From Kiritimatiellia bacterium (GTDB lineage Bacteria; Verrucomicrobiota; Kiritimatiellia; RFP12; UBA1067), in contig JAFXTB010000144.1 of the NCBI GenBank assembly GCA_017525225.1, positions 1 through 44,829 on the forward strand: a stretch of 44,829 nt of DNA. The letters are read 5' to 3'. The notes under the pieces were generated by a model. That model was not told where the DNA came from and ran no database searches. It saw only the letters and a program-made list of their open reading frames with translations. This document shows, piece after piece, positions 1 through 44,829 of the stretch. The stretch's first letter is position 1. Each line of letters starts with the position of its first letter. The translations under genes and the position numbers were made by a program.

Positions 1-399
1 CTTCATCTCCTCGACGGCGGCGAAGATGTTCTTCTTGAAGTCCGCATCGCCGCCAAGTTCCGTCCCGCTGACGAAATAGAGCGGCACGGTCTCGCCCTCG
101 AACGTGATGGTCTTGTGCGTGTTGAGCCAGACGGCGACGTTGCTTGATTCGAGGATGCCTTTCTTGACTGCGTCTTTGAGCGCAAGCGCGAGATCCTGTT
201 CGTTGCCGTGGTGGTTCGCAAGGAGGGACTTCCATGTCTGCGGATCGGCAATCTTGACGAACTCCGCCAGCTGGCTGGGGATGAAGAGATCGTCCGAGAC
301 GATGTTCGGCTCCGTCTCGCGGTAGCCAAGCCCGCCGCTCTCTTCAGGTCTGCAGAAGAACGGCATGATTTCCTTGTGCTGTAGTTCTGTTTCAATCAT
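1..399 (-). CDS. hsdR: Type I restriction enzyme R subunit, N-terminal part (runs off the left edge)
   Basis: 133 codons are open from an ATG at 399 to the left edge with no stop. The start follows AAAGGTGG about 4 nt upstream. The translation begins MIETELQHKEIMPFF and continues through a segment with NIVSDDLFIPSQLAEFV and an AVWLNTHKTITFEGE stretch. This resembles the N-terminal part of type I R subunits, the ATP-dependent motor and nuclease chain that translocates and cuts unmodified DNA. The conserved nuclease and helicase motifs would lie beyond the edge, so the call rests mostly on position: it is the last gene of an operon holding HsdM and HsdS, 46 bp after the AlbA-type gene. It could instead be another accessory protein of the locus. 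Confidence 0.6.
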   Translation of the reverse strand, partial: MIETELQHKEIMPFFCRPEESGGLGYRETEPNIVSDDLFIPSQLAEFVKIADPQTWKSLLANHHGNEQDLALALKDAVKKGILESSNVAVWLNTHKTITFEGETVPLYFVSGTELGGDADFKKNIFAAVEEMK

Positions 400-445
400 A
401 TGCCACCTTTGATGTTTCCGTCAGCGATCAACCGATAGTTATAAC

Positions 446-2179
446 TCATTGACAAGTCTCTTTGACTAACAGGGCATTTCGCGCTTTGTCAGTGAGTTTC
501 CAGAGAGGTTTTGTATCCGTCCCCGAATTGTAAATATCACCTTTTCGGCGCAGATACGTCAATAAATTGCCGATTTTTGTCAGTTTCTCGCGTTCGGTTA
601 AGTCGCCGCGAATCTCCTCGAGCATGTATTCATTGATTTCAGCCCGCGTCAATCCGTTGAATTTTCCAATGTAGTCAATGAGCAATCCACGGTAATGCGC
701 CCCCGTTCGCTCCTTCTTCTTCATGTAAGCCGCCTTTTGATCGGTCAACGCCGCCAATTGTGCGGAGATATGGAGATGCGGGACGCGTCCTTCGATCAAT
801 CCTTCCTGACGCAAATGTGCCACGGCGCGGGCGTCGATCTTCAGGTTCTTCTGAACTCGGTCCAAGAGGCAGACATCATCCAGATTCAAATCTGTCCGCC
901 GGATAAGCAGACTGCTATAGGCGGGATCGACAACATGTCCGAAGATCGTCATCCGAACATAATCACTCCCCAATTCGTAATCCGGCATCGGGAAGTAGCG
1001 TTTGCGCTGCTCCATATACAGCCGGTGGATGCCATATCCCTGAGTGTCAATCATGTTCACTTCACGCATGGCCGTCACAAGCTGAAGATTCCGATATTGA
1101 GAGGGTGTCTTCTTGCCGTCGATGTATTCCTCTGGTTTCCCCTCGAAGAAATTGCCGCGGTTTTCAAAGACGAGACGATCGACATATTCAGAGACAACGA
1201 CACGTCCGTTCAACCTGTAGTTCTGGTGCGCGATGCAGTTGTGCAGCGCTTCCAAAACACTCTTGTCAACATACTTGGGAACTTTGCGTGGAATAAGCTC
1301 GCCTTGTGGCAGCACATCGACAAGGACATTTCGAATACGCGCATACAGGCGGTTTGTCGCGAGGAGAAACGGCGGATAGAAGATCTCGTCGCCCTGCTCC
1401 TCGCCCAACAGTTTCCAGACGAGCTGGGCGGGATACGGCGAAAGGAGATGCGCGGACAGTTCCTTGCCGACGAGCAGCATGGTCGTGCGCGTAATGACGC
1501 CCTTGCGCGTCAAACGGGCACGATCAAGGAATGTCCGCAGATCCCAGCCGTTCACTTCCTCTTCCGTGTACTTTAAGGAATTTTTCTCGTAGAATCCCTG
1601 CCGCGCCTTGGTGATCGCCTGCTCGTCAAGGTCGTCGTATGTGGCGTCTGCAACCGGCACCGCCGACCAATCGTCTGAAAGCCCTTGGTTGCGGATCTCG
1701 TCAAGCTTGTCGAGTCCAAGCGCCACAAGGCTTTCGCCGGACCGCGCATAGTAGTGCCCCTGCCAAGCAACGGGTGTGCCGCGAGGCGCGGCAGGGATCT
1801 CCAGCAGAAGGACACGACCATCTGGATGATGCAACTCGTGAATGTCGACAAGCGAAACACTGGGGTCTGTGCCTTCTGTGATCTGCATCTTCAGCCCTTG
1901 AGGACCGTCCAGACGTCCGGGCTCCTTCCCGAATTCGCACTCCTTCACCCGTCGTGTCTTATTCTCGACACCAAGGACAAGCCAAGCCCTCGGCAAGGCT
2001 CGCAAGTTTGCCTCATTTGACAACGCCGAAAAATACTTGCCGATGCTATGCAGGGAATAGCCTGCCCCAGCCTCCTTGAATTCAACGACTTCGTCTTCCC
2101 AGTTTTCAATCAGCCGATCCAGCAGCGCAGTCATTTCCTGTTCAGTCATGCCTTGTATCCTTTCGCAATATTGTACCAT
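446..2179 (-). CDS. AlbA_2/Schlafen-type ATP-binding protein (RecG-like transcriptional regulator family)
   Basis: A protein of about 577 aa. Near the N-terminus it has the AlbA_2/Schlafen-type signature, EDEVVEFKEA followed by a GVENKTRRV stretch. In the middle it has a GHKL-like ATPase segment (ALHNCIAHQNY, then FENRGNFFEG). The C-terminus looks like a winged helix (LTRAEINEYML, then LLTYLRRKGDIYNSG). Such proteins are common companions of type I restriction loci; their role there is not settled, and nucleic-acid binding or regulation is inferred. Two starts are plausible. The ATG at 2179 has AAGGAGG 9 nt upstream, one base after the hsdS stop. The ATG at 2149 (MTEQEMTALL) has AAAGGA 8 nt upstream and fits the usual family start better. 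It is co-transcribed with hsdS and hsdR. Confidence 0.8.
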   Translation of the reverse strand: MVQYCERIQGMTEQEMTALLDRLIENWEDEVVEFKEAGAGYSLHSIGKYFSALSNEANLRALPRAWLVLGVENKTRRVKECEFGKEPGRLDGPQGLKMQITEGTDPSVSLVDIHELHHPDGRVLLLEIPAAPRGTPVAWQGHYYARSGESLVALGLDKLDEIRNQGLSDDWSAVPVADATYDDLDEQAITKARQGFYEKNSLKYTEEEVNGWDLRTFLDRARLTRKGVITRTTMLLVGKELSAHLLSPYPAQLVWKLLGEEQGDEIFYPPFLLATNRLYARIRNVLVDVLPQGELIPRKVPKYVDKSVLEALHNCIAHQNYRLNGRVVVSEYVDRLVFENRGNFFEGKPEEYIDGKKTPSQYRNLQLVTAMREVNMIDTQGYGIHRLYMEQRKRYFPMPDYELGSDYVRMTIFGHVVDPAYSSLLIRRTDLNLDDVCLLDRVQKNLKIDARAVAHLRQEGLIEGRVPHLHISAQLAALTDQKAAYMKKKERTGAHYRGLLIDYIGKFNGLTRAEINEYMLEEIRGDLTEREKLTKIGNLLTYLRRKGDIYNSGTDTKPLWKLTDKARNALLVKETCQ

Positions 2180-2180
2180 A

Positions 2181-3518
2181 TTACGCCACCTCCTTGCCAC
2201 GGCGAATCGGCTTGTCCGCGAAGACGGGCCGCTTCCCTGTCACGACCTCGTTGATGAGCGAGCGCTTGAGCTTCTTGTAAAGCTCGATCTCCCGCGTCAC
2301 CAGCTCTGCCATCTTGTCGATCTTTGCACACTCGGCGTCGAGGTAATCGGCAATGGCGTGCTGTTCGGGGAGGGGCGGCAACCCTACACGCAGACCTGTA
2401 ATTGTGCCTCGATTGATATTGGGTTGCGTTCCTCCCTCGGCAAATATCAAAAGCCGCTGTTGAGATCTTTGAAGCAAATAAAACATGAATCCAAGGTCAA
2501 TTTCAGGCCTTGGCTTGCAAAGTGCGCAACAGGCTTGGTTAGTACAGGCATCTACGCCAATTTTTGAAACATTCCCAATTGAAGCACCATACATAGCAAC
2601 GCAAATAAATGGTGCCTTGTAAATCGGAAGTGAATAACTCTGAAGCGTCGTCCTGTTTACGCGCTTGCTCGTCTCGAACACCCAGTCGCCATGTAAGTCG
2701 CCTGATTGAACCCAAGGTATATCGCCTTCATAAAGATCCTGCGACCCTGTCCGAGGAGTAGTTCCGCTTCCAATCACATCAAAGCAATTGCCAATTTTAT
2801 CAACGGTCCACCCCGCCGGCACCTTGCCGATCCAATCCACGCCCGAATCCTTCAGCTTTGCCTTCGGGTCGAGGCCGCGAGTGACGGCGCGGTTGATGAC
2901 GCTCGTCTTTAGCCGCTTGTACGCAGAAAGCTTCTTCTCCAAAACCACCCCCCGTCCGTCAATCGCCGCCGACTTCTCGTCGAGATAGGCGACGATCGCC
3001 TGCTGGGTGGGAAGCGGTGGAACCGGCAAAGGCACTTGCCGCATCTTCTCTTTTGTGAAATGAGGTATTGTTGCAACATTACATGCATACGTAATGTATC
3101 CACGCTGCCCGAGTTGCTGAAACCAATAACACAGATATTTGTTACATGTAAAACATTCCCCACGCAATCGTAGAATTGAATTCTGAAAGTAGGTGTCGCC
3201 ATCCAGTTTTTCTACCACAGCGCAACCACCAGCCCCCGCACCACCTTCTACAACAAGCATATCTCCAACTTTGATTCTGTACGCATCCTTCTCTGCCTGG
3301 GAGAACCACATTTCTTTCTTTTCGCCACTTACTCCATCGTAGTGAACGTTTGCTGCACAAATATACTTCTCTAACGTTTCATGTGTTGAGGAAGGCTTCG
3401 GGGATAGCATCTTCCCTAACTGTATGGAAAAATGGGTTCCTACACGAGAGACCTCCCATCCCTCTGGCACTTGCCCGATCCAATCAATGCCAGAATCTTT
3501 CATTTGGGATTCGCTCAT
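2181..3518 (-). CDS. hsdS: Type I restriction-modification specificity subunit
   Basis: A 445-aa HsdS of normal length. It has two target-recognition domains, each introduced by the same signature: KDSGIDWIGQVPEGW near residue 7 and KDSGVDWIGKVPAGW near residue 222. Each is followed by a helical spacer (PLPTQQAIVAYLDEKSAAID and LPPLPEQHAIADYLDAECAK) that docks on HsdM. The two half-sites of a bipartite DNA target are read by these domains. The ATG overlaps the TGA of the upstream DUF1016 gene by 4 nt (ATGA), so translation is probably coupled. The last codons carry the AAGGAGG that serves the next gene. No frameshift or invertible repeats were noticed. Confidence 0.95.
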   Translation of the reverse strand: MSESQMKDSGIDWIGQVPEGWEVSRVGTHFSIQLGKMLSPKPSSTHETLEKYICAANVHYDGVSGEKKEMWFSQAEKDAYRIKVGDMLVVEGGAGAGGCAVVEKLDGDTYFQNSILRLRGECFTCNKYLCYWFQQLGQRGYITYACNVATIPHFTKEKMRQVPLPVPPLPTQQAIVAYLDEKSAAIDGRGVVLEKKLSAYKRLKTSVINRAVTRGLDPKAKLKDSGVDWIGKVPAGWTVDKIGNCFDVIGSGTTPRTGSQDLYEGDIPWVQSGDLHGDWVFETSKRVNRTTLQSYSLPIYKAPFICVAMYGASIGNVSKIGVDACTNQACCALCKPRPEIDLGFMFYLLQRSQQRLLIFAEGGTQPNINRGTITGLRVGLPPLPEQHAIADYLDAECAKIDKMAELVTREIELYKKLKRSLINEVVTGKRPVFADKPIRRGKEVA

Positions 3519-4792
3519 TTCCCTTTCCCCCTCGCCTTGCGCTTCTTCGCGCCGGTATCTGCCGACGCTTCGCGCTTGTACTCGATCATCACCTTGCGTA
3601 CGCCGTCGATGACGGGCGCAAGCGCCTTGTAGGGCTGCGGGATGTTACGGAGTGCCTGATACGTGGCGATACCGATAGGCTGCGAATACCCCTGCACGGT
3701 CAACTGGACGACGGGCTTGTTCATCTTCTCGCACAGAAGGAGTCCGACGGACGGATTTTCGTTCGGCTTCTTTTCCACGGCGTCCAGCACGGAGAGATAC
3801 TGCGATAGCTGTCCCAGATAGGCGGCACGGAACTTGCCCATCTTCAGTTCAATCGCGACCATCGCCTGGAGAGTCCTATGGTAGAACAGCAGGTCCACGA
3901 AGAGCTCTTCGCCTTCGACGACCAGCCGCTTTTCGCGGCCCATGAAGCAGAATTCGCTGCCTCCGAGCGCGGCGATCGTCTTCTCGATGTTGGCGACCAG
4001 CTCCTTAGAGAGCACGCGCTCGTCTATGTCCTGATCGTGGATGGCATCGACGTTGTCGAGGTTGATCAGCTCCAAAAGATACTCGTCCCGGAACGAGCGC
4101 ACGGCCTTCGTCGCCAGCGCCATCGGCGAGAGCGTTTTCGCGAAGTTGTTGGGCAGCGCGCCAATGTGGTGGTAGTCGTCGGCGCGAAGGTGCTGTTGCA
4201 ATTGCTCGACCGTCCAAGGGGCTTTCGCGCAGGCATGAATGTAGTAGAGGCGCTCGTCAAAGTCCTTGCAAAAGCGAATTATCTCACGATGATGGGTAAA
4301 ACCGATGGAAAAGAAAGCGGCGATATCATCCTTGTCTAATTCATCCGTTGGCAACGGACGAATTTCGGCAGACGGCATCTGCCGATTATTCGTGTCGGCA
4401 AATTCGTTACTTGGCAAGTAATGAATTTGAGCATTGTCGATTTCATTACTTGGCAAGTAATGAAATTCGTCACTTGCCAAGTGTCGAATTTCGGGATAAG
4501 CTGCCCATGCCTCATAGAACAAGCGCATAAATATCATACTGCTTGCCGAGAACCCGCGCAGCCCCGGCAATTCGACTTGCAATTGGTTTGAAAGCGCGTC
4601 TATTGCGCCAGACCCCCACTTGGCGTTGCGTGTCTTCTTCGAGATGTACCCACCTACGAAGAAATAGAGCTTCAGCGCCTCGGCGTTTGCGAGGTGCGCA
4701 GCCTTTGCACGAGCCTGCAGGATCGCGAGCTTGATGTCCTTCACTGCCGACGCGAAATCGGCAGGGATCACGTTTCCTTGATTCTTCTTCAC
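3515..4792 (-). CDS. DUF1016 (YhcG-type) PD-(D/E)xK nuclease-domain protein with an inserted palindromic repeat array
   Basis: 425 aa from a GTG at 4792. The start is fixed by AAGGAGG 7 nt upstream and a 4-nt GTGA overlap with the hsdM stop; the longer open frame upstream is only hsdM read out of frame. The N-terminal domain (residues 10-100) is the DUF1016 helical part. The C-terminal part carries a PD-(D/E)xK site: D300 in FVDLLFYHR and E315-x-K317 in IELK. Residues about 101-152 are a run of LPSNE-like units encoded by short palindromes, absent from the basic fold. The C-terminus is basic (KKRKARGKGK). Proteins of this family are frequent in type I restriction loci, but their role in defence is not established. 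Here it sits between hsdM and hsdS. Confidence 0.88.
   Translation of the reverse strand: MKKNQGNVIPADFASAVKDIKLAILQARAKAAHLANAEALKLYFFVGGYISKKTRNAKWGSGAIDALSNQLQVELPGLRGFSASSMIFMRLFYEAWAAYPEIRHLASDEFHYLPSNEIDNAQIHYLPSNEFADTNNRQMPSAEIRPLPTDELDKDDIAAFFSIGFTHHREIIRFCKDFDERLYYIHACAKAPWTVEQLQQHLRADDYHHIGALPNNFAKTLSPMALATKAVRSFRDEYLLELINLDNVDAIHDQDIDERVLSKELVANIEKTIAALGGSEFCFMGREKRLVVEGEELFVDLLFYHRTLQAMVAIELKMGKFRAAYLGQLSQYLSVLDAVEKKPNENPSVGLLLCEKMNKPVVQLTVQGYSQPIGIATYQALRNIPQPYKALAPVIDGVRKVMIEYKREASADTGAKKRKARGKGK
4344..4490 (-). repeat. Array of five short palindromes inside the DUF1016 gene
   Basis: Five inverted repeats follow each other in frame. They centre on 4351 (7-1-7), 4375 (8-5-8), 4414 (13-1-13 with one mismatch), 4453 (13-1-13 perfect, 4440-4466) and 4477 (13-1-13 with one mismatched pair). 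Centre-to-centre distances are 24, 39, 39 and 24 nt, that is 8 or 13 codons. The core resembles ATTACTTGGCAAGTAAT, with variant stems in the outer copies that stay palindromic. On the coding strand the units give HYLPSNEI, HYLPSNEF, RQMPSAEI, RPLPTDEL and similar octapeptides. Confidence 0.85.
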
Positions 4793-6816
4793 AGTTGCAC
4801 CTCCTTCAACTCGGCGTCGAGCGCCTTGATCTCGGCGAGGATGTCCTCGACAGAGTCGAGCTTCTCCGGCACGTAAAACTCCTTGTTGAAATTGAGTTCG
4901 ACGCCGACCTTGTTTTCGCCGAGTTTGCACGGTTTGAAGATGTACTTCTTGATAAATGCCGCGATCTCGGCCTTGTTCGCATCCGAATCGAAGTGGTGCG
5001 GAATGATCTCGTAGTCGGTCGTGATCTCAGGCCCGACAGTCACCTTGATGGACTTTACGCCGCGTACCGATCCTGGCATGAGGGCGAACGTGAATGTGCC
5101 GCGTCCGAGCGGCTCTTCCTTACCGTCAACAGTGGTTCGTACCAGCGTCTCGTGCCCCTGGTCCCATGTGTAGCTCGTGCCGTCCTCGTCCTGGAACTCG
5201 GACACCTCACCGCGCCAATCGAACGCCTTAAGACGCAGAAGGAGCATGTTGGCCTTGTCCGAATCAAGATCAACGAGATCCTTTTCTTCCAAGATGTTCT
5301 CGCTGTTGTCGGCGTCAAGATCCACGCTGCCAAGCTGCGCATGCGTCAACTTGAAGGAGACCGATTTCTCGATATGTCTGCCGTCCTTGTCGAGTTCCGT
5401 CAAGAAGACCTTCTGCTTGTTGTAGTAGAAATACTCGCGGTCGAAGATCTTACAGATGGCGGACGGCTGGAAATCGTGTAGCGCCTGCACAATCGCGGCG
5501 CGGCAATCGGCCGTCATTTCGCGGCGCTTGTCGCCCTTGGACTTCTTGAGCGGGATCCATCCCTTGGAGCCGTCAATGAGCGCGACGAGGTTGCGGCGCG
5601 ACAGGGGCTTGTTCTTGTTGAGAATCCACAGGTAGGTCGTGATACCCGTGTTGAAAAACTCCTGCTGCGGCATCTGGACGAGTGCCTCGACCCAGTCATG
5701 GTCAAAGATGTACTTTCGGATGTTGCACTCTCGCGATCCGGCGTCGCCGCTGAAGAGAGTCGAGCCGTCTGCGACCACCACCGCCAGCCCCTTGGAGTCC
5801 AGCTGCCAGAGGATGTGTTGCATGAAGAGGAACTGTCCGTCGCCGACCGAAGGCAATCCGCCCTCGAACTGTCCCTTTTGGTCGTTCTCGATCTCCTTGG
5901 CATATCCTTTCCACGGCGTGCCATACGGGGGATTCGCAACCACCGCGTCAAAGGCGATGTCGCTGAAAGGAACCTTCGTGAGCGTGTTGCCGTACTCGAT
6001 CCGCGAGAAATCGCGGAAGCGGCTTTCAATCGCCGCCAGCGCGTAGAGGGCGTCGTTGTACTCCGAGCCGTAGGTTGCGATATGCTTGTACTTGCCTTGT
6101 TCGTGGAGTCGGTCCGCGACGCCGAAAAGCAGGTTAGCCCCGCCGCACGTCGGGTCATAGACATGGACAATCTCGTCTTTCGGCTTGTGCATCTTGTCCG
6201 AGACGATCTCCGCCATGAGCGAGATGATGTCGTCAGGGGTATATTGTTCTCCGGCGGTGGAGGCGGAGATGTCGGCCCACTTGCGCTTGATGTGCTCCTC
6301 AAGCGTCGTGATTGCCGAGTTGTCGTAGGGCGAAAGGTCGATCTCGGCCCACTTGGCCGCGACCTGCATCAGAATCCGCTTGCTCCGCAGTTCCGCCGCG
6401 ATCCCGTCCATGTTCAGGAACTTCTGCTCATGGCTTCCGCAGCCGACGCCCAGAAGCCGACGCAAGTCGGGGTCGAATCCTTTCAAGTACGTCTTGAAGT
6501 CCTGTTCGAAGGTCGTGTCGTTCGAGCAGATCTTCGCCAGCGTCTTCCCCTCGATTACGATAAACTCGTTGAAGCCGCAATCTTTCGTGAGAAACATCTC
6601 GCGGAAATCGTCCGGATTCTCCGCCGCCGACACGCCGAACTCCGCCTCGACCGCCTTTGCCGCATTGCGCATGCGACCCTCCAGCATCATCACCGCGAAG
6701 AACGGCATCATGTAGGCGGGGAAATCGCTCTGTTTCACGCTCGCGGCGATCAACAGGTCCGCGACACTCCAAATGTCGCTCTCATACCGCATGATATCCT
6801 GAATGTTCTCTTGCAT
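4789..6816 (-). CDS. hsdM: Type I restriction-modification DNA methyltransferase subunit
   Basis: A 675-aa N6-adenine methyltransferase. The start is the ATG at 6816 (MQENIQDIM) with GGAGG 5 nt upstream; a TTG four codons earlier lies on the ribosome-binding site itself. The N-terminal helical HsdM domain covers about residues 5-150. The TAGEQYTPDDI motif precedes the SAM-binding motif DPTCGG (about 221-226) and the catalytic NPPY (about 295-298, in NPPYGTPWKG). The C-terminal part beyond residue 450 is long and partly charged, with a helical end that would meet HsdS. It transfers a methyl group to adenine in the site chosen by HsdS. The gene follows the 174-aa protein by 24 bp and overlaps the DUF1016 start by 4 nt. 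Confidence 0.95.
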   Translation of the reverse strand: MQENIQDIMRYESDIWSVADLLIAASVKQSDFPAYMMPFFAVMMLEGRMRNAAKAVEAEFGVSAAENPDDFREMFLTKDCGFNEFIVIEGKTLAKICSNDTTFEQDFKTYLKGFDPDLRRLLGVGCGSHEQKFLNMDGIAAELRSKRILMQVAAKWAEIDLSPYDNSAITTLEEHIKRKWADISASTAGEQYTPDDIISLMAEIVSDKMHKPKDEIVHVYDPTCGGANLLFGVADRLHEQGKYKHIATYGSEYNDALYALAAIESRFRDFSRIEYGNTLTKVPFSDIAFDAVVANPPYGTPWKGYAKEIENDQKGQFEGGLPSVGDGQFLFMQHILWQLDSKGLAVVVADGSTLFSGDAGSRECNIRKYIFDHDWVEALVQMPQQEFFNTGITTYLWILNKNKPLSRRNLVALIDGSKGWIPLKKSKGDKRREMTADCRAAIVQALHDFQPSAICKIFDREYFYYNKQKVFLTELDKDGRHIEKSVSFKLTHAQLGSVDLDADNSENILEEKDLVDLDSDKANMLLLRLKAFDWRGEVSEFQDEDGTSYTWDQGHETLVRTTVDGKEEPLGRGTFTFALMPGSVRGVKSIKVTVGPEITTDYEIIPHHFDSDANKAEIAAFIKKYIFKPCKLGENKVGVELNFNKEFYVPEKLDSVEDILAEIKALDAELKEVQL

Positions 6817-6840
6817 GATATCCTCCAATAATTATTCCTC

Positions 6841-7365
6841 TCAGCAGTCTTGCGCAATCACCTCGCGCCCGATCAGCTTCACGAGGCCGTCTCGGAAGGC
6901 TGTTTTTGTGATCTTCAGATCCCCCGCCATGTCACGCAGTTCCTCAACAGGCGGATAACCCGGCTGGCTACGCAATGTTTCCAGTAGGCTACTTGAATCG
7001 CCCATCCCCGTTGTCTTGTGCGGAACGGGTCCACACATGATGGCCGCTATCGAAGGGCTGTACTGCCAGTCGCGGCAATCCTGGCTTTTGGTCTCCTTGT
7101 AGTCAAGGAAGACAAAGCGGTCTTTTGAAAAGCCCATTTCTTTGGCCACGCCGCGCAGTCTATCTTCCTTCACGCTCGGCTCGCCAATAACAATGATACG
7201 TCCAAGGGGATCGTTTTCAATGCCGTAGGAATCGCCAGACGTCAGCAAGTGTTGCATTCCGATCTTCGCAAGGAACTCTTCGAGTGTCCCTTGCTGGTTC
7301 TCAATGCAGATCCGGCTTGTCACCTCCTCGATGACTCTGTCCAGTTCGTTGATTCCGAGTGGCAT
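6841..7365 (-). CDS. Protein of unknown function in the restriction operon
   Basis: 174 aa. The start follows GGAGG with 8-nt spacing, only 3 bp after the stop of the methyltransferase-specificity fusion. No catalytic family is recognised. It has a Rossmann-like strand (GRIIVIGEP, residues about 54-62) and a conserved-looking motif GPVPHKTTGMGDSSSLL (about 111-127). A helical C-terminus contains LKITKTAFRDGLVKLI. The GKGDSSS-type motif recalls a family of small hypothetical proteins seen in other bacteria, but no function is known to me. Its place between two methyltransferase genes suggests an accessory role in the restriction system. Confidence 0.75.
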   Translation of the reverse strand: MPLGINELDRVIEEVTSRICIENQQGTLEEFLAKIGMQHLLTSGDSYGIENDPLGRIIVIGEPSVKEDRLRGVAKEMGFSKDRFVFLDYKETKSQDCRDWQYSPSIAAIMCGPVPHKTTGMGDSSSLLETLRSQPGYPPVEELRDMAGDLKITKTAFRDGLVKLIGREVIAQDC

Positions 7366-7368
7366 TCT

Positions 7369-9105
7369 TCAGCCCTCCGTCACGGTCTGGTCGTAGACCT
7401 CGCGCAGCGAGTTGATGGCGCGTTCGAGTTTGACTCGGTAGAGCGCCACCTCGTCGATCTTTGCGCGGAAGCGGTCAGCAATCTTCTTCTGCTCCGCCAG
7501 TGGCGGCAGAGGGATCTTGATCTCCTTAAGGCGTCCCAGCGAAATGGACGGCATCACTGACGCGAGGCAGAACCGCTGAAGGAGCGCCATTCCGCGTTCG
7601 CTCTCGAAAAATGCCTGCAGATAATATGGATCGGCCTTCGCCTTGTCAACTTCAATGATGAAAAGACTGCCATTTCCGAGGAGCGTCTTTCCCGGCGCGA
7701 CCTTGGCAACGGCGACCTTGAAGGGTCGTCCCATCTTCGAGACGATCAAGTCACCGTCCTTAATGCAGTACGGCAGGAACTTGCGCTCGATGTCCTTAAG
7801 GTACGGCAACTCAGCATCGATCATGCCGTTTTGAATGTTACTCAACATCAGATACTGGAAGTTCGTAGGAACACTCGATTCGAGACGGTCCAACTCCGTT
7901 GCGGTGATCGTCGCGCCCCGCGTCACCGACTTCATGACATTCCCAAACTCGACCGCATTGGGCATATCCGTCTCGGTAGAATCGCCACCCGTGTAGAAAA
8001 GCGGATTCAAGATGCTCTCACGGGCGATCAGCTCCTCGACAGAGAAGGCCGGACAGGGCGTCGGCATTTCGTCATGCACCGTCATGAGGATGTCGCGGAT
8101 GTTCTCATCGGAGAGCTCGTTTGTCCGACGTCCCACGATGCACATTTTCGTTGCATCGAGGAGTTTCACGCTCGAGTTGTCCTTCTTGCTCAATACCACG
8201 AGGGTCGTCGGAATTGCCGTACTTTGGTAGATCTTGGACGGCAGCGACACGACGGCTTCGACAAAATGACGCTCCAGAAGGAACTTGCGGATATCCGCGT
8301 CAGGCTGATTCCAGACGGCGCTATTCGTCATGATGATGACAGCCCGCCCTCCTTCCTGCAGCGAATAGAGCGCCCGAAGCGCAAAGAGCCAGTCGCTTGA
8401 AATGCTGTTCTTCATTTGCGGAAGAGAAACCGGCAGACGGGATAAAAACGCCTCGACAGGTGCGTTTCCCTTTAAACGCAGTCCCCATGGCGGATGACAG
8501 AAAATCTTCGTATAAGACGCCTTGTCTTCGCAAAGGGCAAAAACGTCGCCGCCATGAACATTCATCTTGTTGCCGAGATCAATCAGATAGGCGCGAATCC
8601 GAGCTATGGTCAATGCCTCTGGATTCAGTTCGATTGCATCGATCGACTTGACCTCTGGGACTTCCAGCCCGACTGCAGTGGAAAACAGACCAGTACCGCA
8701 GCACAACTCCGCGAACGCATCATCCTTCTTGACATTCAGCAGACCGCGAACGAGCATCGCTACCGAAGCTGGCGTAGGAACGCCAAACCGACCTTCGGTT
8801 TCACTTTCGTATGTCGGGTCGAAGATGAACGCATCAAGTGCCTCAGGTGAAAATGCCGTGATGTACCGCCGCCATCCGTCGCTCGTTCGGCGAAGGATCT
8901 TTTCGACAGCTTCCGCCAACGCCTCTGGCACGCCGCCCTCGCAGAGAACTTTAACGACATCCTTGAGTTCGACATCGACCCGACCGACCTTTCTTGCCAT
9001 TAGCATGACAAATGCAGCGCAGACGGCTCTTGAATAGTCCACGAACACTTCCTTTTTCAGAAGTGCTTCAGCAATATGCTTCACCTCAATCTCGAGTTCT
9101 GACAC
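7369..9105 (-). CDS. N6-DNA methyltransferase fused to an HsdS-like specificity domain
   Basis: A 578-aa single-chain methyltransferase-specificity protein. The GTG start at 9105 has AAGGAG 8 nt upstream. Residues about 1-90 form a helical domain. The SAM-binding motif is AELCCGTG (132-139). The catalytic motif IV reads HPPW (204-207) instead of the usual NPPY/F. From about residue 385 the chain is HsdS-like: one target-recognition domain, then PLPPLAEQKKIADRF and a closing helix. It is the first gene of the operon and differs from the HsdM (4789-6816) and HsdS (2181-3518) further down. The locus therefore encodes two methyltransferase and three recognition modules. Whether the HPPW variant is active cannot be told from sequence. 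Confidence 0.88.
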   Translation of the reverse strand: MSELEIEVKHIAEALLKKEVFVDYSRAVCAAFVMLMARKVGRVDVELKDVVKVLCEGGVPEALAEAVEKILRRTSDGWRRYITAFSPEALDAFIFDPTYESETEGRFGVPTPASVAMLVRGLLNVKKDDAFAELCCGTGLFSTAVGLEVPEVKSIDAIELNPEALTIARIRAYLIDLGNKMNVHGGDVFALCEDKASYTKIFCHPPWGLRLKGNAPVEAFLSRLPVSLPQMKNSISSDWLFALRALYSLQEGGRAVIIMTNSAVWNQPDADIRKFLLERHFVEAVVSLPSKIYQSTAIPTTLVVLSKKDNSSVKLLDATKMCIVGRRTNELSDENIRDILMTVHDEMPTPCPAFSVEELIARESILNPLFYTGGDSTETDMPNAVEFGNVMKSVTRGATITATELDRLESSVPTNFQYLMLSNIQNGMIDAELPYLKDIERKFLPYCIKDGDLIVSKMGRPFKVAVAKVAPGKTLLGNGSLFIIEVDKAKADPYYLQAFFESERGMALLQRFCLASVMPSISLGRLKEIKIPLPPLAEQKKIADRFRAKIDEVALYRVKLERAINSLREVYDQTVTEG

Positions 9106-9139
9106 GATGATTTCTCCTTGTATGTTGAAAACGCCGTGT

Positions 9140-9169
9140 ATTATACCATAACCATTAACCCTCTGTCAA
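9140..9169 (-). promoter_or_regulatory. Promoter of the restriction operon
   Basis: Reading the minus strand, TTGACA (9164-9169) and TATAAT (9140-9145) are separated by 18 bp. Both boxes match the sigma-70-type consensus exactly. The expected start near 9133 leaves a leader of about 28 nt that contains AAGGAG before the GTG at 9105. All seven genes downstream are packed with short or overlapping junctions, so this is probably the promoter for the whole operon. Confidence 0.85.
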
Positions 9170-9245
9170 GGTGGCTTAATATCTTTTATTGAGGTTGTTC
9201 ATAACCACGAAAGATGCACATTGTATCTTTCGCGTTTTGGTTGAC

Positions 9246-9350
9246 CCAGAACTGGCCTAGAAATGGCCCAAAGGCGGACTTGAGACCACTGGGAATCAAA
9301 CAATCGGCCCTAAACTGGCCCAGAAACATACAAAACTGGCCCAGAAATCA
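9246..9350. repeat. Short CTGGCCCAG-type repeats upstream of the restriction operon
   Basis: The 15-mer AAACTGGCCCAGAAA occurs twice, near 9312 and 9333, with 21-bp spacing. Degenerate relatives occur at 9246-9275 (CCAGAACTGGCCTAGAAA and ATGGCCCAAA). The core is an imperfect palindrome (CTGG/CCAG). They lie 80-180 bp upstream of the -35 box. They could be binding sites or the remains of a small repeat element. Confidence 0.5.
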
Positions 9351-9405
9351 TTCGTAATCTCTCGGCATCGACTCGACAGGACTCATTACACTTGCGGCCT
9401 ATTCT

Positions 9406-9497
9406 GGTTTGATGTTTGGTTGGTTAGGTGGTGGTTAGTTTGAGGTTGGTAGGTAGTTGGTAGGTAGTTGGTTGGTGGTTGGTGGTTGGTTGATTTG
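9406..9497. repeat. G/T-rich low-complexity tract
   Basis: For about 90 bases the plus strand is almost free of C and made of GGTTGG, GGTAGGTAGTTGG and GGTGGTTGGTGG units. Many closely spaced GG runs could support two-layer G-quadruplexes. The stretch 9170-9728 contains no convincing gene; its open frames have no family features. The tract separates the less GC-rich restriction operon from the GC-rich rest of the window. Confidence 0.6.
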
Positions 9498-9728
9498 GCG
9501 AGTCTGTTTTTGTCCTGTGTTGATCCTTGCGCCATGCGGCGGTTGCGCGTTTTTCAAAGTCGGCTCAACGTTCCGACTATCTACTGACTTGCAAATGGCT
9601 TGCGACTGGCGGCAGATCGCTAGGCGGCGATGCGAGCGAAACGGCCCCTGCCGCGCGGAACGAAAGGTGCGGAGTCACGCGCACATTCGGAGTCGCGCAG
9701 GAGATGGATGAGGACCTTCGCGGGGAGG

Positions 9729-10619
9729 CTATCGCCACATCCTGCGCATCAGTTCGAGGCCGGCGCGAAGATCCTCCGCCTTCACATCCGGGTGGGGCTC
9801 CACCACATGCAGCACGCCGTCGCGGGCGGCCAGGGGCTTGAGCGCCGCGAAATCCACCTTGCCCTTGCCAGGCGCGAAGTGGTCGTCATGGACATCCTCG
9901 ACGTCGTTCAGATGCATCCCGCGGATCCACCCGGCGAGACGCGTGGAGGCATCGGCCATCGCGACATCCCACTTGCGGCATTCGCGTACACGGGCGTGCC
10001 CCGTGTCGAACCAGAGGGCTATGGGCGCGCCGGCCAGCTCCTTCATGAGCGTCTCCGCCTCATCCGTCGAGGGGAAGCCCTCGAAGCGCGGCAGGTTCTC
10101 CAGCGCGAAGACGAGGCCATGCTTCTCGAGGCCCGGGACGAGCTTCTCGAACTCCTTCTTGAAGATGTCCATCGTGATGCGCCCGCGCTTCGCGCGCCTG
10201 CGCCGGTCGGCCGCGGTTGGTTCGCATACGCGCCTGGTGCCATGCAGGAAATAGTCCCATCTCGACTGCGCGTTTACATATCCAGCGTGGAACACAACGA
10301 CCTTTGCGCCCACCTCGGCCGCGCAGGCGAACGTGCGCGCGAGGCAGATGCGCGCCATTGCCCGCAGGTCCTCGTGCGGGTCGGCAAGCTGGTATATCTC
10401 CGGATGGCCGGAAGGTGCGCCGATCGGCACGGGGCAGTAGGCATGCACGGAGTCTACGGGAATCCTGTCGAGCCGGGTCTTGATTCCGGCGATCTGCTCG
10501 GGCGGCGTGGCATAGCCGAGCTCCAACGCGTCGAAGCCGAGGACGATCGCCTCGTCGGCGACGGCGGCACCGTCTTCGTGGCGCAGGTTGTTCCAGTTTG
10601 TCGAAAGCGCGAATCGCAT
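9729..10619 (-). CDS. Sugar phosphate isomerase/epimerase (xylose isomerase-like TIM barrel)
   Basis: 296 aa from the ATG at 10619 (MRFALSTNWNNLR). The open frame extends further upstream, but that part crosses the promoter and the neighbouring gene. Barrel strands with likely metal ligands are visible: VVFHAGY (H), FALENLPR (E), LWFDTGHAR (D, H), GMHLNDVEDVHDDHF and HVVEPHPD. This is the AP-endonuclease-2/xylose isomerase-like superfamily; the substrate cannot be read from sequence. It appears cytoplasmic, with no signal peptide. It is divergent from the esterase-like gene, with 61 bp between starts and a -10 box 7 nt before the ATG. Confidence 0.82.
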   Translation of the reverse strand: MRFALSTNWNNLRHEDGAAVADEAIVLGFDALELGYATPPEQIAGIKTRLDRIPVDSVHAYCPVPIGAPSGHPEIYQLADPHEDLRAMARICLARTFACAAEVGAKVVVFHAGYVNAQSRWDYFLHGTRRVCEPTAADRRRRAKRGRITMDIFKKEFEKLVPGLEKHGLVFALENLPRFEGFPSTDEAETLMKELAGAPIALWFDTGHARVRECRKWDVAMADASTRLAGWIRGMHLNDVEDVHDDHFAPGKGKVDFAALKPLAARDGVLHVVEPHPDVKAEDLRAGLELMRRMWR

Positions 10620-10626
10620 GCTGCGC

Positions 10627-10632
10627 ATTATA
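10627..10632 (-). promoter_or_regulatory. Extended -10 box of the isomerase gene, probably leaderless
   Basis: On the minus strand TGATATAAT (TGn plus a perfect TATAAT at 10627-10632) lies 7 nt before the ATG at 10619. Transcription would start at or next to the start codon. No good -35 box is present, which fits an extended -10 promoter. It overlaps the divergent promoter at 10646-10674. Confidence 0.65.
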
Positions 10633-10645
10633 TCATACCCCGCGT

Positions 10646-10674
10646 TTGACAGACACATGTTTTTTTGGGATAAT
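10646..10674 (+). promoter_or_regulatory. Promoter of the esterase-like gene, probably leaderless
   Basis: TTGACA (10646-10651), a 17-bp spacer and GATAAT (10669-10674). Only 6 nt separate the -10 box from the ATG at 10681, so the predicted transcript starts at the start codon and has no room for a Shine-Dalgarno sequence. Confidence 0.75.
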
Positions 10675-10680
10675 GTCGCC

Positions 10681-12636
10681 ATGCAGAAAAAATACATTCT
10701 GGCGATGGCGTGTGCCGTCAGCCTTGTCTCTCTGGCGGCGGACAACTCCTCGGCGCTCGACAAGGCGCTGTCCGGCAAGGTACTGTCCAAATGGGCCAGG
10801 ACATCCTACCGCATCATGCAGCATGAGGTCAACGTGGCCGACCAGGCGGCGGATGCGGCGTGGCTCGCGATAGAGACCCCGGCGCAGCTCCGCGCCCACC
10901 AGCGCGCCCTGCACGACGGCATGGTCGCGGGCGTGGGCGGATTCCCGGCGCGCACGCCCCTCAACGCCCAGGTGACGCGCAAGCATGCCAAGGACGGCTA
11001 TACCATCGAGGAGGTGCTTTTCGAGACGTATCCCGGCGTGCATGTGACGGCGCTCCTGTTCCTGCCGGACCCCTCCAGGTTCCAGGCGCCCTATCCGGGC
11101 GTGATAGTTACATGCGGGCACTCTGCCAACGGCAAGGCGTATGCCGGATACCAGCGCACGTCGCTGCTGCTCGCCAAAGCCGGCATCGCGGCGCTCATCT
11201 ACGATCCCTTTGACCAGGGCGAGCGGATCCAGAAGAAGGGGCTTTCCAACTGCAACGGGCACAACACCATAGGCGTGAACGCCACGCTGCTTGGCTGGAG
11301 CATGGCCCGCATCCGCATCTGGGACGGCATGCGCGCGATCGACTATCTACAGAGCCGTCCTGAGGTTGACCCCGAGCGCATCGGCGTGTGCGGGCAGTCC
11401 GGCGGCGGCACGATGACGTCCCTCATCATGGCGATCGAGCCGCGCATCCGCTGCGCGGCGCCTAGCTGCTACCTCTCCACGCTGCGGGACGTGTATCTCG
11501 AGTGCGGCCCGCAGGACGCCGAGCAGAACATCTATGGACAGCTCTCGTTCGGGTTGAACCACCTTGGATACGTGTTGCTGCAGGCGCCGATGCCGGTACT
11601 GATGCACTTCAAGACGGACGATTTCTTCCCGTTCCAGGGCGCGCTGCAGACATCGGCGCACGCCAAGGCCCTCGCCGGGCGATTCGGCTGGGCGGACCGC
11701 TTCAACCACGTATATGGCGTGGGACCGCACGGCTGGAGCGAGGGCAACCGCAATTCGACCGTGGCCTGGATGCGCCAGTGGCTGCGCGGCGAGAAGGGCG
11801 CGTGGGACGCCTCCGGCGATAGCTACCGCGTGCGCGACATCGGCTTCAAGCTCTCGGACGTGGACTGTGGTATCCCCGAGAAGGAGGTCGCCGTTGCTCC
11901 GGAGGGGTCCGTGCTGAACATCCCTGGCGAACGGACGATATACGACCTGTTCCGCGACGAACTGGAGAAGGTCGGCGGCAACGTGCCGAAGAAGGCGTCG
12001 CCGGCCACGGTGTCCAGATGCGCCGGCATCCGCACGCCGGACGATACAGCGCTGGTGGCTACGGTCGTCTCCTGCGAGAACGTGCCTGGCGGCATCGTGG
12101 AGAGGCGCGTGTTCACGCACCCCAACGGACTTTCCCTGCCGGCGGTGATGCTCTCGCCCGCGGAGCCGAAGGGTCCGCCCGCTCTGCTTGTGGCGGATGC
12201 CGGGAAGGATGTGCATGCCGCACGGGCGAAGGAGCTCTTCGCCGCCGGCGTGCCGACGCTCCTCTTGGACGTGATGGGCACCGGCGAGATAGCCGAGTCT
12301 CCACACCGCTTCTACGGGGCCAAGAATCCCGACGAGGAGGTGGCGGTGATGCTCTACACGCTCGGACGTTCGCTGGTGGGCGAGCGTGCGGGGGAGATCG
12401 TGGCGGTGGCGGACTGGCTCTCGCGGCGCTACTCCGGGAAGGTGGACATGGTCTCCGACGGGCGCGTGTGCGTGGCCGCGCACCATGCGCGCGGGGCGAG
12501 GCCCGACCTCTTCGGCGACATCGTGGACGCCAACGCCCCGCTGGCGTGGCGCGAGGTCATCGCCCAGGGCGCGCGCTATCCGTTCGCGTGCGTGGTGTTT
12601 GGCGCGTTGCGCGAATACGACTGGACTGACCTGTAG
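10681..12636 (+). CDS. Secreted alpha/beta hydrolase, acetylxylan esterase-like
   Basis: 651 aa with a signal peptide (MQKKYILAMACAVSLVSLAA). The first alpha/beta-hydrolase domain has its nucleophile elbow GQSGGG with Ser240, preceded by VIVTCGHSANGK and YDPFDQGER. These features are typical of the acetyl xylan esterase/peptidase S9-like group. HFKTDDFFPF and GPHGWSEGNR probably supply the acid and histidine. A second, hydrolase-like half (about 480-651) lacks an obvious nucleophile motif and may be structural. It would deacetylate plant polysaccharides or their fragments outside the cytoplasm; the substrate is inferred. The start is set by the promoter geometry and the signal peptide. The next gene follows after 32 bp. 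Confidence 0.8.
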   Translation: MQKKYILAMACAVSLVSLAADNSSALDKALSGKVLSKWARTSYRIMQHEVNVADQAADAAWLAIETPAQLRAHQRALHDGMVAGVGGFPARTPLNAQVTRKHAKDGYTIEEVLFETYPGVHVTALLFLPDPSRFQAPYPGVIVTCGHSANGKAYAGYQRTSLLLAKAGIAALIYDPFDQGERIQKKGLSNCNGHNTIGVNATLLGWSMARIRIWDGMRAIDYLQSRPEVDPERIGVCGQSGGGTMTSLIMAIEPRIRCAAPSCYLSTLRDVYLECGPQDAEQNIYGQLSFGLNHLGYVLLQAPMPVLMHFKTDDFFPFQGALQTSAHAKALAGRFGWADRFNHVYGVGPHGWSEGNRNSTVAWMRQWLRGEKGAWDASGDSYRVRDIGFKLSDVDCGIPEKEVAVAPEGSVLNIPGERTIYDLFRDELEKVGGNVPKKASPATVSRCAGIRTPDDTALVATVVSCENVPGGIVERRVFTHPNGLSLPAVMLSPAEPKGPPALLVADAGKDVHAARAKELFAAGVPTLLLDVMGTGEIAESPHRFYGAKNPDEEVAVMLYTLGRSLVGERAGEIVAVADWLSRRYSGKVDMVSDGRVCVAAHHARGARPDLFGDIVDANAPLAWREVIAQGARYPFACVVFGALREYDWTDL

Positions 12637-12668
12637 GGCCGGCAGGCGGCTGAAGGAGGTGCCTAGGG

Positions 12669-13436
12669 ATGTTCCCGCGTAGGATACATGTCTGCGAGGC
12701 GTTCGGGATACCGATCTACCTGGATTTCTCGTTCATCCTGCTGCTCGTCATCTTCATGATGGATTTCGGGTCGTTCACATACGGCCTCAGCATGGCGCTC
12801 GCGCTGGCGGTGTCCGTGACGTTCCACGAGCTGGGCCACGCGCTCACGGCGCGTGGATTCGGATATCGCACCCGCGACATCACGCTCTCACTTCTGGGCG
12901 GCTGCGCCTCGCTCACGGCCCTGCCCCGCAAGGCGTGGCAGGAGCTCCTGACCGCGGCCGCGGGGCCGGCGGTCAGCTTCACCATCTCCGGTCTGTGCTG
13001 GGCGGCGCTCTCGTTCGTGGCGAAATATGGGGATTCCAGCCAGTGGCTCGCGATCGTGCTGGTGTATTCGATGTACATGAACCTGATGCTTGGCGCGTTC
13101 AACCTGCTGCCGGGCTTCCCGATGGACGGCGGACGCATCTTCCGCAGCCTTGCGCGGATATTCACCACCAGGGCGAAGGCGACCTTCGTGGCGATGTGGG
13201 TGGGGCGCGTGTTCGCCGTGCTGCTGGGGCTGCGTGGCCTGCACTCGATGTTCGCAGGCGGCAGCTGGGGCTTCATCTCGATCCTCATCGCCTGGATGAT
13301 CTGGCGCGAGGGATGGCGCGAATACCAGATGGCGCTGGCGGAGGAGGCATGGGGCGGACGCTGGGACTATTCCGCGCGCGTGTCGCCTCCGCCATACGGC
13401 GGGGATGGCGACGAGACGGAGGTCAGGAGACGCTGA
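12669..13436 (+). CDS. Site-2 protease family zinc metalloprotease (M50)
   Basis: A 255-aa integral membrane protein. The zinc site HELGH is at residues 53-57 inside a membrane helix, and the second S2P motif NLLPGFPMDGG is near residues 143-153. These are the two hallmarks of intramembrane metalloproteases. Further hydrophobic segments lie at about 20-50, 95-115, 125-145 and 175-210. There is no PDZ or CBS domain, so it belongs to the short S2P type. The substrate is unknown. The ATG has AAGGAGG 9 nt upstream. The gene is 6 bp from the next start and probably co-transcribed. Confidence 0.88.
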   Translation: MFPRRIHVCEAFGIPIYLDFSFILLLVIFMMDFGSFTYGLSMALALAVSVTFHELGHALTARGFGYRTRDITLSLLGGCASLTALPRKAWQELLTAAAGPAVSFTISGLCWAALSFVAKYGDSSQWLAIVLVYSMYMNLMLGAFNLLPGFPMDGGRIFRSLARIFTTRAKATFVAMWVGRVFAVLLGLRGLHSMFAGGSWGFISILIAWMIWREGWREYQMALAEEAWGGRWDYSARVSPPPYGGDGDETEVRRR

Positions 13437-13442
13437 GGCGCG

Positions 13443-16400
13443 ATGGACATGCGACAGATCCCACATTGCGAAGACTTCCTGCTGAGATGGAAGGGCGACG
13501 TACTTTCGGTGACGCTCTCGCTTGACGCGCCGCGCCGCGGACGCGCCGCGTTGCGCACCAACCTCGGAGGGGCGTCCATACGCCGCCGTGAGATCATAGA
13601 GGAGACCGAGCAGGGCGTGACGCCTCTCGCCCGGGCCTGGAGGGACGTGCCCATGCGCGAGACGTCCCCGGGCGAGTTCCGCTGCGATGTGTCGCTGGAC
13701 GAGGTGGGCGTGTTTTCGGGCAAGGCCTGCTTCTTCCCCGAAGGCTCGGATGTGCCGGAATGGCCGGCAGGTTCCAACTTCCACGTGAAGGTGGAGCCGG
13801 CGCATGCGCGCGAGGGCAACTCCATCTACACCGTGTTCGTGCGCCAGTTCGGATCTTTCCGCGAGGTGGTGCGCCGCCTCGACCACATAATGGGCCGGAT
13901 GGGCTTCAGGATCGTGCAGACGCTTCCCCCGTTCCCCGTGCCCGCCACGTACGCGGTGATGGGCGAATACGGCTGCCCGTTCGCCGCCACGGACTTCTTC
14001 TCGGTCGATCCCGCGATGGCGGAGTTCGACCGCGCCACCACGCCGCTCGACCAGTTCCGCGAACTGATAGACGCCGTGCACGCGAGAGGCGGCCGCCTAT
14101 TCATCGACCTGCCCGCGAACCACACCGGATGGGGATCCGTCCTGCAGACCCACCACCCCGAATGGTTCCGGCGCAACGGCGATGGCTCGTTCGCCTCGCC
14201 CGGGGCATGGGGAGTAGTGTGGGAGGACCTGGTGGAGCTGGACTACTCCCACGCCGGTCTGCGCGCGTACATGGCCGACGTGTTCCTCTTCTGGTGCAGG
14301 CAGGGTGTGGACGGGTTCCGCTGCGATGCGGGCTACATGATTCCCGAGGGCACCTGGACGTACATCGTGGCCCGCGTGCGCGAGGAGTTCCCCGACACCA
14401 TCTTCATGCTGGAGGGGTTAGGCGGCAAGATAGAGGTCACGAACGCCCTCCTGACGCGTGCCGGGCTGGACTGGGCCTATTCGGAGATCTTCCAGACCTA
14501 CGACCGCGGACAGTTCGAGTGGTATCTGCCGGATGCCATCGCTCGCGCCGAAAGATGCGGCACGCTCGTGCATTTCGCCGAGACGCACGACAACGACCGT
14601 CTTGCCAAGGGCGGCGAGACCTACGCCCGCCTTCGTGTGGCGCTGGCCGCGCTGCTGTCGCACCAGGGGGCTTGGGGCATGGCGAACGGCGTGGAGTGGT
14701 TCGCCACCGAGAAGATAGACGTCCATGGCAGGAACGACCTGTCGTGGGGCAATCCCTCCAACATGGTCGATTTCATCGGCCACCTCAATGCCATCCTGCG
14801 CGAGCACCCCGATTTCACGGGTGCGCCGCACATCGAGATGATCCAGCGCGGAGAGGGCAACTTCCTGGCGGCGAGGCGCGGCGGCACGCTGGTGCTCGCC
14901 AATCTCGATTGCAAGAACGGCGTGACGGCGCACTGGGACACGTCGCGCTACGGCGGCGGCGCGGCGCATGACGTGCTGGAGGGCGGCGAGGTCGATCTCT
15001 GCGGAGAGTACCATCTGGCACCGGGCGAGGTGCGCTGCTTCAGCCGTACCATGCCCCCGGCCGCGTCCACGCCTCCGTCGCCGCCGGAGCGCGCCGACGC
15101 CATAGTCTGGCACTGGCCGGAGGATGCCCGGCGCACGGTATGCGTGCCCGACGGCATGCGCCTGGACTTCGAATCCCCATGCGCGTACCGGGCGAGGCTC
15201 TTCGATGGATCTCGCACCTGGCCGGAGCTGCCGCCCTACGAGGGGGATGGCACGCGTGCCCGCGAGGTCAAGCTTGAGTTCACGGCGTTCTCGCCAGAGG
15301 GTACGGTGCGCACGGTCTCGCCGGTGCTGGTGCTGCCGCCTGCCCGCCAGGCGCGCGTCAAGCTGTTCCATTCCGGCGCTGACATCCGCCGCGATCCGGC
15401 TCTCGAGACGATACTTTCCAACGGTGCAGGCGCTTCGGCGCGCGTCAAGCTGGCCTGGGGCGAGGTGCGTTCGCAGTACGACGCGCTCTTCGCCGCCAAT
15501 CCCAATCCCGACGTTCCGAACGACCGGCTCACGCTTTGGACGCGGTGCCGCGCCTGGCTTCTGCACGAGGGTTATTCGCGCGAACTCAGCAAGGACTGTC
15601 TCTCGGGATTCCGTGCCGACCCGTCCGGTCGCTGCGCGACATGGTTCTTCCGCGTGCCATGCGGCATGGGCCGCGAGGCCGCGTTCACGTTCCAGCTGTC
15701 GCTCGCCGAAGGCTGCAATGCCGCGACGCTCAGGATGTCGCGCACGGTGGCGGGTGCGCGCGAGGCGGGTGTGCCTGTGCGGCTGGTGCTGCGTCCAGAC
15801 ATCGAATGGCGGTCGTTCCACGCTACGACGAAGGCCCAGGGCCCGGTGGAAGGCGCCTTCGGCGCGCCAGGGGCGCTGAGATCGTCGGAGAAAGGATTCA
15901 CCTTCAGCCCGTACAGCGATCCAAGGCCGCTTCGCTTCAGGGTGGACGGTGGTGAATTCCACGAGGAGCCGCAATGGTCGTACATGGTGGACCATTCAGA
16001 GGAGGCGGAGCGCGGACAGGATCCCTGCGGCGACCTGTATTCTCCGGGCTGGGTCGCATGCGACTTCTCCGCGCCTGGCGCGGAGGCGGCGCTCGCCGCG
16101 GCCTACGGGGAATTCCCGTCAGCCGAGGTGATGCCGTCCTGGCCGAAGGCCGAAGCCGCGACGGCGCCCATCGAGGACGCTCTTCGCCGGGCGATGACGC
16201 TCTACATGGTCAGACGCGACGACGTCAAGACCGTGATTGCCGGATATCCGTGGTTCCTAGACTGGGGCCGCGACACGTTCATCTTCCTGCGCGGCGCGAT
16301 CGCCGCGGGATTCCTCCGCGAGGCGCGCGACATCGTGGTTGCCTTCGCCAGATTCGAGGAGCGCGGCACCCTGCCCAACATCATACACGGTGGAAGGGCT

Positions 16401-17327
16401 GGCAACCGCGATACGGTGGATGCGCCGCTGTGGTTCATCGTGGCCGTGCGGGACCTGTGCGCGGAGCTGGGTCGGAAGAGGTTCCTTTCCACGGATTGCG
16501 GCAAGGGCCGGACGCTGGCCGACGTGGTGGAGTCCATCGCATCGAACTACATGGAGGGTACCCCGAACGGCATACATGTCGACCAGGCCTCCGGACTCGT
16601 GTGGTCGCCATCGCATTTCACCTGGATGGACACGAACTATCCGGCGTGCACGCCGCGCATCGGCTATCCCGTGGAGATACAGGCGCTCTGGATTGCGGCT
16701 CTCCGCTTCCTCGGCGGCCGGTGGGCGGCGCTTGCCGACAAGGCCGCAACCTCGCTGACGCGGCTCTTCGCCAACGGCAACGGCCTGGCGGACTGCCTCG
16801 ACGCACCCGGCGGTGAACCGGCGGCGGAGGCCCGCCGCGACGATGCCGTGCGCCCAAACCAGCTTTTCGCGCTTTCGCTCGGCGCCGTCTCGGACGCGGC
16901 CCTTGCGCGCAGGATCCTGCGTGCCGCGTCGCGGCTCGTCGTGCCGGGCGGAGTGCGTTCGCTCGATGCGGCGTCGCCTGGCTACAGGGGCGTTTATGCC
17001 GGCGACGAGGACACATCGCGCAAGCCGGCCTACCACAACGGCACGGTGTGGGCGTGGCCGTTCCCGATGTACGCGGAGGCCGCCGCGGAGGCGGGCATGC
17101 TCACGCGGGCCCAGGCGCTCTCGCTCCTGGCCTCCAGCGTGGAGAACATCAACGCCGGATGCGTGTGCCACATCTCGGAGATAGCGGATGGCGACACCCC
17201 GCACGCGCAGAAGGGATGCCGGGCGCAGGCATGGAGCGTGTCGGAGACCCTGCGCGCGTGGCTGGCGCTGTCCGGTGCACGAAAGTCCAGAAAGCATTGC
17301 AAAAAACAGAAAGGAAAGGAAGGGTAA
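13443..17327 (+). CDS. Bifunctional glycogen debranching enzyme, GH13 fused to GH133
   Basis: 1294 aa. An N-terminal beta-sandwich-like part (1-120) precedes a GH13 amylase barrel. In the barrel FIDLPANHTGW is conserved region I, FRCDAGY holds the nucleophile (about Asp295), MLEGLGG the acid/base (about Glu324) and ETHDND the third acidic residue (about Asp383). After an intermediate region (530-900) comes a GH133 amylo-alpha-1,6-glucosidase domain starting near GYPWFLDWGRDTFIF (about 932), with NIIHGGRAGNRDTVDAPLWF. This pairs 4-alpha-glucanotransferase and alpha-1,6-glucosidase in one chain, as in eukaryotic AGL/Gdb1. Most bacteria use GlgX or a lone GH133 protein. No signal peptide is present, so glycogen breakdown in the cytoplasm is inferred. 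Confidence 0.88.
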   Translation: MDMRQIPHCEDFLLRWKGDVLSVTLSLDAPRRGRAALRTNLGGASIRRREIIEETEQGVTPLARAWRDVPMRETSPGEFRCDVSLDEVGVFSGKACFFPEGSDVPEWPAGSNFHVKVEPAHAREGNSIYTVFVRQFGSFREVVRRLDHIMGRMGFRIVQTLPPFPVPATYAVMGEYGCPFAATDFFSVDPAMAEFDRATTPLDQFRELIDAVHARGGRLFIDLPANHTGWGSVLQTHHPEWFRRNGDGSFASPGAWGVVWEDLVELDYSHAGLRAYMADVFLFWCRQGVDGFRCDAGYMIPEGTWTYIVARVREEFPDTIFMLEGLGGKIEVTNALLTRAGLDWAYSEIFQTYDRGQFEWYLPDAIARAERCGTLVHFAETHDNDRLAKGGETYARLRVALAALLSHQGAWGMANGVEWFATEKIDVHGRNDLSWGNPSNMVDFIGHLNAILREHPDFTGAPHIEMIQRGEGNFLAARRGGTLVLANLDCKNGVTAHWDTSRYGGGAAHDVLEGGEVDLCGEYHLAPGEVRCFSRTMPPAASTPPSPPERADAIVWHWPEDARRTVCVPDGMRLDFESPCAYRARLFDGSRTWPELPPYEGDGTRAREVKLEFTAFSPEGTVRTVSPVLVLPPARQARVKLFHSGADIRRDPALETILSNGAGASARVKLAWGEVRSQYDALFAANPNPDVPNDRLTLWTRCRAWLLHEGYSRELSKDCLSGFRADPSGRCATWFFRVPCGMGREAAFTFQLSLAEGCNAATLRMSRTVAGAREAGVPVRLVLRPDIEWRSFHATTKAQGPVEGAFGAPGALRSSEKGFTFSPYSDPRPLRFRVDGGEFHEEPQWSYMVDHSEEAERGQDPCGDLYSPGWVACDFSAPGAEAALAAAYGEFPSAEVMPSWPKAEAATAPIEDALRRAMTLYMVRRDDVKTVIAGYPWFLDWGRDTFIFLRGAIAAGFLREARDIVVAFARFEERGTLPNIIHGGRAGNRDTVDAPLWFIVAVRDLCAELGRKRFLSTDCGKGRTLADVVESIASNYMEGTPNGIHVDQASGLVWSPSHFTWMDTNYPACTPRIGYPVEIQALWIAALRFLGGRWAALADKAATSLTRLFANGNGLADCLDAPGGEPAAEARRDDAVRPNQLFALSLGAVSDAALARRILRAASRLVVPGGVRSLDAASPGYRGVYAGDEDTSRKPAYHNGTVWAWPFPMYAEAAAEAGMLTRAQALSLLASSVENINAGCVCHISEIADGDTPHAQKGCRAQAWSVSETLRAWLALSGARKSRKHCKKQKGKEG

Positions 17328-18764
17328 ATGAACCAGAACAGACGAGAGTTCCTGAAGGGTACGGCCTGGATGGGCGTGGCGGCGATGGCCGCAGGGCACA
17401 TAAGGAGGGCGCATGCGCAATCCGCGACGATCGGCGCGCCTATGCATGGTTTCGCCGTCCCGCCCATGAAGGAGGTGAGGGTCGGCTTCATCGGAATCGG
17501 CAGCAGGGGCACGCCTGCCGTACACCGCATCGCCCAGATACCGGGCTGCGTGGTGACGGGTCTCGCGGACATCAATCCGAAAAGGCTGGACGAGAACAAG
17601 GCGTGGCTCAGGGAGCATGGCTACCCCGAGCCGAAGGAGTGGGGCCGCAACGGCAGCGAGGACGCATGGAAGGGGCTTTGCGACTCCGACTACTGCGACG
17701 TGGTGTACTCCGCCACGCCGAGGCCGCTGCACGCCCCGATAAACGTATATGCCATGGACCATGGCAAGCACGTGCTGCAGGAAGTGCCCGGCGCGTTCTC
17801 GCTCGACGAATGCTGGCAGACGGTGGATGCGGCCGAGCGCAACCGCCGCCACTGCATGATGCTCGAGAACTGCACGTACGGCGAGGAGGAGATGCTGGCG
17901 TTCAACCTCGTGAAGAAGGGCAAGCTCGGCGAGCTGGTGCAGGCGGAGGTAGGATACCAGCACGACCAGCGCTCGCTGCAGTACAAGCCCGCCGACAACA
18001 GGTTCTGGCGCATCGACCGCCACCTCCACCACCACGGGAACTACTACCCGACGCACGGACTCGTGCCTGCGGGACGCTGCCTCGACATCAACCGCGGCGA
18101 CCGCTTCGAGTACCTTGTGTCGATGGAGACGAAGAGCGCCTCGTTCGAGGCGTACGGGCAGGCCAACTTCCCCGTCGGAGACTGGCGCCACAGCGCGAAG
18201 ATGGTAAAGGGCGACATCAACATGTCGCTCATACACACGGCACTCGGCAAGACGCTTTCGCTCATACACAACGTGTGCACCCCGCGTCCGTACGACCGCG
18301 GCAACCTCTTCATGGGCACGAAGGGCATCTACCGCAGCTATCCGTCGCTGATGTTCGCGTGGGAGGACAAGGTGGGCGACGGCAAGGCGCACCGCTACTT
18401 CGACAAGAAGACCACCGATGAGATGCGAGAGGAGTTCAAGCACCCGTTCTGGAAGGTCGCCGGCGAGATCGCGCGCAAGGTCGGCGGACATGGCGGCATA
18501 GATTTCATCATGGATCTGCGATGGGCGTACTGCCTGCAGAACGGCCTGCCGCTCGATACGGACGTGTACGATCTCGCGACGTACAGCTCGATAGTCGAGC
18601 TGTCCGAGAAGTCGGTCCTCGCCAGGTCGCAGCCGATAGAGTTCCCCGACTACACGCGCGGCGGCTGGAAGACGGCAAGGCCGTTCACCGTGGACGAGAT
18701 CGACATGGGCAGGTTCGACTTCAGCAGGGGTGTAACGACCGACGCCTCCGCGCAGAAGATCTGA
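17328..18764 (+). CDS. Tat-exported Gfo/Idh/MocA oxidoreductase, GH109 (alpha-N-acetylgalactosaminidase)-like
   Basis: 478 aa starting directly after the debranching gene's stop; AGGAAAGGAAGG lies upstream. It has a Tat signal (RREFLKGTAWMG, ending AHAQSA), then a Rossmann NAD site GFIGIGSRG near residue 55. The segment HHHGNYYPTHGLVPAG (about 233-248), followed by DINRGDRFEYLVSMET, closely resembles the signature of GH109 glycosidases. These use tightly bound NAD to remove alpha-GalNAc and related sugars by an oxidation-elimination mechanism. The exact sugar is uncertain. It could also be a non-glycosidic member of the oxidoreductase family. Confidence 0.8.
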   Translation: MNQNRREFLKGTAWMGVAAMAAGHIRRAHAQSATIGAPMHGFAVPPMKEVRVGFIGIGSRGTPAVHRIAQIPGCVVTGLADINPKRLDENKAWLREHGYPEPKEWGRNGSEDAWKGLCDSDYCDVVYSATPRPLHAPINVYAMDHGKHVLQEVPGAFSLDECWQTVDAAERNRRHCMMLENCTYGEEEMLAFNLVKKGKLGELVQAEVGYQHDQRSLQYKPADNRFWRIDRHLHHHGNYYPTHGLVPAGRCLDINRGDRFEYLVSMETKSASFEAYGQANFPVGDWRHSAKMVKGDINMSLIHTALGKTLSLIHNVCTPRPYDRGNLFMGTKGIYRSYPSLMFAWEDKVGDGKAHRYFDKKTTDEMREEFKHPFWKVAGEIARKVGGHGGIDFIMDLRWAYCLQNGLPLDTDVYDLATYSSIVELSEKSVLARSQPIEFPDYTRGGWKTARPFTVDEIDMGRFDFSRGVTTDASAQKI

Positions 18765-18767
18765 GCG

Positions 18768-19067
18768 ATGTACCTGGCGGAGACGAGTGAAGGCGTGGTC
18801 ATCGGCGTGCGGGCGCAGCCGCGCTGCTCACGCGCAGGGATCGCCGGGCTCTTCGGCGAGGACGCCGTGAAGGTGCGGCTCCGCTCGGCGCCGGTGGACG
18901 GCAAGGCCAACAAGGAGCTTGTGGAGACGCTGGCCGAGGCGTTCGGCATCCCGAAGTCGGCAGTCTCGTTCAAGGGCGGCGAGACGTCCAGGACGAAGCA
19001 TCTGCTGTTGCGGGGCGTCTCGTCGGCGACCGTCCGCGAAGTGGTCGCCGCCAGCATGGGAGCATGA
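18768..19067 (+). CDS. DUF167 (YggU) family protein
   Basis: 99 aa. It has the typical DUF167 pattern VRAQPRCSRAGIAG, VKVRLRSAPVDGKANKELVE and VSFKGGETSRTKHLLL. Full length for this small cytoplasmic family, whose biochemical role is unknown. The gene starts 3 bp after the preceding stop and is followed after 19 bp by the rRNA methyltransferase, so it is probably in the same transcript. Confidence 0.9.
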   Translation: MYLAETSEGVVIGVRAQPRCSRAGIAGLFGEDAVKVRLRSAPVDGKANKELVETLAEAFGIPKSAVSFKGGETSRTKHLLLRGVSSATVREVVAASMGA

Positions 19068-19086
19068 ACATTGTAGGAAGTCCCAG

Positions 19087-20301
19087 ATGGAAACCAAGTA
19101 CGCAAAGCATGTGGCGTTGAATCCCCGGCGCGACCACGCCACGCGCCATAGGCACCCCTGGATATTCTCGGGTGCGATACGCGCCGTCGAAGGCGACCCC
19201 GCTCCCGGTGAGACGGTGGCTGTTCTGGACGCGAAAGGCGAGTGCATCGGCTGGGGCAGCTATTCGCCGGCCAGCCAGATACGGGTGCGCATGCTGTCGT
19301 TCGACGCCGGGCTCGTGGCCGACGCGGAGCTGGTGGCTGGGCGCGTTGCCGCCGCCATCGGCCGTCGCGCGGACTTCTGGGTGAACGGCTACACCAGCGC
19401 ATTCCGGCTCGTGCATGGGGAGTCGGACGGCCTGCCGGGTGTGATTGCCGACTGGTACGACGGCTGGGTGGTGGTGCAGCTCGCCTCTGCGGGCGCCGTC
19501 TACTGGCAGGATGCGATCGTCAAGGCGCTGGAGACGTTCACGCCGGGCTGCCGCGGGGTGTACAACCGCAGCGACGTTGACTGCCGTGTGCGCGAGGGCC
19601 TGCCGGCCGAGGGGGCCACGGGGCTGCTGGCCGGTGAGGAGCCGCCGGAGCTGATCGAGGTGCGCGAGGGCGGCATACGGTATCTCGTTGACGTGCGGCA
19701 CGGGCACAAGACGGGCTTCTACCTCGACCAGCGCGACGCGCGCGCAGTGGTGGGCTCGCTCGCCAACGGCGCCGACATGCTCAACTGCTTCGCCTACACG
19801 GGCGGGTTCGGGCTGGCGGCGCGCGCGGCGGGGGCGATGTCCGTGACCCAGCTCGACATCTCACCGGCGGCGCTCGAGCTCGCCAAGCGCAACGCCGAGC
19901 TGGACCATCTCTGCGGCACGCGGTTCGACTATGTCGAGGCGGACGTGTTCAAGCAGCTGCGCCTCTACCGCGACCAGGGGCGGCAGTTCGACCTGATAGT
20001 GCTGGATCCGCCGAAGTTCGCGGATTCAAAGGGGCAGCTGATGCGCGCGGCGCGCGGCTACAAGGACATCAACCTCCTTGCCATGAAGCTCCTGCGCCCG
20101 AACGGCATTCTCGCCACGTTCTCCTGCTCCGGCGCGGTGTCGTCCGCGTTCTTCGAGACCATCTGCCGCGAAGCCGCCTTCGACGCCCGCCGCGGCTTCC
20201 AGATCGTGGCGCGGACTCGCCAGGCGGCCGACCATCCGGTGGACATCGCCTTCCCGGAAGGTGAATATCTCAAGGGGCTGGTACTCCGGTCGACCGACTA
20301 G
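19087..20301 (+). CDS. RlmI-like class I SAM-dependent 23S rRNA cytosine-5 methyltransferase
   Basis: 404 aa from the ATG at 19087, with GGAAG 6 nt upstream; the frame is open further 5' but that part overlaps the DUF167 gene. An N-terminal PUA-like domain (RHPWIFSGAIRAVEG, about 20-35) is followed by the linking domain and the Rossmann methyltransferase domain with MLNCFAYTGGFGL. The motif VLDPPKFADSK is present, and TFSCSG carries the catalytic cysteine expected for 5-methylcytosine transfer. Length and domain order match RlmI/COG1092. The exact target base is inferred from E. coli RlmI. Confidence 0.88.
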   Translation: METKYAKHVALNPRRDHATRHRHPWIFSGAIRAVEGDPAPGETVAVLDAKGECIGWGSYSPASQIRVRMLSFDAGLVADAELVAGRVAAAIGRRADFWVNGYTSAFRLVHGESDGLPGVIADWYDGWVVVQLASAGAVYWQDAIVKALETFTPGCRGVYNRSDVDCRVREGLPAEGATGLLAGEEPPELIEVREGGIRYLVDVRHGHKTGFYLDQRDARAVVGSLANGADMLNCFAYTGGFGLAARAAGAMSVTQLDISPAALELAKRNAELDHLCGTRFDYVEADVFKQLRLYRDQGRQFDLIVLDPPKFADSKGQLMRAARGYKDINLLAMKLLRPNGILATFSCSGAVSSAFFETICREAAFDARRGFQIVARTRQAADHPVDIAFPEGEYLKGLVLRSTD

Positions 20302-20310
20302 CGAAACGCT

Positions 20311-20339
20311 TTGCCTGAAAGGATGTTTTTTGCTATAAT
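20311..20339 (+). promoter_or_regulatory. Promoter of the MurU-AmgK gene, probably leaderless
   Basis: TTGCCT (20311-20316), a 17-bp spacer and a perfect TATAAT (20334-20339). The ATG follows 7 nt after the -10 box at 20347, so the mRNA is predicted to begin at or one base before the start codon. Confidence 0.75.
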
Positions 20340-20346
20340 TGCGGTG

Positions 20347-22080
20347 ATGCCACAAACCGACATGACAAAGCTTCCTAGGAAGGCCGTGGTGCTGGCCGCG
20401 GGTCTGGGTTCGCGCCTCAGGCCTCTGACCGACTCCACGCCCAAGCCGCTGCTGCCCGTGTGGGGCGAGCCGATGATCGAGCGCATCCTGCGGATGCTCG
20501 AGTCGTGGGGCGTGGAGGAGATAGCCGTCAACGCGCACCACCTGGCGTACAAGGTGAAGGCCTACTGTGCCGCGCGCAAGGGGAAGGCGAAGATCATCGT
20601 CAGCGAGGAACCCGAGATACTTGGCACCGGCGGCGCGCTGAATCCGCTGCGCGGCTTTCTCGGCGACGCCCCGTTCTGGCTGCTGGGCGCGGACATGGTG
20701 ATCGAGGATCTCGACCCGGCGCCCATCGCTGAGGCGTTCGAGCGCAGCGGACGCTTCGCTGCGTGCTGGCTTCGCGAGGAAGGTCCGCGCACGGTCGAGG
20801 CGGACCCCGAAGGCCGCGTCTGCAACTGGAGGAGCGACGACGCGGGCGCACCCGGAACGTACACCTACTGCAGCTGCGCGCTTCTGGGACCGGACGTGCT
20901 GCGTTACGTCAAGCCTGAAGGCTTCTCCACCATCATCGAGGCGTACGAGAAGGCGATGATGGATTCCCGCTTCGTGGTCGGCGCGGTGGTCAACGAGGCG
21001 TTCTGGTGGGACGCCGGCACGCCCGAGCGCTTCCGTGCAGTGAACGATGGGCCGCAGCCGGCCGCGCTCTACGGCGATCCGAGGCTGGATGCGCTCGTGG
21101 CGGCGTTGGGCTGGGACGATGTCGGCGCGGAATTCCTCGGGGCGCGCGGGTCAGATCGGGCCTTCTGGCGTATTGACCGTACCGACGGAACCACTGCCAT
21201 CGCCGTGGAATACGATGACGGCAAGCGTCCCGAGAACGCGCGCTACGCCTCACACGCGGCGCTTCTGGACGATGCCGGGGTGCCTGTGCCGAAGGTGCTG
21301 GCCGACCTGCCGGACCGCCGCATGCTTGCGTTGGAGGAGCTTGCGGCCGGTTCTCTCGAGGAGAAGGTCGCCAAGAAGAAGGGGGCGGAGCTGGTGAAGC
21401 TCTACACGCCGGTGGTGAAGGCGCTCAAAGGCATGCACGGCAAGGGCACGGCGCTCGCGCTGGAGCGCAATGCCGTGCTGGAGCAGGCGTTCGGTCCGGA
21501 GCTCTACGCCTGGGAGCGCGACCTCTTCGAGACATACTGCCTCAAGGCGCGCTACGGCCTGGACTGCATGCCGGCGGCGGTACGCGCCGAGCTGGAGGGC
21601 GTGGCTGCGGAGTTCCGCCGTATGCCGGCCGTGTTGGTGCATCGCGATTTCCAGAGTTCGAACGTGCTGTACCGCGCCGATGGAACGTTCGCCTTCATAG
21701 ATTTCCAGGGCATGCGCCTCGGACCGGCCGTGTACGACCTGGCCTCGCTCCTGTACGATCCGTATTCCGTGAACATCGGCGAGGCGGAGCGCGCGGAGCT
21801 GCTCTCTGCGTATGGCGGCGTATCGCAGCGCGAGCTGGCGCTGGGCGCAGTACAGCGGCTCGTGCAGACGCTTGGGGCGTTCGGCAGGCTGGAGTCCGTG
21901 GGTCAGCCGCAGTTCTCCAGGCATGTGCCGCGCGCTCTCGGAAATCTGCTCTCCGCCGCCGACTCTGCCGATCTCGACGCCCTTGGCGCGCTCGCGGAGG
22001 ATCTTATCGCCAAGGAGGAGGTCCGCCTGCACGGATGGGGATTCCACCACCACCACGATGACGACGAAGAGGAGCCGTGA
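20347..22080 (+). CDS. Fused MurNAc-1-phosphate uridylyltransferase and MurNAc/GlcNAc kinase (MurU-AmgK)
   Basis: 577 aa. Residues about 12-240 form a sugar-nucleotidyltransferase with the signature VLAAGLGSRLRPLTDSTPKP and a GADMVIED metal site. Residues about 255-555 form an aminoglycoside-phosphotransferase-type kinase with catalytic loop HRDFQSSN (D435, N440) followed by IDFQGMRLGPAVYDLASLL, as in AmgK. Separate AmgK and MurU proteins make UDP-MurNAc from recycled MurNAc and bypass de novo MurA/MurB. Here both steps sit in one chain. The start at 20347 is chosen from the promoter; earlier codons lie in the promoter. The C-terminus ends in an unusual His- and Asp/Glu-rich tail. It overlaps the next gene by 4 nt (GTGA). 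Confidence 0.82.
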   Translation: MPQTDMTKLPRKAVVLAAGLGSRLRPLTDSTPKPLLPVWGEPMIERILRMLESWGVEEIAVNAHHLAYKVKAYCAARKGKAKIIVSEEPEILGTGGALNPLRGFLGDAPFWLLGADMVIEDLDPAPIAEAFERSGRFAACWLREEGPRTVEADPEGRVCNWRSDDAGAPGTYTYCSCALLGPDVLRYVKPEGFSTIIEAYEKAMMDSRFVVGAVVNEAFWWDAGTPERFRAVNDGPQPAALYGDPRLDALVAALGWDDVGAEFLGARGSDRAFWRIDRTDGTTAIAVEYDDGKRPENARYASHAALLDDAGVPVPKVLADLPDRRMLALEELAAGSLEEKVAKKKGAELVKLYTPVVKALKGMHGKGTALALERNAVLEQAFGPELYAWERDLFETYCLKARYGLDCMPAAVRAELEGVAAEFRRMPAVLVHRDFQSSNVLYRADGTFAFIDFQGMRLGPAVYDLASLLYDPYSVNIGEAERAELLSAYGGVSQRELALGAVQRLVQTLGAFGRLESVGQPQFSRHVPRALGNLLSAADSADLDALGALAEDLIAKEEVRLHGWGFHHHHDDDEEEP

Positions 22081-24254
22081 AGGATTCGTTCAAGAACATC
22101 CTGGCGCGATTCAAGCGCGAATGGCGGCGGCGGCCCACGAGCGTGGTGACGCGCGCGATGGGCCGCGACAGGGTGTTTCGCGCATACGATCTCGGCGAAG
22201 ACACGTTCGTGTTCGAGCGCGGCGTGTGGAAGGGGCTTGACGAGCACGCCTCCGTGCTGATGGCCGACAAGTCCGTTCTAAGGCGTGGCACGAGCGGGCA
22301 TGTGATCACCGTGACCACCGGCAACCATTCCGTGGCGGCGCTGCCGCTTCTGGGAGGGCTCTTCTGGGATCTTGCCAAGGTGCCGCAGAACCGGCGCGGC
22401 GAGGTGATGATGCATTCTGTGCTGTGCGCCAACGTCGTTGCCGGCAAGCTGGAGATATCGCAGCGCGACGTGCCGTGCCGGACGCTCACCGAGATGGACG
22501 GATGGCTCACCGGGAAGCTGGGCTTCCCGCTCGGAAGCGTAGTGATGCTCGAGCGCAACGACGTAACGCTGGACCACTACCGTTCGCTCGGGCAGGAGTG
22601 GCGCGTAAAGCCGCTGGCCTGGACCGAGAGCGAGATGAAGGTGGCGCTCGCCGCCAGCCGCAAGCGCATCTCCACTGCGCTTCGGTACTACCATGCCGTC
22701 AAGGGCGTACATTTCCTCACATATCCGGATTTCCATGCGTTCGCCGCCCTCGCCGAGACGGACTGGACGGCATTCCGCGGACAGTTGCGCGAGCTGGTGA
22801 GCGTGTTCGAGGGCCACGAGGCCTCGTTCACGCGCATGCTCAAGTACCACGGCCACCACGAGATAGAGTTCTTCGGCCTGAGCCGCGGCGTGGCGCTCGA
22901 GCGCATCGTGCCGAAGCTGGAGCTGCTGATGGAGGGGATAGTCCTTTCGCGCATCCCGCAGATGGTCGCAGTGCGCCGGATACAGGAGATCGATGCGCTC
23001 TACAGGTCGCTGCTGACGCGTCCGGACCTCGCGGATGAGCGTTCGCCGACGTTCATCTCCACCCTCTACATGTACCTCACGGGCGAGATATATTCCGTGA
23101 TGGGCGAGGGGAGCGCGCCGGCGTTCGACGACCGGAGGACGGCGCTGCCCGGGGCCACGTTCGTAGACGGACGTCCGGTGTTCCATCCGGGGGTGGACGC
23201 CCGCAGCGAGGTGCTGCTGTCCAACATCCGCGCGCTGGTGAGCAAGGACGAGCACGTGGAGTACGCCAACGTGTACGAGCTTCGCAACGACACGCCGGAG
23301 GATTCGTCCGACCGCGTCCGCTCGCCCCTCGGTGAAGGGCCCACGCGCGAGATCGTGTACAAGACGAACCGCTGCCCGCTCGTGCGCTCGCTGGTCGAGA
23401 AGAGGCTCTCGCGCACCGGGCGCGGCTACGGCAGCTACGTGATCTCGCGCATAGAGGTATTCAAGTCGCTGGGCGTGGAACTCGCCGAATACAGGCTGCT
23501 CCGCCGCCGCGCGCACGAGCGCAAGCGCGTGCTGGACTACTTCATACGCACCCGCTGCGAGGGCGAGCCGCTGAACGACATCCCCGCCAGCCACTTCCAG
23601 CTTGCCGGCGAGTTCGGCGGCAGCGAGGCCGGCGAGGATCCGCAGGTCGTCACGGCCCTCGCGACGCTCATGGGCGACGCCGCCGCCCAGAACCTGGTGA
23701 TGAAGAAGTACGACCAGACATCCAAGAGCTGCCTCTACGACGTGGGCAAGGAGATATACCGCTTCGCCTTCGACATAAAGGCGGGCCGTACGCTTCCAAG
23801 CACGGTGTCGTGTTGCTCGGTGCGCGGATCGTTCGGCTGGCCGGACCTGTCGTTCACCGACGCGAACCTCGCCGCCGTCGCCACGTTCTACATGTCCGCC
23901 TACGCCGCCGCGCTCAAGCGCTTCGCCGCCGCGCACCCGGTGGTTCCCGAGGCCGAGCTCGCGACAAGCTTCTTTGACGGGTTCGACTTCCGCAGCCGCG
24001 CCATAGAATGGCAGTTCACGATCCGCCGCGACCAGTTCGAGAGCTTTGACCCGCATCTGCCTTCGCGCTACGGCTTCCTTCCGAAGTGGCGGTTCGTGCT
24101 GTGGTCGCTCGAGCGCCAGGTGCGCCGTATGGACGACTTCAAGGCTGCGTTCTTCGACAATTTCGGCGAGCGTCGCAAGCGCGCCTTCACGCCGGTCTCG
24201 ATCGACACGCGGGTGTTCGACGAGCCGGACTGGGACATCGAGCTGGACTTCTGA
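22077..24254 (+). CDS. Large protein of unknown function with kinase-like residues
   Basis: 725 aa from a GTG overlapping the MurU-AmgK stop (GTGA), with GAGGAG just upstream. No family is recognised. The first 400 residues are mixed alpha/beta with helical stretches (ISTALRYYHAVKGVHF). The C-terminal half has residues spaced as in APH/Kdo-kinase-type folds: K429 in IVYKTN, D534 and N539 in GDAAAQN (D+5 = N, as in HGDxxxxN loops), and D555 in LYDVGKEIY, 16 residues later. The kinase reading is an inference from spacing alone. No signal peptide or membrane segment is visible. It lies between cell-wall recycling, LpxK and MurJ genes, which suggests an envelope-related job. Confidence 0.7.
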   Translation: MKDSFKNILARFKREWRRRPTSVVTRAMGRDRVFRAYDLGEDTFVFERGVWKGLDEHASVLMADKSVLRRGTSGHVITVTTGNHSVAALPLLGGLFWDLAKVPQNRRGEVMMHSVLCANVVAGKLEISQRDVPCRTLTEMDGWLTGKLGFPLGSVVMLERNDVTLDHYRSLGQEWRVKPLAWTESEMKVALAASRKRISTALRYYHAVKGVHFLTYPDFHAFAALAETDWTAFRGQLRELVSVFEGHEASFTRMLKYHGHHEIEFFGLSRGVALERIVPKLELLMEGIVLSRIPQMVAVRRIQEIDALYRSLLTRPDLADERSPTFISTLYMYLTGEIYSVMGEGSAPAFDDRRTALPGATFVDGRPVFHPGVDARSEVLLSNIRALVSKDEHVEYANVYELRNDTPEDSSDRVRSPLGEGPTREIVYKTNRCPLVRSLVEKRLSRTGRGYGSYVISRIEVFKSLGVELAEYRLLRRRAHERKRVLDYFIRTRCEGEPLNDIPASHFQLAGEFGGSEAGEDPQVVTALATLMGDAAAQNLVMKKYDQTSKSCLYDVGKEIYRFAFDIKAGRTLPSTVSCCSVRGSFGWPDLSFTDANLAAVATFYMSAYAAALKRFAAAHPVVPEAELATSFFDGFDFRSRAIEWQFTIRRDQFESFDPHLPSRYGFLPKWRFVLWSLERQVRRMDDFKAAFFDNFGERRKRAFTPVSIDTRVFDEPDWDIELDF

Positions 24255-24267
24255 CGGGGCTGCACGC

Positions 24268-25449
24268 ATGCGCAAGGCCAAGGTCAGCTATTTCGAGAGG
24301 CTCGAGCATGCGCTCGTCGCGGTGATCCAGCAGAAGGGCGACGACCAGAACAAGTCCTTCCCCGTACGCATGCTGCTGGCGACGCTCTGGTGCTTCTCGA
24401 AGGTGTTCCAGCTTGTGGTGCGCCTGCGCTATGTCTTCTACGACATCGGCGTGCTGCGGCGCTTCCCGCTCGGTTGCCAGGTGATCTCCATCGGAAACGT
24501 GACGGCCGGCGGCACCGGCAAGACGCCTGTCACGGAGATCTTCGCCCGCGAGCTCACACGGGCTGGACGCAAGGTGGCCATCCTTTCGCGCGGATACAGG
24601 CGCAAGGAGGCGCCCTGGTGGCAGCGTCTCTTCCGCAATGTGATCGAAAAGCCTGTGGTCGTCTCCGATGGTCGCCAGGTGCTCGTGGACGCCGCCACCG
24701 GCGGCGATGAGCCGTACATGCTCGCGTCGAACCTCCCGGGCGTATGCGTGCTGGTGGACCGCAACCGCGTCAAGTCCGGCCGGTACGCCGTGTCGCGGTA
24801 CGGCTGCGACACGCTGATCCTCGACGACGGCTTCCAGTACCAGCGGCTCAGTCATTCCCTCGAGGTGGTGCTGGTGGACAAGACCAACCCCATCGGCAAC
24901 GGGCACATGCTGCCGCGCGGCGTGCTGCGCGAGCCCGCCAAGCACCTGGCGCGGGCGGACTTCGTGTTCATCACCAAGTCGGACGGTGACTCCGAGGATG
25001 TCCGCACGCTCGTGCGCGAATACAACCCCACGGCCGAGATCATCGAATGCCGCCATGCTCCGCGCGTCCTGCGCGACGTCTATACGCGCGAGGAGCTGCC
25101 GCTGGAATGGATACGCGGCAAGACCCTCGCCACGCTCTCCGGCATCGCCGTGCCGCAGGGGTTTGAGAACTCGCTTCGCCGGCTCGGCGCCAGGGTGATA
25201 TGGTGCGAGCGCTACGCCGACCACCACCGCTACGACGCCTCCGAGATCATATACGCGCTCAACCGCACGGCAGATCTCAAGTGCGACGCGCTCATCACCA
25301 CCGAGAAGGATGCCGTGCGCTTCCCGCGCCTGGAGACCACGCCCGTGCCGTGCTACTACCTGCGCGTGGACATCGAGATACTCAAGGGCGCCGCCAGCTT
25401 CTCCGAGGCGGTGGACCGCATCTGCAACTACAGGCGCAAGGGCAGGTGA
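24268..25449 (+). CDS. lpxK: Tetraacyldisaccharide 4'-kinase
   Basis: 393 aa. A hydrophobic N-terminal segment (residues about 34-55) is followed by the P-loop ISIGNVTAGGTGKTPV (74-89) and the LpxK signatures LSRGYRRK, GDEPYMLA, LILDDGFQY and TTEKDAVRFP. It phosphorylates the lipid A disaccharide at the inner membrane, so the organism makes lipid A. The N-terminal extension before the membrane segment is longer than usual. The ATG at 24268 has only a weak GGGG upstream. The stop lies 1 bp before the MurJ start, indicating co-transcription. Confidence 0.94.
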   Translation: MRKAKVSYFERLEHALVAVIQQKGDDQNKSFPVRMLLATLWCFSKVFQLVVRLRYVFYDIGVLRRFPLGCQVISIGNVTAGGTGKTPVTEIFARELTRAGRKVAILSRGYRRKEAPWWQRLFRNVIEKPVVVSDGRQVLVDAATGGDEPYMLASNLPGVCVLVDRNRVKSGRYAVSRYGCDTLILDDGFQYQRLSHSLEVVLVDKTNPIGNGHMLPRGVLREPAKHLARADFVFITKSDGDSEDVRTLVREYNPTAEIIECRHAPRVLRDVYTREELPLEWIRGKTLATLSGIAVPQGFENSLRRLGARVIWCERYADHHRYDASEIIYALNRTADLKCDALITTEKDAVRFPRLETTPVPCYYLRVDIEILKGAASFSEAVDRICNYRRKGR

Positions 25450-25450
25450 C

Positions 25451-27019
25451 ATGGCCGGCGGCTCGTCAATCCTCAGGTCTACCGCGGTCGTGGGTGGCGC
25501 CACGGCGCTTTCGCGCGTGCTGGGGCTCGTACGGGAGATGATGCAGTCGCGCCTCATCGGCGCGGGCTGGGAGCAGAGCGCGTTCACGCTCGCCTTCGCG
25601 ATCCCCAACATGGCGCGCAAGCTCTTCGGCGAGGGTGCGCTCACGGCGGCGTTCGTGCCCATCTTCAAGGGCGAGGTCGAGAAGGAGGGTCTCGAAAAAG
25701 CCCAGCGGCTCGCGCGTGCCGTGCTGAGCATGATGCTGCTGATGCTTGGCGCAACGGTCGCGCTGGGCGTCATTGGGCTTACGGCCTGGATCTCCACGCG
25801 TGGCGGCTGGAATCTCGATCCCGACGGCGTGCCGTACCATCGGCTCCTGCTTACGCTCAGGGCGACGCGCATTCTTCTGCCATACATGATCTTCATCTGC
25901 GGGGCGGCGTTCGGAATGGGGGTGCTGAACGCGATGGGGCGCTTCGCCGCCGCGTCCTTGATGCCCTGCCTCCTGAACGTGTGCTGGATTTCCGTGCTGG
26001 GCTATCTGGCGTTCTTCGGCGGCGACCTGAATCTGGCCGAGCGCGTGCAGCGCATCGCGGTGGCCATCCTGATCGCCGGCTTTCTGCAGATGGCATTCAT
26101 GTTCTGGTGCATGCGGAGACGCGGAATATCGCCGTGGTTTACCGTTACGGGATGGTTCGAGCCCGGTGTCAAGCGCGTATGGCGCAATACCGCCCTTGCC
26201 GCGATGGGCGCGGGCGCTGTGCAGATAAACTACGCGCTCGACCAGGTGCTGGCCCAGTACGCGGCACCCTGGGCCGCGGGTGTCGTGGGCTATGCCGAAC
26301 GGTTGATGGATCTGCCGCTCGGCGTCGTGGGCGTCGCCTTCGGCACGGTGCTCCTGCCGACCTTCGCGGGACTGTTCGCGAAGGACGATGTCGCCGGTGC
26401 GCGCGAGGCGTTCTTCTCCTCGACGCGCAGCATGCTCTTCGTCATGCTGCCGGCCGCGGTGGGCGTGGGCGTTCTGGCGCCCGAGATCACAGCCGCCATC
26501 TACAAGGGCGGCGCCTTCGACGCGGATGCCGTCCGCCGCGTGTCGCGCGCGGTTGCGTGCTACGCCTTCGGGCTTGGTTTCTTCGGGTTGCAGAAATCGC
26601 TCGTTCCCTGGTTCCAGGCGCAGAACGACATGCGGACTCCGCTCAAGGTCTCCACGTGCACCGTTGGGCTGAACGCCGTGCTGAACATGCTGTCCGTATT
26701 CTGCCTGCCGGTAGAATGGCGGCATGTGGGCCTGGCTGGCTCGACCGTCGTATGCGCCGGCGCGAGCTGTCTGTGGCTTGGGGTCGAGGCCGTCCGCCGC
26801 AACGGGGAGCTTGGGTTCGTGCGGCTCGCAGGGCCTGTCGGGCGCATCCTCGCGGCATGCGCGGCCATGGGCGGCGTCATCGCGCTTGCACGTCCATTCG
26901 CATGGCCGAGCCCCATCGTGGCTCTCGCCGTTCTCATCCCCGCCGGGGCGCTCGTCTATGTCGCGGCGGCATGGATGTTCCTTCCGGAAATGCGCGGACG
27001 TCTGCGGAAGTGGAAGTGA
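25451..27019 (+). CDS. murJ: Lipid II flippase MurJ
   Basis: 522 aa with about 14 hydrophobic segments. The MurJ/MviN hallmark at the N-terminus is clear: ALSRVLGLVREMM, AFAIPNMARKLFGEGAL and TAAFVPIF. GVVGYAERLMDLPLGVVG with GTVLLPTFA is also typical. It exports lipid II across the inner membrane. The ATG at 25451 starts 1 bp after lpxK stops. Together with the MurU-AmgK gene this makes the block an envelope-biogenesis unit. Confidence 0.95.
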   Translation: MAGGSSILRSTAVVGGATALSRVLGLVREMMQSRLIGAGWEQSAFTLAFAIPNMARKLFGEGALTAAFVPIFKGEVEKEGLEKAQRLARAVLSMMLLMLGATVALGVIGLTAWISTRGGWNLDPDGVPYHRLLLTLRATRILLPYMIFICGAAFGMGVLNAMGRFAAASLMPCLLNVCWISVLGYLAFFGGDLNLAERVQRIAVAILIAGFLQMAFMFWCMRRRGISPWFTVTGWFEPGVKRVWRNTALAAMGAGAVQINYALDQVLAQYAAPWAAGVVGYAERLMDLPLGVVGVAFGTVLLPTFAGLFAKDDVAGAREAFFSSTRSMLFVMLPAAVGVGVLAPEITAAIYKGGAFDADAVRRVSRAVACYAFGLGFFGLQKSLVPWFQAQNDMRTPLKVSTCTVGLNAVLNMLSVFCLPVEWRHVGLAGSTVVCAGASCLWLGVEAVRRNGELGFVRLAGPVGRILAACAAMGGVIALARPFAWPSPIVALAVLIPAGALVYVAAAWMFLPEMRGRLRKWK

Positions 27020-27091
27020 CCCGTACCCCCGCCCAGCCGCAACCGGTGCATTTCATGCCCCAGAATCTTCTGGTCATCAGGCGGCCGTTCT

Positions 27092-27099
27092 GCTATCAT
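27092..27099 (+). promoter_or_regulatory. Extended -10 box upstream of the TerB-AAA+ gene
   Basis: TGCTATCAT (TGn plus TATCAT, 27094-27099) lies 9 nt before the ATG at 27109. There is no good -35 box. Predicted transcription starts within 2-3 nt of that ATG, which opens the short ORF 27109-27159. Confidence 0.5.
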
Positions 27100-27108
27100 A
27101 TCCCTGTC

Positions 27109-27159
27109 ATGGAGCAAGGGGCTACATCAATGATGGAGAAGAATGGACTATGGCGGTGA
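27109..27159 (+). CDS. Possible 16-aa leader ORF overlapping the TerB-AAA+ gene
   Basis: An ATG 9 nt after an extended -10 box opens 16 codons (MEQGATSMMEKNGLWR) ending in TGA at 27157-27159. The stop overlaps an in-frame ATG of the downstream gene as TGATG, the arrangement used for translational re-initiation. It may regulate or feed translation of the AAA+ gene, or may be chance. Confidence 0.35.
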   Translation: MEQGATSMMEKNGLWR

Positions 27160-28808
27160 TGGTCATAGTGTTTCTTCTTTTCGTGGGTGGTATTCTGCTG
27201 ATCACCACCGGGATGGGGCTTGTGAACACGCACAGGATCACGTATCGCAGGCACCTGCCACCAGGTGCGAACCATCCGATTGTCGCGTCAAATTCCGACA
27301 TGTATTTCAATTCACTCTACCGCGTCGTGAAGGATCTATGCGCTTTCGTGGCGCGCATGGACCGCTCCGATTCGGTCCGCGAGGCGTTCGAGAACGTCAA
27401 TGGCGTGGATCAGGCCGACAACGTCGACACTTTCGCCTATTCCAACCGCAAGCTTGCGCTGCTGTTCTTTGACGATCTTGTGAAATGCTACCGCAGGATG
27501 GGCTATGCCATGGACTTCAGCGGACGCGAAGGGCTTGCGCTGATGATGCCGACCAGCCAGATCCTGAACACCGGCGTAGACCTGGAGAGGTGGGGCGACG
27601 CCGCCTTTCGCAACCAGGCATGGGGAAGCATGAGCAAGGCGATAACCAGTCTGCACGATGGGCTGCAGAGTGTCAATTTCCAGGACGAGCTTCTACTGGT
27701 CAAGATCCTTGACTCGGAGAAGTCGACATCCGAGAAGGCGCGCCGCTACGCAGTGCTGATGTACCGGTGGGCGTCCATCATGGCAAAGGCGGATGGCGTA
27801 GTCACCGACGATGAACGTACCTGGCTGGAGACGATCATGCGCGCGGTGCGCGGCCTGCCGGCGGGCGGCAACATCAAGGTCTCGGGCGAGGCCTCCACGG
27901 TCCCTCGCGATATTTCCGCCATCGAGGACGGTGCGAAGCTCTCAAGCCTGCGCAGGATAGAGCAGCCGGAAGACGACGATCCGATGAAACGGCTGCATGG
28001 CCTGATAGGGCTTGCGCCGGTGAAGGGGCAGATCACCCGTCTGGCGAACTTCGTCAAGATACAGCGCAAACGGGAGAGGATGGGCATGAGGACTGCTCCG
28101 CTTTCCCTGCATTGCGTGTTCACTGGGAATCCTGGCACGGGCAAGACGACCGTGGCGCGCATCGTGGCGCAGATACTGAGGAATCTGGGCGTGCTCAGTA
28201 AGGGCCATCTGGTGGAGACCGACCGTTCGGGGCTTGTGGCCGAATTCGTCGGGCAGACGGCGGTGAAGACGAGCAAGATCGTCGACAAGGCCCTGGACGG
28301 CGTGCTGTTCATCGACGAGGCCTACGCCCTGGTGGAAGGTGGTAGGGAGGACTATGGCCGGGAGGCCATCGCCACGCTCCTGAAGCGCATGGAGGACGAT
28401 CGCGACAGGCTCGTGGTGATCCTCGCGGGCTACACGGACGAGATGAAGCGGTTCATGGAGTCCAATCCCGGCCTCCGTTCACGGTTCAACAGGTACGTCG
28501 ACTTCCCGGACTATTCGGCGGAGGAGCTGAGCCGCATATTCCTTCTCAACGTCGAAAGCAACGAATACGTATGTACGCCCGAGGCGCTGTCCGTGCTGAT
28601 GCGCGGCCTCGAGGATGCCGTGTCGCGCAAGGACAGGCACTTCGGGAACGGCCGCCACGTGCGTAACCTCTTCGAGCGCGTCATCGAGCAGCAGGCAATG
28701 CGTCTTGCCGGGGTGTCGCCGCTGACGGAGGCGCTGCTGCGCGAGATAACGGGTATAGACGTGACGCGCGCCCTTGGCGACGTCCGGAATGTCGGGAAGG
28801 AGATTTAA
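27150..28808 (+). CDS. Membrane-anchored TerB-like/AAA+ ATPase (CbbX/SpoVK type)
   Basis: 552 aa. The start is the ATG at 27150, or 27159 if coupled to the leader ORF. A single N-terminal membrane helix (VMVIVFLLFVGGILLITTG) is followed by a TerB-like helical segment (about 195-230, IMAKADGVVTDDERTWL). The C-terminal AAA+ module has Walker A GNPGTGKT (K332), Walker B VLFIDEA (about 385-391) and an arginine-finger region with GLRSRFNRYVDFPDY. The AAA part matches CbbX/SpoVK-type ATPases, often remodelers of protein complexes. The open frame continues far upstream only because it overlaps murJ in another frame. The partner is unknown. The next gene starts 5 bp after the stop. Confidence 0.82.
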   Translation: MAVMVIVFLLFVGGILLITTGMGLVNTHRITYRRHLPPGANHPIVASNSDMYFNSLYRVVKDLCAFVARMDRSDSVREAFENVNGVDQADNVDTFAYSNRKLALLFFDDLVKCYRRMGYAMDFSGREGLALMMPTSQILNTGVDLERWGDAAFRNQAWGSMSKAITSLHDGLQSVNFQDELLLVKILDSEKSTSEKARRYAVLMYRWASIMAKADGVVTDDERTWLETIMRAVRGLPAGGNIKVSGEASTVPRDISAIEDGAKLSSLRRIEQPEDDDPMKRLHGLIGLAPVKGQITRLANFVKIQRKRERMGMRTAPLSLHCVFTGNPGTGKTTVARIVAQILRNLGVLSKGHLVETDRSGLVAEFVGQTAVKTSKIVDKALDGVLFIDEAYALVEGGREDYGREAIATLLKRMEDDRDRLVVILAGYTDEMKRFMESNPGLRSRFNRYVDFPDYSAEELSRIFLLNVESNEYVCTPEALSVLMRGLEDAVSRKDRHFGNGRHVRNLFERVIEQQAMRLAGVSPLTEALLREITGIDVTRALGDVRNVGKEI

Positions 28809-28813
28809 CCAGC

Positions 28814-30304
28814 ATGAGAAAGGGAACCCTTGCCGTGAAAAGGATGACAGTCGTGCCTCTTGCCATGCTCTGCCTTGCGTGCGCGGTGTTTGCGCCACGC
28901 GTGGACGCGGCCGTGGAGGTCTATTTCCTCCGCCATGGCGAGACGACATGGAACAGGGCCGGGCTTCTGCAGGGATCGATCGCCTACACGGACCTCACGA
29001 GGAAGGGCGTGCTGATGGCCGAGGAGACTGCGCGCGGGATGTCCGCCGCCGGCATCCGCTTCGATCGCATCTACGCAAGCCCATACCTTCGGGCGCGCCA
29101 TACGGCGGACTTGATCGCGAAGGGAATGGGCGGACCTGCGCCGATCGAGGACGAGCGGCTCAGGGAGATGTGCTTTGGCTGGTACGAGGGCAAGCCCTGC
29201 CGTAAGGGCGACTGGCCGGATGAGAACCTGCGGCGTCTCTTTGAGGAGCCGGACGGGTATGTGCCGCATGGCGAAGGTGCAGAGACGTTCAAGAAGGTCG
29301 GTAGGCGCCTGCGCGACTTCCTGGAAGGCGAGATACGCCCGTTGGACGGCAAGGTTGAAAGGGTACTGTGCGTGGCGCATTCGATCGTGCTCAGGGCGCT
29401 TGTACGCGAACTGGCGGGCGACAATGCGCCAGCCTCGGCGATGAAGACGCTGCAGTGCAACTGCTGCGTGCACGTGGTGCGGTACGAGGATGGAAGGTTC
29501 ACGCTGAAGGAGACAGGGCGGATATTCTACTCTCCGGAGACCTTCGACGCGATGGTTGAGCCGAGGATGGTGGCGCATCGCGGTGCGGGGGACCTCACCA
29601 TGCCAGAAGCCTCTCTGCCGGCGTATTCCAACGCCGTAGCCATGGCCTGCGACATCGTGAAGCTGGATCTGCAGCGTACCAGGGACGGCGTGGTCGTGAT
29701 GGGACATGACAACACGCTCAGGCGCAACATGGGATGGGATGTACGGATAGCGGACCTTGACTACGCGGAGATCCTCGAGAAGGGACGCTTCCTCGAGAAC
29801 GGTACTCCGGGATCGTGGCGCATCGTGAGGCTGGACGAGGCCCTTGCCATCGTCAGGCCCATACCCGAGATGTGGATCGACTTCAAGGACAACAACGGCT
29901 TCTCTCCGGAGTTCGGCGAGGATGTCGTAGCTGCCATCAGACGCGCGGGAATCGACCCCAGCCGCGTGATGGTGGCAACCTTCAACAAGACCGCGCTCAA
30001 GTATTTCCAGCTGAACCATCCCTCGATACGCCGTGTGCAGCATTTCAATTTCGATGTTGCGAAGGAGTCACGTGATGATGCCATTGCGCGCGCTCTGCGC
30101 CTAAAGCGTGAATACGGGCTCTTCGGGTTCAACATGCCGGTTGTACGTGGACAGACTCGTCCCGAGAATATCGCCCGCCTGAAGGAAGAAGGACTGTGGA
30201 TATCGCTCTGGTTCGTCCAGAAGCCCGAAAAGGCCGAACGCTACAGACCGGCCATGCCGGATGCCTTTGTGACGGACCATGTATCCCTCGTCCGTCGCTG
30301 GTAG
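28814..30304 (+). CDS. Secreted fusion of a histidine phosphatase and a glycerophosphodiester phosphodiesterase
   Basis: 496 aa with a signal peptide (about residues 1-32, ending VDAA). Residues 36-240 are a histidine-phosphatase/phosphoglycerate-mutase domain: RHGETTWN with catalytic His41 and VAHS with His189. Residues 250-496 are a GDPD domain starting MVAHRGAGDLTMPEASL (His255), followed by KLDLQRTRDGVVVMGHD, the usual catalytic pair of regions, and WIDFKDN. The expected chemistry is splitting a glycerophosphodiester and then removing phosphate, outside the cytoplasm. AAGGAG lies 11 nt upstream of the ATG; an internal ATG at 28844 is an alternative start. It follows the AAA+ gene by 5 bp. 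Confidence 0.87.
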   Translation: MRKGTLAVKRMTVVPLAMLCLACAVFAPRVDAAVEVYFLRHGETTWNRAGLLQGSIAYTDLTRKGVLMAEETARGMSAAGIRFDRIYASPYLRARHTADLIAKGMGGPAPIEDERLREMCFGWYEGKPCRKGDWPDENLRRLFEEPDGYVPHGEGAETFKKVGRRLRDFLEGEIRPLDGKVERVLCVAHSIVLRALVRELAGDNAPASAMKTLQCNCCVHVVRYEDGRFTLKETGRIFYSPETFDAMVEPRMVAHRGAGDLTMPEASLPAYSNAVAMACDIVKLDLQRTRDGVVVMGHDNTLRRNMGWDVRIADLDYAEILEKGRFLENGTPGSWRIVRLDEALAIVRPIPEMWIDFKDNNGFSPEFGEDVVAAIRRAGIDPSRVMVATFNKTALKYFQLNHPSIRRVQHFNFDVAKESRDDAIARALRLKREYGLFGFNMPVVRGQTRPENIARLKEEGLWISLWFVQKPEKAERYRPAMPDAFVTDHVSLVRRW

Positions 30305-30344
30305 GACGCGCCCCTGCGGAATATTTACAACCAAAAGATATTGG

Positions 30345-30421
30345 AAAAGTTGCAAAACATCTGATGTGAACCATCCGAAAAGTTGCAAAAGTTTGTTATA
30401 AATGAGTTCTAAAAGTTGCAA
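30345..30421 (+). repeat. Three 11-bp direct repeats at exact 33-bp spacing
   Basis: AAAAGTTGCAA occurs at 30345-30355, 30378-30388 and 30411-30421. The spacing is 33 bp both times, about three helical turns, so all copies face the same side of the DNA. The last copy ends one base before the -35 box at 30423. This is the expected layout of activator or regulator sites. Confidence 0.75.
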
Positions 30422-30422
30422 G

Positions 30423-30452
30423 TTGACAATAACCACGGAATTATGATAAAAT
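30423..30452 (+). promoter_or_regulatory. Strong promoter following the 33-bp repeats
   Basis: TTGACA (30423-30428), 18-bp spacer, TAAAAT (30447-30452) with an upstream TG (TGATAAAAT). A predicted leader of about 20 nt contains GGGAGG 6 nt before the ATG at 30481. That ATG opens only 6 codons before a stop, so this promoter now reads into a gene remnant. Confidence 0.75.
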
Positions 30453-30614
30453 TACATTGTTTTCATCTGGGAGGTTTTCAATGGCGCGACGATTTCCCTG
30501 AATGAGTTATTGGGAAGACCTGTGGTGCCGTATGGATATAAATTCGTGGACGGGAACGTGGGCGTTGTCGGCAAGAAGATAACCCTGCCCCATTACATGG
30601 CCATGTTCATATGA
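30450..30614 (+). pseudogene. Possible remnant of a deleted or frameshifted gene
   Basis: A promoter, GGGAGG and ATG (30481) are intact, but that frame stops after MARRFP. In another frame a protein-like tail is open to a TGA at 30614: GATISLNELLGRPV, then YGYKFVDGNVGVVGKK and ITLPHYMAMFI. That frame has no ATG. It looks like the C-terminal end of a protein joined out of frame to the original start region. The parent family is not recognised. Confidence 0.4.
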
Positions 30615-30636
30615 AGAATTTTTGATGTGTTGGGCG

Positions 30637-30666
30637 TTGACCTTCTCCATTGGAAAATGGTAAAAT
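30637..30666 (+). promoter_or_regulatory. Promoter of the beta-strand-repeat protein, probably leaderless
   Basis: TTGACC (30637-30642), 18-bp spacer, TAAAAT (30661-30666). The GTG start at 30673 follows after 6 nt, so the transcript is predicted to start at the GTG. Confidence 0.7.
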
Positions 30667-30672
30667 AGCGGC

Positions 30673-33600
30673 GTGCGAGGCACCATCTCCAGATTCCGCG
30701 GCGGGTTCATCCGCATCGCGGCGCTTGCCACCACCGTGGCGCTGGCGTCCATGTCCGCGCGCGCGATGGTGATAACAGGCAACATCTCCTCCAACATGAC
30801 GATCCGCGGCGACTTCGAGATGGAGGTCCTCGGCAGCACCACGGTGACCATCAGCGGCATCATAGACGGTTCCGGGCGGATCAAGAAGCTCGGCACCGGC
30901 ACGCTGCGCCTGAGCAATGCCAACAACTCGTTTGCCAACGGCGTGCTGATCGAGCGCGGCAGGGTCTATGCGGACAATGTGAAGGCCCTCGGCCCAGGCA
31001 AGGTGACCATAGGCGGCGATCCTACGGCGTCGCTGCAGCAGCTGTGGCTCGTCGCCGCCGGCACATACAACAACGACTTCGAGATCGCCTCCGAGCAGTA
31101 CAGCGCTACGGAGCCCGCCATCTACGTCTACCCTACCGGCACCACGACGCTCAACGGACGCATCACGTCGTCGTGCAAGAAGGTGATGATAAGGGTCGGC
31201 CAGAGCACGTCCTCGCGCGGCAACGTCGTGTTCAACGGCTCCGTGGAGCTTGGCGAAGACACGTGGCTGACGCTCATGACCTGGGGCAACGCCACGTTCA
31301 ATTCGTCCCTCGTGTGCAAGGACCTTATCGGCGGTACCGCCTCGGGGCAGACGGGTAGCGTGATCTTCGGCGCGGACTCGCAGCCCAGCATCGGCAGGGC
31401 CACCGCGCTTTTCACATCCAACTGTCAGTTGCAGGATGAGGCGAAGAGCCTGGGCCGCTGGTACTGGACGAACTGCTGGACCTCGGCCTACCAGAAGTTC
31501 ACGATGAACGGCCATGACCAGTCCACGCCGTCCATCAGCTTCCACGAATCGCCCGAGTTCGTGCAGAGATTCTTCAACGGCTCATGCAATCCCGAGACGG
31601 ATGGTCCCTCCATCACGTCCACGGCGCCGGCAACGCTCACGGTGACGGGCGACGTGCACATAGCCGAGGGATACACCGTGGGTACGCTCACGAACCAGGT
31701 CGCATACGTGCATCTGATGGGCGACGTGTCGTTGCGGCTGGACGCATGGACCAATGCGTATGTGCAGACACTGCGCCTTCTGCCAAGCACCACGACCGGC
31801 GGTCTGGACGTGGAGCGGGGGACGCTCCGCATCGAGGCGCCGGTCACGTTCCGCAACCTCACGTCCATCCGCGTTGGCGGCGACGGCGTCCTGGACGTGG
31901 CGCTCACCAACTGTCCAGGTGCGTTCACTGATATTTCGGGTGCCGATGCGCGCTATCCGTCCGACCAATATGTCGAGAGGATGTTCGCCTCCGTCACGAA
32001 CCTGGAGGTGTACGGGAAGTTCCGCATGAACGACATCTACGAGGCGGATCCGTTGCCGTCGGTGTCGCAGCTGGCGCTCGGCTCTGGCGCGAGGCTGGAG
32101 ACGCCGAACGGCTACGTGCTGAGGGTGGGGCGCTTCTTGATCAACGGCGTGGAGCAGGCGCCTGGCGTCTATTCGCCGGGGCAGATGGTGAACGGTGGCA
32201 TAGTGATAGTCGAGGGCGGAACCACCATTGGCTGCAACTGGATGGGCACGAACGCGAACGAGTCCGTGCAGTACGGCTACAACTGGGAAGGATACGGCCA
32301 GTGGCCGCCCGACCTGACGACCGGCCTCTTGACGCCCTATTTCGCATCGAAGGGCGAGCGCATTGTGTTCGACATGCCAGTGACGTTCAAGGGCATGAGG
32401 CTGAAGGCCCCGACGAACAAAGGCACGAAGCTGCAGAAGGAGAAGGGCGTTGGGGGACGTGGTGCGAAGATCGGCCTGCTGGGCGGCGGCATAGTGACGA
32501 CTGACGGTACATCCACCTCGGCATCCGCGCGCCGTACGCACGTGGTGGAGCCTCCGATCGTGGTGCATACCGACCAGTCCTGGGATCTGCAGACCGCATC
32601 AACCGTGCTGCTTGAGGGCGGTTTCACCGATGGCGGCACGCGCGGCGTACGTGTGTACAAGACGGGCAGGGGCACGCTCGGTCTGCTGGGCACGAACGTC
32701 TTATCCGCCGGGTCCGCGCTTGTAGTGCCGGCTCCATCGAGCAACCAGGGCACGTTGGGCGTGACAGGCACGGTTCATCTGGCCGGCGCCATCATCATAA
32801 GCAACGGCAATTTCACCGTGAATGGACGCATCGCCGGCTCCAAGGGTGGCATCAATAGGGCGAATCCCGTGCATGGCGGCGACGGCACGTTGACGTTCCG
32901 TCAGTATTCGAGCGCGTATCTGTTTCGTCTCAATTCCGCAGAGCTGGATGTGCCGGTATGGCTGGTCCCAAGCGCCAGCGGACGGCTTTTCACGCTGCTG
33001 GCCGGTACCACGAACATCGTGCGTGGCCCGGTGACGGCCGAGGCTTCCAGCATCAGCACCATAACGCAGATAACCACGTCCGGCGCCAGGATAGAGTTTG
33101 AGGACCGGGTGGTGATAAACTGCGTTTGCCGCACCCAGAACCAGGGCGCGGTGGTGTTCCGCAACAAACGGGTCGAATCCAACGGCGGTAACCTCTTCTA
33201 TGTATACAGCCCCACGGCTGGCGTTACCGAGTTCGATTGCGTCGGCAATGCGTTCCGGAATCCGGACACGGGCGGGTTGACGTTCGACTACAACCAGGGC
33301 AAGGCGGTGTTCGACGTGTCGCTTGCCGTGACCAACGGGACGCTGCGCTTCAACGACATGAACGAGAGGAACGTCTATGCCTCTCTGTGTGATCTGGGAA
33401 GTACGTCGCAGCGCGTCGACCGCCTGGTGGGGATGTGTCCGAACGGGGCAGTGAACCCGGCCGTGATCTATGGCGACGGCGCATGGCTTGAGATCGCAGG
33501 CAACGGCATGTCCTCGACGAACGGGGCTGCAATATCCAACAACGTGAACATTGCGAAGACGGGGTCTGCCGACCTGCTGTTCTACGGGCGGGACTTCGAG

Positions 33601-33978
33601 TCCACGGGCGACATCTTCATCGGCAATGGACGCATGGAGTTCGCGACGAACGCATCGTGGCGGTGTGGCTCGCGCATCTCGGTGGTGGGGCCGGGATGCC
33701 TCAGGCTGGATGCGTCCGAGAGATTTTCCAACCGTGTGCGTCTGCAGCTGGACAATCTTTGGGATTACTTCGGCGAACTCGAGGATGTGTGGCGGCTGGA
33801 GCTACCGGAGGGCGTCACCCAGAGCGTCGCGTCCGTCACCATGGACGGCGTGCCGGTGCATGGCGGGTTCCTCGGCAACACGAACTACAATCCGTCCGTG
33901 ACATGGCATGACGACCGCATCGAGGGTGCTGGCGTCATCAAGGTGGCGAACAAGGCATCCGTCATCCGCTTCAGGTGA
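30673..33978 (+). CDS. Secreted autotransporter-associated beta-strand-repeat protein
   Basis: 1101 aa. The GTG start is followed by a signal peptide with an arginine-containing n-region and a hydrophobic core (ALATTVALASMSARA, cleavage about residue 31). A PATR-type unit is seen at about 62-100 (IIDGSGRIKKLGTGTLRLSN, then GVLIERGRVYADN). A second lies near 660-690 (KTGRGTLGLLGTNVL). The rest is rich in Gly, Thr, Asn and short beta-strands, consistent with a long beta-helix. No C-terminal autotransporter barrel and no PEP-CTERM or type IX sorting tail is visible; the chain ends IKVANKASVIRFR. Its role at the surface is unknown, with adhesion or glycan binding possible. The stop overlaps the convergent acyltransferase gene by 8 bp. 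Confidence 0.8.
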   Translation: MRGTISRFRGGFIRIAALATTVALASMSARAMVITGNISSNMTIRGDFEMEVLGSTTVTISGIIDGSGRIKKLGTGTLRLSNANNSFANGVLIERGRVYADNVKALGPGKVTIGGDPTASLQQLWLVAAGTYNNDFEIASEQYSATEPAIYVYPTGTTTLNGRITSSCKKVMIRVGQSTSSRGNVVFNGSVELGEDTWLTLMTWGNATFNSSLVCKDLIGGTASGQTGSVIFGADSQPSIGRATALFTSNCQLQDEAKSLGRWYWTNCWTSAYQKFTMNGHDQSTPSISFHESPEFVQRFFNGSCNPETDGPSITSTAPATLTVTGDVHIAEGYTVGTLTNQVAYVHLMGDVSLRLDAWTNAYVQTLRLLPSTTTGGLDVERGTLRIEAPVTFRNLTSIRVGGDGVLDVALTNCPGAFTDISGADARYPSDQYVERMFASVTNLEVYGKFRMNDIYEADPLPSVSQLALGSGARLETPNGYVLRVGRFLINGVEQAPGVYSPGQMVNGGIVIVEGGTTIGCNWMGTNANESVQYGYNWEGYGQWPPDLTTGLLTPYFASKGERIVFDMPVTFKGMRLKAPTNKGTKLQKEKGVGGRGAKIGLLGGGIVTTDGTSTSASARRTHVVEPPIVVHTDQSWDLQTASTVLLEGGFTDGGTRGVRVYKTGRGTLGLLGTNVLSAGSALVVPAPSSNQGTLGVTGTVHLAGAIIISNGNFTVNGRIAGSKGGINRANPVHGGDGTLTFRQYSSAYLFRLNSAELDVPVWLVPSASGRLFTLLAGTTNIVRGPVTAEASSISTITQITTSGARIEFEDRVVINCVCRTQNQGAVVFRNKRVESNGGNLFYVYSPTAGVTEFDCVGNAFRNPDTGGLTFDYNQGKAVFDVSLAVTNGTLRFNDMNERNVYASLCDLGSTSQRVDRLVGMCPNGAVNPAVIYGDGAWLEIAGNGMSSTNGAAISNNVNIAKTGSADLLFYGRDFESTGDIFIGNGRMEFATNASWRCGSRISVVGPGCLRLDASERFSNRVRLQLDNLWDYFGELEDVWRLELPEGVTQSVASVTMDGVPVHGGFLGNTNYNPSVTWHDDRIEGAGVIKVANKASVIRFR

Positions 33979-34621
33979 GGGTGCGTGCCTCTGGCCTGAG
34001 CAGTCCGAATGGCGAAAGCGTGGCCCCATCGGCGACATCGCCGTATGCGGGCGTTCCGGCCGAGATCCTGGCCCACGATCCAATCTTTACGCCTGGAACC
34101 GTGCAGGCGTTGCTTGCCACAAGGGCGAATGCGCCGACCGTCGTGTTCCCCGATAGCGTGGCGCCGGGGCATATCTGGGCGAAATCGCCGACCTCGGTAT
34201 CGTGCCCTATGCCGGACCGCGCGTTGACGATCGCGAATCTTCCTATCCTTGCGCCCACGGATACCACGGCCTGCGGACCTACGAACGCACCAGGCATGAT
34301 CTCCGCGGAGGGCGCAACGTCGGCGGAGGGATCGACCAGCGCCGGAAAATCTCGTGCGCCTAGCAGGGCGCTGATCTTCTCACGGACGGCATTGTCGCCG
34401 ATGGCGATAAATGCGGCGGCGGTCGGATGCATGCGGGCCGTATCCGCAACCGTGCCGAGGAGAGGATACCCGGCGAAGGTTCCGGACGCCTTCTCCGGCG
34501 CATCGTCGGCAAAGCCTAGCAGCCTCCAGGCAGGATTGACGCCGTTCAGCCGATCAAGCGTCCAGGCCGCTTCGCGACCGAAGCCGCCAGCCCCGACTAT
34601 GAAGATTTCCCGTTGCGTCAT
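33971..34621 (-). CDS. Sugar O/N-acyltransferase, PglD/NeuD family
   Basis: 216 aa. The N-terminal Rossmann-like part (EIFIVGAGGFGREAAW) binds the sugar nucleotide in this family. The C-terminal left-handed beta-helix has hexapeptide repeats (IGRFAIVNARSGIGHDTEVG) with the likely catalytic histidine in GIGHD. It transfers an acyl group, commonly acetyl, to an amino sugar or a related nucleotide sugar. The start overlaps the stop of the sugar transferase gene by 4 nt (ATGA). The pair resembles PglC/PglD of glycan assembly. Confidence 0.88.
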   Translation of the reverse strand: MTQREIFIVGAGGFGREAAWTLDRLNGVNPAWRLLGFADDAPEKASGTFAGYPLLGTVADTARMHPTAAAFIAIGDNAVREKISALLGARDFPALVDPSADVAPSAEIMPGAFVGPQAVVSVGARIGRFAIVNARSGIGHDTEVGDFAQICPGATLSGNTTVGAFALVASNACTVPGVKIGSWARISAGTPAYGDVADGATLSPFGLLRPEARTLT

Positions 34622-35184
34622 CTTCCGAACTCCTCCATTGTGATTCCATCCGACTTGTCGACTCCGCGCGCGGTCAGTACCGTGGAGACGGTCATGAACA
34701 GTATCTTGACGTCAAGCCAGAACGAGGCGTGCTCAACGTACCAGAGATCGCGGGCGAAGCGTTCTTCCCATGTGGTATCGTTGCGGCCGTGCACCTGCGC
34801 CCACCCCGTGATGCCCGGGCGAACGTCGTGGCGGCGCATCTGTTCTGCGGTGTAGCGCGGAAGGTAGCGTATGGGCAGCGGACGCGGCCCCACGAGCGAC
34901 ATTCTGCCCGACAGCACGTGGAAGAGCTCGGGAAGCTCGTCCAGCGAAGATGCGCGCAGCAGCCGGCCCATGCGCGTGAGGCGCTCGGCGTCGGCGCCAT
35001 CGCCCGGCTTCATCGTCCGGAACTTCACCAGCCGGAAAGGCTTGCCCTGAAGACCTGCGCGCATCTGCGAGAACAGCACGGGCCGTCCGTCTGCCAGAAG
35101 CACTGCCAGCGCCGTCAACAGCGCAACCGGCAGCCAGAAGGGCGCGGCCAGCAGCACGACCGCTATGTCGAAAACCCGTTTCAC
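34618..35184 (-). CDS. Undecaprenyl-phosphate sugar phosphotransferase (PglC-like bacterial sugar transferase)
   Basis: 188 aa, the length of small monotopic phosphoglycosyl transferases. It has an N-terminal re-entrant hydrophobic helix (AVVLLAAPFWLPVALLTALA), then KFRTMK, SLDELPEL, MSLVGPRP and RPGITGWAQVHGRN. All are signatures of the PglC/WbaP catalytic domain, with the Asp-Glu pair in LDELPEL. It attaches the first sugar phosphate to the polyprenyl carrier. Translation starts at a GTG at 35184, 6 nt after a -10 box. The two-gene unit with the PglD-like acyltransferase may supply a modified sugar for a surface glycan. Confidence 0.92.
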   Translation of the reverse strand: MKRVFDIAVVLLAAPFWLPVALLTALAVLLADGRPVLFSQMRAGLQGKPFRLVKFRTMKPGDGADAERLTRMGRLLRASSLDELPELFHVLSGRMSLVGPRPLPIRYLPRYTAEQMRRHDVRPGITGWAQVHGRNDTTWEERFARDLWYVEHASFWLDVKILFMTVSTVLTARGVDKSDGITMEEFGR

Positions 35185-35190
35185 GGCGAT

Positions 35191-35199
35191 ATTCTACCA
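35191..35199 (-). promoter_or_regulatory. Extended -10 box of the sugar transferase unit, probably leaderless
   Basis: On the minus strand TGGTAGAAT (TAGAAT at 35191-35196) is 6 nt before the GTG at 35184. A weak TTCACG lies 18 bp further upstream. Between this site and 35285 there is no gene. Confidence 0.55.
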
Positions 35200-35285
35200 T
35201 ATTCCCTCCGTGCGCGTGAAGGACAAGGTGAAAAAAAGCGTACGCCCGATGATTCGCCAAATTGAAAAGGGTGCCATGAATTGCC

Positions 35286-35314
35286 TTGAAACGGCGTCTC
35301 CGATTTAGTATAAT
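35286..35314 (+). promoter_or_regulatory. Promoter of the small basic protein gene
   Basis: TTGAAA (35286-35291), 17-bp spacer, perfect TATAAT (35309-35314). Unlike most promoters in this window it has a true leader of about 24 nt, with AGGAG 7 nt before the ATG at 35345. Confidence 0.8.
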
Positions 35315-35344
35315 GTGCACCGTTTTTTGAACAGGAGAAAAGAG

Positions 35345-35497
35345 ATGAGTCAGCATCGTAGTCTGAGAGGATCCGGCAAGATCACGACCAAGCGCAACGT
35401 TCTCAAGCGTTTCGAGCGCGTGGATCTGCTCCAGAAGCGCGGCGAATGGAAAGAGGGAAGCCGTGGTCTGGGGCTCAAGAAGACGAAGCCGGAGTAA
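35345..35497 (+). CDS. Small basic protein, Verrucomicrobia/Chlamydiae family (TIGR04137-like)
   Basis: 50 aa, strongly basic, beginning MSQHRSLRGSGKITTKRNV and ending with GLGLKKTKPE. The KRNVLKRFERVDLLQKRG core and the length match the small basic protein family described from Verrucomicrobia and Chlamydiae, thought to be ribosome-associated. It has its own promoter, Shine-Dalgarno sequence and terminator, as expected for a highly expressed monocistronic gene. An upstream in-frame ATG at 35315 lies at the predicted transcription start and is less likely. It is the best lineage marker in the window. Confidence 0.9.
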   Translation: MSQHRSLRGSGKITTKRNVLKRFERVDLLQKRGEWKEGSRGLGLKKTKPE

Positions 35498-35524
35498 TTC
35501 CGCATCGTCCAGAACACACGGCCA

Positions 35525-35561
35525 GGGCACCATCCCGGACGGGATGGCACCCTTGTTTTTT
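35525..35561 (+). terminator. Rho-independent terminator after the small basic protein gene
   Basis: Stem CCATCCC/GGGATGG (35530-35547) around a 4-nt loop, extended by outer GGG/CCC pairs with a short mismatch, followed by TTGTTTTTT at 35553-35561. It separates the small gene from the flavodiiron gene. The latter's Shine-Dalgarno sequence begins directly after the T run. Confidence 0.85.
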
Positions 35562-35575
35562 GGAGGAGACCTGCC

Positions 35576-36745
35576 ATGCAGATTTCAGATGATATAAGGT
35601 ACGTAGGCGTAGACGACCACGACATCGACCTCTTCGAGGGTCAGTACGTGGTGCCGAGAGGCATGGCCTACAACAGCTATGTGGTGCTCGGCACCGCAAA
35701 GACCGCCGTCATGGATACCGTCGACGGACGGTTCTTCGATCAGTGGTCTGCGAACGTGAAGGCCGCGCTAGGCGGCCGTTCGCCGGACTATCTCGTGGTG
35801 CACCACATGGAGCCGGACCACTCGGCCTGCATCGCCAGGTTTCTGGCGGCGAATCCAGCCACGGTCGTAGTGGCGTCCGCCCAGGCGTTCAAGTTCATGG
35901 GGCAGTTCTTCGGCACGGACTTCGCCGACAGGCGGCAGATCGTGAAGGAAGGCGATGTGCTGGACCTTGGCGGGCATTCTCTCGCGTTCGTGGCCGCCCC
36001 GATGGTCCACTGGCCGGAGGTGATGGTTTCCTACGACGCGGCGGACAAGGTGCTTTTCTCCGCCGACGGGTTCGGCAAGTTCGGCGCCAACGACGTGGAG
36101 GATCCTGAGGGGTGGGACTGCGAAGCCCGCCGCTACTACTTCGGAATCGTGGGCAAGTACGGTCCGCAGGTGCAGGCGCTCCTGAAGAAGGCGGCCTCGC
36201 TCGACATCGCCACCGTATGCCCTCTGCATGGTCCCGTCCTGAAGGGCGAGGAGATCGCGCACGCCGTGAAGCAGTACGACACGTGGAGCTCGTACGGCGT
36301 CGAGACGCCCGGCGTGTGCATCGCCTACACATCGGTGTACGGGCACACGAAAGAGGCCGCGCTGCTTCTCAAGGAGGAGCTGCTCGGGAAGGGGTGCCCG
36401 AAGGTGGCCATCGCGGATCTCGCGCGCGACGACATGCCTGAGACGGTCGAGGACGCATTCCGCTACGGCAAGCTCGTGCTCTGCACGACCACCTACAACA
36501 ACGGCATCTTCCCTTTCATGCACACATTCATAGAGCATCTCACCGAGCGGGGCTACCAGAACCGCACGGTGGCGTTCGTGGAGAACGGCACATGGGCGCC
36601 GGCCGCTGCCAGGTGCATGAAGGCGCTTTTCGAATCGGCAGGGTCGAAAGGCATCTCTTTCGCGCAGAACACGGTGACGATCCGCTCTGCGCTTACGGAC
36701 GAGACGCGTGCGCAGATTGCGGCGCTTGCGGCCGAGCTGGCTTGA
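35576..36745 (+). CDS. Flavodiiron protein (FprA-type A flavoprotein)
   Basis: 389 aa. The metallo-beta-lactamase-like diiron domain has HMEPDH (residues 77-82, HxExDH), with further ligands expected near VHWPEVM and PLHGP. The flavodoxin domain begins near residue 246 (CIAYTSVYGHTKEAALLL) and has the FMN loop TTTYNNGIFPF. There is no rubredoxin extension. These enzymes reduce oxygen to water or NO to N2O and protect anaerobes. The ATG has GGAGGAG 7 nt upstream. The start of pyrF lies 43 bp downstream of its stop. Confidence 0.93.
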   Translation: MQISDDIRYVGVDDHDIDLFEGQYVVPRGMAYNSYVVLGTAKTAVMDTVDGRFFDQWSANVKAALGGRSPDYLVVHHMEPDHSACIARFLAANPATVVVASAQAFKFMGQFFGTDFADRRQIVKEGDVLDLGGHSLAFVAAPMVHWPEVMVSYDAADKVLFSADGFGKFGANDVEDPEGWDCEARRYYFGIVGKYGPQVQALLKKAASLDIATVCPLHGPVLKGEEIAHAVKQYDTWSSYGVETPGVCIAYTSVYGHTKEAALLLKEELLGKGCPKVAIADLARDDMPETVEDAFRYGKLVLCTTTYNNGIFPFMHTFIEHLTERGYQNRTVAFVENGTWAPAAARCMKALFESAGSKGISFAQNTVTIRSALTDETRAQIAALAAELA

Positions 36746-36788
36746 TGGACCGTGCGCGGCGGCGCAGATTGACGCGAAGGGAGTTGAC

Positions 36789-37487
36789 ATGGCGGAATTG
36801 ATTGTCGCGCTTGACGTACCCAGCCGCGCCGAGGCCGAGGCCCGCGTGAAGCTGCTGGGCGACGCGGTGGATTTCTACAAGATCGGCCTTGAGCTGTTCA
36901 CGGCCGAGGGACCTGACGTCGTGAAGGCCGTGAAGGGGTTCGGCAAGAAGGTGTTTCTAGACCTCAAGTTCCACGACATCCCCAACACGGCCGCGCAGGC
37001 CGTGCGCTCCGGCGGCCGCCTCGGCGTGGACCTGATGACCATCCATTCGGTTGGCGGACGGCGGATGATCGCCGCGGCGGCCGAGGCCGCCGCCGAGTTC
37101 GGCGAGTCGGGTCCGCGCATACTGGCGGTGACGGTGCTGACGTCCCTGGACCAGACGGACCTCGCGGACATCGGCGTGCCGGACCGCTCACCGGCGGAAC
37201 AGGTGGCGGCGCTGGCGCGCTTTGCGGTGGACAACGGTGCGCATGGGCTGGTCTGCTCGGCGTTCGACGTGGGTGGACTCAGCCCCACTCTGCCGGCGGG
37301 CACGCTTTTCGTCACTCCGGGCGTGCGGCCTGCGGGTTCGGCGGTTGGCGACCAGAAGCGAATCGCCACGCCGGCCGTCGCCGTGGCAGGAGGCGCCACG
37401 CATCTCGTGGTGGGCAGGCCCATCCTCGCGGCGCAGGATCCCGTAGCCGCGGCCCGCGCCATCCGCGCGGAAATGGCGACGGCATGA
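36789..37487 (+). CDS. pyrF: Orotidine 5'-phosphate decarboxylase
   Basis: 232 aa. The catalytic signature DLKFHDIPNT is at residues 58-67 (Lys60 and Asp63 in the charge network). The phosphate-binding end has TPGVRP and VVGRPI. This is the last step of UMP synthesis. The ATG at 36789 has GGGAG 5 nt upstream; the open frame extends 5' without another good start. It overlaps the amidohydrolase gene by 4 nt (ATGA). Confidence 0.95.
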   Translation: MAELIVALDVPSRAEAEARVKLLGDAVDFYKIGLELFTAEGPDVVKAVKGFGKKVFLDLKFHDIPNTAAQAVRSGGRLGVDLMTIHSVGGRRMIAAAAEAAAEFGESGPRILAVTVLTSLDQTDLADIGVPDRSPAEQVAALARFAVDNGAHGLVCSAFDVGGLSPTLPAGTLFVTPGVRPAGSAVGDQKRIATPAVAVAGGATHLVVGRPILAAQDPVAAARAIRAEMATA

Positions 37488-38353
37488 TTGTCGACTTCCA
37501 TACCCACAATTTCCCTGATTCACTCGCCCGACGGGCCATCGACGGCATGCTGAAGATGCTTAACGGCATCATGTCGCCCGTTGGCGACGGCACGCTGGGC
37601 CGGCAACTTGCCGACATGAAGGCGGACGGTGTGGACCTGGCCGTCATGTGTCCCGTGGCGACGCGGCCGGAACAGGCCGATGTGATAGTCCGCCGGGCAT
37701 GCGACATCCGCGACGGTGCCTTGGGCGAGGATGCCGCGCGCATGATACTGCCGTTCGCCTCGCTGCATCCGTCCGATCCATGCCTGCTTCGCCATATCGA
37801 CCTCGTGCTGAAGGCGGGTCTCAAGGGCGTGAAGCTCCACCCATACTACCAGCGCTTTGCCCTGCAGGATCCGCTCGTGGCGCCGTTCCTGGCGTCCATA
37901 CGCGATGCAGGACTCGTGGTGGTATGCCATTGCGGGCTCGATCCCGGCTATCCGACCGATGCCATCGACTGCGGTCCCAGCCAGATCGCCGAGCTGCTCG
38001 ACAGGGTCCCCGGCCTTGCGCCCCGTTTCGTGGCGGCGCATCTTGGCGGGTGGTCCGGTGCGCCGGACCACGCGGTGGACAGGCTTCTTGACAGCGGCTG
38101 CTTCTTCGATACCGCCACGCTGGAGATGGATCTCGACAACCCCGAGCCGCGGCGCATCCTCTCCGAATGGCCGGCCGACAGGCTCCTTTTCGGGACCGAC
38201 TACTATTGGACGTCGCAGCGCCTTCTCATCGACTGGGTACGCGAGGTGCGCAGGGACCCCGCCGACCTCGAGATGATATTCCATGCCAATGCGACCCGGC
38301 TGTTGGGAATCCCAAATCTACCATCTACCAACCAAGGGCCAGATATGCTATAA
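37484..38353 (+). CDS. Amidohydrolase family protein (amidohydrolase_2 type)
   Basis: 289 aa TIM-barrel metal hydrolase. The N-terminal DFHTHNF gives two metal-binding histidines, with further ligands at KLHPYY, CHCGLD and AAHLGG, and the conserved FGTDYYW near the end. The family includes decarboxylases and lactone or amide hydrolases; the substrate cannot be assigned. The start overlaps the pyrF stop, so the two genes are probably co-translated. Its stop codon lies inside the -10 box of the accD promoter. Confidence 0.85.
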   Translation: MIVDFHTHNFPDSLARRAIDGMLKMLNGIMSPVGDGTLGRQLADMKADGVDLAVMCPVATRPEQADVIVRRACDIRDGALGEDAARMILPFASLHPSDPCLLRHIDLVLKAGLKGVKLHPYYQRFALQDPLVAPFLASIRDAGLVVVCHCGLDPGYPTDAIDCGPSQIAELLDRVPGLAPRFVAAHLGGWSGAPDHAVDRLLDSGCFFDTATLEMDLDNPEPRRILSEWPADRLLFGTDYYWTSQRLLIDWVREVRRDPADLEMIFHANATRLLGIPNLPSTNQGPDML

Positions 38354-38354
38354 T
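38346..38354 (+). promoter_or_regulatory. Extended -10 promoter upstream of accD
   Basis: TGCTATAAT (TGn plus a perfect TATAAT at 38349-38354) without a good -35 box. The first ATG follows after 7 nt at 38362, so the transcript probably starts there. That ATG opens a 24-codon ORF rather than accD itself. Confidence 0.6.
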
Positions 38355-38361
38355 AACGGCC

Positions 38362-38436
38362 ATGAGCAAAGCCGTCATTAGGCATGGCGCGCGTCGCCAA
38401 TGGAGAATGGAAAATGTCCTGGTATGTGAAACCTGA
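38362..38436 (+). CDS. Possible 24-aa leader ORF overlapping the start of accD
   Basis: An ATG 7 nt downstream of a perfect extended -10 box opens MSKAVIRHGARRQWRMENVL and four more residues, ending in TGA at 38434-38436. It overlaps the accD start in a different frame. It has no family. It may be a leaderless upstream ORF that limits or couples accD translation, or only leader sequence. Confidence 0.35.
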   Translation: MSKAVIRHGARRQWRMENVLVCET

Positions 38437-39256
38437 AACGCCGGCGAAGATTCCGCCGACGAAGGCGCTGTGGCAGGTATGCCCGCGCTGCAAGAGCTAT
38501 GTGGCGAAGGCCGACTGGAAGGCGAACAACGCCATCTGCCCGAAGTGCAGCTACCACGGTCGGCTTGGCGCGCGCGAGCGCATCGCGCAGCTGGCGGATG
38601 CGGATAGCTTCTCGGAGGTGTTCCGCGAGGTGTCGTATTCCGACCATCTCGACTTTCACGACGCCTCCGGCGCGTACAAGGCGAAGATCGATGCGACCAT
38701 CGCCAAGTCCGGTGAGAAGGAGTCCGTGGTGATGGGCACGGCGACGATGGGCGGCATTCCCGTGATGCTGGGCGTGATGGACTTCGCCTTCATGGGCGGG
38801 AGTCTCGGCACCGGCACGGGCGAGCGCATCGCCAGGGCGTGCGAGCAGGCGATCGCCGAGCGCAGGCCGCTCGTGATCTGCTCGGCCTCGGGCGGCGCCA
38901 GGATGCACGAGGGGATACTCTCGCTGATGCAGATGGCAAAGACCGCGGCGGCGGTGGGCCGCGTGAAGGAGGCGGGGCTACCCTACATATCCGTCCTTAC
39001 GGATCCTACGACCGGCGGGGTCTCCGCGTCGTTCGCGATGCTGGGCGACATCAATGTGACGGAGCCGAAGGCGCTCATAGGTTTCGCGGGGCGCAGGGTG
39101 ATCGAGAACACGATCCACCAGAAGCTTCCGCCGGACTTCCAGAGCGCTGAATACCTCAAGGATCATGGTTTCATCGACAAGATCGTCGAGAGGCGCGAAC
39201 TGAAGCCGTTCATAGTGAAGATGCTCGGGTACTTCGGTTTTGGAAAGGAGGGATGA
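38414..39256 (+). CDS. accD: Acetyl-CoA carboxylase carboxyltransferase subunit beta
   Basis: 280 aa from the ATG at 38414 (MSWYVKPETP), with GGAG 8 nt upstream; an ATG at 38384 is an alternative. The zinc ribbon has Cys23, Cys26, Cys42 and Cys45 (CPRC and CPKC). The crotonase-like domain follows, with MGGSLGTGTGERI and SASGGARMHEG. It forms the carboxyltransferase with AccA and makes malonyl-CoA for fatty acid synthesis. accA starts 1 bp after the stop and has its Shine-Dalgarno sequence inside accD. Confidence 0.95.
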   Translation: MSWYVKPETPAKIPPTKALWQVCPRCKSYVAKADWKANNAICPKCSYHGRLGARERIAQLADADSFSEVFREVSYSDHLDFHDASGAYKAKIDATIAKSGEKESVVMGTATMGGIPVMLGVMDFAFMGGSLGTGTGERIARACEQAIAERRPLVICSASGGARMHEGILSLMQMAKTAAAVGRVKEAGLPYISVLTDPTTGGVSASFAMLGDINVTEPKALIGFAGRRVIENTIHQKLPPDFQSAEYLKDHGFIDKIVERRELKPFIVKMLGYFGFGKEG

Positions 39257-39257
39257 C

Positions 39258-40088
39258 ATGGCGACCGCAAAAGGCAGGAAGACGATCACGGCGATGGACC
39301 GCGTGAAGCTGGCGCGCGATCCGAAGCGTCCGCACATCTACGACTTCATCCGCTTCATCTGCTCCGACTTCGAGGAGCTGCATGGCGACAGGCTTGTGAG
39401 CGACGATCGCGGCCTGGTGGCTGGCTTTGCCACGATCGACGACGGCGCGGACGGCGTCAAGGTGCTGGTGCTCGGCCACCACAAGGGGGCGACGGTGGAG
39501 GAGAACGTCTCCGCCAACTTCGGCATGGCACAACCCGACGGCTACCGCAAGGCGATGCGCCTGGCCTCGCTCGCCGAGAAGTTCCATCTGCCCGTGGTGA
39601 CGTTCGTGGATACTCCCGGCGCGTATCCTGGCGATACGGCGGAGGCACGCGGCCAGGCGGAGGCGATCGCGAAGTCGCTCGAGTTCTTCTCGCTGCTCAG
39701 GACGCCCGTGGTGGTGGTGGTGACGGGCGAGGGCGGCAGCGGCGGTGCGCTTGCGATAGCGGTGGGCGACCGCATACTGATGATGGAGAACGCGGTATAT
39801 TCGGTCATTTCGCCCGAAGGCTGCGCCGGCATCCTCTGGCGCGATGGCGCCAGGGCGCCCGAGGCAGCGGAGGCGCTCAAGATCACGGCGGCCGACCTGA
39901 AGAGGCTTGGCGCGATAGACGCGATAGTGCCGGAGCCGGCGGGCGGCGCCCAGAAGAATCCGCGCGCTGCCGCGCTTGCCGTCAGGAAGGCCGTGCTGAA
40001 GGCCCTCGCCGAGCTGGCGAATACGCCCGTTGATTCGCTGGTGGCGGCACGGTACGCGAAGTTCCGGGCGATGGGCAATTTCTACTGA
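39258..40088 (+). CDS. accA: Acetyl-CoA carboxylase carboxyltransferase subunit alpha
   Basis: 276 aa. AGGAGG lies 6 nt before the ATG. Signatures include FEELHGDRL, FGMAQPDGYRKA, FVDTPGAYPG, GEGGSGGALAI and SVISPEGCAGILW. It is about 40 residues shorter at the N-terminus than E. coli AccA, lacking most of the helical leader, but the catalytic domain is complete. It pairs with AccD. The next gene starts 14 bp after its stop, behind GGAGG. Confidence 0.95.
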   Translation: MATAKGRKTITAMDRVKLARDPKRPHIYDFIRFICSDFEELHGDRLVSDDRGLVAGFATIDDGADGVKVLVLGHHKGATVEENVSANFGMAQPDGYRKAMRLASLAEKFHLPVVTFVDTPGAYPGDTAEARGQAEAIAKSLEFFSLLRTPVVVVVTGEGGSGGALAIAVGDRILMMENAVYSVISPEGCAGILWRDGARAPEAAEALKITAADLKRLGAIDAIVPEPAGGAQKNPRAAALAVRKAVLKALAELANTPVDSLVAARYAKFRAMGNFY

Positions 40089-40102
40089 GGAGGAAAAGAA
40101 AG

Positions 40103-41044
40103 ATGAATACGACACGCAGAGGTTTCCTGGGTGGCGCGGCCGGTTTTGCCGCGCTTAGTGGTTGCAATTGCCAGTGCTGGCGCAACGCCGGATCCGTGTA
40201 CAACGGCATACCGATAGGGGTTATAACATATTCCTACAGGTCGATGCCGGTAGGCAGCGGCAAGACGCTGGGCTATGTGCTTGATTCGAAGCTCAGCACC
40301 ATGGAGCTGATGTCCAACGACGCCGAGATCGACGCCGGCGCTCCGATGAACAAGCTGCCCTGGAAGATGACCAAGGAGGAACAGGCCCAGCTCGCGGGCT
40401 GGCGACGCACGGTGGACATGAAGCGCTTCGAGGAGGTCGGTCTCAAATATGCCGCCGCGGGGGTGGAGGTTCACATCGTCAAGTTCGGCGACATCGGTTC
40501 AAAGGGACTTTCTGACGACGAGATGGACTATCGCTTCAAGGTCGCCCGTGCGCTGGGCGCGCGGACCATCACGCGCGAGATACCCAACCCCAAGGGTATA
40601 CCGGGCTGGTGGGAGGCCGAAGGAAGACGCCTTGCGGCGTTCGCGGACAAATGGGATGTCCAGATCGCGTTCCACAACCACCTGCAGATCAACGCCACGA
40701 CCTACGACGGCCCGCTCCTGGGCTATTCGCCGAAGTTCATGATCAACTACGACATCGGCCACTTCACCGCCGCCAACGACACCGATCCGCTCGACATGGT
40801 GCGCAAGTACCACGACCGCATCGTGTCCATACACATCAAGGACCGCACGACCAAGGCGCACGGACAGAAGAACCTCGCCTTCGGAAAAGGCGATACGCCG
40901 CTCGTCGGGCTTTTTGCGCTCATGCAGCGCGAAGGCTGGCGCTTCCCCTGCGACATCGAGCTGGAGTACGAAATCCCCAGAGATTCCGACGCCGTGCGCG
41001 AAGTGGACATCTCTCGCGCGTACTGCCGCAAGAATATCGCGTGA
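40103..41044 (+). CDS. Tat-exported sugar phosphate isomerase/epimerase family protein, possible lipoprotein
   Basis: 313 aa. The Tat signal TTRRGFLGGAAGFAALSGC ends in a lipobox-like LSGC, so it may be a lipid-anchored periplasmic protein. The xylose isomerase-like barrel has the expected ligand regions: FHNH, NYDIGHF, SIHIKDR and IELEYEIP. The true substrate is unknown; these exported members often accompany oxidoreductases that act on plant sugars. GAGGAGG precedes the ATG. It heads a cluster with a Gfo/Idh/MocA oxidoreductase and a GH127-like enzyme. Confidence 0.85.
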   Translation: MNTTRRGFLGGAAGFAALSGCNCQCWRNAGSVYNGIPIGVITYSYRSMPVGSGKTLGYVLDSKLSTMELMSNDAEIDAGAPMNKLPWKMTKEEQAQLAGWRRTVDMKRFEEVGLKYAAAGVEVHIVKFGDIGSKGLSDDEMDYRFKVARALGARTITREIPNPKGIPGWWEAEGRRLAAFADKWDVQIAFHNHLQINATTYDGPLLGYSPKFMINYDIGHFTAANDTDPLDMVRKYHDRIVSIHIKDRTTKAHGQKNLAFGKGDTPLVGLFALMQREGWRFPCDIELEYEIPRDSDAVREVDISRAYCRKNIA

Positions 41045-41132
41045 GACCCATGATTGCCTGTCCGCGCACGTGGCGGGCGGCTGCGAAAGACCTGTGGAAA
41101 CCTTGTCAAGACAAAGAAAGAAGAGGCAACAG

Positions 41133-42599
41133 ATGAAAGTTTCAAGAAGAGATTTCCTTGGCGCGGCCGCGTGCGCGGGCGCCCCGTTCATCCTGGGATG
41201 CGCCACGCAGGGCAATGCGTCCGTGCGCAGGATCGGACCTAACGGACGCGTGAACGTGGGCGTCATCGGCTGCGGACTGATCGCCAAATCGACGAACGTA
41301 CCCGGCTTCCTGCAGGATCCGCGCTGCCGCGTCACGGTGGTGTGCGATGTCGTGGAGCTTGCCCCCGACTACTTCTACGGCGGACGCGGCTCCAACTTCG
41401 GCGCCGAGGGCTTTGAGAAAGGCGATGGCTCGTACCGCCGCGACATCTGTGGCTGGCGCGTCGTACGCGACATGGTCAACAAGAAGTATGGCAGCAAGGA
41501 CTGCCGCGTCGTCACGGACTGGCGCGAGGTGATCGACGATCCTACGATCGACGCCGTATGCATCTGCACGCCAGACCATTGGCACGCGATCATGGCGATC
41601 GCCGCGATGAAGGCCGGCAAGCACGTGTTCTGCCAGAAGCCGATGTCGCTCTCCATCGCCGAAGGGCAGGCGATGGTGCGCGTCGCAAAGGAGACGGGCG
41701 TCACGTTCCAGGTCGGCAACCAGGGTTCGACGAATCCCGCCTACCGTCTTTCCGAGGAAATCGTCCTCAACGGCTACGCGGGCAAGGTGAAGGGCGCGAC
41801 GATCTGCATCCCGGCGTGCGACCACTGGATCGGCCACGGCCGCAGCGCCGCGCGCCTGCCGCGTCCGCGCTACTTCTCCGAGGAGGCCTGGGACATGTGG
41901 CAGGGACCGGCTCTGCACTGGGAAAACAACGCCTACATCCCATCGATCCACGACCCGACCTGCTGGCGCTTCAACTGCCGCTACGGCGGCGGCATGATAC
42001 CTGACTTCGGCGCACACGAGTTCGACCAGCTCAACCGGGGCCTCGGCACGCAGTTCACAGGCCCTGTGGCCATCGAGAACATGGAAAGCGACTACGCTAC
42101 CGGTACCGACCGCGACGTCTTCTCGTGGCCGTCCGAGTTCAAGTTCGACTTTGTCTTCGCGAACGGCGTCAGATGCCACGTGCGCAAGATCGACAAGGCC
42201 AACGGCTGGCCGCGCCAGACCATCTTCCACTGCGAGAAGGGTGACGTGGGCAGCTACGACCACAAGGGCAAGGTGCCGGAGTGCCTCAAGAACTTCAAGG
42301 AGTCCGACCTCACGGACAAGGACATCAAGCTCTACCGTCCGAACGAAGGCCACGACGGATCGAAGTTCCACGAGTCCGACTTCCTCGACGGCATCTTCGA
42401 GAACCGCCAGGTGGCCTCGACATGCGAGATGGGGCATCGCACGATCACGATGGCGCACATCGCCAACATCTGCGCGCGCCTGCAGCTCAAGTCCCTGAAG
42501 TGGGATCCCAAGGCGGAGAAGTTCGTCGGAGCATACGCCGACGAGGCGAACCGCTTCCTTGCGGTCGAGCACCACAACGGCTGGGAACTCGGCGCGTGA
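41133..42599 (+). CDS. Tat-exported Gfo/Idh/MocA family oxidoreductase, possible lipoprotein
   Basis: 488 aa from the ATG at 41133 (AGAGG 6 nt upstream); the longer frame crosses the preceding gene. The Tat signal SRRDFLGAAACAGAPF is followed by a lipobox-like ILGC. The NAD-binding Rossmann core has VNVGVIGCGLIAKS, CICTPDHWHA and the EKP-like loop CQKPMSLS. The C-terminal part has GGGMIPDFGAHEFDQ, typical of the large secreted members of this family. The substrate is unknown, probably a sugar derivative. The 88 bp before it hold a short palindrome (TTGTCAAGACAA, 41103-41114) but no clear promoter. Confidence 0.87.
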   Translation: MKVSRRDFLGAAACAGAPFILGCATQGNASVRRIGPNGRVNVGVIGCGLIAKSTNVPGFLQDPRCRVTVVCDVVELAPDYFYGGRGSNFGAEGFEKGDGSYRRDICGWRVVRDMVNKKYGSKDCRVVTDWREVIDDPTIDAVCICTPDHWHAIMAIAAMKAGKHVFCQKPMSLSIAEGQAMVRVAKETGVTFQVGNQGSTNPAYRLSEEIVLNGYAGKVKGATICIPACDHWIGHGRSAARLPRPRYFSEEAWDMWQGPALHWENNAYIPSIHDPTCWRFNCRYGGGMIPDFGAHEFDQLNRGLGTQFTGPVAIENMESDYATGTDRDVFSWPSEFKFDFVFANGVRCHVRKIDKANGWPRQTIFHCEKGDVGSYDHKGKVPECLKNFKESDLTDKDIKLYRPNEGHDGSKFHESDFLDGIFENRQVASTCEMGHRTITMAHIANICARLQLKSLKWDPKAEKFVGAYADEANRFLAVEHHNGWELGA

Positions 42600-42616
42600 T
42601 CGCCGAGATCAAGACC

Positions 42617-44545
42617 ATGTCCGATAGAGATCGGCTCAAGCGCCCGCTGCTTGCATTTGCTTGCCTGGGCGTGTTTGCGGCGGTGCATGCCGATGCCATC
42701 AAGACGCCGCGCCCGGGCGATGTCCGTCTGGAAGGTCCGCTCGCCGTCAAGGCGGATGAGTTCATCAAAAGGCGCATCGTAGATCAGCGTGTCCGCGACA
42801 ACATCTTCGAGGAGGCGCGCAGGGCGTTTGTCCTGCGCGACGACGACGAGCGGCCGTGGGATGGCCAGTGGCGCGGCGAGTTCTGGGGAAAATCCATGAT
42901 CTCGGCCGCGCGCGCGGCCGAGTATCTCGGGGACGCGGAACTGAAGAAATGGATAGTCGGGGAATGCCGCCGCCTGATGGCTACAAAGGATGGCGAAGGG
43001 TACATAGGCAGCTATTCCTCCATGACGAACTGCGCGACGCCTCCGTCGGTACAGGCGGCGCACAAGGGTCCCTGTACCAACTGGAACCTCTGGTGCCGCA
43101 AGTACGCGATCTGGGGGCTTTTCATGGCGTATGCCGTCACGGGCGAGCGCGACATCCTCGATGCCGCCGCCGCGCAGCTGGAGCATCTCATCGACATGGT
43201 GCGGAAAAACGGCATGAGGCTTGAGGATACCGGTCACTATACGCTGAACGGCATGCCTACGATGAGCATTCTCAAGCCGACGCTCATGGTCTATTCCGCC
43301 ACGGGGAACGGCAAGTTCCTCGAATTCGCGCGCGAGATCGTGCGCGGATGGGATCGCGACGACGGCCGGGCGCCGAACTTCCTCCGCAACGCCTGGAACG
43401 GCAGGCCGCTGCACGCATGGTATCCCGAGCCGATGCGGTGGGCAAAGACATACGAGATGCTGAGCTGTCTCGACGGGCTCGTCGAATACCATCGTGTGAC
43501 CGGCGAGAGGCGTCCGCTCGACGCCGTGGCGGCGATCCGCGACAATCTGGCAGCCACCGACGGCAATGCCATCGGCGGGCTTGGCATCTCCGACAGGCTG
43601 CTCGGCGCGGAGAACTTCGCATACGCCTCCACCGAGGTCTGCGACGTGGTGCACTGGATACGGCTCAACATCGATCTCTATCTCGTCACCGGCGAGGAAC
43701 GCTATCTCGACACGGTGGAGTTCAGCTACTTCAACGCCTTTCTCGCGTCGATATTCCGCGACTCCGGCTGGACGCCGCTTATCGTCCGCGACGCCGGCCG
43801 CCACCGCAATTCCACGGGTCAGTGCGGTTACGCCTACAACCATTGCTGCGTGGACAACGCCGCGCGCACGTTCTTCGACGTGGCGTCCGTGGCGGTGACG
43901 CGCGGGAAGGATGGCGTCTTCCGCGTAAACCTCTACCAGGATGCGAGCGTCAGGCTGGATGGCGTGGGTTTCTCGATACGCGGCGACTATCCGGCGCGCG
44001 GACGCGTGACGGTACGCGTGGAGGGGAAGGCCGAAGGCGGAGCGAAGCCGAAGATCCGGTTTAGGAAGCCGGGGTGGTGCTCGAGGCTCGACGTCACCGA
44101 GGCGGCGGATGGCGAATATGTCCTCGATTTCGACATGAACCCTCGCATCGCGGAACGGACCTTGAAGCCATCGATCGCGCCGGCGGCGGAGGCCGCGGCG
44201 ACGCAGGCCTTCGGGGCGGACAGGTACATTCTCGCCACCGATCCCGATCTTCGCGAGACGATTCCGAAGGAACCCTACGCCACGGTGCATTGGGGGCCGC
44301 TCGTGCTGGCGCGATCCGCGAGGCTTGGTGCGGGGCGCGAAGAGCTTGTCTCGTTCCCGTCCGTAAACGGGAAGGGGTATCGCGTCACGCTGAAACCTAT
44401 GAGCGCGCATGGTGTCTATGCGCCGTTCGAGCTGGAGCTCTCGAAGCCCGGCGCGGAGACGATTCGTACGAAGGCGTGCTCGTACGAGTCGGCAAGCGAC
44501 GACCCCGCCTCTCGCAACGGCTACATATTCTCCATCCGTTTCTAG
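42617..44545 (+). CDS. Secreted GH127-like beta-L-arabinofuranosidase (DUF1680)
   Basis: 642 aa with a signal peptide (LLAFACLGVFAAVHADA). The (alpha/alpha)6 barrel holds residues matching the zinc-thiolate site of GH127 enzymes: E340-x-C342 (TEVC) and C410-C411 (NHCC). These are spaced like Glu338, Cys340, Cys417 and Cys418 of HypBA1. A beta-sandwich domain follows, with RFRKPGWC and VHWGPLVLARS. It would release L-arabinose or related sugars from plant or glycoprotein glycans outside the cytoplasm. A GTG at 42596, overlapping the previous stop, is an alternative start. The gene is co-directional with the isomerase and oxidoreductase. Confidence 0.85.
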   Translation: MSDRDRLKRPLLAFACLGVFAAVHADAIKTPRPGDVRLEGPLAVKADEFIKRRIVDQRVRDNIFEEARRAFVLRDDDERPWDGQWRGEFWGKSMISAARAAEYLGDAELKKWIVGECRRLMATKDGEGYIGSYSSMTNCATPPSVQAAHKGPCTNWNLWCRKYAIWGLFMAYAVTGERDILDAAAAQLEHLIDMVRKNGMRLEDTGHYTLNGMPTMSILKPTLMVYSATGNGKFLEFAREIVRGWDRDDGRAPNFLRNAWNGRPLHAWYPEPMRWAKTYEMLSCLDGLVEYHRVTGERRPLDAVAAIRDNLAATDGNAIGGLGISDRLLGAENFAYASTEVCDVVHWIRLNIDLYLVTGEERYLDTVEFSYFNAFLASIFRDSGWTPLIVRDAGRHRNSTGQCGYAYNHCCVDNAARTFFDVASVAVTRGKDGVFRVNLYQDASVRLDGVGFSIRGDYPARGRVTVRVEGKAEGGAKPKIRFRKPGWCSRLDVTEAADGEYVLDFDMNPRIAERTLKPSIAPAAEAAATQAFGADRYILATDPDLRETIPKEPYATVHWGPLVLARSARLGAGREELVSFPSVNGKGYRVTLKPMSAHGVYAPFELELSKPGAETIRTKACSYESASDDPASRNGYIFSIRF

Positions 44546-44585
44546 GCCTGAGGCTTGGAGCTTGATTGAAGAACTTGCAGATGCG

Positions 44586-44829
44586 ATGGTGAAATCGCTT
44601 GAGTCTGTGCTTGTGGCGCTGCTGGCATCCGTCTTCCTGCCGCCCGCCGCCTTCGCGGAGCGGCTGGAGGTGCCGCCCCTGCCCTCTCCCGCCGTGTTCG
44701 CGGACCTGCCGCAGTCCGCGCGCGCGTGGCTCTTCCGTCCGCACTGGGACACGGTCCGCGTCACGCGGCGCGGCCCAGGCGCGCCCGCCGGGTGGTTCGT
44801 CTGCGAGGACCGCGCCCGCTACCTCCACA
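44586..44829 (+). CDS. Secreted protein of unknown function, N-terminal part (runs off the right edge)
   Basis: 81 codons from the ATG at 44586 to the edge. It starts with a signal peptide (VLVALLASVFLPPAAFA, cleavage before ERLEV), then a proline-rich stretch and WLFRPHWDTVRVTRRGP. No family can be named from this part. No Shine-Dalgarno sequence is clear; a TTG at 44562 in the same frame is another possible start. It lies 40 bp after the GH127-like gene, so it may belong to the same carbohydrate cluster. Confidence 0.6.
   Translation, partial: MVKSLESVLVALLASVFLPPAAFAERLEVPPLPSPAVFADLPQSARAWLFRPHWDTVRVTRRGPGAPAGWFVCEDRARYLH

What the first reader, a model, noticed from the sequence alone, without database searches (positions are those of the whole stretch)
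1..9169. Type I-like restriction operon with two methyltransferases, three recognition modules and two accessory proteins
One promoter (9140-9169) drives seven tightly joined genes: a methyltransferase-specificity fusion, a 174-aa unknown, HsdM, a DUF1016 nuclease, HsdS, an AlbA/Schlafen-type protein and HsdR. A standard type I system needs only HsdM, HsdS and HsdR. The extra single-chain methyltransferase with its own recognition domain could give a second specificity, protect the host during establishment, or act as a separate system sharing the operon. The 174-aa protein between the two methyltransferases is unexplained.
Basis: partly seen in the sequence, partly recalled or inferred. Interest (0 to 1): 0.75.

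Follow-up and report, generated by a model that had tools for sequence, protein, structure and literature searches.

The report
Dead methyltransferase guarding a restriction operon
The first gene of this bacterial antiviral (restriction-modification) operon looks like a DNA methyltransferase but has lost its catalytic motif; relatives in many phyla carry a matching DNA palindrome in their own promoters, so it most likely works as a switch controlling the operon, a job not previously assigned to such a protein as far as I could find.

Summary
The operon is real: seven closely spaced genes on the minus strand, promoter at 9140-9169, type I HsdM, HsdS and HsdR (HsdR cut by the contig end), plus DUF1016 and AlbA/Schlafen genes. 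The reading "second methyltransferase with a second specificity" is not supported. Gene 1 ("FUS", 578 aa) has the HsdM fold plus half an HsdS, but catalytic motif IV is destroyed (HPPW). It is broken in all 42 relatives examined and intact in 23 of 23 neighbouring HsdMs. FUS and the 174-aa gene (P174) recur as a pair in many phyla, in 24 of 30 scorable loci ahead of an unrelated intact methyltransferase operon. FUS also occurs without P174. The FUS recognition domain is its most conserved part, the reverse of true HsdS. FUS promoters carry a 14-bp palindrome, GGTT-N6-AACC: 42 exact copies in 20.9 kb of FUS promoter DNA against 9 in 594 kb elsewhere (133-fold), often over the -35, the -10 or the transcription start. 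The palindrome follows FUS even where P174 and type I genes are absent. The only exact copy in the window is at 9193-9206. Best explanation: FUS is a repurposed, non-methylating type I enzyme acting as autorepressor and controller of the operon, with P174 as an optional partner. No experiment was possible.

The parts
7369..9105 (-). FUS: 578-aa degenerate N6 methyltransferase (res. 1-376) fused to one target-recognition domain and long helix (res. ~384-578); predicted DNA-binding autoregulator
9193..9206 (-). predicted operator GGTTATGAACAACC (GGTT-N6-AACC), the only exact copy in the window
9164..9169 (-). -35 element TTGACA
9140..9145 (-). -10 element TATAAT (spacer 18)
6841..7365 (-). P174: 174-aa partner protein, predicted helical N-terminus plus Rossmann/CheY-like alpha/beta domain; no family in Pfam, NCBIfam or PADLOC
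4789..6828 (-). HsdM (679 aa), intact NPPY motif
3515..4792 (-). DUF1016/YhcG PDDEXK nuclease (ORF extends to 4930; likely start 4792)
2181..3518 (-). HsdS (445 aa, two recognition domains)
446..2200 (-). SLFN/AlbA_2 + HATPase_c_4 protein (584 aa)
1..399 (-). HsdR, N-terminal 133 aa, cut by the contig end

Best explanation
FUS is a former type I-like methyltransferase (HsdM fused to half an HsdS) that no longer methylates DNA. It most likely dimerises, as half-HsdS proteins do, so that its two recognition domains read a palindrome (GGTT-N6-AACC; 9193-9206 in the window) in its own promoter and control transcription of the FUS-P174-hsd operon, most often as a repressor. P174 is an optional partner, perhaps the element that senses a signal and releases FUS. 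Shown here by computation: motif loss, pair conservation, promoter palindrome, its tie to FUS and not to P174. Inferred: that FUS itself binds the palindrome, dimerisation, the sign of regulation, the inducing signal and the role of P174.
For: (1) Motif IV [NDS]PP[FYW] is lost in 42 of 42 FUS proteins (HPPW, FPPF, FPTW, NYPF, QYPL, EFPL, NCGF, VPPF...) but kept in 23 of 23 HsdMs of the same loci. (2) The recognition domain is the most conserved part of FUS (mean pairwise identity 0.44, against 0.35 methylase domain and 0.19 N-terminus); in HsdS of the same loci it is the least conserved (0.16 against 0.27 helices). (3) GGTT-N6-AACC: 42 exact sites in 20.9 kb of FUS promoter regions against 9 in 594 kb elsewhere, 133-fold; 20 of 31 promoters against at most 9 in shuffles; a repeated half-site at spacer 6 in 13 of 32 loci against at most 1 in shuffles; none in 78 kb of FUS-less type I loci. 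(4) Same geometry with other half-sites: GGTA, GGAT, GGCT, GATT. (5) The palindrome persists in FUS loci without P174 (L084, L085, L086, L088, L096, L098) and, in L096, without any type I genes; none of nine P174-without-FUS loci has an exact copy. (6) Sites contain the -35 in six loci or the -10 in three, or lie ~40-50 bp downstream of the -35. (7) Model residues 372-576 superpose on the half-S protein Esub1 over 195 of 196 residues (Z 20.8, 2.4 A) and residues 1-373 on HsdM (Z ~32). An engineered HsdM-half-HsdS fusion dimerises on a palindrome, ACC-N5-GGT (PMC6158711).
Against: No binding or expression data. Half-site changes do not track the recognition domain once overall FUS divergence is removed (partial Mantel r 0.10, p 0.25). 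Inner positions of the palindrome are also biased (GGTTATnAAWAACC), so it may be a compact 14-bp operator and not a true bipartite type I site. In the window the single exact site lies upstream of the -35, so the sign of regulation there is open. In many loci 76-380 bp separate P174 from hsdM, so hsd genes may have promoters of their own. Many homologues keep NYPF, which resembles N-x-P-F motifs of some active RNA methylases (own knowledge), so activity is not excluded family-wide.
Confidence: 0.7

Rival explanations
1. FUS is still an active orphan-like methyltransferase that methylates adenines of GGTT-N6-AACC in its own promoter, so that methylation itself sets expression (as in AhdI, LlaDII or CfrBI).
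For: The fold aligns with CamA and M.TaqI; SAM motif I is partly kept and most homologues keep N.PF; promoter-methylation control is known (PMC12707154).
Against: Motif IV lacks the Asn in the window (HPPW) and in several lineages, and no homologue has [NDS]PP[FYW]. The site is not enriched in the host genome (23 forward matches against 18 for the reversed pattern).
Confidence: 0.12
2. The palindrome is bound by P174 or by an unlinked host regulator, and FUS is a structural or inhibitory subunit of the HsdM/HsdS complex.
For: The TRD/half-site partial correlation is not significant; FUS shares HsdM and HsdS folds, so mixed complexes are conceivable.
Against: The palindrome remains where P174 and type I genes are missing and no exact copy is found in P174-only loci; half-sites differ between loci while the N6 geometry stays.
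Confidence: 0.12
3. FUS-P174 is a separate two-gene defence system that merely shares promoters with type I systems; the palindrome is its autoregulatory site.
For: Five of 30 scorable pair loci have no restriction-type methylase nearby on either strand; a FUS sits on a phage-like contig.
Against: 24 of 30 are followed, co-directionally, by intact methylase genes, and in the window the spacing is 12 bp.
Confidence: 0.15

Closest known systems
RptR, repressor of type I R-M islands (PMC12255303)
   Same: First gene of the island, frequently upstream of type I R-M, palindromic sites overlapping its own promoter
   Different: RptR is a 9-kDa alpha-helical protein binding TAGCTA; FUS is a 578-aa methylase-like protein with a 14-bp palindrome
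Engineered HsdM-half-HsdS fusion (PMC6158711)
   Same: HsdM fused to one recognition domain; reads a palindrome as a dimer
   Different: The engineered fusion is an active methyltransferase used in restriction; FUS has lost its catalytic motif and its site is in its own promoter
AhdI, LlaDII, CfrBI promoter methylation (PMC12707154)
   Same: A methyltransferase acting at its own promoter
   Different: Those act by methylating DNA
HTH-bearing regulatory methylases (EcoRII, SsoII, Ecl18kI; PMC12707154)
   Same: A methyltransferase polypeptide represses its own gene
   Different: They bind through an added N-terminal HTH domain and remain methylases; FUS has no HTH match and presumably uses its own recognition domain
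C proteins of R-M systems (PMC12707154)
   Same: Small-circuit autoregulation of an R-M operon
   Different: Small HTH proteins, unrelated in sequence and fold

Membership tests
Type I restriction-modification operon | HsdM, HsdS and HsdR encoded together | tested here: met
   HsdR only as the N-terminal 133 aa because the contig ends
Active N6-adenine DNA methyltransferase (second modification enzyme) | motif IV [NDS]PP[FYW] | tested here: not met
   HPPW in the window; 0 of 42 relatives; HsdM control 23 of 23
Active N6-adenine DNA methyltransferase (second modification enzyme) | adenine methylation of a motif in vivo | not testable with these tools
   needs methylome sequencing
HsdM-half-HsdS (M1/2S) architecture | HsdM fold plus one recognition domain and long helix in one chain | tested here: met
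   AlphaFold pLDDT 89; Z 32.8 to PacII M1 (res. 1-373), Z 20.8 to half-S Esub1 (res. 372-576)
HsdM-half-HsdS (M1/2S) architecture | palindromic target with non-specific spacer | tested here: inconclusive
   GGTT-N6-AACC found upstream, but inner positions are also biased and binding is untested
C protein controllers / HTH regulatory methylases | helix-turn-helix domain | tested here: not met
   no HTH family in FUS or P174; FUS N-terminus aligns to the HsdM N-terminus
RptR | ~9-kDa all-helical repressor binding TAGCTA | tested here: not met
   sizes, folds and site differ (PMC12255303)
R-M transcription controllers (functional class) | protein binds its own promoter and controls the R-M genes | not testable with these tools
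   site found; binding and regulation need experiment

The most novel reading that the evidence does not exclude
FUS is a decoy sensor. By keeping the shape of a type I methyltransferase it could be captured by the same phage counter-weapons that disable type I enzymes (DNA mimics such as Ocr or ArdA, or SAM depletion), fall off its operator and so switch on the restriction operon exactly when restriction is under attack; P174 could tune or read this state.
Probability: 0.2. Interest if true: 0.9.

Novelty: new variant of a known kind. Interest (0 to 1): 0.72.

Why it matters
How type I R-M systems are regulated is little known; the described examples I read are small dedicated repressors, a C protein and promoter methylation. 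A restriction enzyme subunit turned into a DNA-binding switch would be a new class of regulator, with a predicted 14-bp operator that can be tested by gel shift, reporter and methylome. It would also correct annotations: many genes named 'N-6 DNA methylase' at the head of type I operons may not be methylases at all.

Tried and rejected
Second active methylase or host protection: rejected for the window protein on motif IV. P174 family search: nothing in Pfam, NCBIfam, PADLOC or the PDB by sequence; by structure only a common Rossmann/CheY-like arrangement, best Z 6.7, which is not assignable. P174 on phages, plasmids and IMG/VR: no match. Covariation between recognition domain and half-site: not significant after correcting for divergence. 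A genome-wide regulon in G000: not enriched. A second exact operator in the window: none; the promoter spacer holds two GGTT half-sites in direct orientation (sequence). HsdR fragment by family models and in 241 same-phylum genomes: no match; resolved through a plasmid relative. Papers on an inactive methylase as R-M regulator, or on Esub1: none found in the held library; subscription journals are mostly missing.

Full report
WHAT IS THERE. The window is the whole of contig C38 of the host assembly. HsdR is cut by the contig end; the remaining 133 residues match the start of an HsdR-like helicase that follows a 46%-identical HsdM and an HsdS on a Planktothrix plasmid.

A CONSERVED PAIR. The 174-aa protein (P174) matches no described family. 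In 388 same-phylum genomes it occurs in four (including this one), each time directly after a relative of the fusion gene (FUS). A scan of 84,980 species genomes with a P174 alignment found 45 loci in Bacillota, Planctomycetes, Verrucomicrobiota/Lentisphaerae, Bacteroidota, Proteobacteria, Spirochaetes and others; 34 have FUS immediately upstream. Of the 30 with enough downstream sequence, 24 continue in the same direction with a methylase gene with an intact motif within 7 kb, mostly type I hsdM of very different kinds with hsdS and hsdR. FUS also exists without P174 (L084-L086, L088, a phage-like contig L096, plasmids L098 and, more distantly, L099 and L100). So FUS-P174 is a portable leader in front of many unrelated restriction operons, and FUS is its constant part.

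FUS IS PROBABLY NOT A METHYLTRANSFERASE. AlphaFold gives a confident model (pLDDT 89). Residues 1-373 align to HsdM structures (Z about 32) and residues 372-576 to the half-HsdS protein Esub1 over 195 of 196 residues (Z 20.8, 2.4 A). But motif IV, the adenine-binding [NDS]PP[FYW] of these enzymes, is HPPW here and is non-canonical in all 42 FUS sequences examined (34, four, four), while the 23 HsdM proteins compared, from the same loci and the window, all keep NPPF or NPPY. The recognition domain behaves the opposite way to a restriction specificity domain: it is the best conserved part of FUS (0.44 against 0.35 for the methylase domain and 0.19 for the N-terminus), whereas in HsdS proteins of the same loci the recognition domains are the least conserved (0.16 against 0.27 for the helices). 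FUS appears to be held to one target.

THE TARGET SITS IN ITS OWN PROMOTER. In regions upstream of FUS from otherwise unrelated genomes, the palindrome GGTT-N6-AACC occurs in 20 of 31 (no 4-bp palindrome of any spacing reached more than 9 in 30 shuffled sets). Across 38 loci there are 42 exact copies in 20.9 kb around the FUS start against 9 in the other 594 kb, a 133-fold difference. Testing all spacers from 0 to 15 without fixing the half-site, 13 of 32 loci contain a repeated half-site at spacer 6, against a maximum of 1 in 60 shuffled sets. Loci without GGTT use other half-sites at the same spacing: GGTA, GGAT, GGCT, GATT. There is no exact copy in 78 kb of type I loci that lack FUS, and none in nine loci with P174-like genes but no FUS. 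FUS genes without P174 keep the palindrome, and the FUS on a phage-like contig, with no type I genes beside it, has three exact copies over its promoter. The palindrome therefore travels with FUS. Sites lie about 15-45 bp before the -35 start, over the -35 (GGTTATTGACAACC in six loci) or the -10 (three loci), and 40-50 bp after the -35 start: the layout of a repressor, possibly bridging two sites. The extended consensus is GGTTATnAAWAACC. The window has one exact copy, 9193-9206, 24 bp upstream of the -35. The host genome as a whole is not enriched for the site, which suggests local control.

A distant Lactococcus plasmid relative (25% identity, annotated N-6 DNA methylase, motif VPPF, followed by hsdM, hsdS and hsdR) has a different recognition domain and, flanking its promoter, two copies of a different palindrome, TTAGTATTnnnAATACTAA. 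This fits the idea that recognition domain and operator change together, but a formal test within the main group was not significant.

MECHANISM. Most likely FUS dimerises, reads the palindrome with its two recognition domains and shuts down, or limits, the operon at the promoter it shares with P174 and, where spacing is short as in the window (12 bp), the hsd genes. P174, a predicted Rossmann/CheY-like protein (pLDDT 88), is an optional partner; a signal receiver is a guess. Why a methylase shape was kept is open. One attractive possibility, not tested, is that it lets the repressor be captured by phage anti-restriction proteins, so that the operon is induced when type I enzymes come under attack.

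COMPARED WITH WHAT IS KNOWN. Known controls of R-M systems are C proteins, methylases with an added HTH domain, promoter methylation, antisense RNA (PMC12707154) and the small type I repressor RptR (PMC12255303). An engineered HsdM-half-HsdS fusion dimerises on a palindrome, and its authors noted the likeness of half-HsdS dimers to transcription factors (PMC6158711). FUS would be the natural case, turned into a regulator. I found no paper describing it, but the library lacks most subscription journals.

LIMITS. All evidence is comparative. Binding, sign, signal and the P174 role are untested; many homologues keep NYPF and could retain some activity; the longer P174-hsdM gaps in other genomes may hold separate promoters; and the palindrome may be a compact 14-bp operator, not a classical bipartite type I site.

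Noticed in passing
L038:5932-10363, L046:6415-10414, L049:6225-10411: A P174-like domain forms the C-terminal part of 362-452-aa proteins that follow a 565-634-aa protein and a 382-400-aa SF1/Schlafen-group-3 helicase-like protein: an apparently conserved three-gene module, without the GGTT-N6-AACC site.
   Followed up: partly
L096:287-2038: A FUS gene with three exact operator copies lies on an IMG/VR phage-like contig next to HNH, terminase-like and ParB-methylase-like genes, with no R-M operon beside it.
   Followed up: partly
L099:5644-7455: A Lactococcus plasmid gene annotated 'N-6 DNA methylase' leads a type I operon, has a broken motif IV (VPPF) and a different repeated palindrome around its promoter; a convenient laboratory relative.
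   Followed up: partly
window 9280-9500: Intergenic stretch upstream of the operator with repeated TGGCCCAGAAA-like units and a long run of GGTTGG/GGTAGG-type repeats.
   Followed up: no
window 4380-4480: The DUF1016 gene carries an insertion with repeated HYLPSNE-like units between its two domains.
   Followed up: no
L087 (FUS relative at G090:C85:21076-22791): One FUS relative carries an in-frame TGA, so the leader may be decaying there.
   Followed up: no
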